Shown: one piece after another, positions 1 through 64,000 of the stretch
How positions within the stretch are numbered: position 1 is the first letter of the stretch
Layout of the letters: every line of letters starts with the position of its first letter
Assembly (NCBI GenBank): GCA_029582155.1
Contig: CM055895.1
Coordinates: 63,403,078-63,467,077, forward strand
DNA: 64,000 nucleotides
DNA from: Panopea generosa
Taxonomy: Eukaryota > Mollusca > Bivalvia > Adapedonta > Hiatellidae
Direction: 5' to 3'
Notes under the pieces: generated by a model
The model's database searches: none
What the model was told of the DNA's origin: nothing
What the model saw: only the letters and a program-made list of their open reading frames with translations
Translations under genes and position numbers: made by a program

Positions 1-1031
1 GAGATAATAACTCTGCATGAAATTAAGTCAGCATCACAAAATGTACATCACATATATTAAAATCAAATGATTATCACGTATGAAAAGTTACAGATAGATC
101 AACTGATCAATTTGGCCATAGTTGCTTTAAAAGGTTAAGTTCACGGGATAAAACTCTGCATAGAAAAAATTCTGCGTACAAATTTTGCGTCATGTACATA
201 TATATATTCGATACTTGAGTTTTAAATAGATTGTCAGAAAACTATTAGAGTAGTTCAATCTATATGCTGTTGACAGACCTTCCCGCTGACCTACCGACCG
301 GCAAAATAACTCTCTGTACCATTTATTGAATAACAAATGAATTCAATCACATCTATTTGATATTAAATTAGAACTAATACTCTGTTTTTATGTTATAGAA
401 TCTTTAAGACATTGCGAATTTCTGTTTTTCCGAAATTTAAGTCCTTGAAACAATACCGAAGATTTCATGGATTTCTTTGACAACCTTTTAACCGATGTAT
501 GTCCACCATAGTATTATACATACAATTTTGAATACATTACAATAGAGAAATATGTAATAAGTAATCACATTGGTAATGATAACTCTAAAAAATATATGTT
601 ATATATTTGTATATATTTTCAGAAATATTATCTGTATTTTCATGTGTACTTATCACATAGCAAAATTATCAAAACGCAAATTACATGTTTAATTGAAAAC
701 AAATTTATAGAATATGTTTCTTAAAGAAGAAATTGTACATTCATCACGCATTCCTTTCTGAATTTGACATTTATAAGTAATGTTCATTATTCAAAATGTA
801 GCCAACAAGAAGTGAGAGGAAATATATATAATCAAAACAATTTTATACACAACATCAAAGCCACAAGTTCTATATTGCTACCGATTTCAGTCTTACTGAA
901 AAATACATTTAGTTTATTTTACTTCGAATGTGAAACAATTTATTACAACTTAGACAAATCTCGCTAAATATCGTCCAGGGAAGAATCAGTACTAAGCATA
1001 TACGGATAGGTATCTAACTCAAGGATAACAC
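1..1031. other. AT-rich stretch without a supported gene
   Basis: No open frame here looks coding. Positions about 905-965 resemble 11515-11577 in the same orientation; the shared words include AACTT followed by CAAATC. This suggests a short dispersed repeat. Nothing else is recognisable. Confidence 0.5.
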
Positions 1032-1093
1032 ACCGTGGTGGAGGATCGAACCAAAGACCCTCAGATCATATGATCGATGCTCTACCACTAGAC
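1032..1093 (-). repeat. tRNA-like sequence (SINE head or tRNA relic)
   Basis: Read on the minus strand, the segment has an A-box-like TAGTGGTAGAGC and a B-box-like GGTTCGATCC, spaced as in a tRNA gene. A clean seven-pair acceptor stem is not evident, and no SINE body is obvious downstream. It is better read as a tRNA-derived SINE head or tRNA relic than as a functional tRNA gene. The internal RNA polymerase III promoter elements are what is seen; activity is unknown. Confidence 0.55.
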
Positions 1094-2109
1094 AACGTAT
1101 GCTTAATAAAGCAAATTATAGCAATTCAATTTAAATTGAAAAAGGTACATATCTATATCTATATGTCTTTTAATATGCTTATGTGTATACCATTCATTAT
1201 CACAATACACTATCTGTAAGTATAATTGATTTGGAAGGAAACAGTGAGATGTGGAAGATCACATGTTTGGTTAATAAAAAAAATGTCTTATCATTATATT
1301 ATCAAGTTTATAGAGCATATGTATTGAAATGTGCAGTTGCACACGTAATGCAATTGAGTATATAATGTATTTTAACATGTTTTCCACTATGACAATATAA
1401 ATGTATCCCTCATTATTCGAATTTCCTTGATGTAAGGGGTATTTAGTTGAAAAACAAAAGGTAAAGGAAACCCTCAAAATGAACCATACAGAAAGGCAAA
1501 TATTATGCTATAACTATAGTTTATAAAAACCTTTTTGCCTTCATTATTATGGCCACGTGTATACCACAAATTGTTTTGAAAATTGACTATATCTATCCCG
1601 AATTATTCAAACAAGGAGCAACTTGATTTAGCTTACATGAAATCCTATTTCTCTTTATAAATGTATATCACTCCTTATTAAAAAAAAAAGAGACATATGT
1701 TTATGGCCAAAACATACGTATGCATTGTGATCATTAATGTGACATGTTGTCATTCTTATACAAAGAAGTGCATACTAGTAGCAATTTCACTAAAGATAAC
1801 ATATTTTACTGAGCTCTTGATTACTAGTCAAACACATTACCGACCAAGCTATATGGGTATACTGTACACACTGAAAAAATGGATACCAGCTAATTTATTT
1901 ACAGATTTTGATAGATCTATTGATAGACACGGGAAACTCGATCATTTGAGATAAACTGTGAACTATTCCTGTATATGCATTTTCCTTGATTCGAACTTAT
2001 AGATTTGAAATACAAATATAGATGGGAGAAATATAAACATCGTTTTACCGTCATTATCGTTTTCATTATATTTATATATAATTCAATTCATCAATGTTTA
2101 ATAAAGTTC
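1094..2109. other. No supported feature
   Basis: AT-rich sequence with short chance frames only. No motif, repeat or RNA gene recognised. Confidence 0.5.
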
Positions 2110-2114
2110 TGTGT

Positions 2115-2790
2115 TTTCCACTGTCAATTTGCACACATTCCTGTTTCGTAGTGGTTTTGTAAGGTCTGTGTTGAGATTCAGCGTTTTTTCTACCCATCTT
2201 CAGTTAGTTTAGGGGTTTCTTTCGGGTTCTCGTCCCAGACTCCGTAAATTCTCGTCTGGTGCAATGTTCAAGATCATTTATTTGATTCCTCAGCAATAAT
2301 ATTTTTTCTTCCAAGTCAGATACTTTTATTTCTAGACTAGTTATCACCTGTTCAAATCTATCCATCTTCTTCGGCTCCTAAAAATGTATTGTTTATTTTC
2401 TCAATTTCAGTTTGATTTTGTTGAGTTTTGTAGTTTTTCTTTGCTTCTCTGTTAATAATTTTTCTGTCAGAATTTATTTTAGTGCATTTTCGATGAACTT
2501 TTTTGATGCCACATTGTTTTGTTTAGGCTTAAATGATTTGAGTAATACGTTTAACTCATCTGTTTTATTTGCTGGTACCGACTTATCAGGCTGATACGTG
2601 CAGTCGATTGTGTTTTGGTGCTATCTTTTGATTTGTTTTGGTCTCCATGGTTTTATCATCATTTTTTTCAGGAGTTTGCTGAATATGCAATTGATCCGAC
2701 ACCGATACATCTAGATCAATACCGTTTCCTGTTCTCAATGTTTTCCGTTTTTCTTTTGAATCTTTCTTCGGAACAATTTAATGCTGTAAG
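2115..2790 (-). pseudogene. Degraded non-LTR retrotransposon ORF1-like coding sequence
   Basis: On the minus strand several consecutive frames carry one lysine- and glutamate-rich protein broken by stops and shifts. From the 5' end, one block contains DLDVSVSDQLHIQQTPEKND. A second block contains VPANKTDELNVLLKSFKPKQ and ends in a stop. A third begins at the ATG at 2365 (MDRFEQVITSLE) and has a leucine/isoleucine heptad pattern ending LEEKILLLRNQINDLEHCTRRE, after which the frame shifts into VWDENPKETPKLTED. A coiled coil ending in LRNQINDLE-x3-RRE and leading into a WDENPKE-like strand matches the layout of L1-type ORF1 proteins, which have a coiled coil followed by an RRM-like domain and act as nucleic-acid chaperones. 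It is clearly non-functional. The RT fragment at 3838-4400 is on the opposite strand, so the two are probably separate insertions or were rearranged. Confidence 0.6.
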
Positions 2791-3081
2791 TAATGTTACA
2801 TAAAAGTCCGTAATTATTAAAATTAACCTACCTGTACTATATATATTGTCCGCTATGTAGATATGCAAATATCTTATTCAAAACAATAACACTACTACTG
2901 TGCGCGCTTTTTTTATTTGTCCAATAGTGTTTACACATGCCGATGTCCATTGTCCCTTTGTATATCGAAAGAAATGTCACATGTCATAGTTTAGGTGTGT
3001 CATTAATGCTGACATTTAAGTCAAAACAGCAATTCACATCAGATTACAACGGATTCTAGTCCGCATCCAAATTACCAACAT

Positions 3082-3233
3082 AATAAAGAATCTTACATGA
3101 GTGCTTATTTATAAATGAATTTATCAAACGAGTTGGAAATGATATGTAATGTAAAGCTTTGCCGAGCATTATATCATTTTCCCAACGAGTTAAATAAAGT
3201 CAATTATAGAGCACGATTTTAAGATTCTTTTTA
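3082..3233. mobile_element. Small fold-back element (MITE-like hairpin)
   Basis: The outer words AAAGAATCTTA and TAAGATTCTTTTT are inverted copies. The inner words CGAGTTGG-AAATGATAT and ATATCATTTTCCCAACGAG also pair, with a spacer near 3150-3172. The whole 150-bp block can fold as one imperfect stem. No coding capacity is present. No target-site duplication could be fixed by eye. Confidence 0.5.
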
Positions 3234-3239
3234 TCACAT

Positions 3240-3837
3240 AACTCAGGAGAAGTTTACATTTACCATTTATTTAACAGATCACCTCTCTACGGAACAAGCA
3301 CACATCGGGCATATTTGTTTCCGCAAGTCATCATATGTCGTAACGTCAAAATATAACATCATTTAACAATGAAAAATCGACGTCATTTATATATTCGGGC
3401 AAGTCCGATAGTACTTTGGCAGTTTGCGTACGAGAACCAAGTTATACGGAAAACACCGAGCGATGAATCTGAAGAGAAATAACACTAGGTTTATATCAAA
3501 AATATTTGATTGGTTTATTTCACTCTTGCACCCTAAATTATGTGATAAATGATGTTTGATATACCCTTTTTTATTTTGATTTGGCTTTTTTTCCTATTTG
3601 GTGATAACACGATCATATTAAGGTCATATTTAGGTCACACAAACTCCCGTTCTACGTACTAATTCCCTTTTTTCAATAATAACATTTGCATTGTCCTGGT
3701 ATAGATATAACTTACACATGTATCCAAATGATACAAATGTTGATTTCGAGAGAGAGCATTCCTTATCCCAGTTTTGTATATGGAGATGTAAACGATGCAA
3801 AAAAACATTATCTGGGAAATGTTCTTATTATTATCCT
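3240..3837. other. No supported feature
   Basis: AT-rich, without motifs. A short frame beginning at 3686 runs into the reverse transcriptase fragment that follows, but its first part is not recognisable. Confidence 0.4.
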
Positions 3838-4400
3838 TGTGAAAATTTACTTCAAAATCATGTTTAACCGATTAACGAAATTGGCAAATAAATGTGAAAA
3901 AAACAAGTGTGCTAAATCAAAGAGATACATTATGCTCTTTAATTCATTCATAGATGATGAGAAATAATTATGAATAATTTATATAGCGTTAGGTATTACC
4001 AAATAATCTATGTTGTAAATTGGTCAAAGTTAAATATTCGCTTAGTTCAAACTTACTCAGTGTTGTTTGAAAATGATAATGCTGAAAGTATTAACACATG
4101 TCTTAACCATATCTTTAATACGGACATACGAACCTTTTTCTTATTTTTGTACGCGGATGACCAAGCGCTGTTTGCAAAATCACCAGATACTTTACAACGT
4201 ATGCTGATAGTTGTAAAACATTATTTACAGCGCGGACGGACTTCATAATCAATACAATAAAATGTCATGCTATGATATTTGAGTAAAAATAAAAGTACCC
4301 ACCATGACTTCTCCAGAAATGCTGGTGTTGTATAGCCATTCCTTGATGTATTTCAATATCTAGGGTTGGACCTACTTTTAAAGGAAATTGGTATCGCAGT
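3838..4400 (+). pseudogene. Non-LTR reverse transcriptase fragment
   Basis: Two adjacent frames, shifted near 3967, give pieces of a reverse transcriptase. The first has KIYFKIMFNRLTKLA, like the fingers segment with the L-x-R-L pattern, and NSFIDDEK, like the stretch before the first catalytic aspartate. The second has LFLYADDQALFAKSPDTLQ at about 4141-4197, which contains the catalytic Y-A-D-D box. Further on, DFIINTIK-CHAMIFE resembles the strand after the catalytic box, again with stops. The segment between NSFIDDEK and YADD is too short for an intact palm domain, so internal sequence is lost. It matches the L1/CR1-type LINE RT pattern but cannot be assigned to a clade by eye. Non-functional. 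Confidence 0.65.
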
Positions 4401-4419
4401 CAACAGATCATCTTCCAGT

Positions 4420-6234
4420 ATGTTTATTTTATCCATCGATTCTTAACTCTAATTCTGAAGTATAGGGTATATTTGCAACTATAGATATATAATAAGTATA
4501 TATCAAGTTTAAGGAGAATTATAGAAGTGAAATTGTCAACAAACAGCAATTATCGCTTGGCGCTCTTAGTTTATCGAATTATCAATATGATTAGATATCA
4601 TAATTACATAACATAATTAGATCTAACAAGTAAAAATATTTCTGTTCCTCAAACCTTTTTAATGCTCGGTTGCAAAACATAAAAATAACAGTGTTTTTCT
4701 CTTCATATTAACTCCATTTTGTTAAACCATAGACTTAGTTTTATATCCGCCGAAGAATTGAACTCGGATATTTCATTCAATGCTATATGACAAAGACTTT
4801 TGGTTTTATATTTGCTATCTTCTTACTCAGGAATTAACAAATCACTTCGACGTTAAATATAGTTGATTTAAACATAGTTTAGAAGTATACTTCAGCCACA
4901 TTAATAATTATTTAGAAAGAGATCTGATTTGTTTTATCCATATTTATATGTACTCATCTAATATTTAAATAAAAATATTTTTCGTACATACACGATAGAT
5001 GTTATACTACTTTGTATCGAATATTAGCAGATAATTCTTAACCGTTATGACTTTATACATTCTCAGTTATATTCATATTTTTCTTTGCATTTGTATTCTA
5101 CTAAAATGGTCGATTTGGGAATACAGCATGGCGCCACAATATTAATCGTACATACAATCTGGAGACAGCAAGCTTTACGAGTTACAAGGACACACAACAA
5201 CTTGGAAGTCGAATTTTATTCGTGTTAACGCAATGAATCAATCTTTACATCAATGAATGTATAATCAAATGGAGATATTAACCTTTCATTATTATTATCT
5301 GAAACTCTGATTTTAAAAATAAAGTATTAACATTTTTATCAAACTAGTGTCGACGTGCTGGTTTTGAGAATATTTATTTAAAAAATACAAATTATTTTCT
5401 TGGTAGTTTATTCTGTCATCACCATAACTAAAGAAAGTTATTTTGACAAGAGATATGCGTAATAATACGTCATTCAACCGTTTACGATATACAAATCAAA
5501 GGTTTTTACACTTACTAGAGTATTTTACATTCATATATACACCGTGAAGACTTGTACCTTGAAGAAGTAGTTTAGGGGAGCATGTAACAAATTTGCAGTG
5601 TTCCTTTAAGATATCCAAGCGAAACATTAGTTAAGAGCAAATGAAATACAAACGAAACAAAACTCTTTTCATAAATCAAAGAGCTAGAACAAAATAAGAT
5701 TTATTCTGTATGTATACACTCTGTTTGTAACAACAAACGATAGGCACATAGGGAACATGTTGTAAATTGCCAAATTTTTATCTTTTGTAATTCCTCTTAT
5801 CATAATAATTCAAACCTATATATCGTTTAACCTAACCAGCTCCAGTATCGTCGATGTTGTGTTAAGACGGTAACTGATAAAAACATGTATTTTGTATGAC
5901 TGAAGCGGTCTTTATTCATGATGATTTAATATAATGTTTTGTTTTATGTTGTAGTTTTGACTGTGCCCTTTACGCTTTTAGCACTGCTCAACTTGCTGAA
6001 CAAGGAAATGCCATTTTGGATCGTTAATTGAAACATTATTTCCCATAAACATAGCAGGAACTAGTCCAAATTGTACTTACTTGTATGTGCATCACTTTGA
6101 TCTTTATCTTATTGCTTGTTTGATAATTAAATATTTTTAACTTTAAAGAACATTTTTAAAATGTTAATGATGGTCATCGAATAGTGATACAGTAGTATGC
6201 CTTTGTAACAAGCACTGTAAATGTTTATGCTTCA
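4420..6234. other. No supported feature
   Basis: AT-rich sequence with no coding-like frame, RNA gene or repeat recognised. Confidence 0.5.
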
Positions 6235-6235
6235 A

Positions 6236-6540
6236 TATATTATACTATTGTGTATATATATATGCGTATATAAAATGTTTGATTATTGAATGATGAGTTT
6301 CATATTGATATGAATGGTTATGTAGCCGTGCATATTATATTATTGTGTATATATATATATAAATGCGTATATAAAATGTTTGATTAATGGATGATTAGTT
6401 TCATATTGATATGAATGGTAATATAGCCGTGCGTATTATATGATTTTATAAGTATATGAGTATATAAAATGACTGATTAGCGGATAATGAGTTTTGTATT
6501 GATATTAGTGATAATGATATGTTGCCGTGTGTATTATATA
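6236..6540. repeat. Three-copy tandem repeat, about 100-bp unit
   Basis: Three adjacent copies begin near 6236, 6332 and 6433. Each has TATTATA, a TA-rich run, TATAAAATGTTTGATTA, a TTTCATATTGATATGAATGG block and a final (A/T)GCCGTG(C/T). The first two copies are very similar and the third is more diverged. Confidence 0.75.
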
Positions 6541-7582
6541 ATCAAACATACAATCGTATTTCAAATGTTTTTGAGGATACGTGTTTTGATATAGATCGTT
6601 TCGGGCAACAAAGTGTTAATAAAATCTTCACACAAAAATAGGTAATTGCTGCTATATTTCTAGAATGCAAATAAGTTGAAAATGTATACATAACAATATG
6701 AATATTTACATTTTGAACGTTTCCTTTCTTCTATAAATATCTAAATTTTGCTTTGAAAGTGAAATGTAAGACATTTAGAATGAAATAACTTAAAACGAAA
6801 GCAAGTATCAGTTAAGCAACAGTACCAATCAAGTCAATGTATAATAACCGATGTGTTTTTTTTTATAAAGAATATGGCGTGAACAATAAAACATTTTATA
6901 ACATTTTACAAGCTCATGAGATATATCATACCTCGTGTTTTCATAAGCCTACCAATTGAGTTAGTAAATGATATGTAGATTAATTTTGTGTTTTACATTA
7001 ACTCACATTTCATAAACACAATTTACAGTTCTAAAGAACAAAATAAGTTCCATATTGGTTGGAATCAAAGAAAAAATCGAACTAAAAGTTTTCAAAAAGT
7101 TGTAAAGCCTACTGAAATGCAATAAACAGAAGATTTATCGTACAGCATTTATTATGTATGTTGTACTACCTCTCAAAAGTACTCTGGCAAACATTAGCAA
7201 CAAAAGTTGATTCATAAATTGCTGTATCTCTTATAATGAATACTATGTTATAATCGCGGTGTTCTGTTGGTGCTCTCGCAGTTTTTCAGTATATAAATTC
7301 CATGTTCTAAGTGTTCAGAAACTCTCTGTCGTCGATTAAGGAGGAGGTCTAGTCAATCATGTGTTTTTACTGAAAAAAAAGAAAAAAAATCAAAACATGC
7401 ACATATTTTCAAAATAAAACTTTTATTATAGATCAGCTTATCTTTTATAGTGATATTGAAATATATACGATTGGGTTATTGTCAATGTCGATGGAAATGT
7501 TTTTAATTATATGCTGAGCGGGGGAGCTAAGCAACCACCTGACATTTTATGCATCAAAGCAATTTCTTTTAAGTTTAGGGTG
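6541..7582. other. No supported feature
   Basis: AT-rich. No gene or repeat recognised. A poly-A-like run at 7372-7389 is the only simple sequence. Confidence 0.45.
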
Positions 7583-7840
7583 CACCTTGACCGAATGGTC
7601 TAAGGCGCCGTCTCAAAATCACTTGCCTCTCCCCGGTAAGTCCGTAGGTTCGAGTCCCACTCGCTCTAAAAAAATATGTTAGAAAGTTTGCCAGTTACTT
7701 GTGGAAGAACGGTGGTTCTACTCAGTCTGACTCAGTCTGAGGTCTTCCTCCACCAGTAAAGCTGGATATGCCGTTAATAACCTGAAATGAGTTTAAAATG
7801 GCATTAAAACCCATTCGTTCTTGTTTGGACTTGAACAGGA
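7583..7840 (+). mobile_element. tRNA-headed SINE (type A)
   Basis: The head at 7583-7668 resembles a tRNA with a long variable arm (Leu or Ser type). It has GACCGAATGGTCTAAGGCGC as D-arm/A-box and a perfect B-box GGTTCGAGTCC near the 3' side. The body contains CAGTTACTTGTGGAAG, a short duplicated TCAGTCTGAC, TCTTCCTCCACCAGTAAA and AAAATGGCATTAAA. This layout fits bivalve tRNA-derived SINEs with a conserved central domain. It has no coding capacity and would depend on a LINE for mobilisation. Related 3' bodies occur at 38600 and 45112. Confidence 0.75.
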
Positions 7841-7844
7841 AAAT

Positions 7845-8440
7845 CATTTAGGATAACAATGGCCTAGTATGTATTATTAATTATAAAATGGGTTGTCAAA
7901 TCAGTTATTTGGAATAAAAAATTGACTGTTCCGTTTCAACAAAGTTTGTAGTTTTTAAAGGGCTGTATTTGGGATTGGGGGTTGGGGGGCAGTACTGTAC
8001 ATATAACTATCAATGCTAACACTTTGTACATTGATTAACTGACAACTAAATTTATAAAGGTTAGTAGTAACAACTGTAAAGTATTACGTGTATGTTTTTA
8101 GTCTCAATAAAAGGGTTGGAACAATTAATATCTTGGAAGCAAGAATTGTTTTGATAGTATTTAATCACACAGGTTAAGTTATTTCATCGGTCATGATTTT
8201 AAAAAGATAATTGTATTATCGTATCAGTTATAGAGTATATTATATATAATGTGGTTAAAATATTGAATGGGCGTGCAAAAAAAAACGACTTAGTTATCTT
8301 TATTTTTGGATGGGAAGTACGGAGTTGTTGGCACGGGAAACTAACGATATACAGACGGGACTGATACACGATTACGCACGACAACAAAACGACAAACACT
8401 CAAACAACGGGTATTAAAATATGTTGTGATTGTTAACCTT
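7845..8440. other. No gene; contains a G-rich tract
   Basis: The only notable item is the G-rich run at 7960-7991, with GGGATTGGGGGTTGGGGGG after an earlier GGG. The remainder is AT-rich and featureless. Confidence 0.5.
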
Positions 8441-8441
8441 A

Positions 8442-9005
8442 TTAGATTAGTTTATCCAAAAACCTGATATCTCACTGATTAGGTATATTAACCACGAATG
8501 CCTGTACCACAATTCATAGCAATTGAACGCTAACTAAAAGGTTACACCATTCAAACTTTCATTTGAAGCAACTGACCAATCAACGTGCTTAAATGTGGCT
8601 TTCCCAGCATTATACACCTTTTTAGAGGTCAAATATTAAAAGTTCACTGCTTTGTGTAAACAGTCATTTCCCAATGATAAATAATTTTAACTATTGACCG
8701 CTAAAAAGGTAGATAGTTGTTTTATTTTATTGAAAAACAATAAAACAGGTAGATTCTTAGTCAAGAAGTAAACGTTTTTCACCTCACTTCATTCATAATT
8801 TCACTGCATTTTTAACAGAGGCGGAAAAGCATTTTTTTTCGTAGCCTTTGTATGTCTGTTCTCCACTAACAAAAATTCAACTATTAGGGTAACCTTCCTA
8901 ACCTTCATAACATATTCTCTGACTTAAAATATGTCCAACCATTTAAAGTACAATGTCACCAGTATTAAGCTACATGTTGGATCCGCTCTTGATCAAAATA
9001 ACGTC
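8442..9005 (-). mobile_element. Large palindrome-containing dispersed repeat, copy 1
   Basis: The segment is a reverse-oriented relative of 28680-29000 and of 29330-29600. Shared words include ACCGCTAAAAAGGTAGATAGT, GAAGTAAACGTTTTTCACCTC, GTATGTCTGTTCTCCA and GGATCCGCTCTTGATCAAAA. Its left 160 bp, with GAAGCAACTGACCAATCAAC, also matches 63560-63715. No protein is encoded. It is a multi-copy non-autonomous element. Confidence 0.7.
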
Positions 9006-9577
9006 ATGTGGCAGGTGTGTGGTTAATATATTAGATATACATACTCGTAGTTATGCAAAGTATCTCTTATATATTTGTCGGGCCAGTTTATACATATCAT
9101 GGTATATGGGATTATTGTCTTTTCCATTGAAAAACGAGTGAGGGAATAGAAGAATGTTTTTAGCATTCAATAACAAAATATATATTACGTTATTAAGACA
9201 TTTAGGTTCAATTGTAAAGGAAGACATAAAAATTGGTAGTACCACATAATGACTTTAAATCTACCTCACAGCACACGACCCCGGACATAGCAAATATGTT
9301 GTCCTGATATAACGCTTTATACCACATGACCACAGCTACCAATTCGAATTGGACGACGGGCAGAAGGCGGTTAAAAATCTAAGCTCATTTTTACTAGAAT
9401 ATCCTTTGTATTGGGAAAGTTACGTGAAATTAATTATTCATCTGTTACAAGTCCACCCGATAATAACATGTACCAATGCATGTGGATAAATTACATTATT
9501 GTTTGTAATAATTTGCACAAAATATGATGAAAAATAAAATTTGAAAGAATGTGAATTAAACAGGTGTTATTGTTTAC
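9006..9577. other. No supported feature
   Basis: AT-rich. Only short overlapping chance frames are seen. Confidence 0.4.
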
Positions 9578-9768
9578 CTTCATTGTTTCAAGAAGGAGTT
9601 GACGAAGAAGAGTTTCAATCTTTTGCATTTTCTCCTGGTCATTTTCATTATTCAAAGTACGTCGAGCTTGTGTTTGAATCCCTTTAAACAATTCTTCTTC
9701 AACGGGAAAATCGCCAAACAATCCCAGACATATATTCATTCATTCATCTGCACTGTCATCTGGTAATT
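9578..9768 (-). CDS. Candidate exon of unrecognised protein
   Basis: From the ATG at 9739 the minus strand encodes MNICLGLFGDFPVEEE followed by a polar, K/E/Q-rich helical stretch containing QEKMQKIETLLRQLLLETMK. The frame is then followed by AAG|GTAAAC, a good splice donor at 9577. Upstream, a pyrimidine-rich TCTCTAATTATTGTTCAG gives a plausible acceptor at 9769. In between, the same frame reads ELPDDSADE and then TGA just before the ATG. It could be a first coding exon with 5' untranslated sequence, or an exon of a pseudogene with one nonsense codon. The residue composition is far more protein-like than neighbouring frames. I do not recognise a family. No partner exon could be linked within the window. 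Confidence 0.4.
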
Positions 9769-10114
9769 CTGAACAATAATTAGAGACTGTATTTTTATGA
9801 AAACAGAGTGCATTCACAATGATATGTTAAGTGATTGCTGTAAATAACTACGCACACATCAGTCAGTTACTCAGTACTCCCTTACGTTCTTCGTGGTATT
9901 AAGAGCTTAAATAAGAAAATGCACAATCCATTAGGCCGTAGTCCCATCGGAGTATATACAAAACAGATTTACATATACATACATGACGTAACAATACCTT
10001 ATATCATATAACAACATTTTTTTTATTGAAAATGCATATATGTCCTATAAACATATAAAATAGAAATACCATTGCATTGTATCAATTGATAAACATACAC
10101 ACATGCATAGATTT
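9769..10114. other. No supported feature
   Basis: AT-rich sequence between the candidate exon and the 20-bp array. Only the possible splice acceptor abutting 9768 is notable. Confidence 0.4.
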
Positions 10115-11130
10115 ACCATCCCATTTGCGATTTTACCCGCACATTGTTGATTTTACTCGCACATTGTTAATTTTACTCGCGCATTGTTCATTTTACCCGC
10201 ACATTGTTGATTTTACTCGCGCATTGTCCATTTTACCCACACATTGTTGATTTTACTCGGACATTGTTGATTTTACTCGCGCATTGTTTATTTTACTCGC
10301 ACATTGTTCATTTTACTCGCACATTGTTCATTTTACCCGATATTGTTAATTTTACTCACACATTGTTCGTTTTACCCGCCTTTGTTCGTTATACTCGCAC
10401 ATTGTTGATTTTACTCGCACATTGTTCATTTTGCTCGCACATTGTTCATTTTACCCGACATTATTCATTTTACTCGCACATGGACATTGTTCATTTTACC
10501 TGCATATTGGTGAGATTACCTCTCATATTAGCTAGTTTACCCTAATTTGGGCGATTTTACCCTCTCATTGAGGTATTCTTAACCTTCCCATTGGCGACTT
10601 TACCCTTTCATTGGTTATTTTACTCTTCCAATTGGTGATTATACTCTCATATTGGCGATTTTACCCTCATATTGATGATTTTACCCTCCTATTAGCGACT
10701 TTACTCTCCCATTGGCGACTTTACAATCCCAATGGCGGCTTAACAATCCCATTGGTGATTTTACATTCCCATTGGCAATTTTCCCCTTCCATTTGCGATT
10801 TTACACTCCCATTTTTTATTTTACTCTCCCTTTGGCGACTTTACAATCCCACTGGCGGCTTTACAATCCAATTGGTGATTTTACATTCCCATTTGCGATT
10901 ATACTCTCATATTGACGATTTTATCTTGATATTGGTGCTTTTACCCTTACTTTCGCAATGTAACCCTAATATTGACTTTTATCAATGTATTGGCGATTTA
11001 AGCATTCCATTTGTGCTTTTATCCTAAAAATGTTTACTTTACCATCACATTGGCGATTTGACCCTCTTAGTGACGAAGTTACCTTCCTATTGATGATTTT
11101 ACCCTCACCATTTACGAATTACCATCGACC
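10115..11130. repeat. Minisatellite array, 20-bp unit, two sub-families
   Basis: About 50 tandem copies of a 20-bp unit. The left part (10136-10505) is dominated by ACATTGTTGATTTTACTCGC variants. The right part (10505-11130) is dominated by CCCATTGGCGACTTTACAAT-like variants. ATT and TTTTAC are the shared core. Long open frames of 113 and 138 codons cross it because the unit has few stops, giving peptides that repeat every 20 residues. These are by-products, not genes. Copies differ at several positions, so the array is old. Confidence 0.9.
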
Positions 11131-14100
11131 GTTTCAAGATGAAACCCTTTATAACATTATAACATTCCTTATGTTTATAGTGCCATCATTTTGATACCTA
11201 AATACAATTTTGTTTTTTGAAAATAATTATACTGTTGTGATGGATATGTTGTCTCATTTGCACTCAATCAACGTCCTTGAACGCCATAGAGGTTGATAAA
11301 TTGATAAGGAACATGACAAGAAACGTTAAATTGACTTTTATCCAGTGTCTTCTTTTGAATGTTAAAATCGAAAAAAATATCATATCAATTATATTGCGGC
11401 TAAGACGACAATTTTAATTTATTAAGTATTTCTATGTTTCCATTATACATAATAGACAAAGCTGAAATCCTTTTAATACCGTCGTGTTATACTATAAACA
11501 TAAGGATGACTAATTTCATTTATTTAACTTCGATTGCGAAACAACTCCTTACAACTTTGGGCAAATCACGCTCGAAGCCTTTATGGTAGAACAGTTTCCA
11601 TAAAAATATTTCATTTGTTTTGTTTGAATTGTATTTATCAAATTTGTAATAAATCAGGCGCAATTTCCGTATTGTGTCTGTTTGCTAGATTTAAATCAGT
11701 TGTTGCTTTTCTAAACAAAAATATGAAAAAAGACGCAAATAATAATGACATGATAAGTGGAATACAGTGTCGTTGCCAGATAGTCTAAAATTTATCAGGT
11801 TCGGTTTTTCTTCCTTACCTGATATATTATAGACTATCAGACACTAACATGGTATTTTCTATTAAATTACAGTATGTATTTCAGGTTCGATAAAGATATG
11901 ATATTGATGTATGAATTGCACTAGATATGCAATGGACGGAACTGTTAACGAATGTTTACACACAGTGGTTTCAATAGTTACTTCTGTAACTGTGCCAAGC
12001 GATTTTGAAATTTTTTTCCTAAACTGTGCCATTATTTCTGTTACGGCGTGGTGCCGCAATCCGGTCGTTCAATATCTGTTGAACACTCTACCATATTTAT
12101 TCTACCGTTAACCTTTATAAGATTTTATCAATTACTATATGCTTTATTAGTAAAACATTATACAAAATCGAAAGTCAGCCACATAGGAACAGACAAATAA
12201 GAGACACGGGCCTGGAAATAATTAAAATATTGTGTTTTTTACCGTCCTCATTTTCTATCTTTATCAAATTTCACCAATTGTGAATAATGTAAAGTGACCT
12301 TTATAAACTTAAAAGCAGACAATCTTGTAAAGTTTTATATGATTTGCATTGCATGTTTGTCATACATAAATACGTGTTTATTCTCAAATCTGTTATTGTA
12401 TGTACAGGTGTATTATTATATGTCTGTCAGCCGGTTTGCTGTTTTTAATTGTACATGGAAACCATAGTTGCCAGCCATGATATAATTTTTAAATAGTAAT
12501 AATTAAACATAATTTATTATGTTTGTGCTGGATGTGTTGAAAAAGAATATGCCGCCATCCTCGGTGACCTTTTGATATTAATATTGACGTCATCAGATAG
12601 CCATTACATGCATATCTATTAGCGTTGTTGCTACATAACGGTATTCAATAACAATATGAAATTTGACGATTGTATAGATGAAACATTACGATAATGGCAA
12701 TAAAATTGTTATTTTTTATCTATATTAGATTTTGAAAATATAACAAAAGTCCATGTATTTTTAATTCATCTCGTATATACTTGTATATAATTTTTACCAT
12801 TTTGATAAATGCTAGATATCTTCATTTGTTCTTCATCCCCTAAACTAAAGTATGGACCTTATTTAATGAACTCATAAAGCGGATTGACTTATGATTTATT
12901 CAGAAACCAATTGCATTTAATTTGGCCTTTAAAATAAATGATTCTTAATATTTAGTATTTGCAGGTTACATTAAATAAGAGTACAGTACATGCAAAAACT
13001 TGGTCCTCGCCATGTTAAAACATTGAATACAATCATCTGAAAGCAGGTTTTATCTACAGATAATTGGTGATCGATTACACGTCAGATACATACAATGTAC
13101 GTATACCCAATTACTGTAAGTGAACCCCATTATGTTTCAGAACCTACATTTATAATATTATTGGAGACTACATAATGCATTAATTATATTTCATTCTTAA
13201 GTTTTGGTATTGTTTGACTACGGCTTAATATGTCTGACTTTCGTCAATTACAAATGGATAGCCCTAAAAATATATACCAATTCCTTCATGGGACAAATAG
13301 TTCACACAAAACACAATCCCCTTAGTCGGGCAAATAGGTCACATATCCCTCCAAAGATAATACGTCTTTTCAGTTTTATTTCACATAATTAAATGAAACC
13401 AGACCAAAGTGACAGCGATTGGAGACACACACATTACATATTACACCACTTAATAGTTCATCAGATTTAGATGTGAGACGTTTGGTATGTAACAATTCCA
13501 AATGCAAATGACACATCTCCATAGCCAATCTGTTACATTAATAAAAACAAAGCTGTGTCTTTAGTATACCAATCCATATGACCAACACGCCAGAGATAAA
13601 AATATCAAAATAAAGCGTTCATTGTAAACGTTTAAATGTCAAACGCTTTTCTGTTAATTTGTAATAGAGTGGTGGTATTAAATGCACTAATTTATACTCC
13701 TATCGAGAATATCAAGAAGTTTGGCATTTAGGTAAAAATTCTTGAAACGATTGGGCATGGCGCGATGGAAATAACTTTGGATCTTACCAGCACATAGTTT
13801 CTTTTACATCCAACAACAATTACCTATCGACTGGTGAAAGCTGCGTTAAGATACCCTTTTTCATAACCGATTGCCTCTGACCACTAAGGTTATGAGTACG
13901 AACTCATATTGGTCCAAATTTATTTCAAAAATGGTAGTTTGCTGGACTTTTTTGCGGAATGGCAGTAGTTCTCTTTAGATTGTTTTAATTCTATTCCGAT
14001 TAATGGACATATATGTATTTCTCAAGATTTTCTCATATAATTTTTTTAAATTACATATATTATTAATACAACACTTACTGTACTGTTTATTTGAAACATA

Positions 14101-14589
14101 TTGTCAGATAAAAGATTACATACAAATCAAATGATGCAGAAACGAGTTATAAGGTGTAAATTAATTTATATTTATATGGTTATGTGATATAGATATCCCA
14201 CAGTAAATATTTGAATTTAAATCAAAATGTGTGGAATTCTCTATGATTTCAATCACTTATTAATTACTAAACTTGTAAACAGTATTGAGCAAAAAGCAAT
14301 GAATAATTTTGTATTAAAATAACTTAAAAAAATAGAATACGTGCGTGGTTTAAATACTGTCATTAGTTGTATTGCTTAAGGACGATTACCATAGTTTTTC
14401 ATGTGCTCCAGTTCCGCGCACAAAAGGAAGCGATTTTGTCGAGATCAGCCAGTGTCACTACATACTATTATACTACAACTGACCAGATTTCAGATGACAT
14501 GCTCATCACGGATACACCTGAAATTGGCCTCTTCTAATGTTCAATATATGAAATATGCATACTGGTATGAAATAATTGTTTATTGCAAT
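11131..14589. other. No supported gene; short dispersed repeat at 11515-11577
   Basis: Long AT-rich interval. The segment 11515-11577 resembles 905-965. Short frames near 11534, 11911 and 14401 have no recognisable domain, and overlapping frames are open on both strands at 11862-12111, as expected by chance. No RNA gene was seen. Confidence 0.45.
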
Positions 14590-15050
14590 TAAACCTACAT
14601 ATAATAAAAATCTTAATATTTATACAAATATACTCATTAGGTATAAAAGCGTTAATTTTGCAACTGCAATTTATTTAATGAAGCATACTTCAGGAGCTAT
14701 TTTTTTCTCAAGTTATGCGGTAACATGTATTTTTTATATTGATTGTCATTAGAATAGGTTTCAGAGAGTATTTTGTGAGTTTTTAAGAAAATTTTATCCA
14801 TACACCCTATCAAAGTATTTTTATTGTAAAATTGAAAAAATATTCTATGCCGAAATGATTTTGTTTTTAAAAACCTTAAACAGTTAAATTCAAGCTTATA
14901 GTTACCATTTCTATGACAAAAATTATTACATGCATGTATCTGTGTATTAGTAGATGTAAACAATTATAAATATTGTTTTTACACTGCTTGTTAAATCTAC
15001 ATTTGTTCGCCAAATGTCGAGGACGTGTATGTTTATGAAGAGATATTACC
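14590..15050 (-). repeat. Dispersed repeat pair, arm 1
   Basis: The reverse complement of this segment aligns over about 450 bp with 25255-25740. Shared words include ATTTGGCG, TTACATCTA, GATxCATGCA, TATAAGCTTGAATT, TTTTTAAAAACAAAA, CATTTCGGC, TACTCTCTGA and GCAGTTGCAAAATT. An 88-codon minus-strand frame lies in it, but the matching copy has stops in that frame, so coding is not supported. Family unknown. Confidence 0.7.
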
Positions 15051-15655
15051 GAAATATTTGTAACATGTGTTTTTTTATTTCTTATATTGCATGAACATAC
15101 ATTAATCTAAAATATTGGAAAGTTTCATAAAATTCTATCCATAGGAAAGATATGACAAAAACTATAGCAATTGTCTTAAAGAAAAGTAAACACAAAAGAA
15201 ACCAAGTATATAAATATAGTTTATAAAGCCATTTCTGATAACGATTTTTATATAAAACCAATTTTATTTATCTATTTGATATCCATATCATGTTCAGATT
15301 GATATCATCACGCGCATTGAATATCAAATATTCCTTTTGCATTATAGTATTTAAATTTATCGAAAAGATTAAAATAGATCTAGTCATAACGAATGAATGC
15401 TTCGGGAAGTTATTATTATTAAAATGTACTTATTATGTTAAAGGACAATAATACAAAAGTTTAGGAGGTGTAATTAAATCAGTTTCAGTTTATTAATTTC
15501 ATTTGGCAATTTTGTTGTAAAACCAACACTAATGTTAACCTTAACAACATACCCAAATAGGTCAAAAGCGATCGCATGACTTATTGTGGGAAGCTGAGCT
15601 AGGACAGCCTTCTTGTTTAACATACCCAGGCAGCTTCAGATGACTGGTTGCGACA

Positions 15656-15767
15656 AATTATTCTGAAAATATCAATTATATTTTTCACTATGTCTGTTAT
15701 TTTCGCAAATAATTCTGAAAATATCAATAATATTTTCCACTTATATGCTATTTTCGCAAATAATTCT
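15656..15767. repeat. 56-bp tandem duplication
   Basis: Two adjacent copies, each running from AATTATTCTGAAAATATCAA through ATTTTCGCA. They differ at a few positions. Confidence 0.75.
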
Positions 15768-16422
15768 CTGCTTAAGTAAGTTTTGGACATTAGGGGTCAT
15801 AAGTTTTTTCATTACCATTTCTCAACAGACTCAATAATTTTAATTCTGATGCATTGCATTTTCTTTTCTGGGACGCGTTATCTACTTCAAATGTATCTTT
15901 TTATCTTATATTATATTTTTTATAAAGTTTGACTTAAAAAAAAACTCTAAGTTTTACAGGTTCGATAAAGTATCGTCTCATTAACATAGTATATTAGATA
16001 ACAATACAAATTCAACAGCAATCTATACCATTATTAAATAATTGCAAGCATTGGCATATGTGAAAATAAATTTCGCTAGTATTAATCAGAAAAATAGTAA
16101 AAATAGAATTTATATAATACGTAGTATTCAGCGGTGGAATACGAAATTTATTACTTTTGCTTAATTACTCCATGTATTGTTGTAAATATTTTGTTAATGA
16201 ATAAATAATCACAAAGATAAAGTAATATTTATATTCGTGACGTAACAACTTTGTTAAATCTAAATAAGAAACTTGACATGGTAATATTCACTAAGTGTGT
16301 TGATAATATAAATATGTGACTTTAACGTTTTCCGTTAAAGATTTTTGATATATAAATTGCACATACATATATAAAATGTACATATTCCGTTATTATATAT
16401 ACTCGTGTTTCAGTGTAATACC

Positions 16423-16441
16423 ATATATATATATATATATA
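16423..16441. repeat. (AT)n microsatellite
   Basis: Uninterrupted alternating AT. Confidence 0.9.
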
Positions 16442-17140
16442 ATGCACATTAAACAAATAACATTCAGTACTTGAATAAAGAAAATAAAAAAATGAAAAGT
16501 TTATGGAAATTTTCATTCAACGCGGTTTGCATCGGTCAATAATAGTACGTTGGAGAAATATGTGGACATTTGATATCAATTGCCCTCAAACCAGAAACTA
16601 TGTATAAGACTTGAAATGTTTATAAATACTTCTTTGAACTCTTCAAATGTTCTGAATTAAAACTAACATTCACACTTTCTGTTATATGTTATGTTCATTT
16701 ATGAGCTGTGGTATTGCGGTAAAACAATTCACAACTCCCATATGAAGTAAAGGCTCACGAGGATGACTGTGTTTTATCTTTTTTCAGTACATTGAGCATA
16801 ATTAATATAGTATTCTTTCACTTGTCGCATCACTGATCAGCATTGGTGAAAAGTAATATATACACGTTATCACAGTGTCAAATAAAATTAGTAATTGAAA
16901 TATGAAGTGACAGAAATCCACGTATTGACAGGTAAATTATTCATATCGGTCGGTTAACGCATTTGTAAAGAATTCACTATGTATGTTACAAGTGGGGAGT
17001 ATAGAGTTGTATCTAATGTATGTTTGTTTTAGTAATAATTTTATCGCCATTTCCAATTATACTATTTAAACGACAAACGCTTCGTTTGGTTATCTTATTT
17101 AGCACAGTTCGTATTTCTTGAGAACTCGATACAGTTTAAG

Positions 17141-17203
17141 TGTGTGGGGTTTTTTTTCGGGGGTTTTTTTCGGGGTTTTTTTCTTTTTTTTTTTCATTTT
17201 TGA
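17141..17203. repeat. G-tract/T-tract repeat
   Basis: GGGG, GGGGG and GGGG tracts are separated by C-ended T runs of seven to eight, followed by a long T run. This is a short repeat of a 12-13 base unit. It is a weak quadruplex candidate because the loops are long and only three tracts are of full strength. Confidence 0.7.
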
Positions 17204-17774
17204 GACAAAAAAACGTGTAATCTACATCACGCTACGGGTTTTTTATAATGCAGTTTAATCCAACATTTTTTTCATAATTTGATATTTCACTATGATAATC
17301 GTCCAGTGTTAATACACTTTAATTAATTAAATTTTATCAGTAGAAAGAACTTTGAAACCCAGCAATGCATATTTGATCAATAACATTAGTATCAAATGAA
17401 TTAACAATATTTAAATTTGCACACATTGCTGAAAGAATTTAAGTGGTAACTCGAGCTCAAATTATTCGAACACACGGAGTCATACGCAAATCAAACCGAT
17501 ATTCAATTAAATAGGCATGAAAACATATCGGGTCAGGCAAAACGGTGTGAAGTGGGAAAATGTGTTTATTGCTGAAAATGAAACTTATTTAATTGCAATA
17601 AATGACATAGAAATAGAAAATGCACCAAGCAATGGTATATTCCGATAATATGTATTTCGCGTTTGAATCGAAATCCATTTTTAACAAGTATTTAGTTAAA
17701 TTATTATATCGAACTATATCATATCGGGTCGAAGTCCGTTATGATTTTATTTAAATTATATTTCAACTTCTACT

Positions 17775-18120
17775 TATAATATGCTATTCTCATAAACAGC
17801 CGGTGTTGATCGTAGGTGGTCAAATGATAGAAAGTTATTATCATAAACAGCAGATGTTGATAATATGTGGTCAAATAATAAAAAGTAATTATCATGAACA
17901 GCCAGGTTTTTATCGTCTATCACCTAATAGCAATACTATTTCAGTAACAGTCGGAGTTGATAGTCTACCACAATTGACCGCACGCTTTTCCCAGTAACTG
18001 TCGGAGTTAATTGTCTATCAAAACATAATAATATGTTGTTTTCAGTAGCAGCCGGTGTTAATCGTCTATTATCAAATAACTTAAAGTTATTATCATAAGC
18101 AGCCGACATTTTTAAAGAAA
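17775..18120. repeat. Minisatellite, 51-bp unit, seven copies
   Basis: Copies begin at about 17791, 17842, 17893, 17942, 17992, 18043 and 18094, a spacing of 49-51 bp. Each has CA(T/G)(A/G)A(A/G)CAGCCGG-like sequence, then GTT(G/A)AT, TATCA and usually AATAAT. Because 51 is a multiple of three, the first copies read through as 17-residue peptide repeats until a stop at 17995. This does not by itself support a gene. Confidence 0.85.
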
Positions 18121-18897
18121 AGTGTATCTTTCTGCTATTTGTTAAACAGTGATATTTGTGTCTGGATTACTTGCGACATTTGATGGCGTCTTCGCAATGT
18201 GTTTTGATGTAATTTCAATTATAAATGCATATACGCTAATCGCTGGTGAACCAATACCTTTGAACAGAAATATAACAGTATTGTCATTTAAATAAACAAT
18301 AAAAACACACATTACACAGTTTTGTTTGGTGTCCTATTTGAGTCTTATGACGCCATCTAAATTGATTATGATATCCTTTAGAAAAATGCATTTAAGTCGA
18401 AAACGAATACTTTTTTTTAAAAAAAAGCCATTTTCATAATCAAATAATTATAATCTTAAACAGTTATATTACTTCTTTTTGACGTCTTTTGACGTTATTA
18501 TCATACATATGACATTTAAAATAATGCAAATCACAAGAACTGTAAAATAAAGAATGCCATCATTTTGAATACAAGAATTCTTAACTCTCTTTTGGTCATA
18601 CTTACATAATTCTACATTGAATATCTTTTAACAAACAGTGCACACGTGATCAAACAGTCCGACATGAATGATCATATGGGCAACTTTTTTAATTGGGTGA
18701 ATTTAAAATGAGAGGAAGATTTAACAATTATGATACAAGTTTGTTTTTTATTAAACTTTATTTCATTTAACCTATGCTTAATGATAAATCTGTGGCCATA
18801 TCATTATATCTATTTCTATTCAAAGGTTTTACTACACGTTTGAATTTTGAAATGTATTTTTCTATAGTAGGAATGTATCTGCACATTTCACAATAAT
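18121..18897. other. No supported feature
   Basis: AT-rich, no motif or repeat recognised. Confidence 0.45.
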
Positions 18898-19250
18898 TGG
18901 TAGGTTGACCAGCTTGTTTGTTTATGAAGACAATGTATGCTCATAAATATATCCATCTGTTAAGATCCTATAAAAGTCACCTTTTTAAATCCAGTGATGT
19001 CGTATTGCAGTATATGCTATGCCAGCGTGTGCTCTACTCATCTGCAGCCAAAAATTTCCGTCTGTATGATCTATTTTCAAAATATTTCAACTCAAATTGC
19101 ATAGGACATTTAAGCGCAAGAATCACGTTACAGTGACAAAAAAAGGCACAACTGTAATGAGAGTAAGATTCTTTCAGTTGCCATCTCAAAAATTTAGTAA
19201 TGTCTTCTTTCTGTTTGTTGTAAAAACGTATGTTCATAATTCCAACAGTA
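18898..19250 (+). repeat. Dispersed repeat, copy 1 of 2
   Basis: Aligns in the same orientation with 57258-57610. Shared words include CATAAATATAT, AGTATA(T/A)G(C/T)TATGCCAGC, ACTCATCTGCAGC, AAAATATTTCAA and AAGAATCA(C/T)GTTAC. Overlapping short frames on both strands are not conserved between copies. Class unknown. Confidence 0.6.
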
Positions 19251-19720
19251 GATACTATGATACTAAACGTATACTTTGTACGTATTTTAGTTTATTTGCT
19301 ACAATATTAATTGTAAGCTCGAGTCTGACAAGAATAAATCGCTGTACTTTTGGATAAGGGACCGTTTTCTTTTCATTCAAACATTTAAGATTTATATGAG
19401 AACTTAATAGCATGGATATTTTACATGGGAAACAATTAATGTACACACTGGTTATATTGTCTATAAATGTATATTTTTATGTGTTGCATTATACTAGTAG
19501 ATATATTCTACAGCAATCTGATTTACATACTACTGAAAGGTTAAACAAATACATAATGTTGACACCTCTATACATTATTATTATTATTTACAAGTTTACT
19601 AAATATTGTCCGTAAGGAGCGAACTGGCATTCATTCATTTTCGGCAATATGTTCGGCCGCTTTCGCAATCATAACCGATATTTATATCGGAAAACTATTT
19701 ATACAAACTAAAACAACAAA
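19251..19720. other. No supported feature
   Basis: AT-rich with short chance frames only. Confidence 0.4.
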
Positions 19721-19758
19721 TTAACCCTTTACTCCAATCACAGAAGGCCTTTGAAAAA

Positions 19759-19813
19759 AGTGCAGGAAGAGTTCAGATTGCTCGTAACGAGCAATCCGAA
19801 CACTTCTTGCACT
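19759..19813. repeat. Palindrome inside the piggyBac-like MITE
   Basis: Two 27-base arms around a single central base (19786): AGTGCAGGAAGAGTT on the left and its inverted counterpart ending CACTTCTTGCACT on the right, with three mismatches. The central sequence is GCTCGTAACGAGC. It lies 26 bases inside the left terminus, a typical subterminal position. Confidence 0.85.
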
Positions 19814-19858
19814 GTTTTTCCACTCTGTCAGTTAATATAACATAATTCACCAAATAAT

Positions 19859-20224
19859 TCAAAAGGCTTCTATATAAGAGGTGTCCAAAGGCGTCTATAG
19901 TAGGTGTCTAAAGGCGTCTATATTAGAGGTGTCTAAAGGCGTCTATATTAGAGGTGTCCAAAGGCGTCTTTATTAGAGGTGTCAAAAAGCGTCTATATTA
20001 GAGTTGTCCAAAGGCGTCTATATTAGAGGTATCCAAAGGCGTCTATATTAGAGGTGTCCAAAGGCGTCTTTATTAGAGGTGTCAAAAAGCGTCTATATTA
20101 GAGGTGTTAAAAAGCGTCTATATTAGAGGTGTCCAAAGGTGTCTATATTAGAGGTGTCCAAAGGCGTCTATATTAGAGGTGTCCAAAGGCATCTATATAA
20201 GAGGTGTCAAAATGCGTCTATATG
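19859..20224. repeat. Minisatellite, 25-bp unit, about 14 copies
   Basis: Tandem units of the type AGGTGTCCAAAGGCGTCTA followed by TATTAG. Variants include AAAAAGCG for AAAGGCG and a shortened second copy. The array fills most of the interior of the TTAA-bounded element. Confidence 0.95.
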
Positions 20225-20239
20225 AAGTAAAGGGTTAAG

Positions 20240-20540
20240 TCAACCAATGACGCGGTGGCGTAGTGGTTATATAATTGTGTTTACTTTTCTTGGAAATACT
20301 TTGATATACCAGCGATAAATAGTTAAAATTTAGATCTTAGATGTTTTAAATATTTCTTTTTCTGGTATTTCTGTGATTAACCGAAAACTAATTTACAGGC
20401 ATACACGGAATAGTCAGTGCCTGTTCAATCCTAACGGACAATTAGAATGTGTTTTTATTTATCGATTTCTTTATATGCCTTTCATAACATCAGTCAAGTG
20501 TTACCGAATAGCGTGTACATTTAACACGTGCGACTGCATC

Positions 20541-20575
<35 letters not shown>

Positions 20576-20704
20576 CTTTTCACAAAACAATAGCTTTATG
20601 CATACAGTTTAGCCATTAATCAAGAACACTGAAATGATGTTTAGGGTCATTTTTAAACAGTTTCAGTCATATGTGTCTACTTCAGACGGTATTCTAAGCG
20701 TTGC
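20240..20704. other. No gene; (AT)n at 20545-20574
   Basis: AT-rich sequence with a 30-base alternating AT run. A weak A-box-like stretch at about 20255 has no B-box partner. Confidence 0.5.
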
Positions 20705-20935
20705 CACACTAGAGTATCATACGGCAGAGACATTGAATGATACCTCACACAGTTACATTATATTAACACCATGCCGACCCAACTATTAACTACTTTTTAA
20801 ATGCTGAGCACCAAGCGAGAAACTTCTAGAACAAATGTTTAAGCATTTGGTATAACCCGGCAGGGGATCGAACTCACGACCTACCGTATGCAAGTCGTAC
20901 ACTCTACCGCAAGGCCATCGCTTCGGTACGCTGCA
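20705..20935 (-). mobile_element. tRNA-headed SINE (type B)
   Basis: On the minus strand the head at 20935-20855 contains TGGCCTTGCGGTAGAGTG (A-box) and GAGTTCGATCCCC (B-box). The body follows with CTCGCTTGGTGCTCAGCATT and GGGTCGGCATGGTGT, reaching about 20705. The head-body order and the CGCTTGGTGCTCAGCATT block match a SINE style I recall from bivalves. No coding capacity. Confidence 0.7.
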
Positions 20936-21174
20936 ATGAATATTACTAACTGCTCAAGTCAACTCAGTGTTTCGATAAACTCGCTCATATCCGGTACTAG
21001 GCATATTTTTAAATTTTGAACGTTTTGGTGTCGTCATTCTTATGTCGGGACCGTGTTTATAACGTCATTGATGTTTGTCAGACATCAATCAATATTTGCA
21101 CAAAATATCAATAGGTTGGAAGTATAACTTAAATCTAATTATGTGTTTCTTTATCCTTAAAGTATATAAACCAG

Positions 21175-23742
21175 GCAATAGAATATGTATATGTTTTAAC
21201 AATCAACTATGTAATTATTTGAAAGGCTTCATTAATCCCAATTCCTCTAAAACAAGCATCCCAACACTTTTTCACAACAACATTACATACGAAACAAACA
21301 CAGAAAAAGCAGACATACTCAACACATTCTTTCAAGCACAAACACTCCTAGATGACACGAATAAAGGCCTCCTAAACCTTCCCATCAGCGATGACGGTCA
21401 TAAACTCACCAACATAAAAATTCTTAAATCAGGGAAAGCCACCGGTTCCGATACCATCAATAACATAGTGCTCTAAGAACTCTCAAACGATTTATCCCGA
21501 CCTCTGTGTGATCTCTTCAACTACTCCGTACGTCTATCCAAAGTTCCCCGTCAATGGAAACTAGCCCACGTCTGTGCAATCTACAAGAAGAAAGACCCTC
21601 ACGATGTTAGCAACTACAGGCCAATCTTCCTACTCAGTGAAATCAGTAAAATCCTCGAAAGGATTATCCGCAAACATGTATTTAACATCTTCCATGACAA
21701 CAACTTCATCTCTTCTTTTCAGTCTGGCTTCGTTCCCAAGGACTCTACTGTCAATCAGCTTACATATATTTACCATACATTTTGCAAGGCTCTAGATGAT
21801 GGTAAAGAGGTTCGAGCTGTCTTTTGTGATATATCTAAAGCTTTCGACCGCGTGTGGCATAAGGGACTCTTATTCAAACTTGAACACGTTGGTATCTCTG
21901 CCTCTCTTCTTCTTTGGTTCAAGGATTATTTAGCTGGCAGAACACAATGTGTAGTCCTTTCCAGGTCCACATCTGACACGGTTCCAATATCGGCTGGTGT
22001 TTCTCAAAGCTCAATTCTTTGTCCATTATTATTTTTTGTTTATATCAATGATATTGTTTCTGAAATAGGCTCTGCGATTCGCCTCTTTGCTGACGACACA
22101 ACCCTTTATGCTATTGTCGATAATCCTCAACATGCTGCTCTCCGTTTAAATTCTGACCTACAAAAGATCAATGATTGGACTTCAACCTGGCTAGTAACTT
22201 TTAATCCTGCTGAAACTAAATCTCTACTTATTCCTCGCAAACACGTCAAACCCCAGCACCCGCCCATATTCATAACTCTATTCAAATACAGGACGCTGAC
22301 AATCACAAACACCTTGGAATAACTCTATCTAACGATGGTACATGGCACAAACACATTGAAGACATCACCAAAAAAGCTTGGAATCGAGTCAACAATCTGC
22401 GCTGTCTCAAATTCACTCTTGACCGTCGGTCGCTTGAAACTATCTACACATCAGACCTACACTCCAATACACGTCGTTTGGGATAATTTAACGAAAGCTG
22501 AAGAAGAAAACCTCGAAAAAATCCTAATCGAAGCAGCTAGAATCATTACGGGAGCAACAAGCCTGATATCACTTAATAACGTATATAAAGAATGCGCTCT
22601 TGAGCCTTTGAAGTCCCGCAGACGAAAACACAAATTGATTCACTTCTATAAAATGCTCAACAGTCCCTTTACCCCTTCCTACTTATCTAATATGATCCCC
22701 ATGACAGTAGGTAATGTTGCAACCTATGACCTACGCTATTCTGGCCACAATAGGAACGTTTCCTTCCCTTCCCTCCACTATATCAGATTGGAACAAACTA
22801 CCCTCTGCCACCCGATCTGCTGCTTCCGTCGTGTCTTTCAAGCACAATCTAAATTCTAAAGAAGACTGTTCCAAAATTTTATTACGATGGTAAAAGAGAT
22901 TCGGCAATTCAGCATGCGCGGCTAGGATGCACTGCAGTTCCTTGAAAGAGCACCTATTTTCCAAAATCATTGTAGAAAGCCCTACCTGTGTCTGTACAGA
23001 AATTAAGGATACGTATCACCTTTTCTTCACATGCCGCTTATATCAACGCCAAAGAACTCTACTCCATGACGTCCTTCGTCCTTCGTCATTCGTCCTATTA
23101 CTCGTCTAGACCTAAACACACTACTGTTCGGCAACGACTCTCTTTCTGATGATGTCAATCGTAAAATATTTCACCATGTCCAAACATACATTTCGAAGAC
23201 CAAGCGTTTTATTCATTGAATTGAACTATCCTTTATTCCATAAGAGTGACCCACAACACCTCAAAAGGCATCCTGTGATCACACCTCTCTTTTCCTGTTT
23301 TTGTCTATCTACTTTATCTACCCTTTCCACTTTATTTTTACTCACATATTTTTTTTATTTTTTAAAATAATTTAAGTTATATACGGCAATTATTGATCAA
23401 TACTAGTACACACAACTCTCAGTAGTTGAAGCTTCGCATACGCCGCAGCCTATATACATACCCAATCAGCTACATCTGTATTCCCAACGATCAAGATACT
23501 TGCACATATTTATTATTTTCATCTCAAGCGCTGCTTATAATCCGTTTGTCTAGTACATATAATTAATGTGTTTTCATTGCATGTGTAACACCATTGTATA
23601 GTCCTTGCAAGATATTCAGAAGAGAGACTTTGTATAAGCTAGAAATAGCTTTCTTCTCAATTCTATTGTTATGTATCGCTGTATATTTGAATATATTTAT
23701 ATGTAATGTGTTAAAAACGAATAAATATTGTTTAAACTAATT
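21175..23742 (+). mobile_element. 5'-truncated CR1/Jockey-type LINE
   Basis: The element starts inside the protein-coding part, upstream of the RT domain, with no endonuclease domain, and ends near 23742 after an A/T-rich 3' region with ATAAATATTGTTTAAAC. Loss of the 5' end is what target-primed reverse transcription normally produces. The 3' untranslated part (23250-23742) contains CTTCTCAATTCTATTGTTAT and an AATAAA signal. No long poly-A tail is present. GC content is visibly higher than the flanks, consistent with insertion of a once-coding element. Confidence 0.8.
21200..23230 (+). pseudogene. LINE reverse transcriptase ORF2 remnant
   Basis: A single protein is spread over several frames. 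First comes linker sequence with SGKATGSD; then a TAA at 21474-21476; then, in the same frame, VCAIYKKKDPHDVSNYRPI, the first catalytic aspartate in FCDISKAFDRVWH (about 21820-21860), and LFADDTTLYAI with the catalytic F-A-D-D at about 22085-22100. The frame breaks near 22265 and resumes as DNHKHLGITLSNDGTWHKHI, the thumb-like region. It shifts again into KAEEENLEKILIEAARIITG, and a last piece has C-x-C-x6-H-x5-C (CVCTEIKDTYHLFFTC, about 22990-23035), a zinc-binding-like C-terminal motif. The usual P-Q-G before the catalytic box reads S-Q-S and a conserved glycine in S-I-L-G-P reads cysteine, so point damage affects the active core too. Such enzymes copy element RNA at a nicked target. This copy cannot act. 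Confidence 0.8.
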
Positions 23743-25254
23743 ATTTGAAAGAAATATGAAAGGTTTGATATTCGATTTAAAATAATTGCCATACGAGTAT
23801 ATGCGTAAACATTGTACATGTATTATGCTGCTTTTTGACAGAACACTAATCGTTTTGATCAATAATGCCAGAAATTGTAATTTTGGTTAGGTCATAAAGC
23901 ATCATATAGTTTTAAGAGTTCTAGAAGTTTTCGTTAGAAATTATATAGTTAAAGGTTGAATTTATCATTTGTATGACAATGGTCTTGTATTTCTTTAAGA
24001 GCAAGGTCATATATATATAATGGAATCGGTATTAACGTAATATATAGAATAAAAAGTAATTTATAATTTATTTCTCCAATTTCGTATAGTCACCAAAATA
24101 GACAACAGGATTAATATAAGTACTATTACGAATTCTGATATAATTCGCATTTAGGATTTCCAATTTTAAAGTTATCGAAAAGCCATACAATGTCAATATT
24201 TTATTATCGTTCTATTTTTCTCGCAAAGTAAATAACTTATTTGGCACTCAACCTGGGATAAATGTGCAATATATTTAGCAGGATATATTCACAGTTTGGT
24301 AACGGAAGTCGAGAACAGATAGGAGCAACATTCTGTAAAATATGGTAATATAACCCTGATTAGACTGGAATGTAAATACGTAAAAGGACGGGGATGGTTA
24401 TAACCTTTTGTTAATCACTGAAACATAAAAGCTGGAGCCGTTCGTTGACAGGGCCACACATTTCATACAGAGTTATACGCCTCACAAACCAATTAATTGT
24501 GTACTGTACTACATACTATAGAAATGCACTTCTGAAACACTGAATGCATATCCAATGATTTTAAGAGTGTCTTGTTTCCGTAAATAATCATCTGATTGTC
24601 CATATATGCAGAAAAAAACAGAGAGTTGTCAGGATTGCTTTTTCACCTCGATGTTTTGATGACACCCCTTCGTTTTTGGCAATACTGTCCATATGTTGCT
24701 GTGTATCACTACGCCTCTTTAACTGTTATACCTTCATCCAATAGTACCTAATATCATCAACACTTGACAGAACTCATGAAAATGTTCTAATGTTCTTATA
24801 TGTTCAAAGAAATACGACCATTTTATGCATTTTCAACAAAAATATTACCCAACCGAATTACACAGCTTTAATTTCTTGAGCGAAATAATCTTGCTACCGT
24901 CACTAAGGGGATGTAATTGGTAATTGGGATCTAATAAACTTATTCTTTGACGTGTACAATTTATTGTATAATACATCCATATTAATAATAAATCTGGTGC
25001 ATGCAAGAAACCAGGTTAAATACAGTTTGTTTTTACATCATTCTTTATAATTCAAATGGATTCCATTTTATCTCAATACTTGTAGTTCTTTGAATGCTTT
25101 TATTGCGTGCTTTTAAAGACGATTTCTATAGATTTTGTCAATTTTTGTCATAATAATAGACTTTTATGAAACTTGTGAACAAGTATTTAGGTGTAATATA
25201 AGTGTGTGCAATATCAAAAATAAATATTACATGTTACCAAACAGCTTGTTGGTT
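23743..25254. other. No supported feature
   Basis: AT-rich and featureless apart from short chance frames. Confidence 0.45.
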
Positions 25255-25740
25255 ATTACCTCCTCAACAACATACCCGTCCATGAAATTTGGCGTAAAAA
25301 ATGTAGGTTTTACAAACATTCGAAAAATAAATATTTAAATATATTTACATCTAATAATTAATTAAAACTTTTACAAAGATGCATGCAGATACAAATAATT
25401 GGTAATGAAATGTAGTTATAAGCTTGAATTAAACTGTTTAGGATTTTTAAAAACAAAACCATTTCGGCCGAATGTCAGTTATTTTCTTTTAATTTTGCAA
25501 AATAAAATATAGACTTTTTGTTTATGTTTCGATATAGTGTAAAAATATATTTTACTTAAGATCTCAAAACATACTCTCTGATAGCGATTCTGCTGACAAT
25601 GAAAATTAAAAATTACACTTTATCGCATTATTTGAGAAAAAGGAAATCGTAAAGTGTACCATCGTCAAATGAATGCAGTTGCAAAATTTACGTTTTTATA
25701 TTTTTTATGCTAATCATATACTGAGTAAATGTAGAAACGT
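25255..25740 (+). repeat. Dispersed repeat pair, arm 2
   Basis: Inverted relative to 14590-15050, with substitutions and indels throughout. Shared landmarks are ATTTGGCG, TTACATCTAATAAT, GCATGCA, TATAAGCTTGAATT, TTTTTAAAAACAAAA and GCAGTTGCAAAATT. Confidence 0.7.
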
Positions 25741-28439
25741 CCCACCATATTCAAAGAAAGATTGCTGAAAGTCTATAAGGTTTGTGGTACTAACACCTAT
25801 ACAGAAATACGTGTAAATCAACGTTCCGGTTGGTGAACGTTTTGTACCGGGTGCGTTTGGTGTCAACCTTCCACAGGTGTATTTACAAATGACCAGTGTT
25901 TCGCATGTACGTTCACTGAATGTGTAACATAAACATAGCCGGATATATGTCGGATCCATAAGTGGGACGCTTCTATTTTGCTCAGTATATGTCTACCCGT
26001 TTTAATTTTAATACCTGTCTTTATTGTAAAGCGCCCTTTTGCGTCTTTCATTGTCTTTTTTTGACTAAGGCCGAGCTGTCAAAACATTGGGACAACTCGA
26101 CCCTTTTTGCGCAAAATTGGTGCGCATGAAAAACTGTTTAAATCAAAATGCACACAACTGACAGCACCAGATATATTTAACTCTTATAAAATACATTATA
26201 AATACATTTATTTACAGTAAGCACTTCATTATTTAGGTACTCTGTTTCTCAAATAAGCATGTTCATAAACGTTGGCAAAATAACTGTTTGATCCAGAATT
26301 TGCGAGATCCAATTGCTTAAGTTTTCAGACTGGAAATAAATGAAAAAATAAAGATTTATATATTTATATATATGAGCATCATATGGTGTCACTGCACCGT
26401 CTTTAAAAACAAGCTGTTATTGTGCATTTTATGTGCAGATACATTCCTGCTATGAAAAAATACTATTAAAGTATTTGATATGGGCGATTTGATTACATTT
26501 CAGCTTAATCAAGCTCCTATTACCATATTGACAGAATATTGCTTCAAGTTGCTCCTCCGGTATATCAAACTGTGAATACATCCTGCTTAATATATTACAC
26601 GTCTTTTTCAGATTAATTGGCAAATTGGTTATTTACTGTGTAAATAGCAGAACAATAACAGATATCGACATCTTACTGTTTTTTGGATAGCATTATAATA
26701 GGAACATATCAATGCTACAAATGATGGTGTGACTTTTTATCATACCGGCCGTGTGCATTGATAAATATACGAATTGGAGAAAACAGAACAAAGATTGTTA
26801 TATTTACAATAAACCATGGAAATTGTTGTTCCATTTAAATGTGACTTTATCATTAAAGGAGCAGACGACAATGTTAGTTGATGTTTTTCACAAATTAAGT
26901 AAATCTTTACACCTATGCCATTGAACATAAGGCAATGTATCTTAAACTTCATAATTTAAGAATTTTTATACCAAACTGCTGACGTCATGTAATTTTTGAA
27001 AATATATGTAAAACACTTTTTAAAATGCAAATCAATATTTCAATGCATTTAAGACCAGTCAGAGACTTTATCACATACAAACAGAGATAAATGACTGCTG
27101 CACGTGCTTGGTTAATTTTGTGTGGTACATATGGCATTTACCAAATCTTGGAAACACAACTTTCCCTGAACCAACGAACACATTTTTGTGAATTTCGTAT
27201 CAAAAGAAATGGTTTGATTGTAATCTTTAGTGGTAAACTTTTTTTTTCTTAAATTTAAAGAAATGAACAGATTTTACGCTAACAGATTTTGTATGTGATA
27301 ATTTTTTCATTTTTTAGCCAATTTTAAAAGTAAGAAAATACGAAACTCCTCTTTAAATAACGATATGAAATTTCCTCCACCCACGGATAACTTACTTCTT
27401 CGTCTTTCTACATAAGATTGCTATGTCCATGATGTGTGGTTAAAATAGCTTTGTTAAAACTATTATAATATTGTTTTATTCAAAAATAAGTATAACGTAA
27501 AAAAATCTTTTTTCGTTTTCAATCCGTAATGATTTAAACTCATAAGAAAACATTAAATAATTGATAATTTAAATAGTTAACATTTCAATATCAGCTATAC
27601 TGTTATGTTAAGACAAAGGTTCAAATAATTAAAAAGAAGACTAAAGGTGCCACATGAAATTTCAGGAATTTAAATATAACATTTGTACATCAAATGTTTT
27701 GCTTTCATAAAATATCCTTGTAAGCTGGTATTACTTGATTAACGTGTCTGCCTATTGTCTATTGTTCATGAAAAGGTTTTGATTCCCGTACAACGTTTTT
27801 ATATCAATATCCACACATTCACCACTAATTGAAATACTTTATTTAATAAAAAAACACGTCCTGTAGTAAAACAGATATATCTTGGGTCTCGTTACGATCT
27901 CTCGTTAAGCACTTCTGTGCTTTTCAGGCTAATAAAGCGTCGATTCTCAACTCACAAGTAAGGTCAAGTACCGCGATAAGACGCACATCGATTTGAATAT
28001 AAATATGATATAACACAGTAAACTATAATGTGGTCAACACTGGCTGTTAATGAGAATCGCTTTTTATATCATTTAAAGGCAATGCAGAATTTTATTGAAA
28101 TCAAATATATAAATGCATAAATCAAACAGACTTTGACATAAAACAGCATAATCCAATTCAATTATTTAACAAATATCATTTATAGATTTCGATTCAAACA
28201 TCATTTATATTACATCTTCGCATGTTTTATAGAGAGAAGCTATTTTTCAGGAAATTTTTATGATAAGTAACTCTTCCAGTTGGTAGTTGGAAGAATAATT
28301 ACTGTTGTCCTTGTAAAGTACGTGTGGTACTTGTGACGTTCACGTCACCTTATATGGATATATCGATATACCAGCAACTTTCTTTGTAATAATGCAGCTC
28401 AGAGATCTAAAGGGAAAAAACATGAGAATATTAAATTAG
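25741..28439. other. No supported gene; small palindrome at 28333-28348
   Basis: Mostly AT-rich. On the minus strand at 25714-26051 two overlapping frames are slightly richer in GC. One has a C-x5-C-x3-C pattern (CETLVICKYTC), but no family is recognised and no splice context was found. GTGACGTTCACGTCAC at 28333-28348 is an inverted pair of TGACGT half-sites. Confidence 0.4.
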
Positions 28440-29210
28440 CGACTGAGTGCGTAGTAAATGTTATTATATATCATCTTGAATGCTTCAATCTGATTGGTTG
28501 AAACCCGAACGAAACAGGTCAAATAACATGAATTATTGACCACTTATTCCTTCAAAAGTTACCGAGTCAATAGTTAAACTGAACTGTGTATTTTATTCTG
28601 TAAATTAATACTGAAACTAAAGTGCCACTTTTTTAACGCTAAAATACAATTAAACCATTTTCCACATATAATGACGTCATAGTGTATACATATTGGCGTC
28701 GAAGGTGTTATTTTGATCAAGAGCGGATCCAGCATGTAGCTAAATACTGTTGATATTGTACTTTGAATAGTTTGAAATATTTTAAGTCAGAGAATATAAA
28801 TTTATTATGAAGGTTAGGAATGTAACCTTAATAGTTGAATTTGTTAATGGAGAACAGACATACAAAGGCTACGAAACAATAAATGCTTTTCACACCTCTG
28901 TTAAAAAAGCAATGAAAGTATAAATGAGGTGAGGTGAAAAACTTTTACTTCTTGACTTACCTTTTTTATTGTTATTCAGTATAATAAAAATAATATCTAC
29001 CTTTTTAGCGGTCAATGGTTAAAACTATTTATCTTCGGAAAATGACTATTGAATATTGACCTAAAGCAGTGAACTATTAACCTCGACTGCGTCTCGGTCA
29101 AAAGTTTCCTGCTTTAGGATCAATAGTCATTATTCTTGGATAAATAATTTTAACCATTGACCGCTGAAAAGGTAGATAGTTGTATACTATTTATTATATT
29201 CCGTAAATTA
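28440..29210 (+). mobile_element. Large palindrome-containing dispersed repeat, copy 2
   Basis: Contains GATCAAGAGCGGATCCAGCA, AGAACAGACATACAAAGGCT and GAGGTGAAAAACTTTTAC, then a central palindrome. In the palindrome ATCTACCTTTTTAGCGGTCA (about 28996-29015) is inverted as TGACCGCTGAAAAGGTAGAT (about 29158-29177). The inner arms carry GACTATTGAATATTGACC and the inverse GGATCAATAGTCATT, around CTCGACTGCGTCTCGGTCAA. No coding capacity. The copy is directly followed by a second one. Confidence 0.75.
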
Positions 29211-29760
29211 AAATTGACACTGAAATAACACTTTTTAACACTAAAATACAATTAAACCATTTTTCGCAACTGATATGTTTATATAATTACGTCAGGTTGT
29301 ATACGTATTGGCGTTGATGACGTTAATTTGATCAATCAAGGGCGAATCCAGAATGTAGCTAAATACTGGTGACATTGTACTTCGAATAGTTGGAAGTCAG
29401 AGAGTGTATGAAGGTTAAAAATGTAGCCCTTATAGTTGGATTGGTTAGTGGAGAACATATATAGATCTACATAGGCGACGAAATGGCTTTCACACCTCTG
29501 TTAAAAACGCATTGAAAGTATGAATGAAGTGAGGGGAAAAACGTCTAATACATTTAAATTCTTGACTTATCTTTTTTATTGTTATTCAATATAATTGAAT
29601 ATGACTAATGACCCAAAGCGTTGAACTATTAATCTCGACTGCGTCTTGGTCAATAGTCTCCGGCTTTGGGTCAATAGTCATTTTCCTTGGATAAATGATT
29701 TGAACCATTGACCGCTCGAAAGGTAGATAGTTGTATAAAATAACATAAAGTGGCGAGTAG
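29211..29760 (+). mobile_element. Large palindrome-containing dispersed repeat, copy 3
   Basis: A second same-orientation copy directly after copy 2, again with GGGCGAATCCAGAATGTAGC, GTGGAGAACATAT and GGTAGATAGTTGTATA. Its inner palindrome (29590-29735) includes CTCGACTGCGTCTTGGTCAA. It has lost part of the left palindrome arm and is shorter than copy 2. Confidence 0.7.
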
Positions 29761-30286
29761 CGTATACATGCCAGATATTTATAAGGTTGGCGGCACATTA
29801 GTACTTACATTTTTTATTGTGTGAACCCACTTAATTTTCGTATTCAGAGATCCAACTGAATTTAACTGAAATCAAATATATTCATACCTTTCAACTAACG
29901 CCGTAAAAATAATTTTTGCTACGAAGACCATTTGGAAAATTTAAAAATGATTCCTTGCAAAAACAGAATACATTTTAAACGTGATATACACATCCTCTTG
30001 AGTTGTGACAGGTCGATATAACGTGACGATTATTAAACTGGGATACCAAAATGTTGTTGACTCCCAAGTGTTTCTTTGTTGTTGTTGTTTTTATACTGAA
30101 ATTCGTACTAAATATTTAGACCACATAACTTCCTTTCAGCACATATGCATCTTTTGTGTCACTTAAAACTGAACATATTGTTTGAACTAAAACAAAATAC
30201 TGACGAAGGATTAAAAACAACATATGATTGTGAATTAATTATGAATAAAATATAGAATTCTTGAATGTTTGCTATATATATATATA
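29761..30286. other. No supported feature
   Basis: AT-rich sequence ending in an (AT)n run at 30273-30287. Confidence 0.4.
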
Positions 30287-30505
30287 TGGAGATCATTATT
30301 TGTGAAAAAAACAGATATACATGTACAGACTCAGACTACGACGAGCGCGCCTAGCTACAATGCAAACTAAAGACACAATATCAAGGCATTTGCCAAACCT
30401 GATATTGTGTCTATGGTTTACATTATAGCAATATAGCTAGGCGCGCTCGCCGTAGTCTGCTCTGTACATTTATGTCTGGTTATTCACAAATAATTTTATC
30501 AATAT
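30287..30505. mobile_element. Fold-back hairpin element between TA tracts
   Basis: Outer arms ATTATTTGTGAA and TTCACAAATAAT, and inner arms TGTACAGACTCAGACTACG / CGTAGTCTGCTCTGTACA, CGAGCGCGCCTAGCT / AGCTAGGCGCGCTCG and AGACACAATATCA / TGATATTGTGTCT pair in order around a spacer near 30384-30398. It is flanked by alternating AT runs on both sides, so insertion was probably into a TA microsatellite. No protein. Confidence 0.8.
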
Positions 30506-30639
30506 ATATATATATATATATCATTCATTGTGAATATGCATTTGAAAAGATCCCAAAAATCGGAAATTCCATTATTGTTATTTCAATTATCTCCCTTTAT
30601 ATATATATCCGTATATTTGTTATAATGTGTGTTGGCTTG

Positions 30640-30845
30640 GCTATATTTTTTGTGTGGAGCGCGTGGTCCAGTGGAAGAGCACCGAACCCATGATCGGGGG
30701 GTCGTGGGTTCGATCATCCGTCATGCCTATGTATGGTGTCTTTAAGCAAGACAATTTTTCCGCATATTCCGTATTGGCTCTATCCAGGAAGACTTTGAGC
30801 GTGATTTGTCCAAGAACTGATTTCACAATCAAAGTAAAATAAATA
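30640..30845 (+). mobile_element. tRNA-headed SINE (type C)
   Basis: The head at about 30656-30725 has GCGTGGTCCAGTGGAAGAGC (A-box) and GTGGGTTCGATCATCC (B-box with a two-base change). CCATGATCG sits in the anticodon region, which suggests a Met-like ancestor. The body has GTGTCTTTAAGCAAGACAAT and GTATTGGCTCTATCCAGGAA. It runs to about 30845 and ends in an A-rich tract. No coding capacity. Confidence 0.7.
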
Positions 30846-30869
30846 AGTTAAAACTATTTTTTTTGTTAA

Positions 30870-31085
30870 TACTTGTAAATGAGAAAAACAAGATATTGCC
30901 GATTGCTTGATAAACTTAATACTTGAAACATTGTATTTCTAAGCATTTTTATCAAATCAGATAGTACTCAACATGTTTACAGTGAATTCTCTGAATGTTT
31001 AGACAAATGTACTTTATCAAGAGATATCAATACTGGTTAACCGGACAATTGATTCTTATGCGAGGCTTTTAGTATTTTTGTTCAT
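30870..31085 (-). repeat. Dispersed repeat (three-copy family), copy 1
   Basis: Aligns with 39135-39360 and more weakly with 54030-54130. Shared words on the plus strand are ATTGCCGA(T/C)TGCT, TTTGAAACAT, ATCAATACTGGTT and a final GG. In this copy the minus-strand reading is interrupted by stops. Confidence 0.5.
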
Positions 31086-32409
31086 TTCATTTGATATCCC
31101 AGTTTTACAGATGTTTGAAATACGTATATCCGTGTTCAATCACAAATATAAAGGTTTTACCAAATTCCACACACTTTTCTTTATGATTTGAATATATAAA
31201 TAACTGAATTTGTAGAAAAAATGTTTCTTTAATAAAATAATATGAAACGTGATTATGTCTGCTTCCCGATAGTTGGCATTGCTGTGTATTAGCTAACGCA
31301 TGAATAGTTTCTCACTTTGAAATTGTAGAACACCCTTTATAAATAGAATATTTAAACAATATCATAATGATATTTCGGTGTAAGTCATCAATACATATTA
31401 ATAATGCAATTATGAAATATTTGATGACTTCAGTTATATATCTTTAGTTACATAACTTTCTAATCTCGATATCCTTACATCGAACAAGCAAATAAAGTAC
31501 ATTAATCAAAAGAGAAAAGCTCAAAACATGCATTTTGCCATAATCAGTTTGTATTTTGCATGTATTTTGCAATAGTTTGCTTATTTTTTATGGTATTGCA
31601 GATATGGAGCCCGAAGTATATCTTCTCGCTCTGATGTTCGTTATGAGCTAGTTTGTTAAAAGGTATTTTCTTGTAGAATGAAAAGCTTCACCTTAATATT
31701 GTTTCTAATCCCGTCTTCAGAACCTGGTATGCAATTTTGAACGAAAACAGCGTGTGTTTTATATGATGTGATCGAGTATACTTTATTGTATACATTGTAT
31801 CGATATATTAAATCAACGTAGTGCACATAGTAATATGCTGCTATTAATATGAATTATCAATAGCTATTCTTATAAACTTTCACCAGTGCTGTGGTTACAG
31901 TTTCCAATTTAAAACAGTGTTATTGACAGATAAGTATACGTGCAAACTAGTAGTCTGGTAAAAAAATATCATTGCATGAGGTACGGATTGTTCATGGAAG
32001 TATGTTGTGACAGAAATGGATTTAGACTAAATTTGACCATATTTCGTTGGCTGCCAAAAAAAAATTGTATCATAAAAGTAAAAATTGGTGTCAAAGGTCA
32101 CTTTGTGCAAAAAAAGTTAATATTCTGAATGTCTCGATGTTTCTAATACATGTATACTCAAACACTCGAGACTGTATTTAAGTATGTATTTCAATGGAAT
32201 ACATATACATTTGTTAATTATAAATACCATAATCTTGCAATGTTATCTTTATATGGGAATTTCTGGACCTCAAAACAAAGTATGAGAAGTACTTTCGAAA
32301 ACTGGATTTAGATATTATGGATTTTTAACAAAATAGTAGCTATGAAGAGTCTAAAGTTCGGAGCAAACTGTTCAGTACACATTCATAAAATGAGCTTGAA
32401 ACAATACCC
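31086..32409. other. No supported feature
   Basis: AT-rich, with no coding-like frame or repeat recognised. Confidence 0.4.
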
Positions 32410-32675
32410 ACTATAGCAGTGAAAAGCCACCCTTCCATCCAGCCCCATGCTCCTACGTACGTTCAATGACAATATACCTGGATCGTGGCTTTTTACTGCT
32501 CATCATAGACGGTATTGTTTCAAGCCCATTTTATGTATGTGTAACATTTGCTCCGAATTTTAGAAATGCCAGACCTGTTGTTCTAATAATTGACAACCGT
32601 GATGTCCACATTTCACTTGCAGTCGTGGAGCTAGTCAGAAATGAGAATATTGTTTTCGAATCCAGTTCCCTGTAA
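32410..32675 (+). pseudogene. pogo/Tigger-type DDE transposase fragment
   Basis: The frame ending at 32675 contains RPVVLIIDNRDVHISLAVVE and then LVRNENIVF. This matches the second-aspartate region of pogo/Tigger (DDE superfamily) transposases, where a hydrophobic strand leads into D-N/G-x2-x-H followed by an amphipathic helix and N-N-I. About 70 bases upstream a neighbouring frame reads PGSWLFTAHH, like the segment preceding that strand in the same family, so at least one frameshift separates the pieces. The third catalytic residue and the N-terminal DNA-binding part are missing. Non-functional relic. Confidence 0.6.
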
Positions 32676-32874
32676 GTGAAAAAAAAATGATGGTTTTGTA
32701 CGTACACCAAACAGACACGCTATCATAAATACTATAGATAAATTAGTTGCCACTAAACATCAGAAGTATATATAACTTGTGAGTACAAAATACTAATATA
32801 ATGGTAAGAACAAACTTGTTTAATTATCACAAAACGTATACCTCATGCGCTATACCGACGTTGACGTTTGCATT

Positions 32875-33440
32875 AAAGCGTTTTTTGACGTAGGGTAGGG
32901 TTAAAAAATTGAATATCATAAAAAATCTAGTTTGTCAATTTTTTCTCAAAATCTCACAATTATTGTACAATATATAGTATGAAAACATATAAAAATTATG
33001 CAAAAATTCGCTTGATATGATTTTTGGTAATTTTGATTTGAAGCCGTTTTTACGAAAAAATCGAGAGAAAAAATAGTTTCCGTTTTTCGCTAGTATTTTC
33101 AAAATGTGGCGTTCGTCATAATTTTTGCATCTGTAAATGCATACATCCGTCAAATGTGTACATGGTGATATATGTTTCTATTTTGTGTATTAGGAATAAC
33201 TCAACTGAGGTCGAAAAAATACGCGAGTTTGCTGCTATACAATGGGACGTCAAAAAGGCTGAACATGGCCATGATTACGACGTCACATATAAATATATAT
33301 TCTATTGACCGCTGCAAAAAATACATATTCACAATGGGAATTTCTTCTAGTTTCATAATATACTAATTGAACCACTGATTTAGAAAATAATTAAACCTTA
33401 ATCAACTGCCGAAAATCTTATGGAAAACGCGTAGAATTAT
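32875..33440. repeat. 577-bp tandem duplication, copy 1
   Basis: Starts with TTTTTTGACGTAGGGTAGGG (32881-32900). The same landmarks recur 577 bases later: AAAAATCTAGTTTGTCAATT, TTGATTTGAAGC, AAAAAATCGAGA, TTTCCGTTTTTCGCTA, AACT(C/T)(A/G)ACTGAGGTCGA, GGGACGTCAAAAAG and ACATGGCCATG. Both copies have short open frames on opposite strands, but these do not agree between copies. Confidence 0.9.
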
Positions 33441-33975
33441 GCAATATGTTGACGTTTTTTTTTGACGTAGGGTGGGGTTAAATAATTAAAAATAAAAAAA
33501 AATCTAGTTTGTCAATTGTTATAAAAATCTGACAATCATTGTGAAGCATATTGTTAGAAATCAAATAAAAATTATTCCAAAATCGCTCGGTTTGTTTTTT
33601 GGTAAATTTGATTTGAAGCATTTTTTTCGAAAAAATCGAGAAAATAATAATTTCCGTTTTTCGCTAATATTTTCGAAATTTGGCATTCGTCGTAATTTTT
33701 GCATTTGTAAATTCATATATCCGTTGAATATGTTCGTGGTGATATGTGTTTCGATTCTGTACATTCGGTATAACTTGACTGAGGTCGACAAATACGCGAT
33801 TTTGCTGCTATAAATCGGGACGTCAAAAAGACCAAACATGGCCATGTTTACGACGTCATAGGTAAAGAAGTGTTATATTTACCGCAGAAAAAAAAGCATA
33901 TTCAAATTGGAAATTACTTTTAGTTTCATTACATACCAAATATTCCCTTGATTTCGAAAATAATTTAAAAGGTAT
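33441..33975. repeat. 577-bp tandem duplication, copy 2
   Basis: Second unit, directly adjacent and in the same orientation, roughly 80 percent similar by eye. It contains a perfect 16-base palindrome AAACATGGCCATGTTT (33833-33848) and several GACGTC/GACGTA words. The 90- and 94-codon frames here overlap on opposite strands and are not conserved in copy 1. Confidence 0.9.
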
Positions 33976-35058
33976 ATTCCTCCTTAAACGAAAATTATCA
34001 TATCATATGTGTATGATCTCCATGCCAACTTAAACAAACATATTTTAATTGGCTGGCAATGTTACATATACAAAACGAGTGTTGGTTTGAGAGTGTGTTT
34101 TTTTCCGTTAAAATGCACAATAGAAATTCTAAATTATTTTACGTTACTGATAAGCATGATTCTTTTGTATTGCTTTGCTGCTTTCTTAAAACAATTGATT
34201 CACTGTCACAACACATGTTCACTTGAATGCTTGTTCGTGGTTAGTTTGCTGTAATAAAGATCACATCCCGTCTATCACAGAATTATTCAGTTCGGACAAG
34301 TTTTGCATTCATGTTCCAATTTAGTCATCAATATAAGGCAAAACGTGTTGTACATATTTTTAGTAAGATCAATGAATTGTCTTCAAGAACCATATTTGAT
34401 GGAAAAAACTGGATATAATATTTCTGTTTCTGGTGCCGTGTCATGACGATAGTAAACAAACGTATCCCGTATCTCTTTTTGTTATCTTTTGTCTTGGAGA
34501 AGTTCCTGGCCATCACTTGATTGTTAATTACTCCTTACTCTGGAATATGACAGATTTCTTGTGTTTAGAAAGGTCGCCGTACCAGATTTTAAGGTAACAG
34601 AAAACAGCTCATGATTGTAAGAACTGTGATCAATCAGTATTTCCTAAACAGTCACTTTACTTTATAACAGTACATGCTGTTCGTGACCAATTACACACTA
34701 CTTGTTTGACGAAGTTCTGTTTCTATATAAAGTTAGCGTTCAAACTCTGTGTAAACATAAAGTTGTGTTTCCTATGACATTCTCACATTGCTAGATACAC
34801 TGATCACCACCGTGTATAATACATTCGGTAGTAGATCGTCAGCACAGATTGCTGATTTTGGCTTTATACCCTTTCTATTTTCTCTCAGAAAATATCAAAT
34901 GTATTGACACAAGACATTAAATGAAGGCATTCGATTTATTCTTTTTTTCAAAATACGAAATGATAACAACCGACCTTCTTAAACATGTACTAGTAGTTAC
35001 AATTACAATTCCAACAATTTATATTAACATTTGCATAGGACTTCAATAGTAAAACTCC
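33976..35058. other. No supported feature
   Basis: AT-rich, chance frames only. Confidence 0.4.
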
Positions 35059-35131
35059 GGGCCCGAATAGCTCAGTCGATAGAGCGTCTGACTAGCAATC
35101 TAGGGTTCGTGAGTTCGAATCCCCGATTGTC
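35059..35131 (+). repeat. tRNA-like sequence (SINE head or tRNA relic)
   Basis: Contains AATAGCTCAGTCGATAGAGC (D-arm and A-box) and GTGAGTTCGAATCCCC (T-arm and B-box). The anticodon-arm bases TCTGA and TCTAG do not pair, and the 5' GGGCCCG and 3' GATTGTC ends form a poor acceptor stem. A functional tRNA gene is therefore unlikely. No clear SINE body follows. Confidence 0.6.
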
Positions 35132-36666
35132 AAAATATTAGTGGATAAATTAAACAACATTATGTGAATTGACATCTTCCTATAGTCTTTCTCAGAGTAA
35201 TTGGATTTCTAACCTAATATATATAATAGGTAAATACTACTGCATTTAAAAACACAATATTTCCAAACTCAATAGATGACGATCTGATGAAACCTTTCTC
35301 GAATAGCATAATATATTTATAATGTGAAATCAAGTTATTCCATGGTTCAGTATTGGATAACAAACTAGAGTCACTAAACATTGCTATAAAGGAGACGGAT
35401 TGATTATAGAAACGTATTTCAATATGATTAAAGATGACAGAGACTACTGAAGCATTTGTGTTGTGTAAGCGTACGTGGCATTGTGGGTTTTTGTTATTGT
35501 GCATGTTCAAAAGAACCCCTACATGTTTAGTGATATTGGATTGACTGAATGGATTGTTACTTTAACATATTCCTGTCTTGTATCGTCAAAGGATATATGC
35601 TTTTGGAAGTAAACATTATGTATCTAAACTAACATTTACATTGACCATTTGTTGCAAATTACCGGGGTTGCTTGCAGAGAATGATATGTTATCTGCAATC
35701 ATCGTGTTGTCAATGTATATATTCAGATTGTCGATCTATATTACAATTCATTACAGCACGCTAATTTTACAAGGATATCCAGCATAGTTTGGCCTCACGC
35801 GGACTGTCATACAAAAATGTTGATAATAAATAAACATTATAAGTACAAAAACTTAACTGGACACATAATTGAACATACACGAAGTCGCTTAAACGTAATT
35901 ATCACATTCTAACTTTAATACCCAGCTGTGATTGAGCATTAACATTTCTGAATATCTGTAAATTGAACGATTCAATATCGACCGCGCTTAAGCTTTCTGT
36001 TACCATTATGCAATTAACAGGATGTTATTGAGAAGCTTATTTTATTTTTAAAAAAAACGTGTAGAAATGTGATAAAGTTGTCATTGTGAAAATCCGATCG
36101 ACTTTTCCTAGTCTCTCCATATACATGATCATTTTGATAATGGACTGTTTTTAAGTCCTTTACATTATCTGAATAAAAGTTACCATGTATATGGAGATTG
36201 TGAACGACTTATGCTTTAACCATTTTTGACACAACCAGTCTGTTCCTATGATATAGTATTGAAAAAATTCAAATAATACATCTTCTATAACATTACAATG
36301 GTTACATATTTGATCATTTATGAGTAATCTATTCGATCTATTTCACCAGCAAGTCTCTTTATAAGTAGCCTATGCAATTAATCGCAAAGACGAGCAGATA
36401 TGTGAAGTGTTGAAATATTTTAGTACATTTATGACTGCAAATCTGTTATATTTTAATGGAATAAGGCACGCTTGACACCTCCTTATCTAGTATACCACTT
36501 TTGTATAAATTGGTCATGTAATCGATATTTTACTGCATTTAAAAATAACCAAGTTAACCAAACGTTATGCAATCCAAATGAACATAATTGTTTTTTTTAA
36601 TAATGATGCATATAGTAGTAGTTAGTCTTACTTGGATATTCTTCTACGTCATTTAACATAATTTTA
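35132..36666. other. No supported feature
   Basis: AT-rich. A 98-codon minus-strand frame at 35214-35510 has no recognisable motif and ordinary AT-driven composition. Confidence 0.4.
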
Positions 36667-36820
36667 TACAGTAGAACTTTGTTGGTTCAAAAACGGATTG
36701 GTGGAATACCATATATAGCTCCAACCATCAAATTCCTATTTCGATTTATATACATGCATGTTATGATGTTGAACACTACCTGGCTCGAACCACCCTTCAC
36801 GCGAACTACTTTGGTCAGTC
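36667..36820 (+). mobile_element. Tigger-type MITE, left part
   Basis: TA followed by CAGTAGAACTTTGTTGGTTC (36669-36688), then GGATTGGTGGAATACC, a later CTGGCTCGAACCACCCTTC and GAACTACTTTGGTCAGTCC. The CAGTAGAA terminus next to TA and the repeated GGTTCGA-like motifs are characteristic of pogo/Tigger elements. I could not find the matching right terminus, so this copy is truncated or its right end is diverged. Confidence 0.5.
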
Positions 36821-37234
36821 CACATGTTTGTTATTCTTATTAAAATATCGCTTTGATTTACATTGTATATTATTTAAATTATATTTCCTATTGTCTCACT
36901 TGTATTTAATACCTGGTGATTTGTATCGAATATTTTTATTGATATTCTATAGTGATATGTTATATCGCATCTGTCACATTAGTTTTGTAAAGATCGTGAA
37001 CAAATCATTTGTATTCGAAACTGTTCAATAGTATTACATATCTGCCATCGTTTTCATTTCAAATCCACTATAAGTGTTATATGTATGTAATTTTCGTTTG
37101 AATTGTATTATAACATTCTTGGTAATGCAGAGAGACAAAATGAAACAATTTACTATACAAATGAAGACATTAAGACTATAAATGAATATTATAGATAATT
37201 CATAAATAAACAAATATGTACAATACAAATCTCT

Positions 37235-37450
37235 ATTTATTAACTATGATCAAATATAAAATAGAAATGGTACTGTGTAACAATATAACTCATGTGTATT
37301 CCACAAATGAGCAAATAGGTAATATACAACAGATATGTATGGTATAAATGAGCAAATATAAAATAGAAACGAAGCAATAGATAACAGATATATATGTTAC
37401 AAATGAGCAAATATAGAATAGAAAAGACACAATATCCAACAGATATGCAT
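37235..37450. repeat. Imperfect tandem repeat, about 64-bp unit
   Basis: About three and a half copies share AAATGAGCAAATATA(A/G)AATAGAAA and CAACAGATATG(T/C)ATG words at roughly 64-base spacing. Confidence 0.6.
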
Positions 37451-37665
37451 GATTATTAAATACAATTGTAAAACCTTTGAATGTTGTAACATGTAAGATG
37501 CTATAATAGACGTCTGTTTACATATACACGAAATACAACATAAAATGCATCGATGTTTGTATCCATGAATGCAATGTATGTAATTTTGAGTGAGGTACCT
37601 TACACGTTTATCAATTAGTGCATTGTATATGACTTTATTCGATTGCCGAGTTATATATCATATAT

Positions 37666-37718
37666 GTGTGCATGCGTGCGTGTTTGCGTGCGTTCGTATG
37701 TGCGTGCGTGCGTGAGTG
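37666..37718. repeat. Degenerate (TGCG)n microsatellite
   Basis: GTGCG/TGCA units interrupted by TTTGCG and TTCGTATG variants. Confidence 0.8.
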
Positions 37719-38599
37719 ATAAATTACCTTGTCCTACATAATTTTATTTTGCAACTAATTTTCCAACGATTAGTTGTATAATGCCCTAACTCTACGTACT
37801 ATTTTAGGTTACATGCACTGGTAACTGTATCTTCACCCATGTGCAGATTAAATGATCGGCATATCTGATGGTATTGGCATCTCGTCTATCCATGCCATTA
37901 AAATAACAATTAATCATTGACTTTGTTTGTAGAATGACACTGGCATTTTAATGTCAGGATTTATTTACTGATATGTCTGTGGATCAATGTTACATTCCTG
38001 ACCTCCTACGATATCGAACATTATTGCAAAAAATAACACTAAACTATTAACATCAAATCCTTCTTCACCGTTTAGGATGTAATACTTAGTTTCATCAATA
38101 TTTGCAATAAAGTATTAGGAAGAATTCCCCTGTCAAACTCATGATCAACACAGCAAATGACACGAATAAAAAAAGATGACAACTTCTCATCTCGAAGCTA
38201 TCTTACATGTGTAACATGCGGCATTTGATGTAATTGATAAAAAAAATTGCCTAGTCCAAGAGACAATCGTCACAGTGTTGAACAGAGATAAATATTTATG
38301 TATATCAGGTCATTCGTCGTAATCTGCAATTGTATACACGTCTCACGCCACTATTACATATCCCACTGGGCTCTTAAATTCAATGCTTTTGTCAACTATT
38401 CGCCCACGGTGCGGTTCGAACCAACAATTCTGAAGTGATGAAGAATTGTATTAAAAGCATCAAATTTTCAGTGGTGTTAAACTCATGCTAGGAAAGAATA
38501 AATCACTGCATTACAAAGACCCTTAAAAAGAAAGAGGACTAAAGTTTTATTTCTACCTCCTTCTCCGTAGGTCAAGCACTCAAGGGAGATAATAGTGGT

Positions 38600-38825
38600 G
38601 TGAGTCCTAGATTTTTTATAGGAATGTGTTTTGGTCATCTTGTGGTCGTGTGGCTCAGTTTTGAGTCCCACTCGGTGAAAAAACGGTGAAAAAAGGTTTA
38701 CTTACGGACGATGTTTCTAATCTGATTCATGTTAAGTAAGGTCTTCTTCCAACAGTAAAACTAGATATGCAACTTATAACACGAAAAGTGTTGAAAATGG
38801 CGTTAACCACCAGTCACATAAATAT
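38600..38825 (+). mobile_element. SINE (type A), degenerate copy
   Basis: The 3' body repeats type A words: GAGTCCCACTCG, AAGGTCTTCTTCCAACAGTAAA, CTAGATATGC and AAAATGGCGTTAA. The tRNA-like head is heavily mutated, with the B-box reduced to GTTTTGAGTCC. Same orientation as the copy at 7583. Confidence 0.6.
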
Positions 38826-39102
38826 CAAACAATATAAACAAATTTCACAATTAATCTAATGTGTTTTAGTGTTTATTAATATCTAGGATTTTAGTTTAGA
38901 TCAGTTGAGGCTTAACAGTTTTTAACTCTCTATGCAAAACAAGTAACCGCCTATTGGATTGCACGAACAATAACTAGGTGACCTGACCGCCTTTATATAT
39001 AACTGAACAACTGTTTACACAGACGTAAACCACACATGATTGTTTCGCATAGATAATATTGTAATGTCGATTGTGGTATATATGTTTGTTATAATGTATA
39101 TT

Positions 39103-39360
39103 CTATTTAAAATATTTCTTTGTAAATCTGGCCAAAGGCAAGGTATTGCCGACTGCTAAATAAATTTGAAACATGGTAAGCTTACCATCTTTGTCAAAGC
39201 AAATCATAAATAGCATGTCCAAAACAGTTGTTCTTTGTATTGTCTTTATAATATTGAATGTTCTTATTAAATGAGTGCCCGGACATAAATGGACCGGTAT
39301 TGTTTTAAGAGAGGAGATCAATACTGGTTTATCGACCATTTGCTTCGCAGGAAAGGTATA
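39103..39360 (-). repeat. Dispersed repeat (three-copy family), copy 2 with open frame
   Basis: This copy has an uninterrupted 78-codon minus-strand frame starting MVDKPVLISSLKTIP, with FDKDGKLTMFQIYLAVGNTL near its end. The relatives at 30870-31085 and 54030-54130 have stops in the aligned frame. The peptide is not recognised. Either the open frame is a chance of AT-rich sequence or this copy preserves part of a mobile-element protein. Confidence 0.5.
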
Positions 39361-39605
39361 GATGTTATATAGATGTCTGCAATACTGTTACCGTGTTCAA
39401 AAACATCCTTTTTTAAAACATCCATTTTTTACCCGCTTCAAACGGTCACAAAATTACGTACTTTTTTGTGTGAAATGACGATGAAATGCAGTATATTATA
39501 CGTGATCACATATAATTGAAATTTCTAAATTAATTATTGATTTAAAAATAATGTCAACTCGTCTTTCCATGTATGTACCAATATGGCAAATCATTGATTT
39601 TATTA

Positions 39606-40022
39606 ACAGATAAATATATTTCTGTGAATGTGTTTAGATTATGATATTTCTGTTGGTTTGTTTAGATAATGATATTTCTTAGGATTTGTTAAGATAATGA
39701 TATTTCTGTGGATTTGCTTTTATATAATGATATTTTTGTGGATTTGTTAAGATAATGATATTTCTGAGTTTTTGTTTAGATAATGATATTTCTGTGGAAA
39801 TGTTTAGATAATGATATTTCTGTGAAATTATTTAGATAATGATAATTCTGTCGACTTGCAAGGAAAATGATATTACTGTGGAACTTTAAGATGTTGATAG
39901 TTCCGTGGATATGTGAAGGTAATGATTTTTTTGTCGATTTGTTTTGATAATAATATTTCTGTAAATCTGTTTGGATAATGCTTTATCTGTAGATTTGTTA
40001 AGATAATGCTATTTTTGTGAAT
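39606..40022. repeat. Minisatellite, 28-bp unit, about 15 copies
   Basis: Tandem units of the type GATAATGATATTTCTGTGG followed by ATTTGTTTA. The centre (39640-39840) is well conserved and the right side is degenerate. Confidence 0.9.
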
Positions 40023-41920
40023 CAATATACATATCTCGGACTTCTCTGCGATACTCACTTTTAATACCAAACCTCTTAGATAAAAACAAACTTATCCAAA
40101 CGTTCCCATAAAATAACAATTAAACGTTAACATTCAATCCTTCAACATCATTAACAGTACTGTACATACAGCTATAATCGACAATTACATCTTATCAAAG
40201 TTTTGAATAAGGTTCTTGACAATATAAATGTCTGTGAAATGTGCATTGCCAATACAGACAATGACACAATCATAATAAATATGACTATCTCCCATCTCGC
40301 AGATAGCTGCCATACGCAGCATTTAATGTAATTAGTAGAAATTTGTTTTGTATAAAGGATCTAAAGGAGAAAATCATAAATATTTTGAAGAGAAGATTAA
40401 CACATAAATCAAGCCCATGCTTTGCAATATACGTACATTCTCACCATATATAGAACATGGTGTATACATTTTTAACAATTTAACAACAACAAAATATTGA
40501 TGTTTATCCACATTACAAGTTTCAGAACTTAACCGCAGTTAGAGTTAATATTTAAGAAGACCATAAATCATTCTGATATAACAAAATTAACTTTCTATAT
40601 TAATGAAAATGAAATAGGTTTCTAAATAAATAAGATACTGTCAGCTCGTTGCCATTAGATCAACACTCAAATAAATATGAAATCATGCAACAGTTACATA
40701 ACACATTATGGGGAAGTTATTGAAACAGGAAATGCTTCTCATCACATCACATAACACATTGCTATCAGTTGTGTATTGCATAACAGCACTAGTTATATAT
40801 TAATTTTATAACAAAACTGTAACACACTCTTGGATGTGAAAGAACTCAATTCTAATATCAAGTTAGGTTCAAAATGACAGACTATTTGAATGCCCTATTT
40901 TGTAAACTTTCTTCCGGAATATTACTGACAGTGTAACAATTTTATTAAATCATTATTTTATAAAAAAAGACAACAACAACAAATGTAGTTACCCTACATA
41001 CGAATACAGACCGATCAATTCCAGTAGACATTGTACCAAACAATTGCAAAATTTCACGCAAATACAGTCATAAATGTATTAATCAATTTGCAAAAACTCT
41101 CAATTATTCAAATACATGAATTTTATCTCCAATACCACCAGTCATAACGCTCCCTGTTACTTCTTCTGATTTATTTATTTACATTTATTTGCTTTTATTT
41201 TCTGGACACTTACAGAGTTCTCTGTGGCATGCAAATAACGTTTTGCATGAAAACGAAAGAAAAAAGGCGAAAGCAAAACAAAATAAAAAGTACCATACTA
41301 GTGAACGATTTGTTTTCGGTCTGTGTTCATTTCTAGGGTTAGAAGTTCATTGGTTATTACAAATAGAACATAGCACAGAGGAATCGGAGGGAGATATACC
41401 GGGACATTCTGACAAGAAAAATTCAGTAATAGAATTTTTTTAAAATAAAAGGGGTCATAATTATAACTAAAATCAAATTAGAACAATTGGCTCCTTAAGT
41501 GACCTTTTAGGGTAGTAGTGAACACACATGAAGTACCATTGCTATGTGGGCAGTGGTCAATGAAATACAAGCATGCCCAAAGACAAACACCGGCGGAGCG
41601 AATACAATAGCTTACCTTTTCTTTGAGGTAAGAAATAGTTTGCGTCTATTGTTTGTGTCTGCCATCGCAATGCCAGGTTTTCGAGGATCATGTAAGGATG
41701 TCCAGCTAATATCTCTATTAGATAACCGTTTAGTAGAAGAGATGATATATTGTATTGTGTTGATAAAGTTTGGGGTACTATTACGAATTCAGTGTCAAAA
41801 TGAGGTTATAGAGTAATAAGAGAAAAGCAATATGTTGAAGGTTATTCACCATGTGGAATGGACGTGTTGAACGGAGACATTTTTGAACACTTTTATAAAC
41901 AACAATAATAAAAGTATATA
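40023..41920. other. No supported gene
   Basis: Between 41189 and 41816 the GC content rises slightly and two frames of 84 and 90 codons appear. One starts with a K-rich tract and later reads SEGDIPGHSDKK. No domain is recognised. Possibly a decayed element; otherwise nothing. Confidence 0.35.
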
Positions 41921-42646
41921 TACTGTAGAATCTTGTAAATAAGCGCATACTTGAATATAAGCGTATTCTAAAATTAAGCGCATACGGCCCTGCCGTCAAC
42001 ATATATGCGATAATGTTAACATAGCGCATGTTAAACAAATTAGCGGCTAAAATGTTGCAAATGGTCGTGATCAATACCATGATAATTGGTTACTAACAAG
42101 GAGACAAGTGTTCTTACCTGTTGGTATCTATAATCAAGTTGTTTCTATAATTTTTCGCAACTATGAACACAAACAAGATGCTAGTATATTGCTCGAGTTG
42201 TTTTATCTAAAAGATTGTTTGTAGCCATTCTGTGTACATTAATTATGGATAAAACTCCTTTAAAAAATCGTACTCTCTCGAGAGAGAAAAAAGTGGTGAT
42301 TATTGAGTTTTATAAAAACTGTAGAAACCAATATAAAACTTGTAAACAATTTAATTTGAGCACTCAAGATTTAATGAGAAACGTATTCATGTTTATATAG
42401 TTTACATGTGATGAATTTTATATTTGTGAAATCAGTTATAAAACAAACGGAGGTAGCACCCACACATGCCGGTTAATACTAGTATTTGACTTTCTTAATC
42501 AAAGTGTCGCATATAGGCGCATAGGGCTTATTTTTAAGCGCATATCAAATATAGGCGCATAGTTTAGTAGTTCAGTATAAGCACAATGATAAGCGCATAA
42601 TTGTCACTAAAATTAATAAAGAGCTTATTAACCAGATTCTACAGTA
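41921..42646 (+). mobile_element. Tigger/pogo-like non-autonomous element with intact ends
   Basis: The left end reads TA-CTGTAGAATCTTGTAAATAAGC (from 41923) and the right end GCTTATTAACCAGATTCTACAG-TA (to 42644), an inverted pair of about 22 bases with a few mismatches, flanked by TA on both sides as expected for the Tc1/mariner-pogo superfamily. The 722-bp interior holds a short transposase-like frame and repeated AAGCGCATA/GGCGCATAG motifs near both ends. The full transposase is absent. Confidence 0.75.
42245..42400 (+). pseudogene. pogo-type transposase N-terminal helix-turn-helix fragment
   Basis: From the ATG at 42245 the frame reads MDKTPLKNRTLSREKKVVII, then EFYKNCRNQYKTCKQFNLST, and stops after about 50 residues. 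A basic start, then T-L-S/T-x-E-x-K as the first helix, E-F-Y at its end and a K-x-F-x-L-S turn before the recognition helix, follow the CENP-B/pogo N-terminal DNA-binding domain. That domain binds the terminal repeats of its own element. The DDE catalytic part is missing, so the fragment could at most bind DNA. It lies inside the element bounded by TA at 41921 and 42646. An in-frame upstream ATG at 42215 would add ten residues without similarity. Confidence 0.6.
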
Positions 42647-43906
42647 TATTTATTTTAAGTACATATCTATATTCGCCCTAGGTGTTTTGTCTGAGCTTGG
42701 TAACATACTTCTATTCAATTCTAATTATATAATTGTAAATAACGTCAAATATTTCCCGGAAAAAATATGTTTATTACATCAATGGGACACGATCAACAAG
42801 AAATAAAATTGAAACATTTAAAATCGGATTTAGTTGGCCTATATTCCATGAAATAGAAAATCGCAACTATATGCCAACATGTGACTGATAACATTGAAAT
42901 AATTACGGCATTTTCTTAGGCGAATATTTATCTCGGTGACGAATGTGGTGTCATGATTAAATTTAATCAGTCAACCGCCATTACTGACTGCAACATTGTG
43001 GAAAGATTTATTCATTTTATATTGGGTTTTAAAAGGTCTTTCAACAATTTTCCCAACCTCTATTGCAATATAAAGCCGTCAAATTAGTTTATTTTTGTTC
43101 GCATTACGAAAATCGAATAGCAAATTCCAATCTAGTGAGTTATTCAATAGACTTATAGAATCAATGGCAATAAGTCTAGCCAGCATAATATTGTGTCACA
43201 TAAAAAATATGTATATGCACGGGCGTTCGAGAAGGCAAACACACAAACAGTATGCACAACTATGTACTCACATTGCAAAACAGTTCAGCGAAATGTTTAT
43301 ATGTTCACACCAGCAGTGGAGAGAGCGGGAGGCAATGAGTGGGGGTGAGGTTATTAGCATGCTGCGAATAGTTCAGAACTTGCAAAAGGACTGTCATAAT
43401 GTTATATTTCAAATAATATGACACAAAAAAGTACAATTTTTCAATATACAGAGAGATAGATTAGAAATGTAACAATAATGTAAAACTAAAAGAACGTTAG
43501 TAGTCAATTAAGCAAGCAAGCATACAAGCAACCAAGTAAGTATTTCACTGAAGTGAAATGTGCATTAACAAATCAATATATAGGATATAAACAATACATA
43601 AGGATGAAGCAACTGACCCGATTGGCCTACAAGTCACTATCGACAATACAAAATATCATATTTAAAACATGATATAAACAGTCAAGGCGATAATAAATTC
43701 AAATAAATATATAAATAGTTATACGATATATAAATGTAATTATTTTAACTACTACTCTATACACGTATTGTGCTCTTTAAGAGAATCACACCAATGTTAA
43801 ATTCCATTTTACTTACGTTTTCGCATCAATCAAACGAATCAATGTATTACAAAATTAAGATATAAACACTAGTATATTTCTTTATAAAACTAGTTTGTTT
43901 TTATAA
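42647..43906. other. No supported gene
   Basis: A 108-codon plus-strand frame at 43095-43421 is mildly protein-like (contains GRSRRQTHKQYAQLC), but no family is recognised and no splice sites or polyadenylation context were convincing. A (CAAG)n-like tract at 43510-43535 may be a SINE tail. Confidence 0.35.
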
Positions 43907-44103
43907 ATGTTAGCGCAATTTTGTGTCATTGAGGGCTAATCGACGGTCAGTTAATCAAACCAGTCTTTCCTGCGATCTTAGAAGGTTAACCAATACTCGA
44001 GCACAATCATCTCCGCAGGAAACTTTTCACTTGGAATCAGCAGTGAGAGACGAATGACAATGAGACACAATGTAGTACATGCATATAAATCATCACGGAG
44101 ATT
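43907..44103 (-). mobile_element. SINE (type D), headless copy
   Basis: On the minus strand it carries ATTGTGTCTCATTGTCAT, TGTGCTCGAGTATTGGTTAA and GATTAGCCCTCAATGACA, matching the copy at 50288-50575 in the same order. The tRNA head is missing. Confidence 0.75.
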
Positions 44104-45111
44104 TTAGCCAGGGGTGATTTTAAGATTGTTATTTTAACAAGTGAAGTCGTGTTAGTTTTGAATGTACTTGTGAAATGCTTAAATTTTATTTTGGATTTGT
44201 TTTTATACTGCGGTATTGTATTTCATATTTGAAAAGGCAAAAAACCTATGCTACCGGTTGGTTGGCCGTCCTTTATCTTTTTTTTCCAAATTAAAAAAAA
44301 ATCAAAAACATTTTGTTTTAATTTAGATTTTTTTATTTATCTTAATCATATCCGTAACACAGACACTGCATTATACCTAACAAAATGTGGATCTGAACAT
44401 TACTAGTACCTCGAGAGTGAAAAAAGGAAAAGACAATCATACGTGTTCGTCGCTACTTTATTTTAAGGACTAACCAGAAACAGATATATTATTTTGGCCT
44501 GATTATTTATAGAAATTGCTTTAAGTGGAAATGTGTAAAAATACGATGAGTCCCATTAAAAAAATTACATTTTTTACTAATATTTTAGATTTACAGTGGA
44601 GTGTTCGCAGATAAGTGGTCAGTGACTGATTTGAAAGGTCGACGAATTTCTTTTTTTTTTTTTCCTTTGAATAAAAAGCGTTGCCAGCAAAAAGCACCAG
44701 GCAGACAAAAAAAGCAAAAGCGTGCAAATAGCCAACGTCTATTTACATTTCATTGAAAGCGCAAATTTCACCTAACTCACTTTTACACAATACTGGTGAT
44801 ATTTCATAGAAATAGAAATATGAGTAAATTAAACTATGGTTGGTTGAAGGAAAGACGTAGTTTTGGATCTAGATTGACTTTTATGTATTAAGAACGTCTA
44901 AGCAAATGATGATAACCATGATGATGATGAAAACAATGATGATAATGATGATGATGATGATGATGATGATATTTTGCTTTATTTTGCGGTGATATTGATC
45001 ACGATCTAGTAAGGGACCTTTATACGGAACGTTTGCCGACTGGATCAGAATTATATATCACGAAACAGTAGTGCAATAGTAGATATAATCAGTGTGCACA
45101 AATTTCCATTT
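44104..45111. other. No gene; (GAT)n tract
   Basis: AT-rich. Contains a T-run at 44651-44664 and a GAT-repeat at 44907-44970. Confidence 0.5.
44907..44970. repeat. (GAT)n microsatellite
   Basis: Perfect run at the right, interrupted at the left by ACCATG and AAAACA. Confidence 0.9.
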
Positions 45112-45215
45112 TTTGTAGAATGAGGTTTAATGTCTTGAAAACTGAATATGCCATAAATATCCATTTATGTGTTAAAATGGCGTTAAACCCCATTTAAAAC
45201 GAAATAAAAATAAAA
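45112..45215 (+). mobile_element. SINE (type A), 3' fragment
   Basis: GAGGTTTAATGTCTTGAAAA is weakly similar to the SINE body. AATATGCCATAAATA and AAAATGGCGTTAAACCCCAT match the type A 3' end. Only the last 100 bases remain. Confidence 0.5.
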
Positions 45216-45472
45216 ATTCGTTCACTCTTTGCTACTTATACTAATATCCTTAAAACAGTGCTAGCTTTATCGCAAATAAGGTAAGGCATTTTCGACTACC
45301 GACGTTTGCAAATACAACATCAATTTAAAAACACCTTTAATGGGTGGTTGGTTGTTATGGTAACTTATATGTTATTTACAGGTGCTTGAAGTTCGTTGTT
45401 ATTAATTTAAACCCTTATTTGCCCAACATATCAGGAATATAAATAAAAGACGTTATGCTTTTGATTTCACAG
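45216..45472. other. No supported feature apart from a possible splice acceptor
   Basis: CTTTTGATTTCACAG ending at 45472 is a good pyrimidine-rich acceptor. Nothing else is seen. Confidence 0.35.
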
Positions 45473-45619
45473 CGTACTGCACATATGATGGAAAGCCTTT
45501 TCGCAGCTGGCAATCACGATTTCGTCTGCTATTGTCGACTAGTACTGTTGCTCATCTCCGTCTCAATTTATTATCTTTCCGATCTGGCATTCGCAGAATC
45601 ACCAAGTACATTTAAATAA
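45473..45619 (+). CDS. Candidate exon, unrecognised
   Basis: After the acceptor-like TTTTGATTTCACAG two frames are open and GC-richer than the surroundings. One runs from the ATG at 45485 for 44 codons. It has a hydrophobic stretch CRLVLLLISVSIYYLSDLAFA resembling a signal peptide with an A-x-A end, and stops at 45617-45619. The other, without ATG, reads TYDGKPFRSWQSRFRLLLST and stops at 45613-45615. An AATAAA overlaps the stop region at 45614-45619. It could be a terminal exon in either frame or a decayed fragment. No family recognised. Confidence 0.25.
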   Translation, partial: RTAHMMESLFAAGNHDFVCYCRLVLLLISVSIYYLSDLAFAESPSTFK

Positions 45620-48282
45620 AGCATCGTAGTATTATTAAATATTATCTATACATTCATTCCTTAAGAATAATATATGTTATGAAATTATGTCGTATGTGTA
45701 AGATACTAGTCTAGTGGGACTATTAGTCACACTGTCTCGTGTTACCACGTGACAAATCGGGGAGATTGGATGCACACTTTGAATAGTATTAAATTCGCCT
45801 ACCCAGTGGTGGCTTTGCTACGGACTGTCCTTAGGCGGTGACCCTGTTTGCACTTGTTGTATATGAACGAATCTTCCTATGCTGGGCGGTGTTCTTTTAC
45901 TTTGAATGCTACGTCTCTCGTTCATTGTTCTAATATTTTCGTATTTAAACAGTTTTAATATTTTTGTACATAAACAAATACATCAATACAGCCCAATGAG
46001 CACTACCGTGTACAGTATAATATTAAAGAGACATTACCTATATATTTATGTACACGAAATAATCCAACTTTACGGAGTCGGAAAGAAATTCACATAAAGT
46101 CAATGCGATTTTTCTGACGCAACACGTGTTACTTTCTCAAAATGTCTAATTATAATGTCGTCTATAAACTGTTGTTTTAGTAGAAACAATTCCGAAAAAC
46201 GTCCGAACGCATTCGCCTATTACCGAAAATCTGAAGGATTCAGTCAATAATGGTCGGATGAGATCATTTGTTATAGTCTCCAGAACGGGGCACGATAACA
46301 TCATCACTTGACATATTTGATATTTTGAATACACAAGGAAAACACCATATTCGTTTATAAAAACTGTTACGTTAAAAAATGCATTGTTTTAGTCATTATT
46401 GTAGTCTCATCAATGATTTAATATCAAGTTGCTGTTAACAGCATGTTATTTTACCATCATTTTTACATACTATATATACATTACAATATCTTTACACACA
46501 TATTATATCTAACATCAAAGAGTCTTATTTTATGAGGCTTCCAAAATAATAAAGCTGAATGGGATGATTATATTAGTTTAAGGTGTTTGAATAAAGACAA
46601 CCGTTATGTGGTATATATTCTTGCAAATGTATTGAATAAATGATGTTACTGTGTTAATGTTTTTTCTTTATTCATAGCAATTTTATAAAATTAAAATCAT
46701 TAGTCATTTCTAGGAGACTGGCAGCTTACTGGCCTAATGTGTATCAACATAACATATAATTATGTTAGCATTCGTTTTATAACCGTTTAGCATGATCTGT
46801 AAAGTATTGATAGTGGCTTACATTACTGTAATCGAAATAAGCATAAATGATAGGATAGATAAAAGTTCTTTAAATTAATAGTTGTATAAAGCTATTATTA
46901 TAATGTTCTGAATAAAAAATTAACTTTGCGTTGCGTACCAAATGCATATACAGTCAGAAGTAACGTAGTTATATATGCAATAACATTAACATCCATTCAA
47001 GCACTGTTTATTTTGGTTGAAACACTACTCTTTTGTTTGTCTTTACTTGATGAAACATATTATTCAAGAATGTCATAATTGACCATTTGAACGGGGGTTA
47101 TTTGCATATAGAAACTCATGAATTCATTGCTAACATAAGCTGATGCATTACATATTGTCACTGGTCCTCGTAATAAGGACGTATGCTCATCGTTGCCTTA
47201 AATAAAAAAAAACTACCGCTTAACCTGATGGAGTGTTGCATAGTATTGATCCAGCAATCCCGTTAATTGTGTTAATATGTTTTGCTATTGTCCATTTATT
47301 AGATATCTTCAACTTATGTATAATAGTGAAAATTAATGTTTGTAGGCACAAACTTTGTTAAAAGGTGATTGTAATGAACACTATCGTGATGGGTGTAATT
47401 TAAGAAAAAAAGGAGAGATTTCTAATAATGAGCTTGAATGGGGGTAACGACAGCCTATTGTCTGAAACCAGTATCGTATTTTATTGTACACTTTCTTATA
47501 GACCCTATAGTTTTCTCTCGGGCAAGAGCGTTCAGTATTTGATGATACTGCAGTCATTTATATTGAACGGGAACTTTAGAACGCACAACGTAAGGAAGTA
47601 GAAACTACTTTTGTTATTTTATCCAAAAACGTGACGATCGTAAAAGTGAAAATGACTTCAGAAATCTTGTATAAGACAGAATTGGCAGCTACACAAATAC
47701 AGATATCTTTACAATAAGTGTTTGAAACAAGCAATTCCAATTTTTCCAAACTGTCTGTTGCCCTAGAATGTTGTGTCCGGTAACTGTTCCCTGGGCACTA
47801 TTCAGACTAAGACATGCTTTCACCATCTCGAGAAATTATAACATAATATTAAAGCAGTTTGTATACAAATATATTTTTCAAACAAAATATCATCCACTGC
47901 AATATACACACATAGAATCGCAAAAATATTTTAGATGAGTAGACTGCCGCCATTAAACAAAAGCAATCGATAATATCCATTGAAGTACCGTAGAATAACG
48001 TCAATGACACAACGTTTTATTACAAACACACTTTAAATAAACAACTCATCCCAACTAATATTTCTCCCTACACTTTCAGTAACCTATATGGTATATATGC
48101 AAGAACATTTGCTTTTTTTTTTTTTAAAAAATCATCTATAAATATACTGACTGTAAAGTAGCCAGAGAGCAAAACAAATATTTAAAATGACTGGTGAGTT
48201 GTAACAGAATTAAAGATACATTTTTTATTAGTATTAAGTATTTTGTCCGGAATATGGTGTGCTGTTATAGGTGTATTTGTAT
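45620..48282. other. No supported feature
   Basis: AT-rich. No gene or repeat recognised; only short chance frames. Confidence 0.4.
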
Positions 48283-48629
48283 ACAGGTAAAACCGACACG
48301 CATGTTAAACGTACGTTTACCGTAAGTTTAACATACGTGCCAACAGTACGTTTCTCATGTAAACAGTATCCCTTCTTTACCTAATATCGCGATATACCTA
48401 TTACCGCAAAAGCTCGAATAATAACAAACTGGGAAGACATGTGCAAAGCTCCAACTTCCGTTAGTGTCGGCATTGATTTTTAACTCAGCACACTTAAATA
48501 ACCTTATAACTGTTTAGTATTGATGCCATTCTTTACATGGTTAAACATTTTTTAGACTCGCGGTATTAGGTTTGACCAGTATACAACGCGCGTTTAACAT
48601 ATGTTTAATACACGTGGCATTTAACCTGT
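48283..48629. mobile_element. MITE with about 40-bp imperfect terminal repeats and GTAT flanks
   Basis: The left end ACAGGTAAAACCGACACGCA (48283-48302) and the right end, read inverted, ACAGGTTAAATGCCACGTGT, continue as imperfect inverted repeats with TTAAAC words. GTAT lies directly outside both ends (48279-48282 and 48630-48633) and may be the target duplication. The centre (48385-48580) is present in inverted orientation at 54379-54600. The perfect palindrome TAAACGTACGTTTA lies near the left end. No coding capacity. Confidence 0.65.
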
Positions 48630-48649
48630 GTATTATGATGACAACGATC

Positions 48650-48960
48650 TAGAAACAACAACTTATGTCAACAAAAATATAGACGAAACAAATACTATTG
48701 GCAATCACAAAGATGCAATATATTTTACCGACATTTTGAGATATACCGACGTATGTTATTTGCAATAACATTGACGAAACTGAGTTATTTTGACGATGAC
48801 ATAAGGTAACAGATTATATCGACAATGACATAGACGCAAATAATATATCGACTTAGATGCAACAGACAATTGCAGTAACGAAGCATATTATATCGCCAAT
48901 GGCATAGACGCAGCATATTATTTTGACAATGCCAAAGACGTGGCACTATAATATAACTCT
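48650..48960. repeat. Degenerate tandem repeat, about 30-bp unit
   Basis: Units of the type ATTATATCGACAATGACATA followed by GACGC recur at about 30-base spacing, best seen at 48821-48945. Confidence 0.65.
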
Positions 48961-49065
48961 GAAACCAGACATCATCATTGTATGAGATACCATTTACATG
49001 TACTTGAAATGGTAACCTTGTTTGAAATTACGATGAAAAAAATAAAGATACTATCACTGTGAAAT

Positions 49066-49499
49066 AAAACCGAAAGGGCTACAGTTTCCTCTGTTTATAT
49101 CACCGTCCAATTGTTCATTTCACTACAGTTTCCCCTACTTATATCACCGTCCAATTGTTCACTTCACTCCCTGCAATAGTTCAAACATTACGATACGCTA
49201 TCAAATAATACCACATGAGGACGAAAACACTGTCAGCCACAAACCGGACTACAAATATTCTGTTGGTATGTTAAAAACCTGTAGAAAAAAATTTGTTTCC
49301 AGTTATGCTTGGTCTGGCAAATGATTGTAAAGGAATTGTGTTACTTGTTTTGTGTTGGGAACGTGTTATTTCTTTCACTTTCCTGTGAAAATTAAATAAA
49401 GAGACCAAATATACAATTTAGAGCTTATTTTATGTCTAAATAAATGTCACTGCGTCGGAGACAGTCTAGTCCTGTAACAATCAATCAACATAAATACGT

Positions 49500-49502
<3 letters not shown>
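49066..49502 (+). repeat. Dispersed repeat interrupted by a hairpin insertion, left part
   Basis: Inverted counterpart of 55885-56180. Shared words (this strand) include AATACCACATG, ACACTGTCAGCCAC, AATGATTGTAAAGG, AACGTGTTATTT and AGACAGTCTAGTCCTG. It starts with a 44-bp tandem duplication (CAGTTTCC through CCAATTGTTCA, 49081-49166). Confidence 0.8.
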
Positions 49503-49539
<37 letters not shown>

Positions 49540-49766
49540 AGGGAGAATCATACGTCTAACAAAACACCTTTCAGGAGCACCGGATCCGCGAATGATACAT
49601 AAATGGTAGAAATAGTGAATACAGTATAGATAATTACCATTTTACAGTTCTAAAACTTATAACGAGATATCCTTAGCTAGCTTTCGGCTTAACGCTTAAA
49701 GCCGAAAGCTAGCTAAAGATATCTCGTTATAAGTTTTAGCACTATATATATATATATATATATATA
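49503..49766. mobile_element. Hairpin-bearing insertion in a TA tract
   Basis: Bounded by (AT)n runs at 49503-49536 and 49743-49766. It interrupts an older repeat whose uninterrupted copy at 55780-56180 has only a short TATATATAT at the equivalent point, so this block is an insertion. It holds about 110 bases of unique sequence and then a strong hairpin. Confidence 0.7.
49650..49739. repeat. Near-perfect hairpin, 41-bp arms, 8-base loop
   Basis: The left arm (49650-49690) begins CTAAAACTTATAACGAGATA and ends CTTTCGGCTT. The right arm (49699-49739) is its inverse with a single mismatch. The loop is AACGCTTA. Such a stem could form a cruciform or, if transcribed, a long RNA hairpin. Confidence 0.95.
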
Positions 49767-49860
49767 CGGTTGTTAGGAAGAGATTGTTAAGGTGTCGTAC
49801 TGTCGGCCGGAGAGTCTTTTGATATAGATTGTAAGAGGTTAGTTTGGGGATGGGACTACT
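49767..49860 (+). repeat. Dispersed repeat interrupted by a hairpin insertion, right part
   Basis: AAGGTGTCGTACTGTCGGCC and AGAGTCTTTTGATAT match the inverted copy at 55790-55860 (GCCGACAGTACGGCACCT), continuing the repeat that broke off at 49502. Confidence 0.75.
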
Positions 49861-50287
49861 TTTTATTTACACTTTCGTTTTGTGATGTGACGACGGGGTA
49901 ACAGCGAGATTGTAAGCACCCGTTAACCAGGTTCATGTTCACAAGTGCCAGATTTGCTGCTGTCTGTTCCAATGTTGTAGCGCCCGTTATCACTTCATCT
50001 GTTGTTGTCCTAAGGGTTTTACTTGGCACTCGTGAATATTCAATGTATTATCGTAAATTAAGTTTCGGTATCCGAACGTAAATAGTGATATTACTGTTGA
50101 CAAACCGATACCAATACATTATTCAATCGGCATCATATTGTACTTACAAATAGCTACACGGACATATTGACAAATATAAATGAGTACCAGGTAAAACCTT
50201 ACGGACAATAGTATATAATTATTGTTATTATTGTTATAATTATCTACATTGATTATGTTTATGTTGTCACTGTGTCTTTTGAATGCT

Positions 50288-50575
50288 ACCAAGCTGGGTC
50301 CGCGCCTGACTATCAATCCAGGGGTCGTGAGTTTGAATCCCCGCCCGGCAAAAGTCTCTGTGATGATTGATATATGGCATTGTGTCTCATTGTCATACGT
50401 CTCTTACCGTTGATTCAAGCAGGAAAGTCATCAGTTACTTGCGGAGATTGGGTGTGCTCGAGTGATAGTTAACCTTTCAGGATCCCAGGAAACTGTGGTT
50501 AGGTTAACTGATCGTCTGTTAGCCCTCGATGGCATAAAATGACGCTAAATATTCAATCAAGCAATTCAATATGTT
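50288..50575 (+). mobile_element. tRNA-headed SINE (type D)
   Basis: The head at 50288-50350 ends with GTCGTGAGTTTGAATCCCCG, a B-box with one change. The A-box is only partly visible. The body includes TGTGTCTCATTGTCATACG, ACTTGCGGAGATTGGGTGTG, GTTAACTGATCG, GTTAGCCCTCGATGGCA and a CAATCAAGCAA tail. The minus-strand copy at 43907 confirms it is a family. Confidence 0.75.
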
Positions 50576-51459
50576 GTATGCTACATCTGCAGCAGTTGGA
50601 CATGCATGTATATACTACAAGAAACTAAACATGGTTTTGATTTTAAATATTGTCGTAACGCTTTTATGAAATGACTTTTAAGTTTTATAGCCTATGTTAC
50701 ATTATTTATGATCGGCACGGGAAAAAGTTCATAGACAACGTTGGACAAACGTTTTCTTGGCGTATCTAACTTTCCAATAGCTCTCTGTCTTTGATTTTCA
50801 TACCGTCTAGGCATGTTGTCACATTAATGTGTAAATAATAAATCTGTGTTTTGTTGTTGTGATTATGTATCTGTATAAACTTCGTGTACGGTATTAGCCA
50901 TTTCACGTGCTGCACGTGCAAACTATAACCGTCGAATAGTTCCATAAATACACAATTTGTTTGGTGATAACAAACCTGTAGTATAGGTTTTATAATAATA
51001 TATATATGAATCAAAACATTGAATAAAGTATAGTTTCTTTATCTTAGTTAGTATATTCTCATCTTCTTTGAATGATATCGGTTATAATCTGGTGTGCAGG
51101 GGAGGGGGCGAGGGAATACCGGTATTGCATAGCACATTCAATACACATACACTGTGTATATATCACCATAAATTATGTAGCACGCAAATCGGGTGCAATA
51201 TACGATAGTTGTGATATAGTTGTGGTATATAGAAGATAAACGCTTAAATGTGTATTATGGTTTAAGCTTCAAAGTTAGTAATTTAAAAATATGTGTGTTC
51301 GGTTTTGAACATATTACTTTTCGATGAACTCACAACTAACTGCTTTTAACTCCTTAACCCATCAATATTGTTCAAAATGCACTACAAACGCACTTTTCAA
51401 GTTTATACAATTAAATTATTTTACCGTGAAGATGTGTGGTGTGTATATGCGTGCGTGTG

Positions 51460-51527
<68 letters not shown>

Positions 51528-53555
51528 TGTTTATCATTTGCATGAACTCGGTAAAACTGCAATAAGTTGTTAAAATGGTGTTAACTTCGTGATAAATAAT
51601 ACACAATATGCAATAGTTCCTCGGTTAAATAGTATCGGTTAATATGTAGAGAGGGCATATCGTATCGATAACGTTTATAATCGACAAAAAAATGTTATTG
51701 TGTTTTTTATCAGATCGAAAAATGTTTTAAATGAATTCTATTGTTTGATTAGTTATCAAGAATATTTCAAGAATATTTCTTAATGTAATAAATATTATAT
51801 CTGATTCCACAGATATGTACGTCTGTGGATTAAATTGTCATAACCAGTAACTAAAGATGTTTATTTTATTAAGAAACAAACTATTTATGAATGACAACTA
51901 TTTATATGAATTTTGATCGTCCTCCGTGGTTTTATATCCTCTCGTACTGTTAGCAAATCATGCTATAAATATAGATTAATTCTAATATGCTAATTGGCCG
52001 CTTCCCTTATGGTACTTCTGGTAAAATATCCGATACAATCGTAAATACTATGATAATTCCGTATCCTTGGGTATTAAAAAGGTCCCTAGGTATGTACAAG
52101 ATATAATTATGGACAAATAGATTTTTTTATTTTGTTGGATATGAGAAGTCGATTATGGGTACTGAAGGAAAACCTAATGTTGCTAGGGAAAGGAACAAAA
52201 TAATATCATTCTTGTCTCGAGATTCAAATTCAGATCGCCAGAGCAACAATCCACAGATCTTATCATGGGCTATATAACAAGATTGGAGGTGTATATTTAA
52301 ATCTAAAATTAACCGCTTACCATTTTTTAATCGATGATGCCCGGAATACCAACGCGATCAAATAGACTAATGTATTAACGTTATTCCACGGGTCAGGTCT
52401 AATTCAAATATCGGCGAATAAACAACGTTATTTTGCACCAGATATGACCCAGATAGTCATAATGGGTGCTGAATATTACAGTTATACCATTTTTTTATTG
52501 AATTAAAAGGGTAGTACTTATTGCTTATACCATTTTTAGTTATTTGAAATCAACCAATATGAAAATAAAGATACTAGTAACCTTATTTTGGGATGATTCA
52601 ACACCGATTTATATTACCTTGCTCTAATATCTCATTTTATTTAATAAATTTATTAGTAACATAATTTGAAAATGTAGAAGTCTGTATGATCATCATTAAA
52701 TTAAGATAAAACACATACGCATGTAGCGGAGTGAACAAGAAAAACACAGATGTTCAAAGATATTCTAAGTTCATCGTAACTATTTAATTACAAGCATCAA
52801 CAACATAATTATATAGTGTCAATCTAACTACAGTTTGTACTTTAAGCGATCCTTAAACCAGACCTATTATTTTTTTTCTCTTCATGTGGTCGATTTCCTC
52901 AAATTCTGATTGTTTGTTTGCTACAGGGTCATGACTGGCGTGACCTTTAAATAGTGTTTATTTGCCGTCCAATCCAATATAAACATGAGCATGTTGCCTT
53001 ATTTAGCCTGCAAAATAGTTATACATGACAGGTAATGTATGAACAATCATTTTAGATATGAACTACTGGTGCCTAAAGTTGTGGACATTGATAAATGTCA
53101 CACTAACCAAATACGGTATTTTCCGTGTATCATTTTCTGTAATAAAAATATATTTGTTACTTCCTACGTCAGTTACTTTTAATTAGTTTTTAATATAAAC
53201 CCAAATGCCATGTGTCATGTTAAACACGTTGATAATAACTTAGTATCCTTGATACTGGATATATGATGACTTTTAGTCAACATTCTTCTAACGACTTTGA
53301 AATTCATGTTTTCATATTTAAGTGTATCTTTCTCTAACTCCTTTTATCCCATTAATATCGGATTCCGTGAATACTTAAATAAACCGCCAATAAAATAAAT
53401 TTGTAAACTTTCTGTTTATCGACCTGGTCTGTTTTTCTTCATTGCTGCTGATACTGATTTGAAAAGCGTTCTATAAGAGTATTACTGAAGGAATCATCTA
53501 TATCATTTAGGTAGTGAACATCACTTAGTCTATCGTTTATTTAAACTTTGGTTAG
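50576..53555. other. No supported gene; (TGCG)n tract
   Basis: AT-rich apart from the microsatellite at 51447-51530. No gene, RNA gene or further repeat recognised. Confidence 0.45.
51447..51530. repeat. (TGCG)n microsatellite
   Basis: About 20 perfect GCGT units preceded by a short imperfect part. Open frames across it on both strands, with R-A-C-V or T-H-A repeats, are artefacts of the repeat. Confidence 0.95.
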
Positions 53556-53830
53556 TCACTTTTCTGCTAGAAATTTCACTAGATGTGAAAGTAAAACCTG
53601 AAATCTGGATGTTTTTTCTGGCTTGTTCACTAAATTTGGTACGGAACACTGTAAGTGTAGTAAACACAATTGAGGGCTACACTGCAACCAGTCTAAGAGT
53701 TCGGGTACCTCGTCGTTAAAATATTTATTGTATACAGAACTGACGTTCGTGTCATTGCTCTGAGCGTCAGCTGCCCCAGTCATTGTGTGTAATTGAGGTC
53801 TAGCAACAAGCCATGTCAAGATTGATGTGC
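53556..53830 (-). CDS. Candidate small protein or terminal exon, unrecognised
   Basis: A minus-strand frame, GC-richer than its surroundings, has an internal ATG at about 53783 giving a 75-residue product. It starts MTGAADAQSNDTNVSSVYNK and contains FNDEVPELLDWLQCSP and a hydrophobic/basic end FQVLLSHLVKFLAEK before TGA. AAATAAA lies about 20 bases past the stop, a plausible polyadenylation signal. Upstream, GGCTTGTTGCTAG just before the frame (about 53800) could be a splice acceptor, in which case this is a last exon reading P-Q-L-H-T before the methionine. Composition (D, E, L, W, C, N spread) is unlike the K/I/N/Y/F-rich chance frames of the window. No family recognised. Confidence 0.4.
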
Positions 53831-54378
53831 TGCACGCTGTTCAATATATTACTGCTAAGCACACGAGAGCCGTCTAGTTATTTATTGACAAGTGTAAAAC
53901 CGGGAAAAAAACTTAAGCAAATGTATCGTCAATATTACCGCTTTTATCATATTTAGATATGTCCAATATTTTCACGACCAAAGCGCCATAATACAGTTAT
54001 ATAAATTTAAAAGATAATATGATCAAGTGAAGTTCCAGATACATAATTGGACGGGTGTTATTTATAAAGGGAAGATATCAGTATTGGTTTATCCGACATT
54101 TACTTCTAAGGAGCGGTTTTTATTACCCACAGTAACGTGATTCCTACGAATTTAATCTAATTCCTTCATTTAATAAAAAAGGTTTTCGTGATATGTCAGT
54201 ATGAAAAATGTTTAGGCAGTCATGCAACCGTAAATATAAAATTTAACGCTTGTGAAAATAAAGGACAACATTAAACATAGCGTAACAGGTTACGCATTGG
54301 GTGTAATTGTGCTTTTATTTTATAAATAATTAACATTTTTTCGTTTTGCCTTATAGAATTTCGAATGAGAGCTTTATT
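53831..54378. other. No gene; weak copy of a dispersed repeat at 54030-54130
   Basis: ATATCAGTATTGGTTTATCC and ACATTTACTTC resemble 39300-39350 and 31020-31070. The remainder is AT-rich and featureless. Confidence 0.45.
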
Positions 54379-54600
54379 ACTGGTCATACCTAATACCGCA
54401 AGTCTAAATAAAGTTCCAACCATGTAAAGAATGGCATAAACACTAAACAGTAATAAGGTTACTTAAGTGTGCCGAGTAAAATACAGTTACCGATACGAAA
54501 TGCAAACAAATGCCGACGCTAACGGAAGATGGCGCTTTGCGCATGTCTTCCAAGATTGTTATTATCCGGGCATTCGCGGTAATAGCTATATCGCGGTATA
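54379..54600 (-). repeat. Inverted internal copy of the GTAT-flanked MITE
   Basis: The reverse complement matches 48385-48580: TACCGCAAGTCTAAA, AACCATGTAAAGAATGGCAT, CTAAACAGTAATAAGG, CTTAAGTGTGC, GCCGACGCTAACGGAAG, GCGCATGTCTTCC. The terminal repeats are not recognisable here. Confidence 0.8.
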
Positions 54601-55779
54601 AGTTATTCAAGGGACTAACCTCACGATTTGTCTATGTTGTAAGAATTTCTTAACCCTGCAATCATGCATTGGACTACAGTCTCAAAAGAACACAAAACAA
54701 ATCAAAACAGAAGAGAAAGTAAAGCGATACTGGCATGTTCTAAATATCTTAGCCCTCTGGAAGCTTGGTCATTATCATTTTTTTTAAAAAATGAGTGTTA
54801 TGTTTAAATTTGTCTGTTTTATTTGAATCTGCAACACATATGGGACGTTAGTGGGTTGGGAAGTGTTCTTACTTATATCAATAACCCTGATAATAAAACC
54901 GAGTCTGTTATGTTAAAGTCTTAAAGGAAATGTATCAGGAAAAAATGCTATAAATGTCTTAAAAATAAGATATTTATTAAAATGTATAAAAGCATCTCGT
55001 TATTATAACAGATAAAATTCAAATGGTTTGGTATGCCAAATCCACCAAAATGTAACAAAATCGATATTTTAATTGGAGTGGTAAACTTGAAACGAAATAT
55101 CGATTTTAAAAAAAACAGCACTCAAACATTCGGATGTTTTCTATGATGGATCAATTTCATTACGCGCACACCTGTATCTATGGCAGATCTACCACTTAAA
55201 GGGCCCAGCGTACGATTTCCCCCACCACCCACCAAACTCCCATATTTTAATAGATTCACTATATTTCTACTTAAAAACATGTGTGCCTGTTTAGATTTTG
55301 TGGCGCCCCCTCTAAACTGAATCCTAGATCAGTCCCTGTGTGCAGCCGATCAAATTGAAATCACGTGACCCATTTGATATGTTACAAAACATGATGCACT
55401 TTTAAGCCGGACATCTATTTTGTCTAACATAAGCGTGTTAGGAAGTTAGGAAACACTTTTTTTAAAAAATATTTTAGCAAGTTCCAATTCTGATAAATTT
55501 TCTATGAACACATTATGTGCTTCCTAGGAGTGCATGTTCCCAATTAAAAGTAAAGATAAAAAATGTCCATGCACTCAAGACACAACCATAAGAACACCAT
55601 ACACGAAATCAATGTAGAGAATAATAACAATACGTAAACCACGTACAAACTGATGTAGTGATACTAGTGGGCGTTCACATTGGAACAGACAGTAGCAATA
55701 TCGGCATTGTGGAACTTAACCCTAGTTAAAGGAGGCATCCGACCACTTCATCACATCGAAAAACGAGACAGTGTAAACA
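54601..55779. other. No supported feature
   Basis: A slightly GC-richer patch at 55195-55345 (TTGTGGCGCCCCCTCTAAAC) resembles repeat sequence I associate with bivalve genomes, but I could not define an element. Confidence 0.35.
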
Positions 55780-56180
55780 GACTAATATTTTTACAAACCA
55801 CATCAAAAGACTATCCTGCCGACAGTACGGCACCTAAACCATCTCTTACTTACATACGTGTATGTATATATATCACCCACGCATTTATGTTAATTTGATT
55901 ATTCCAGGACTAGACTGTCTCCGGCAAAATGACATTTATTTAGACATAAAACAAGCTGTAAACGGTATATTGACTCACTTACTTAAGATTCACCGGAAAG
56001 TCGAATAAATAACACGTTCCGAAAACAAAAGAAGTAACCTTTACAATCATTTCCCAGAACAAGCTTAACTGGCAACAAATTACTTTCTACAGAAAATGTA
56101 GTTTTTAACATACAACAGAATATTCGTAGTTTGGATTGTGGCTGACAGTGTTTACGTCCCCATGTGGTATTATTTGATAA
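55780..56180 (-). repeat. Dispersed repeat, uninterrupted copy
   Basis: Inverted counterpart of 49066-49860 lacking the hairpin insertion: GCCGACAGTACGGCACCT, a short TATATATAT, CCAGGACTAGACTGTCTCCG, AATAACACGTTCC, GGCTGACAGTGTTTACGTCC and CATGTGGTATTATTTGATA follow in order. Confidence 0.8.
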
Positions 56181-57257
56181 CGTATCGTTATTGTGTCCTG
56201 TCTATATTCTGTAACAAGTCATTTAAAATATGTATTTTGAAATTAAAAAAGACTTTTAATTTGCACAGTAGTAACTGTACAGGTATTTTATTTGCAGTTG
56301 CAAAGGTGTTTTTAAGTACCAACTTGTTTTGTCAAGTGTTCACGATACAGGTTTCATATGTTAAACGGGTTTCGTTACACTCACTTTAGCTCATCATTTG
56401 AAGTGTCTTTTTTTTGTTTCTTAAAGTGCTTCTATCATGATAGTGCTCAACACAGTTTCCAATAAACAAAATGTGTGTCTATAAATATCAATGTTCGTTG
56501 TTTTACATTCGTTATATACAATTACAGAACATATTATATATAATGTTAATAACGGAACTAAAATGCCTGTTGATATTATTATAATTTGGTTTGTCATTAT
56601 GCTTTTGGGTTTTTTTACGCATACTAATCTTAAATAATTGATGAAACAGAAGCATTCAATCTTCGAATAGATATAAATTATATCACAATTGAAAGTATAC
56701 AGCGCAGTTGTTTGTAGAGACAAATTCAGACACACTTCGCTAATATAAGGTTGTGTATTATATTTGAATATTTTTGTCTTTCCTTTGATCTTGTTAACAA
56801 GCCTATATGTTAATCGTTGTTATAAGTACTATGGAGCCTTGAAAAAAAACTACTGTTTTAACCGTGTGATAAGGATAATGAGTGTAGTTACTTATTTCGT
56901 TACCTCTAACGGACAAATCCAATAGAATCTAGTTTACATTATTCTGTATTTGGTTGCACTCTGTACGTCAAAAGAATCATTTCAACAGATATTGACTAAT
57001 TGAATTATTGAACAACACGGTGTGTCTGACTCAGTGGGACCGTAGAGTCCATGCATCTGGATCGAAAGCAGAATAGTTGTTGAGTGGATGCTAAATGGTG
57101 TTGCATATTTAACTATTTTATTTGTGGGGTGACGCTACACGATGAATTTTGTTCTTTGTTCTATATAGAATAAGGTCTAGGATTCCCACGGTAAAAATAG
57201 TCCACATAGTATTTGTATTTTTTTAAAATGTATCCCTATATAGAATTCACAATAACT
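56181..57257. other. No supported feature
   Basis: AT-rich. A 104-codon minus-strand frame at 56421-56735 has one hydrophobic segment (IIIISTGILVPLLTLYIICS) but overall looks like AT-driven chance. Confidence 0.4.
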
Positions 57258-57610
57258 AGTAGGCTGACTAGGTTAATTTTTAAAGAAGGTGCAGTCAAGC
57301 ATTTAGCTTTAAAAAGAAGTCCTCAAAAGCTTATAAATATATGCACTTGTTAAAACTCTTATAAAAGTAACTTTTTTTACACCATTTATGTTTTAATGCA
57401 GTATAAGTTATGCCAGCTTTTGCTTACTCATCTGCAGCAAGAAAGCACAAACACTGTCAACCATTTTGAAAATATTTCAAACCAAATAACGAACGATTAT
57501 TTAAGAATCATGTTACCGTAGGGAAAAAAAGCGCAATTGTGAAGTGAGACGTCAACTGTTGATGTCCAATGTTTTGTTCATAACGTAAATTCGGCGTTTT
57601 TAGTACATTG
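57258..57610 (+). repeat. Dispersed repeat, copy 2 of 2
   Basis: Aligns with 18898-19250 in the same orientation; see that entry for shared words. More indels in the right half. Confidence 0.6.
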
Positions 57611-57871
57611 TAATAATATCTATATATTATATATACTACCTTATTAAACAACTACTAGTATTAATATTATATTTATGAAGTAGCCACTAGCAAAGACTTT
57701 ACAAATTACTTTTAAATAGTTAAAACGTAAATGATAAAATAATGATTATGATATGTAAACCAATAACTTTACATCTCCTGGAGACGACTAATGTTTTAGT
57801 TTTATAATTTAAGTTCAATAGGAGTAAGACGTGTACGTATGTTCGAATGAAAATATGAATTATTGATATAA

Positions 57872-57875
<4 letters not shown>

Positions 57876-57930
<55 letters not shown>

Positions 57931-57936
57931 CGCGCT
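57876..57936. repeat. (TG)n(CG)n microsatellite
   Basis: About 23 TG units are followed by about seven CG units, all alternating purine-pyrimidine, which favours Z-DNA. It lies ten bases from the left edge of the 44-bp satellite. Confidence 0.95.
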
Positions 57937-57945
57937 ATTAAAAAG

Positions 57946-60900
57946 CAAATGATTATTATATATGCTAAATATCTAGAGGTACTACAGAAAGCGATTAGAT
58001 TACCTATGTTAAATATGTAGATGTACTATTGCAAGCAAATATATTATATATTTTAAATATTCAGATGTATTATTGAAAGCAAATATATTATATATGTTAA
58101 AGAGCTTGAAGTACTATTGAAGGCAATTAGATTATCTATGTTAAATACCTCGATGTCCTATTGAAAGCAAATAGGTTATATATGTTAAATATCTAGATGT
58201 ACTATTGAAGGCAAGTAGAGTATCTATATTAAATACCTCGATGTCCTATTGAAAGCAAATAGGTTATATATGTTAAATATCTAGATGTACTATTGAAAGC
58301 AAATAGAGTATCTATGTTAAATATCTAGATGTTCTACTTAAAGCAAATAGATTATATATGTTAAATATCTAGATGTACTATTGGAAGCAATAAATTATAT
58401 ATGTTAAATATCTAGATGAACTATTGAAGGTCAATAGATGTCTAGATGTACTGTTGAAAGCAAATACAGTATCTATGTGAAATATCAAGATGTACTATTG
58501 AAAGCAAATAGATTATATGATTTATGTTAATATCAAGACTGTACTATTGAAGTCAAATAAATTAAATTAATTAATTATCTAGATGTACTACTGAAGGCAG
58601 ATAGATAATCTATGTTAAATATCTAGATGTACTACTCAAGGCAAATAGAGTATCTATCTTAAATATCTAGATGTACTATTGAAAGCAAACAGATAATATA
58701 TGTTTCATATCTAGATGTACTAAAGAAAGCAATTAGATTATATATGTTAAAAATCAAGATGTAATTTTGAGAGCAAAAAGATTATCTATGTTAAATATCT
58801 AAATGTACTATTCAAAGCAAATATATGTGTTAAATATATAGATGTAGTATTAAAAGCAATTAGATTATCTATGTTAAATATCTAGATGTACTATTGAAAG
58901 CAAATAGAGTATATATGTTAAATATCTCGGTGTAGTCTTGAAAGCAAATAGATTATATGTTAAATATCTAGATGTACTATAGAAAGCAATTAGATTATAT
59001 ATGGTGACTATCTAGATGTACTATTGAAAGCCAATAGATTATATATATTAAATATCTAGATGCACTATTGAAAGCAAATATATTATCTATGTGAAACATC
59101 TAGATGGACTATTGACAGCAAATAGATTATTTATGTGAAATATCTATACGTACTTTTGAAAGCAATTGATTATCTATGTGAAATATCTATATGTACTATT
59201 ATTGAAAGAAAATAGATAATATATGTAAATATCGAGATGTACTATTGAAAGCAAATATATTATATATGTTAAATATTTAGATGTACTTCTGAAAGCAAAT
59301 ATATTATATATGTTAAATATTTAAATGTACTACTGAAGGCAAAAATATTATCTATGTTAAATATCTCGATGTACAGTTGAAGGCAATTATAGTATATATG
59401 TAAATATCTAGATGCACTATTGAAAGCAATTGATTTTCTATGTGAAATATCTAGATGTATTATTGAAGGCAAATAGATTATCGCTGTTACAAACTTCAAT
59501 GTACAATTGAAAGCAAATAGATTATATATCTTAAATATGTAGATGTACTATTGAAGGAAAATAGATAATATATGTTAAATATCTAGATGTACTATTGAAA
59601 ACAAATAGATTATATTATAAATATCTAGATGTACTTCTGAAAGCAAATATATTATATATGTTAATATCTAAATGTACTACTGAAGGCAAAAATATTATCT
59701 ATGTAAAATATCTATATGTACATTTGAAGGCAATTATAGTATATATGTTAAATATCTAGATGTACTCTTGAAAGCAATTGATTTTATATGTGAAATATCT
59801 AGATGTATTATTGAAGGCAAATATATTATCGATATTACAAACTTCAATGTACAATTGAAAGCAAATAAATATATATCTTAAATATCTAGATGTACTATTG
59901 AAGGAAAATGAAATATCTATGTGAAATATCAAGATGTACTATTGAAAGCATATGGATTATTGATGTTAAATATCTAGATGTACTATTGAATACACATGGC
60001 TTATTATATGTTAAATATCAAGATCTACTATTGAAAACAAATAGATAATATATGTTAAATATCCAGATGTACTATTGAAAGCAAATGGATTATTATGTGA
60101 AATATCTATATGTACTATTGAGAGCAAATGGATTATTTATGAGAAATATCTGTAAGGTCTATTGAAAGCGAATAGATTATCTGTGTGAAATATTTAGATT
60201 GACTATCAAAAGCAAACGGATTATCTAAGTTAATTATCTTAATGTACTATTCAAAGCAAATATATATGTTAAATAACTAGATGTAGTATTGAAAGCAATT
60301 AGGTTATCTATGTTAAATATCTAGATGCACTATTGAAAGCAAATATATTATATATGTTAAATATCTAGATGTAGTCTTGAAAGCAAATAGATTATATATG
60401 TTAAATATCAAGATGTACTATTGAAAGCAATTAGATTATATATGTTGAATATCGAGATGTACTTTTGAAAGCAAATAGATAATATGTGTTAAATATATAG
60501 ATGTACTATTGAAAGCAAATAAATTATCTATGTGAAATATCTAGATGGACTATTGACAGCAAATAGATTATTTATGTGAAATATATATATATATGTATTT
60601 TTGAAAGCAACTGATTATTTATGTGAAATATCTAGATGTACTATTGAAAGCAAAAGATAATATATGTTAAATATCTAGATGTACTATTGAAAGCAAATAA
60701 GTTATTTATGTTTAATATCTAAATGTACTATTAAAAGCAATTAGATTACATATGTTTAATATATAGATGTACTATTGAAAGCAAATAGATAATATATGTT
60801 AAATATCTAGATGTACTATAGAAAGCAATTTGAATATATATGTTGAATATCTAAATGTACTACTGCAAGCCAATAGATTATATATGTTAAATATCTAGTT

Positions 60901-61915
60901 GTACTATTGAAAGCAAATAGATTTTATAAGTTAAATAACTAGATGTACTGTTGAAAGCCAATAGATTATATATGTTAAATATCTAGATGTACGCTTGAAA
61001 GCAAATAGATTATATATGTTAAATATCAAGATGTACTATTGAAAGCAATTAGATTATATATGTTGAATATCGAGATGTACTTTTGAAAGCAAATAGATAA
61101 TATGTGTTAAATATATAGATGTACTATTGAAAGCAAATAAATTATCTATGTGAAATATCTAGATGGACTATTGACAGCAAATAGATTATTTATGTGAAAT
61201 ATATATATATATGTATTTTTGAAAGCAACTGATTATTTATGTGAAATATCTAGATGTACTATTGAAAGCAAAAGATAATATATGTTAAATATCTAGATGT
61301 ACTATTGAAAGCAAATAAGTTATTTATGTTTAATATCTAAATGTACTATTAAAAGCAATTAGATTACATATGTTTAATATATAGATGTACTATTGAAAGC
61401 AAATAGATAATATATGTTAAATATCTAGATGTACTATAGAAAGCAATTTGAATATATATGTTGAATATCTAAATGTACTACTGCAAGCCAATAGATTATA
61501 TATGTTAAATATCTAGTTGTACTATTGAAAGCAAATAGATTTTATAAGTTAAATAACTAGATGTACTGTTGAAAGCCAATAGATTATATATGTTAAATAT
61601 CTAGATGTACGCTTGAGAGCAAAAAGATTGTATATGTTTAATATCTAGATGTACTTTTGAAAGCAATTAGATTATAAATATTAAATATCTAGATGTACTA
61701 TTGAAAGCAATTAGATTATATATGTTGAATATCTAGATGTGCTATTGAAAGCAAATATATTATATATGTTAAATATCTAGATTTACTATTGAAAGCAAAT
61801 AGATTATATATGTTAAATATCTAGATATACTATTCAAAGCAATTAGATTATATATGTTAAATATATAAATGTACTATTTAAAGCAATTAGATTATCTGTG
61901 TTAAATACCTCAATG
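57946..61915. repeat. Satellite array, 44-bp unit, about 90 copies
   Basis: The consensus contains AAATATCTAGATGTACTATT, then GAAAGCAAATAG, then ATTATATATGTT. Unit length is 42-46 bases. Copies vary mainly at the AT-rich linker and at TCTAGATGTA. Nested duplications are visible: 88 bp (2 units) at 58143-58318, 348 bp (8 units) between about 59272 and 59912, and 618 bp (14 units) at about 60376-61611. Short minus-strand frames in it are artefacts. Left edge after a TG/CG microsatellite; right edge fades near 61915. Confidence 0.95.
60376..61611. repeat. Near-identical 618-bp higher-order duplication in the satellite
   Basis: The block from about 60376 to 60993 is repeated almost without change from about 60994 to 61611, including idiosyncratic features such as ATATATATATATGTATTTTT and the shortened GCAAAAGATAATATATG unit. 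Neighbouring units differ far more from each other than these two blocks do. Confidence 0.9.
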
Positions 61916-63125
61916 CATGTGTGAATTATTGATATTAAATATGTTGATAAACTATTGATCTCAGAGAGAAAGATGTATTATTGAATGTATTGATGGCATC
62001 AATGTATGTAAATACTTAACATCAAGTTACTAAGAAACAACAAAACTGCGAATGCATTTGCAATATCAGAACACAATACTTCGCTTATAAATGAAATTCC
62101 ATGTTATTTCACCGTATACTGCGATTCGATTCAATTCATCATTTCAAAGGTCATGAATAATTGTTTATATGGCAGGGATATTTTTCACACGTCTAACTAA
62201 AACCTTAACGTTAGACTTTGAAGAAACGATTTTCGTATAAATACTTTCTTAGGTTTATTTCCCCCAATAATAATCGGATTATTGTGCCTGTAACTTTGAT
62301 TCAGCATTCAAGAAAGAAATAAGAATGATCTAGTTGGGCGTAAGCGACAAACGTGCTCTCAATTTTGCCGATGTGACCGTTTAATGTTAAATTTGGCATT
62401 GACAATAAACAAAACTGTATGTAGCCCAAGATACATTTATTTCAACTCATTGTTCAACTCTTTTCTAATGATGTAAGTAAGGGTTTCTTTATGAATATTG
62501 GTATTCACTAAAACATATTAAAAATTCATTTTAAAAAAGATATATTCTTAACATTTTTAAAGGGACCAGTTTGAATATAACACATATTTTTGTAGTTTTT
62601 AATGTCTTGATTAAGGTCTGGATGCCAAACATTTGAATACGATGACTTTATAAAAAAAATAAGGATTAACCGTAGAATCCGTAATCCACTGTAATGAATT
62701 TGTGGTACATGTACTATATTTAAGTTATGTTGATTTATTTTGAGTAACGTCTCACCGGCGGATTTATATAGGGACAGGGGGACACGCACCACTGATATTT
62801 CATTTTCCACACAAATTCCTTTGTCATCCACCTTCCTATTCATGATATTTTACTATTGTTTAAGTAAGTAATTATGGATAAAAGTTTTTAACTAATTCTA
62901 GCGTTTGACAATTTCACCCCTGATTGTCCATTTTAACGTATTCATATGAACAATTCGGTGATATATCATATTTTTCAAATAAAAATCAATGACAAATAGT
63001 ATTGTTTATATTATTTTATCATCACTGACACCTAAATTTACCAAACAATCACTCATTCCTCTTCAATTATTGTTTGCTTAAAATTCCGCATTTTGACTTA
63101 TTAATATCGGATATTATTATATGGT
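61916..63125. other. No supported gene
   Basis: A 105-codon minus-strand frame at 62526-62843 reads partly protein-like (VVRVPLSLYKSAGETL), but no domain or splice context is recognised. The remainder is AT-rich. Confidence 0.35.
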
Positions 63126-63127
63126 TG

Positions 63128-63545
63128 TCTATTACAGTTTGACAAGATAAATGCGACGCTTGAGGTTCGGATAGAAAAGTCCGTCCCGAGGGAAAACTAT
63201 TTTTAGAGGGAACGAGACTCTGCCGAGTTCCGGTGAAAACAGTTATCCCAAGGTATGCAAATTTCTATCTGAACCGAAAAAGTCATGTAAGATTATTTCT
63301 TGCATACCAAACACATTGAATACTTATTTTAATTAAAAAATATCATTACTTTTTACAACGATTGCTTTTTTAAAAGACGTCAAATTAAATATAATTACGT
63401 CATATATTTTAAAACGTCACGATATACATTGTTCCAACGTCACAACAGAATAAGAATAGCGCGTGAAGGGTGTGTAGGATGAAAATTCCGTACCCGGTAA
63501 AAATACCCGGAAATCCTTATCCTTTATGCAAGAAACGAAAATGTA
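63128..63545. repeat. GC-richer patch with nested inverted repeats
   Basis: GGTTCGGATAGAAA (about 63163-63176) is inverted as TTTCTATCTGAACC (about 63264-63277), around a patch with GTCCGTCCCGAGGGAAAAC, GAGGGAACGAGACTCTGCCG and AGTTCCGGTGAAAAC. Further right, TTTCTTGCATA (63297) is inverted as TATGCAAGAAA (63525). AAAATTCCGTACCCGGTA pairs with TACCCGGAAAT at about 63481-63513. No protein is seen. Probably a non-autonomous element or a structured dispersed repeat. Confidence 0.5.
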
Positions 63546-63549
63546 TATC

Positions 63550-63790
63550 CAGCTAGTTTATCCCAGTATCTGATATCTCCGAATAAGGTCTACTAACCCC
63601 AATGAATAGCAGGGAATTATAGGCTTGTTTCATAATTCATAGCAGTTGAACGCTTACTAATCTGTTATTCAAATTTTCAGATGAAGCAACTGACCAATCA
63701 ACATGTTCAAATACGGCTTTCGCAAAATTGCTGTTTAACGGACTCAGCTGGAGAGTTGGGTCCGTTCTACAGATTAATGTCCAACAGATA
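63550..63790 (-). mobile_element. Large palindrome-containing dispersed repeat, partial copy 4
   Basis: CAATTCATAGCA-like CATAATTCATAGCAGTTGAA, ATGAAGCAACTGACCAATCA and ATACGGCTTTCGC match 8500-8610. It then diverges into a short hairpin, AACGGACTCA / TGGGTCCGTT, at 63737-63766. Confidence 0.6.
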
Positions 63791-64000
63791 ACGTAGCTTT
63801 CCAAGAACGAAAACAGTATAGCCTAAATAATGCATTAGTTTTATGGGGCTGTAACAAAATGACCAAGGATGGACGGCACACCAATGGCGAATAAACGTAT
63901 CTACTCAAATAAAATCTACAACATGACAAAACCAGACAAATAAAATTATAAATACAAAATTATATAGTTTTAAACTTGGTAGAAAATTCGGTCTTTTATA
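63791..64000. other. No supported feature
   Basis: AT-rich end of the window. Confidence 0.4.

Follow-up and report, generated by a model that had tools for sequence, protein, structure and literature searches.

Does the 25-bp minisatellite in this window (the whole stretch of Panopea generosa DNA that was analysed, 64 kb) belong to a transposable element, and if it does, was the repeat born inside that element or taken up from elsewhere? The sequence-only reading had placed it inside a piggyBac-like MITE. The features of the window copy are as follows.

19721-20238, + strand: whole MITE copy, form B, 518 bp with TTAA on both sides
19721-19733, + strand: left terminal inverted repeat with TTAA, TTAACCCTTTACT
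19754-19818, no strand: subterminal palindrome, two 32-nt arms
19859-20213, + strand: 25-bp tandem array, about 14 units (Tandem Repeats Finder span 19862-20223)
19935-20134, + strand: two adjoining 100-bp blocks of 4 units each, matching at 95/100 positions
20214-20238, + strand: right terminal repeat, 25 bp, in register of the last array unit

The inverted ends are perfect over 13 bases including TTAA, as had been claimed; the right tip at 20226-20238 is the exact complement of the left tip, and no further exact copy of the tip is found in the 64-kb window beyond the two element ends. The inverted repeat of this copy reaches 16 nt at 94%. The palindrome, earlier described as 55 bp long and 26 bases from the left end, is present but in fact longer: the arms at 19754-19785 and 19787-19818 are 32 nt each, 88% complementary and 1 nt apart, and a 55-bp middle part of it would fit 26 nt inside the left 13-bp tip. 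Folded as single-stranded DNA the palindrome gives -25.1 kcal/mol (z -8.7), with none of 200 shuffles as good. Tandem Repeats Finder reports a period of 25, 14.6 copies and 89% matches for the array, in agreement with the about 14 copies noted before. The array is unbroken and in register up to the right terminal inverted repeat (TIR), where the last 25 bases of the copy, GCGTCTATATGAAGTAAAGGGTTAA, take the place of a final unit, and its first unit bears the form B junction, here CAAAAGGCTTCTATAT and commonly CAAAAGCCTTCTATAT. The two adjoining four-unit blocks are a block duplication inside the array. The copy is without 23 bp of the inner left end after 19735, which normally follow CTCC in the canonical ATAGATACGCG...CACC, and because these bases just inside the left tip are lost the copy itself may be immobile. 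None of the nine open reading frames of at least 110 amino acids in the window reaches into the element.

The genome searched comprises 1.474 Gb in 39 contigs, with the window on contig C2. A search with the element yielded 6166 candidates, of which 40 were scored, and a list of 116 matches. The sequence of 40 places, among them that of the window, was retrieved for study, and one place that had received two names (L023 and L060) counts once. Since it was resemblance to the 14-unit window copy that selected these best places, their arrays give too high an estimate of array length in the family. The array is not confined to the window locus, since all 40 distinct places, on many contigs, carry at least part of the palindrome together with an array. 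Nor do the ends of other copies fail to flank it: both ends could be measured at 33 of the 40 places. In 24 of these 33 the TTAA is intact on both sides. The non-array part of the two-ended copies diverges on average 4.5% from the consensus, and the flanks are unlike between copies, scattered shared repeats aside. Among the scored places outside the two-ended set, L034 has a left end and about 26 units but no recognisable right end. That place (G000:C6:37917300-37920000) contains two family copies in opposite orientation about 1 kb apart, the other of 248 bp with about two units; the 248-bp neighbour is still included in the 652-unit set, the 34-copy alignment and the 39-copy tree used below.

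The count of elements proposed earlier gave 12,594 left ends in the genome (38-bp pattern, up to 3 mismatches) and 14,323 right ends (39-bp pattern, up to 3 mismatches), the right-end figure not being an array count because the 39-bp pattern holds part of one unit, as does the base form. The backwards pattern gave 0 matches in each case. TTAACCCTTTACTCCATAGATACGCGTTTTCCCGCACC is the canonical left end. Over 25 bp the left and right ends agree at 22/25 positions, a score reached in 0/2000 shuffles; without TTAA this corresponds to an imperfect TIR of about 21 bp. With its short base form of 230 bp, non-coding sequence, TIRs and high copy number, the family has the properties of a MITE. Its palindrome consensus is self-complementary at 64/67 positions. 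Deletions of the hairpin tip in L027, L028, L050 and L054 suggest that the palindrome is unstable. The idea that it is kept by selection was dropped, the alignment of 34 copies read by eye showing scattered changes in one arm besides some hairpin-tip deletions. At C2:30403777-30406953 six exact left ends lie on one strand with spacings of 455, 700, 584, 700 and 700 bp; whole elements seem to stand in tandem there, possibly the start of a satellite with the MITE as monomer.

Insertion at TTAA was studied by joining the two flanks of a copy with one TTAA and comparing the product with the other fetched sequence. Thirty-six alignments, from seven copies, cross the junction, and in five of them, from two of the seven comparable copies (L024 and L046), the relative reads a single TTAA. 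The cleanest empty site is that of L046 against L047, with 79.9% identity over 229 columns and no gap near the junction, and L046 gives the same reading against the window. The L024 comparisons with a single TTAA are those against L051, L062 and the window, where one gap lies close by. The remaining 31 alignments show four bases that differ or are gapped in the relative: TTAG is the commonest reading at the L047 junction (9/12), all eight alignments at the L057 junction are heavily gapped, and the L053 junction is diverged or gapped. The compared relatives being diverged repeats, the comparison supports a putative TTAA duplication upon insertion of two copies and leaves the other five undecided.

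TTAA followed by CC[C/T]T at the ends is given as a hallmark of piggyBac elements (PMC2872659), and CCCTT as their most conserved end motif (PMC10813416), in the accessible parts of these papers. The ends found here, CCCTTTACT, agree with the CC[C/T]T start and with the TIRs mostly under about 20 bp described in the same accessible parts, and the TTAA at both ends of 24/33 two-ended copies agrees with the target site. The genome has 121 matches to the piggyBac transposase domain (PF13843), the best of them in open frames of about 430-563 codons. The earlier piggyBac-like assignment thus gains support from TTAA, from the CCCTTT tips, from some paralogous empty sites with a single TTAA and from open transposase frames in the genome. 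Thirty of the 121 matches were read as loci, many with too little flank to show both ends, and among these no autonomous element with ends identical to those of the MITE was found. The nearest is L070, a 497-aa frame with both ends present and tips 89-90% like the MITE over 19-20 nt. At L072, L085, L091, L093 and L094 one end-like match each was seen, of about 90% over 20-22 nt, and a further 4.6 kb at L072 gave no second end. Several piggyBac families among the 30 loci have TTAACC ends of their own. One piggyBac family, at L073, L077-L080, L082, L083, L086-L089 and L092, looks recently active: its frames of 554-563 aa share 97-100% identity between loci, and its ends are TTAACCCCTTCACTGCC. 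At the left end of L070, from position 312, a motif like CTAGCGCCCCAGGACGCC occurs several times at a spacing of a few tens of bases, which recalls the repeated subterminal sites of piggyBat.

An exact-pattern scan of public collections gave the 16-base left tip in 17 viral contigs and the palindrome core alone in one, with no occurrence of the unit pattern in viral contigs. No partner end was found beside the viral tips within the 3.5 kb examined, or within the shorter sequence available, in the 17 contigs. A bacterial contig (L001) with a 20-base unit pattern is ordinary-looking bacterial DNA with no tandem repeat, and the match was taken as chance.

The window holds other repeats besides. 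A 44-bp tandem array at 57942-61907 has about 79 copies, a higher-order period of 132 bp and strong GC skew; minisatellites of a 20-bp, TTTTAC-rich unit and of a 28-bp unit lie at 10128-10944 and 39608-40019. None of the three has long flanking inverted repeats. Near-palindromes, scored against their own reverse complement, are found at 28994-29186 (77% over 191) and 49643-49746 (90% over 104) and are probably other foldback or MITE-like elements. At 21072-22859 lies a broken reverse transcriptase (Pfam RVT_1, E 7.4e-26, middle frame only), by its look from a non-LTR element. The sequence GGTGGCGTAGTGGTTA at 20254-20269, adjoining the right end of the element, is similar to the A box of a tRNA-derived SINE. 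At gathering score, neither a tRNA nor an Rfam match was obtained in the window.

A second sample, meant to be free of the bias that a 14-unit query brings, was made up of the 22 zero-mismatch left ends that head the list for contig C1; it was thus selected for intact left ends and unselected for arrays. The base element, 230 bp long, has the left TIR followed by the long palindrome, a spacer and one 25-bp stretch, ATATTAGAGGTGTCCAAAGGCGTCT, which passes into the inner right TIR. Two more copies of this form, 97% and 90% like the 230-bp element, lie by chance in L065. Two forms were distinguished in the sample. Form A comprised nine copies, seven of them elements of 204-230 bp with one unit each, ending like ...GGTGAATTAATGCTTTCAATATTAGAGGTGTCCAAAGGCGTCTATATGAAGTAAAGGGTTAA, and two with the right part decayed or missing; two or more units were found in none of the nine. 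Form B, with the junction CAATAATTCAAAAGCCTTCTATATTAG, comprised 13 copies, of which ten have two or more units (2, at least 2, 4, 2, about 13 running off the stretch, 3, 6, 2, 2 and 2), two have one, and one was left out because of an internal deletion. Two or more units are therefore present in 10/12 form B copies vs 0/9 of form A (Fisher p 0.0002; an earlier count of 9/13 gave p 0.0017). This link between form B and the array is an association and not a test of cause, because related copies are not independent; it counts copies and not events, and form B may descend from a master that already had two units.

Direct repeats 25 bp apart bound the unit in the one typical sequence compared for each form, ATAT (4 bp) in form A and TCTATAT (7 bp) in form B, which suggests slippage as the seed of the array. 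The review PMC6947457, in its accessible part, says that slippage or unequal crossing-over between flanking repeats of 5-10 bp seems to have started some minisatellites. There are counterexamples in both directions. L050, with about 34 units, has a form A junction, which shows that an array does not need the junction of form B; L111 is a form A copy with TTTCTATAT, that is the 7-bp TCTATAT repeat, yet has one unit. Forms A and B as clades were rejected, the tree of 39 copies being star-like with five label changes, no fewer than in shuffles. Derivation of the whole array unit from the TIR was also rejected: agreement is limited to the inner 10 bases, the match of the right end's outer 15 bases to the unit is no better than in shuffles (280/2000), and that of the first 26 bases of the left end is weak (49/2000). 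The explanation that took its place is that the unit simply overlaps the inner right TIR in the base form. The one-unit form is presumably the older one; an array-bearing ancestor that lost units is a possible alternative.

Among the 33 two-ended copies, a set picked for resemblance to the window copy, the number of units is 12.8-54.5 with a median of 18.0. The longest array, about 112 units up to the right end, was found in L061, a longer fetch of L056, where the left end is seen. Between loci the number of units thus runs from 1 to about 112, a variation between copies as expected of a minisatellite (VNTR). Array length is uncorrelated with divergence of the non-array part (rho 0.04, p 0.81, 33 copies), so that steady growth with age is not supported. 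Units at the edges keep their own variants while the number of inner units changes. The least conserved positions of the unit are those of the CpG at 2-3 (652 units), which would fit decay by methylation. The unit contains GCGTCT, the inner part of the right TIR, and the left end resembles it (GCGTATCTAT). The earlier suggestion of an expanding array between transposition-competent ends is supported for the most part. An array between the ends does recur; the word expanding is an interpretation of lengths compared between loci, many copies are short, and the window copy, as noted, is perhaps not competent.

The reading preferred here, with a probability of roughly 0.82, is that of a high-copy piggyBac-type MITE whose internal minisatellite was born from the element's own 25-bp stretch by slippage or misaligned repair, grew, and was spread with the element. 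A transposase encoded elsewhere would cut at the CCCTTT... tips and insert the element at TTAA, as the ends, the dispersal and the empty sites suggest. Replication slippage or misaligned repair between the short repeat copies would have duplicated the 25-bp stretch, and later slippage or unequal exchange of units or blocks would have led to arrays of 2 to more than 100 units; the range of lengths is observed, the mechanism is the presumed part, and the 100-bp block duplication in the window would fit such exchange. Because the array sits between the ends of the element it would be carried to new loci with it, as the recurrence of the same junctions at unlinked loci indicates.

One competing explanation is that a minisatellite happens to sit between two unrelated TTAA-containing inverted repeats. 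A perfect inverted pair of 13-mers with TTAA at the start and a distance of 60-3000 nt occurs on average 0.475 times in Markov shuffles of the 64 kb (40 shuffles) and is by itself unremarkable in an AT-rich window. Among ten arrays tested in the window, flanking inverted repeats score 13 only at this one and 7-9 at the other nine, and 1/200 random flank pairs attained 13. It is the joint recurrence of ends, palindrome and array, with both ends measured at 33/40 places, that refutes coincidence and leaves it a negligible probability. Assignment to a Kolobok-type (T2-MITE-like) element, of another superfamily that duplicates TTAA, is very improbable: the target site and the internal tandem repeats are shared, Xenopus Xmix/Xstir having an amplified internal repeat, but the accessible text of PMC6004289 gives purines (RR; AGGRR in T2-MITE) as the terminal bases of Kolobok, and the present ends start with CCC.

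The other two alternatives accept the element and concern the array. That a pre-existing minisatellite was captured, and not born from the element's own single stretch, follows a model published for the Xenopus miDNA4 MITE (accessible part of PMC12628747). It is considered unlikely here, the unit being present once in the 230-bp base form, in register with the inner right TIR and overlapping it, and because a single unit is already there no outside source is needed. Growth of the array might also be driven by transposition itself, through gap repair from the sister chromatid after excision, with misalignment and possibly with the palindrome stalling synthesis. The arrays do lie inside a transposon beside a 67-bp palindrome of suggested instability, as the hairpin-tip deletions indicate, and a palindrome adjoining a minisatellite has been proposed to promote slippage (accessible part of PMC2820488); array length, however, is unrelated to divergence, and the link between changes in length and excision is a hypothetical one, which makes this version possible but doubtful. 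Birth of the array from the element's own stretch remains the preferred reading.

MITEs with internal tandem repeats have been described from Xenopus (Xstir, miDNA4) and bivalves (pearl, DTC84) in the accessible parts of PMC12628747, PMC6004289 and PMC5139131; what is new here is a piggyBac-type variant. No published piggyBac-type MITE with an internal minisatellite was met in the literature searched, which was mostly without subscription papers, and one may be in print. Comparisons below follow the accessible parts of the papers cited. The coral CMITE (PMC2872659) is similar in its TTAA duplication, its CCCTTT tips in 5/6 families of Table 1, its short non-coding sequence and its link to piggyBac-like transposons in the genome that carries it; in corals, too, whole elements can stand in tandem, as C2:30403777-30406953 suggests here. 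It differs in being about 100 bp long with a conserved interior, and an internal minisatellite is unmentioned in the accessible text. The T2-MITE Xmix/Xstir of Xenopus (PMC6004289, PMC12628747), of Kolobok type, is likewise a TTAA MITE in which an internal segment was amplified into tandem repeats and spread, but has purine-starting ends and belongs to a different superfamily. Members of the bivalve pearl family, such as DTC84 of Donax trunculus (per PMC5139131), are molluscan, non-autonomous elements that contain tandem repeats and, close to the repeat junction, a conserved palindrome; their arrays are short, up to six monomers, and TTAA ends are unmentioned in the accessible text. The Tc1/mariner MITE miDNA4 (PMC12628747) has its repeat as one monomer or as a variable array and is proposed to seed satellite DNA, but it belongs to another superfamily, with a proposed capture as opposed to birth from the element's own end here. 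In piggyBac and piggyBat (PMC11707139) the transposase binds, as a dimer, to subterminal palindromes and to motifs repeated close to the tips; the palindromes are short (19 bp in piggyBac) vs one of about 67 bp here with a many-unit array at the other end. A third transposase-bound site lowers the activity of piggyBat in the same source. Satellites of oysters are treated in PMC8268682 and PMC11136912, as far as their accessible parts go.

It is known that dispersed DNA can become tandem through transposons that bear tandem repeats, but the first step of this route is usually lost. In this genome, copies of the base form with one unit occur beside the seed repeats, short arrays and one array of about 112 units, all in a family with about 12,600 to 14,300 recognisable ends. 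How long a flanking repeat has to be to seed a minisatellite, and how the array then grows, could be measured over many loci. Tentatively, the family may be regarded as a natural replicate experiment on the birth of minisatellites, with thousands of copies of one 25-bp seed in two forms, B and A, whose typical sequences have flanking repeats of 7 vs 4 bp and which have arrays in 10/12 vs 0/9 of the sampled copies. As the unit and the inner half of the right terminal repeat overlap, a growing array would also multiply a putative transposase-binding motif (GCGTCTATAT, with the likeness of the left end noted above), and might, equally tentatively, tune mobility up or, like the third site of piggyBat, down. 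The repeat would have been spread around the genome by the element, and it can be compared across copies with one, few or many units.
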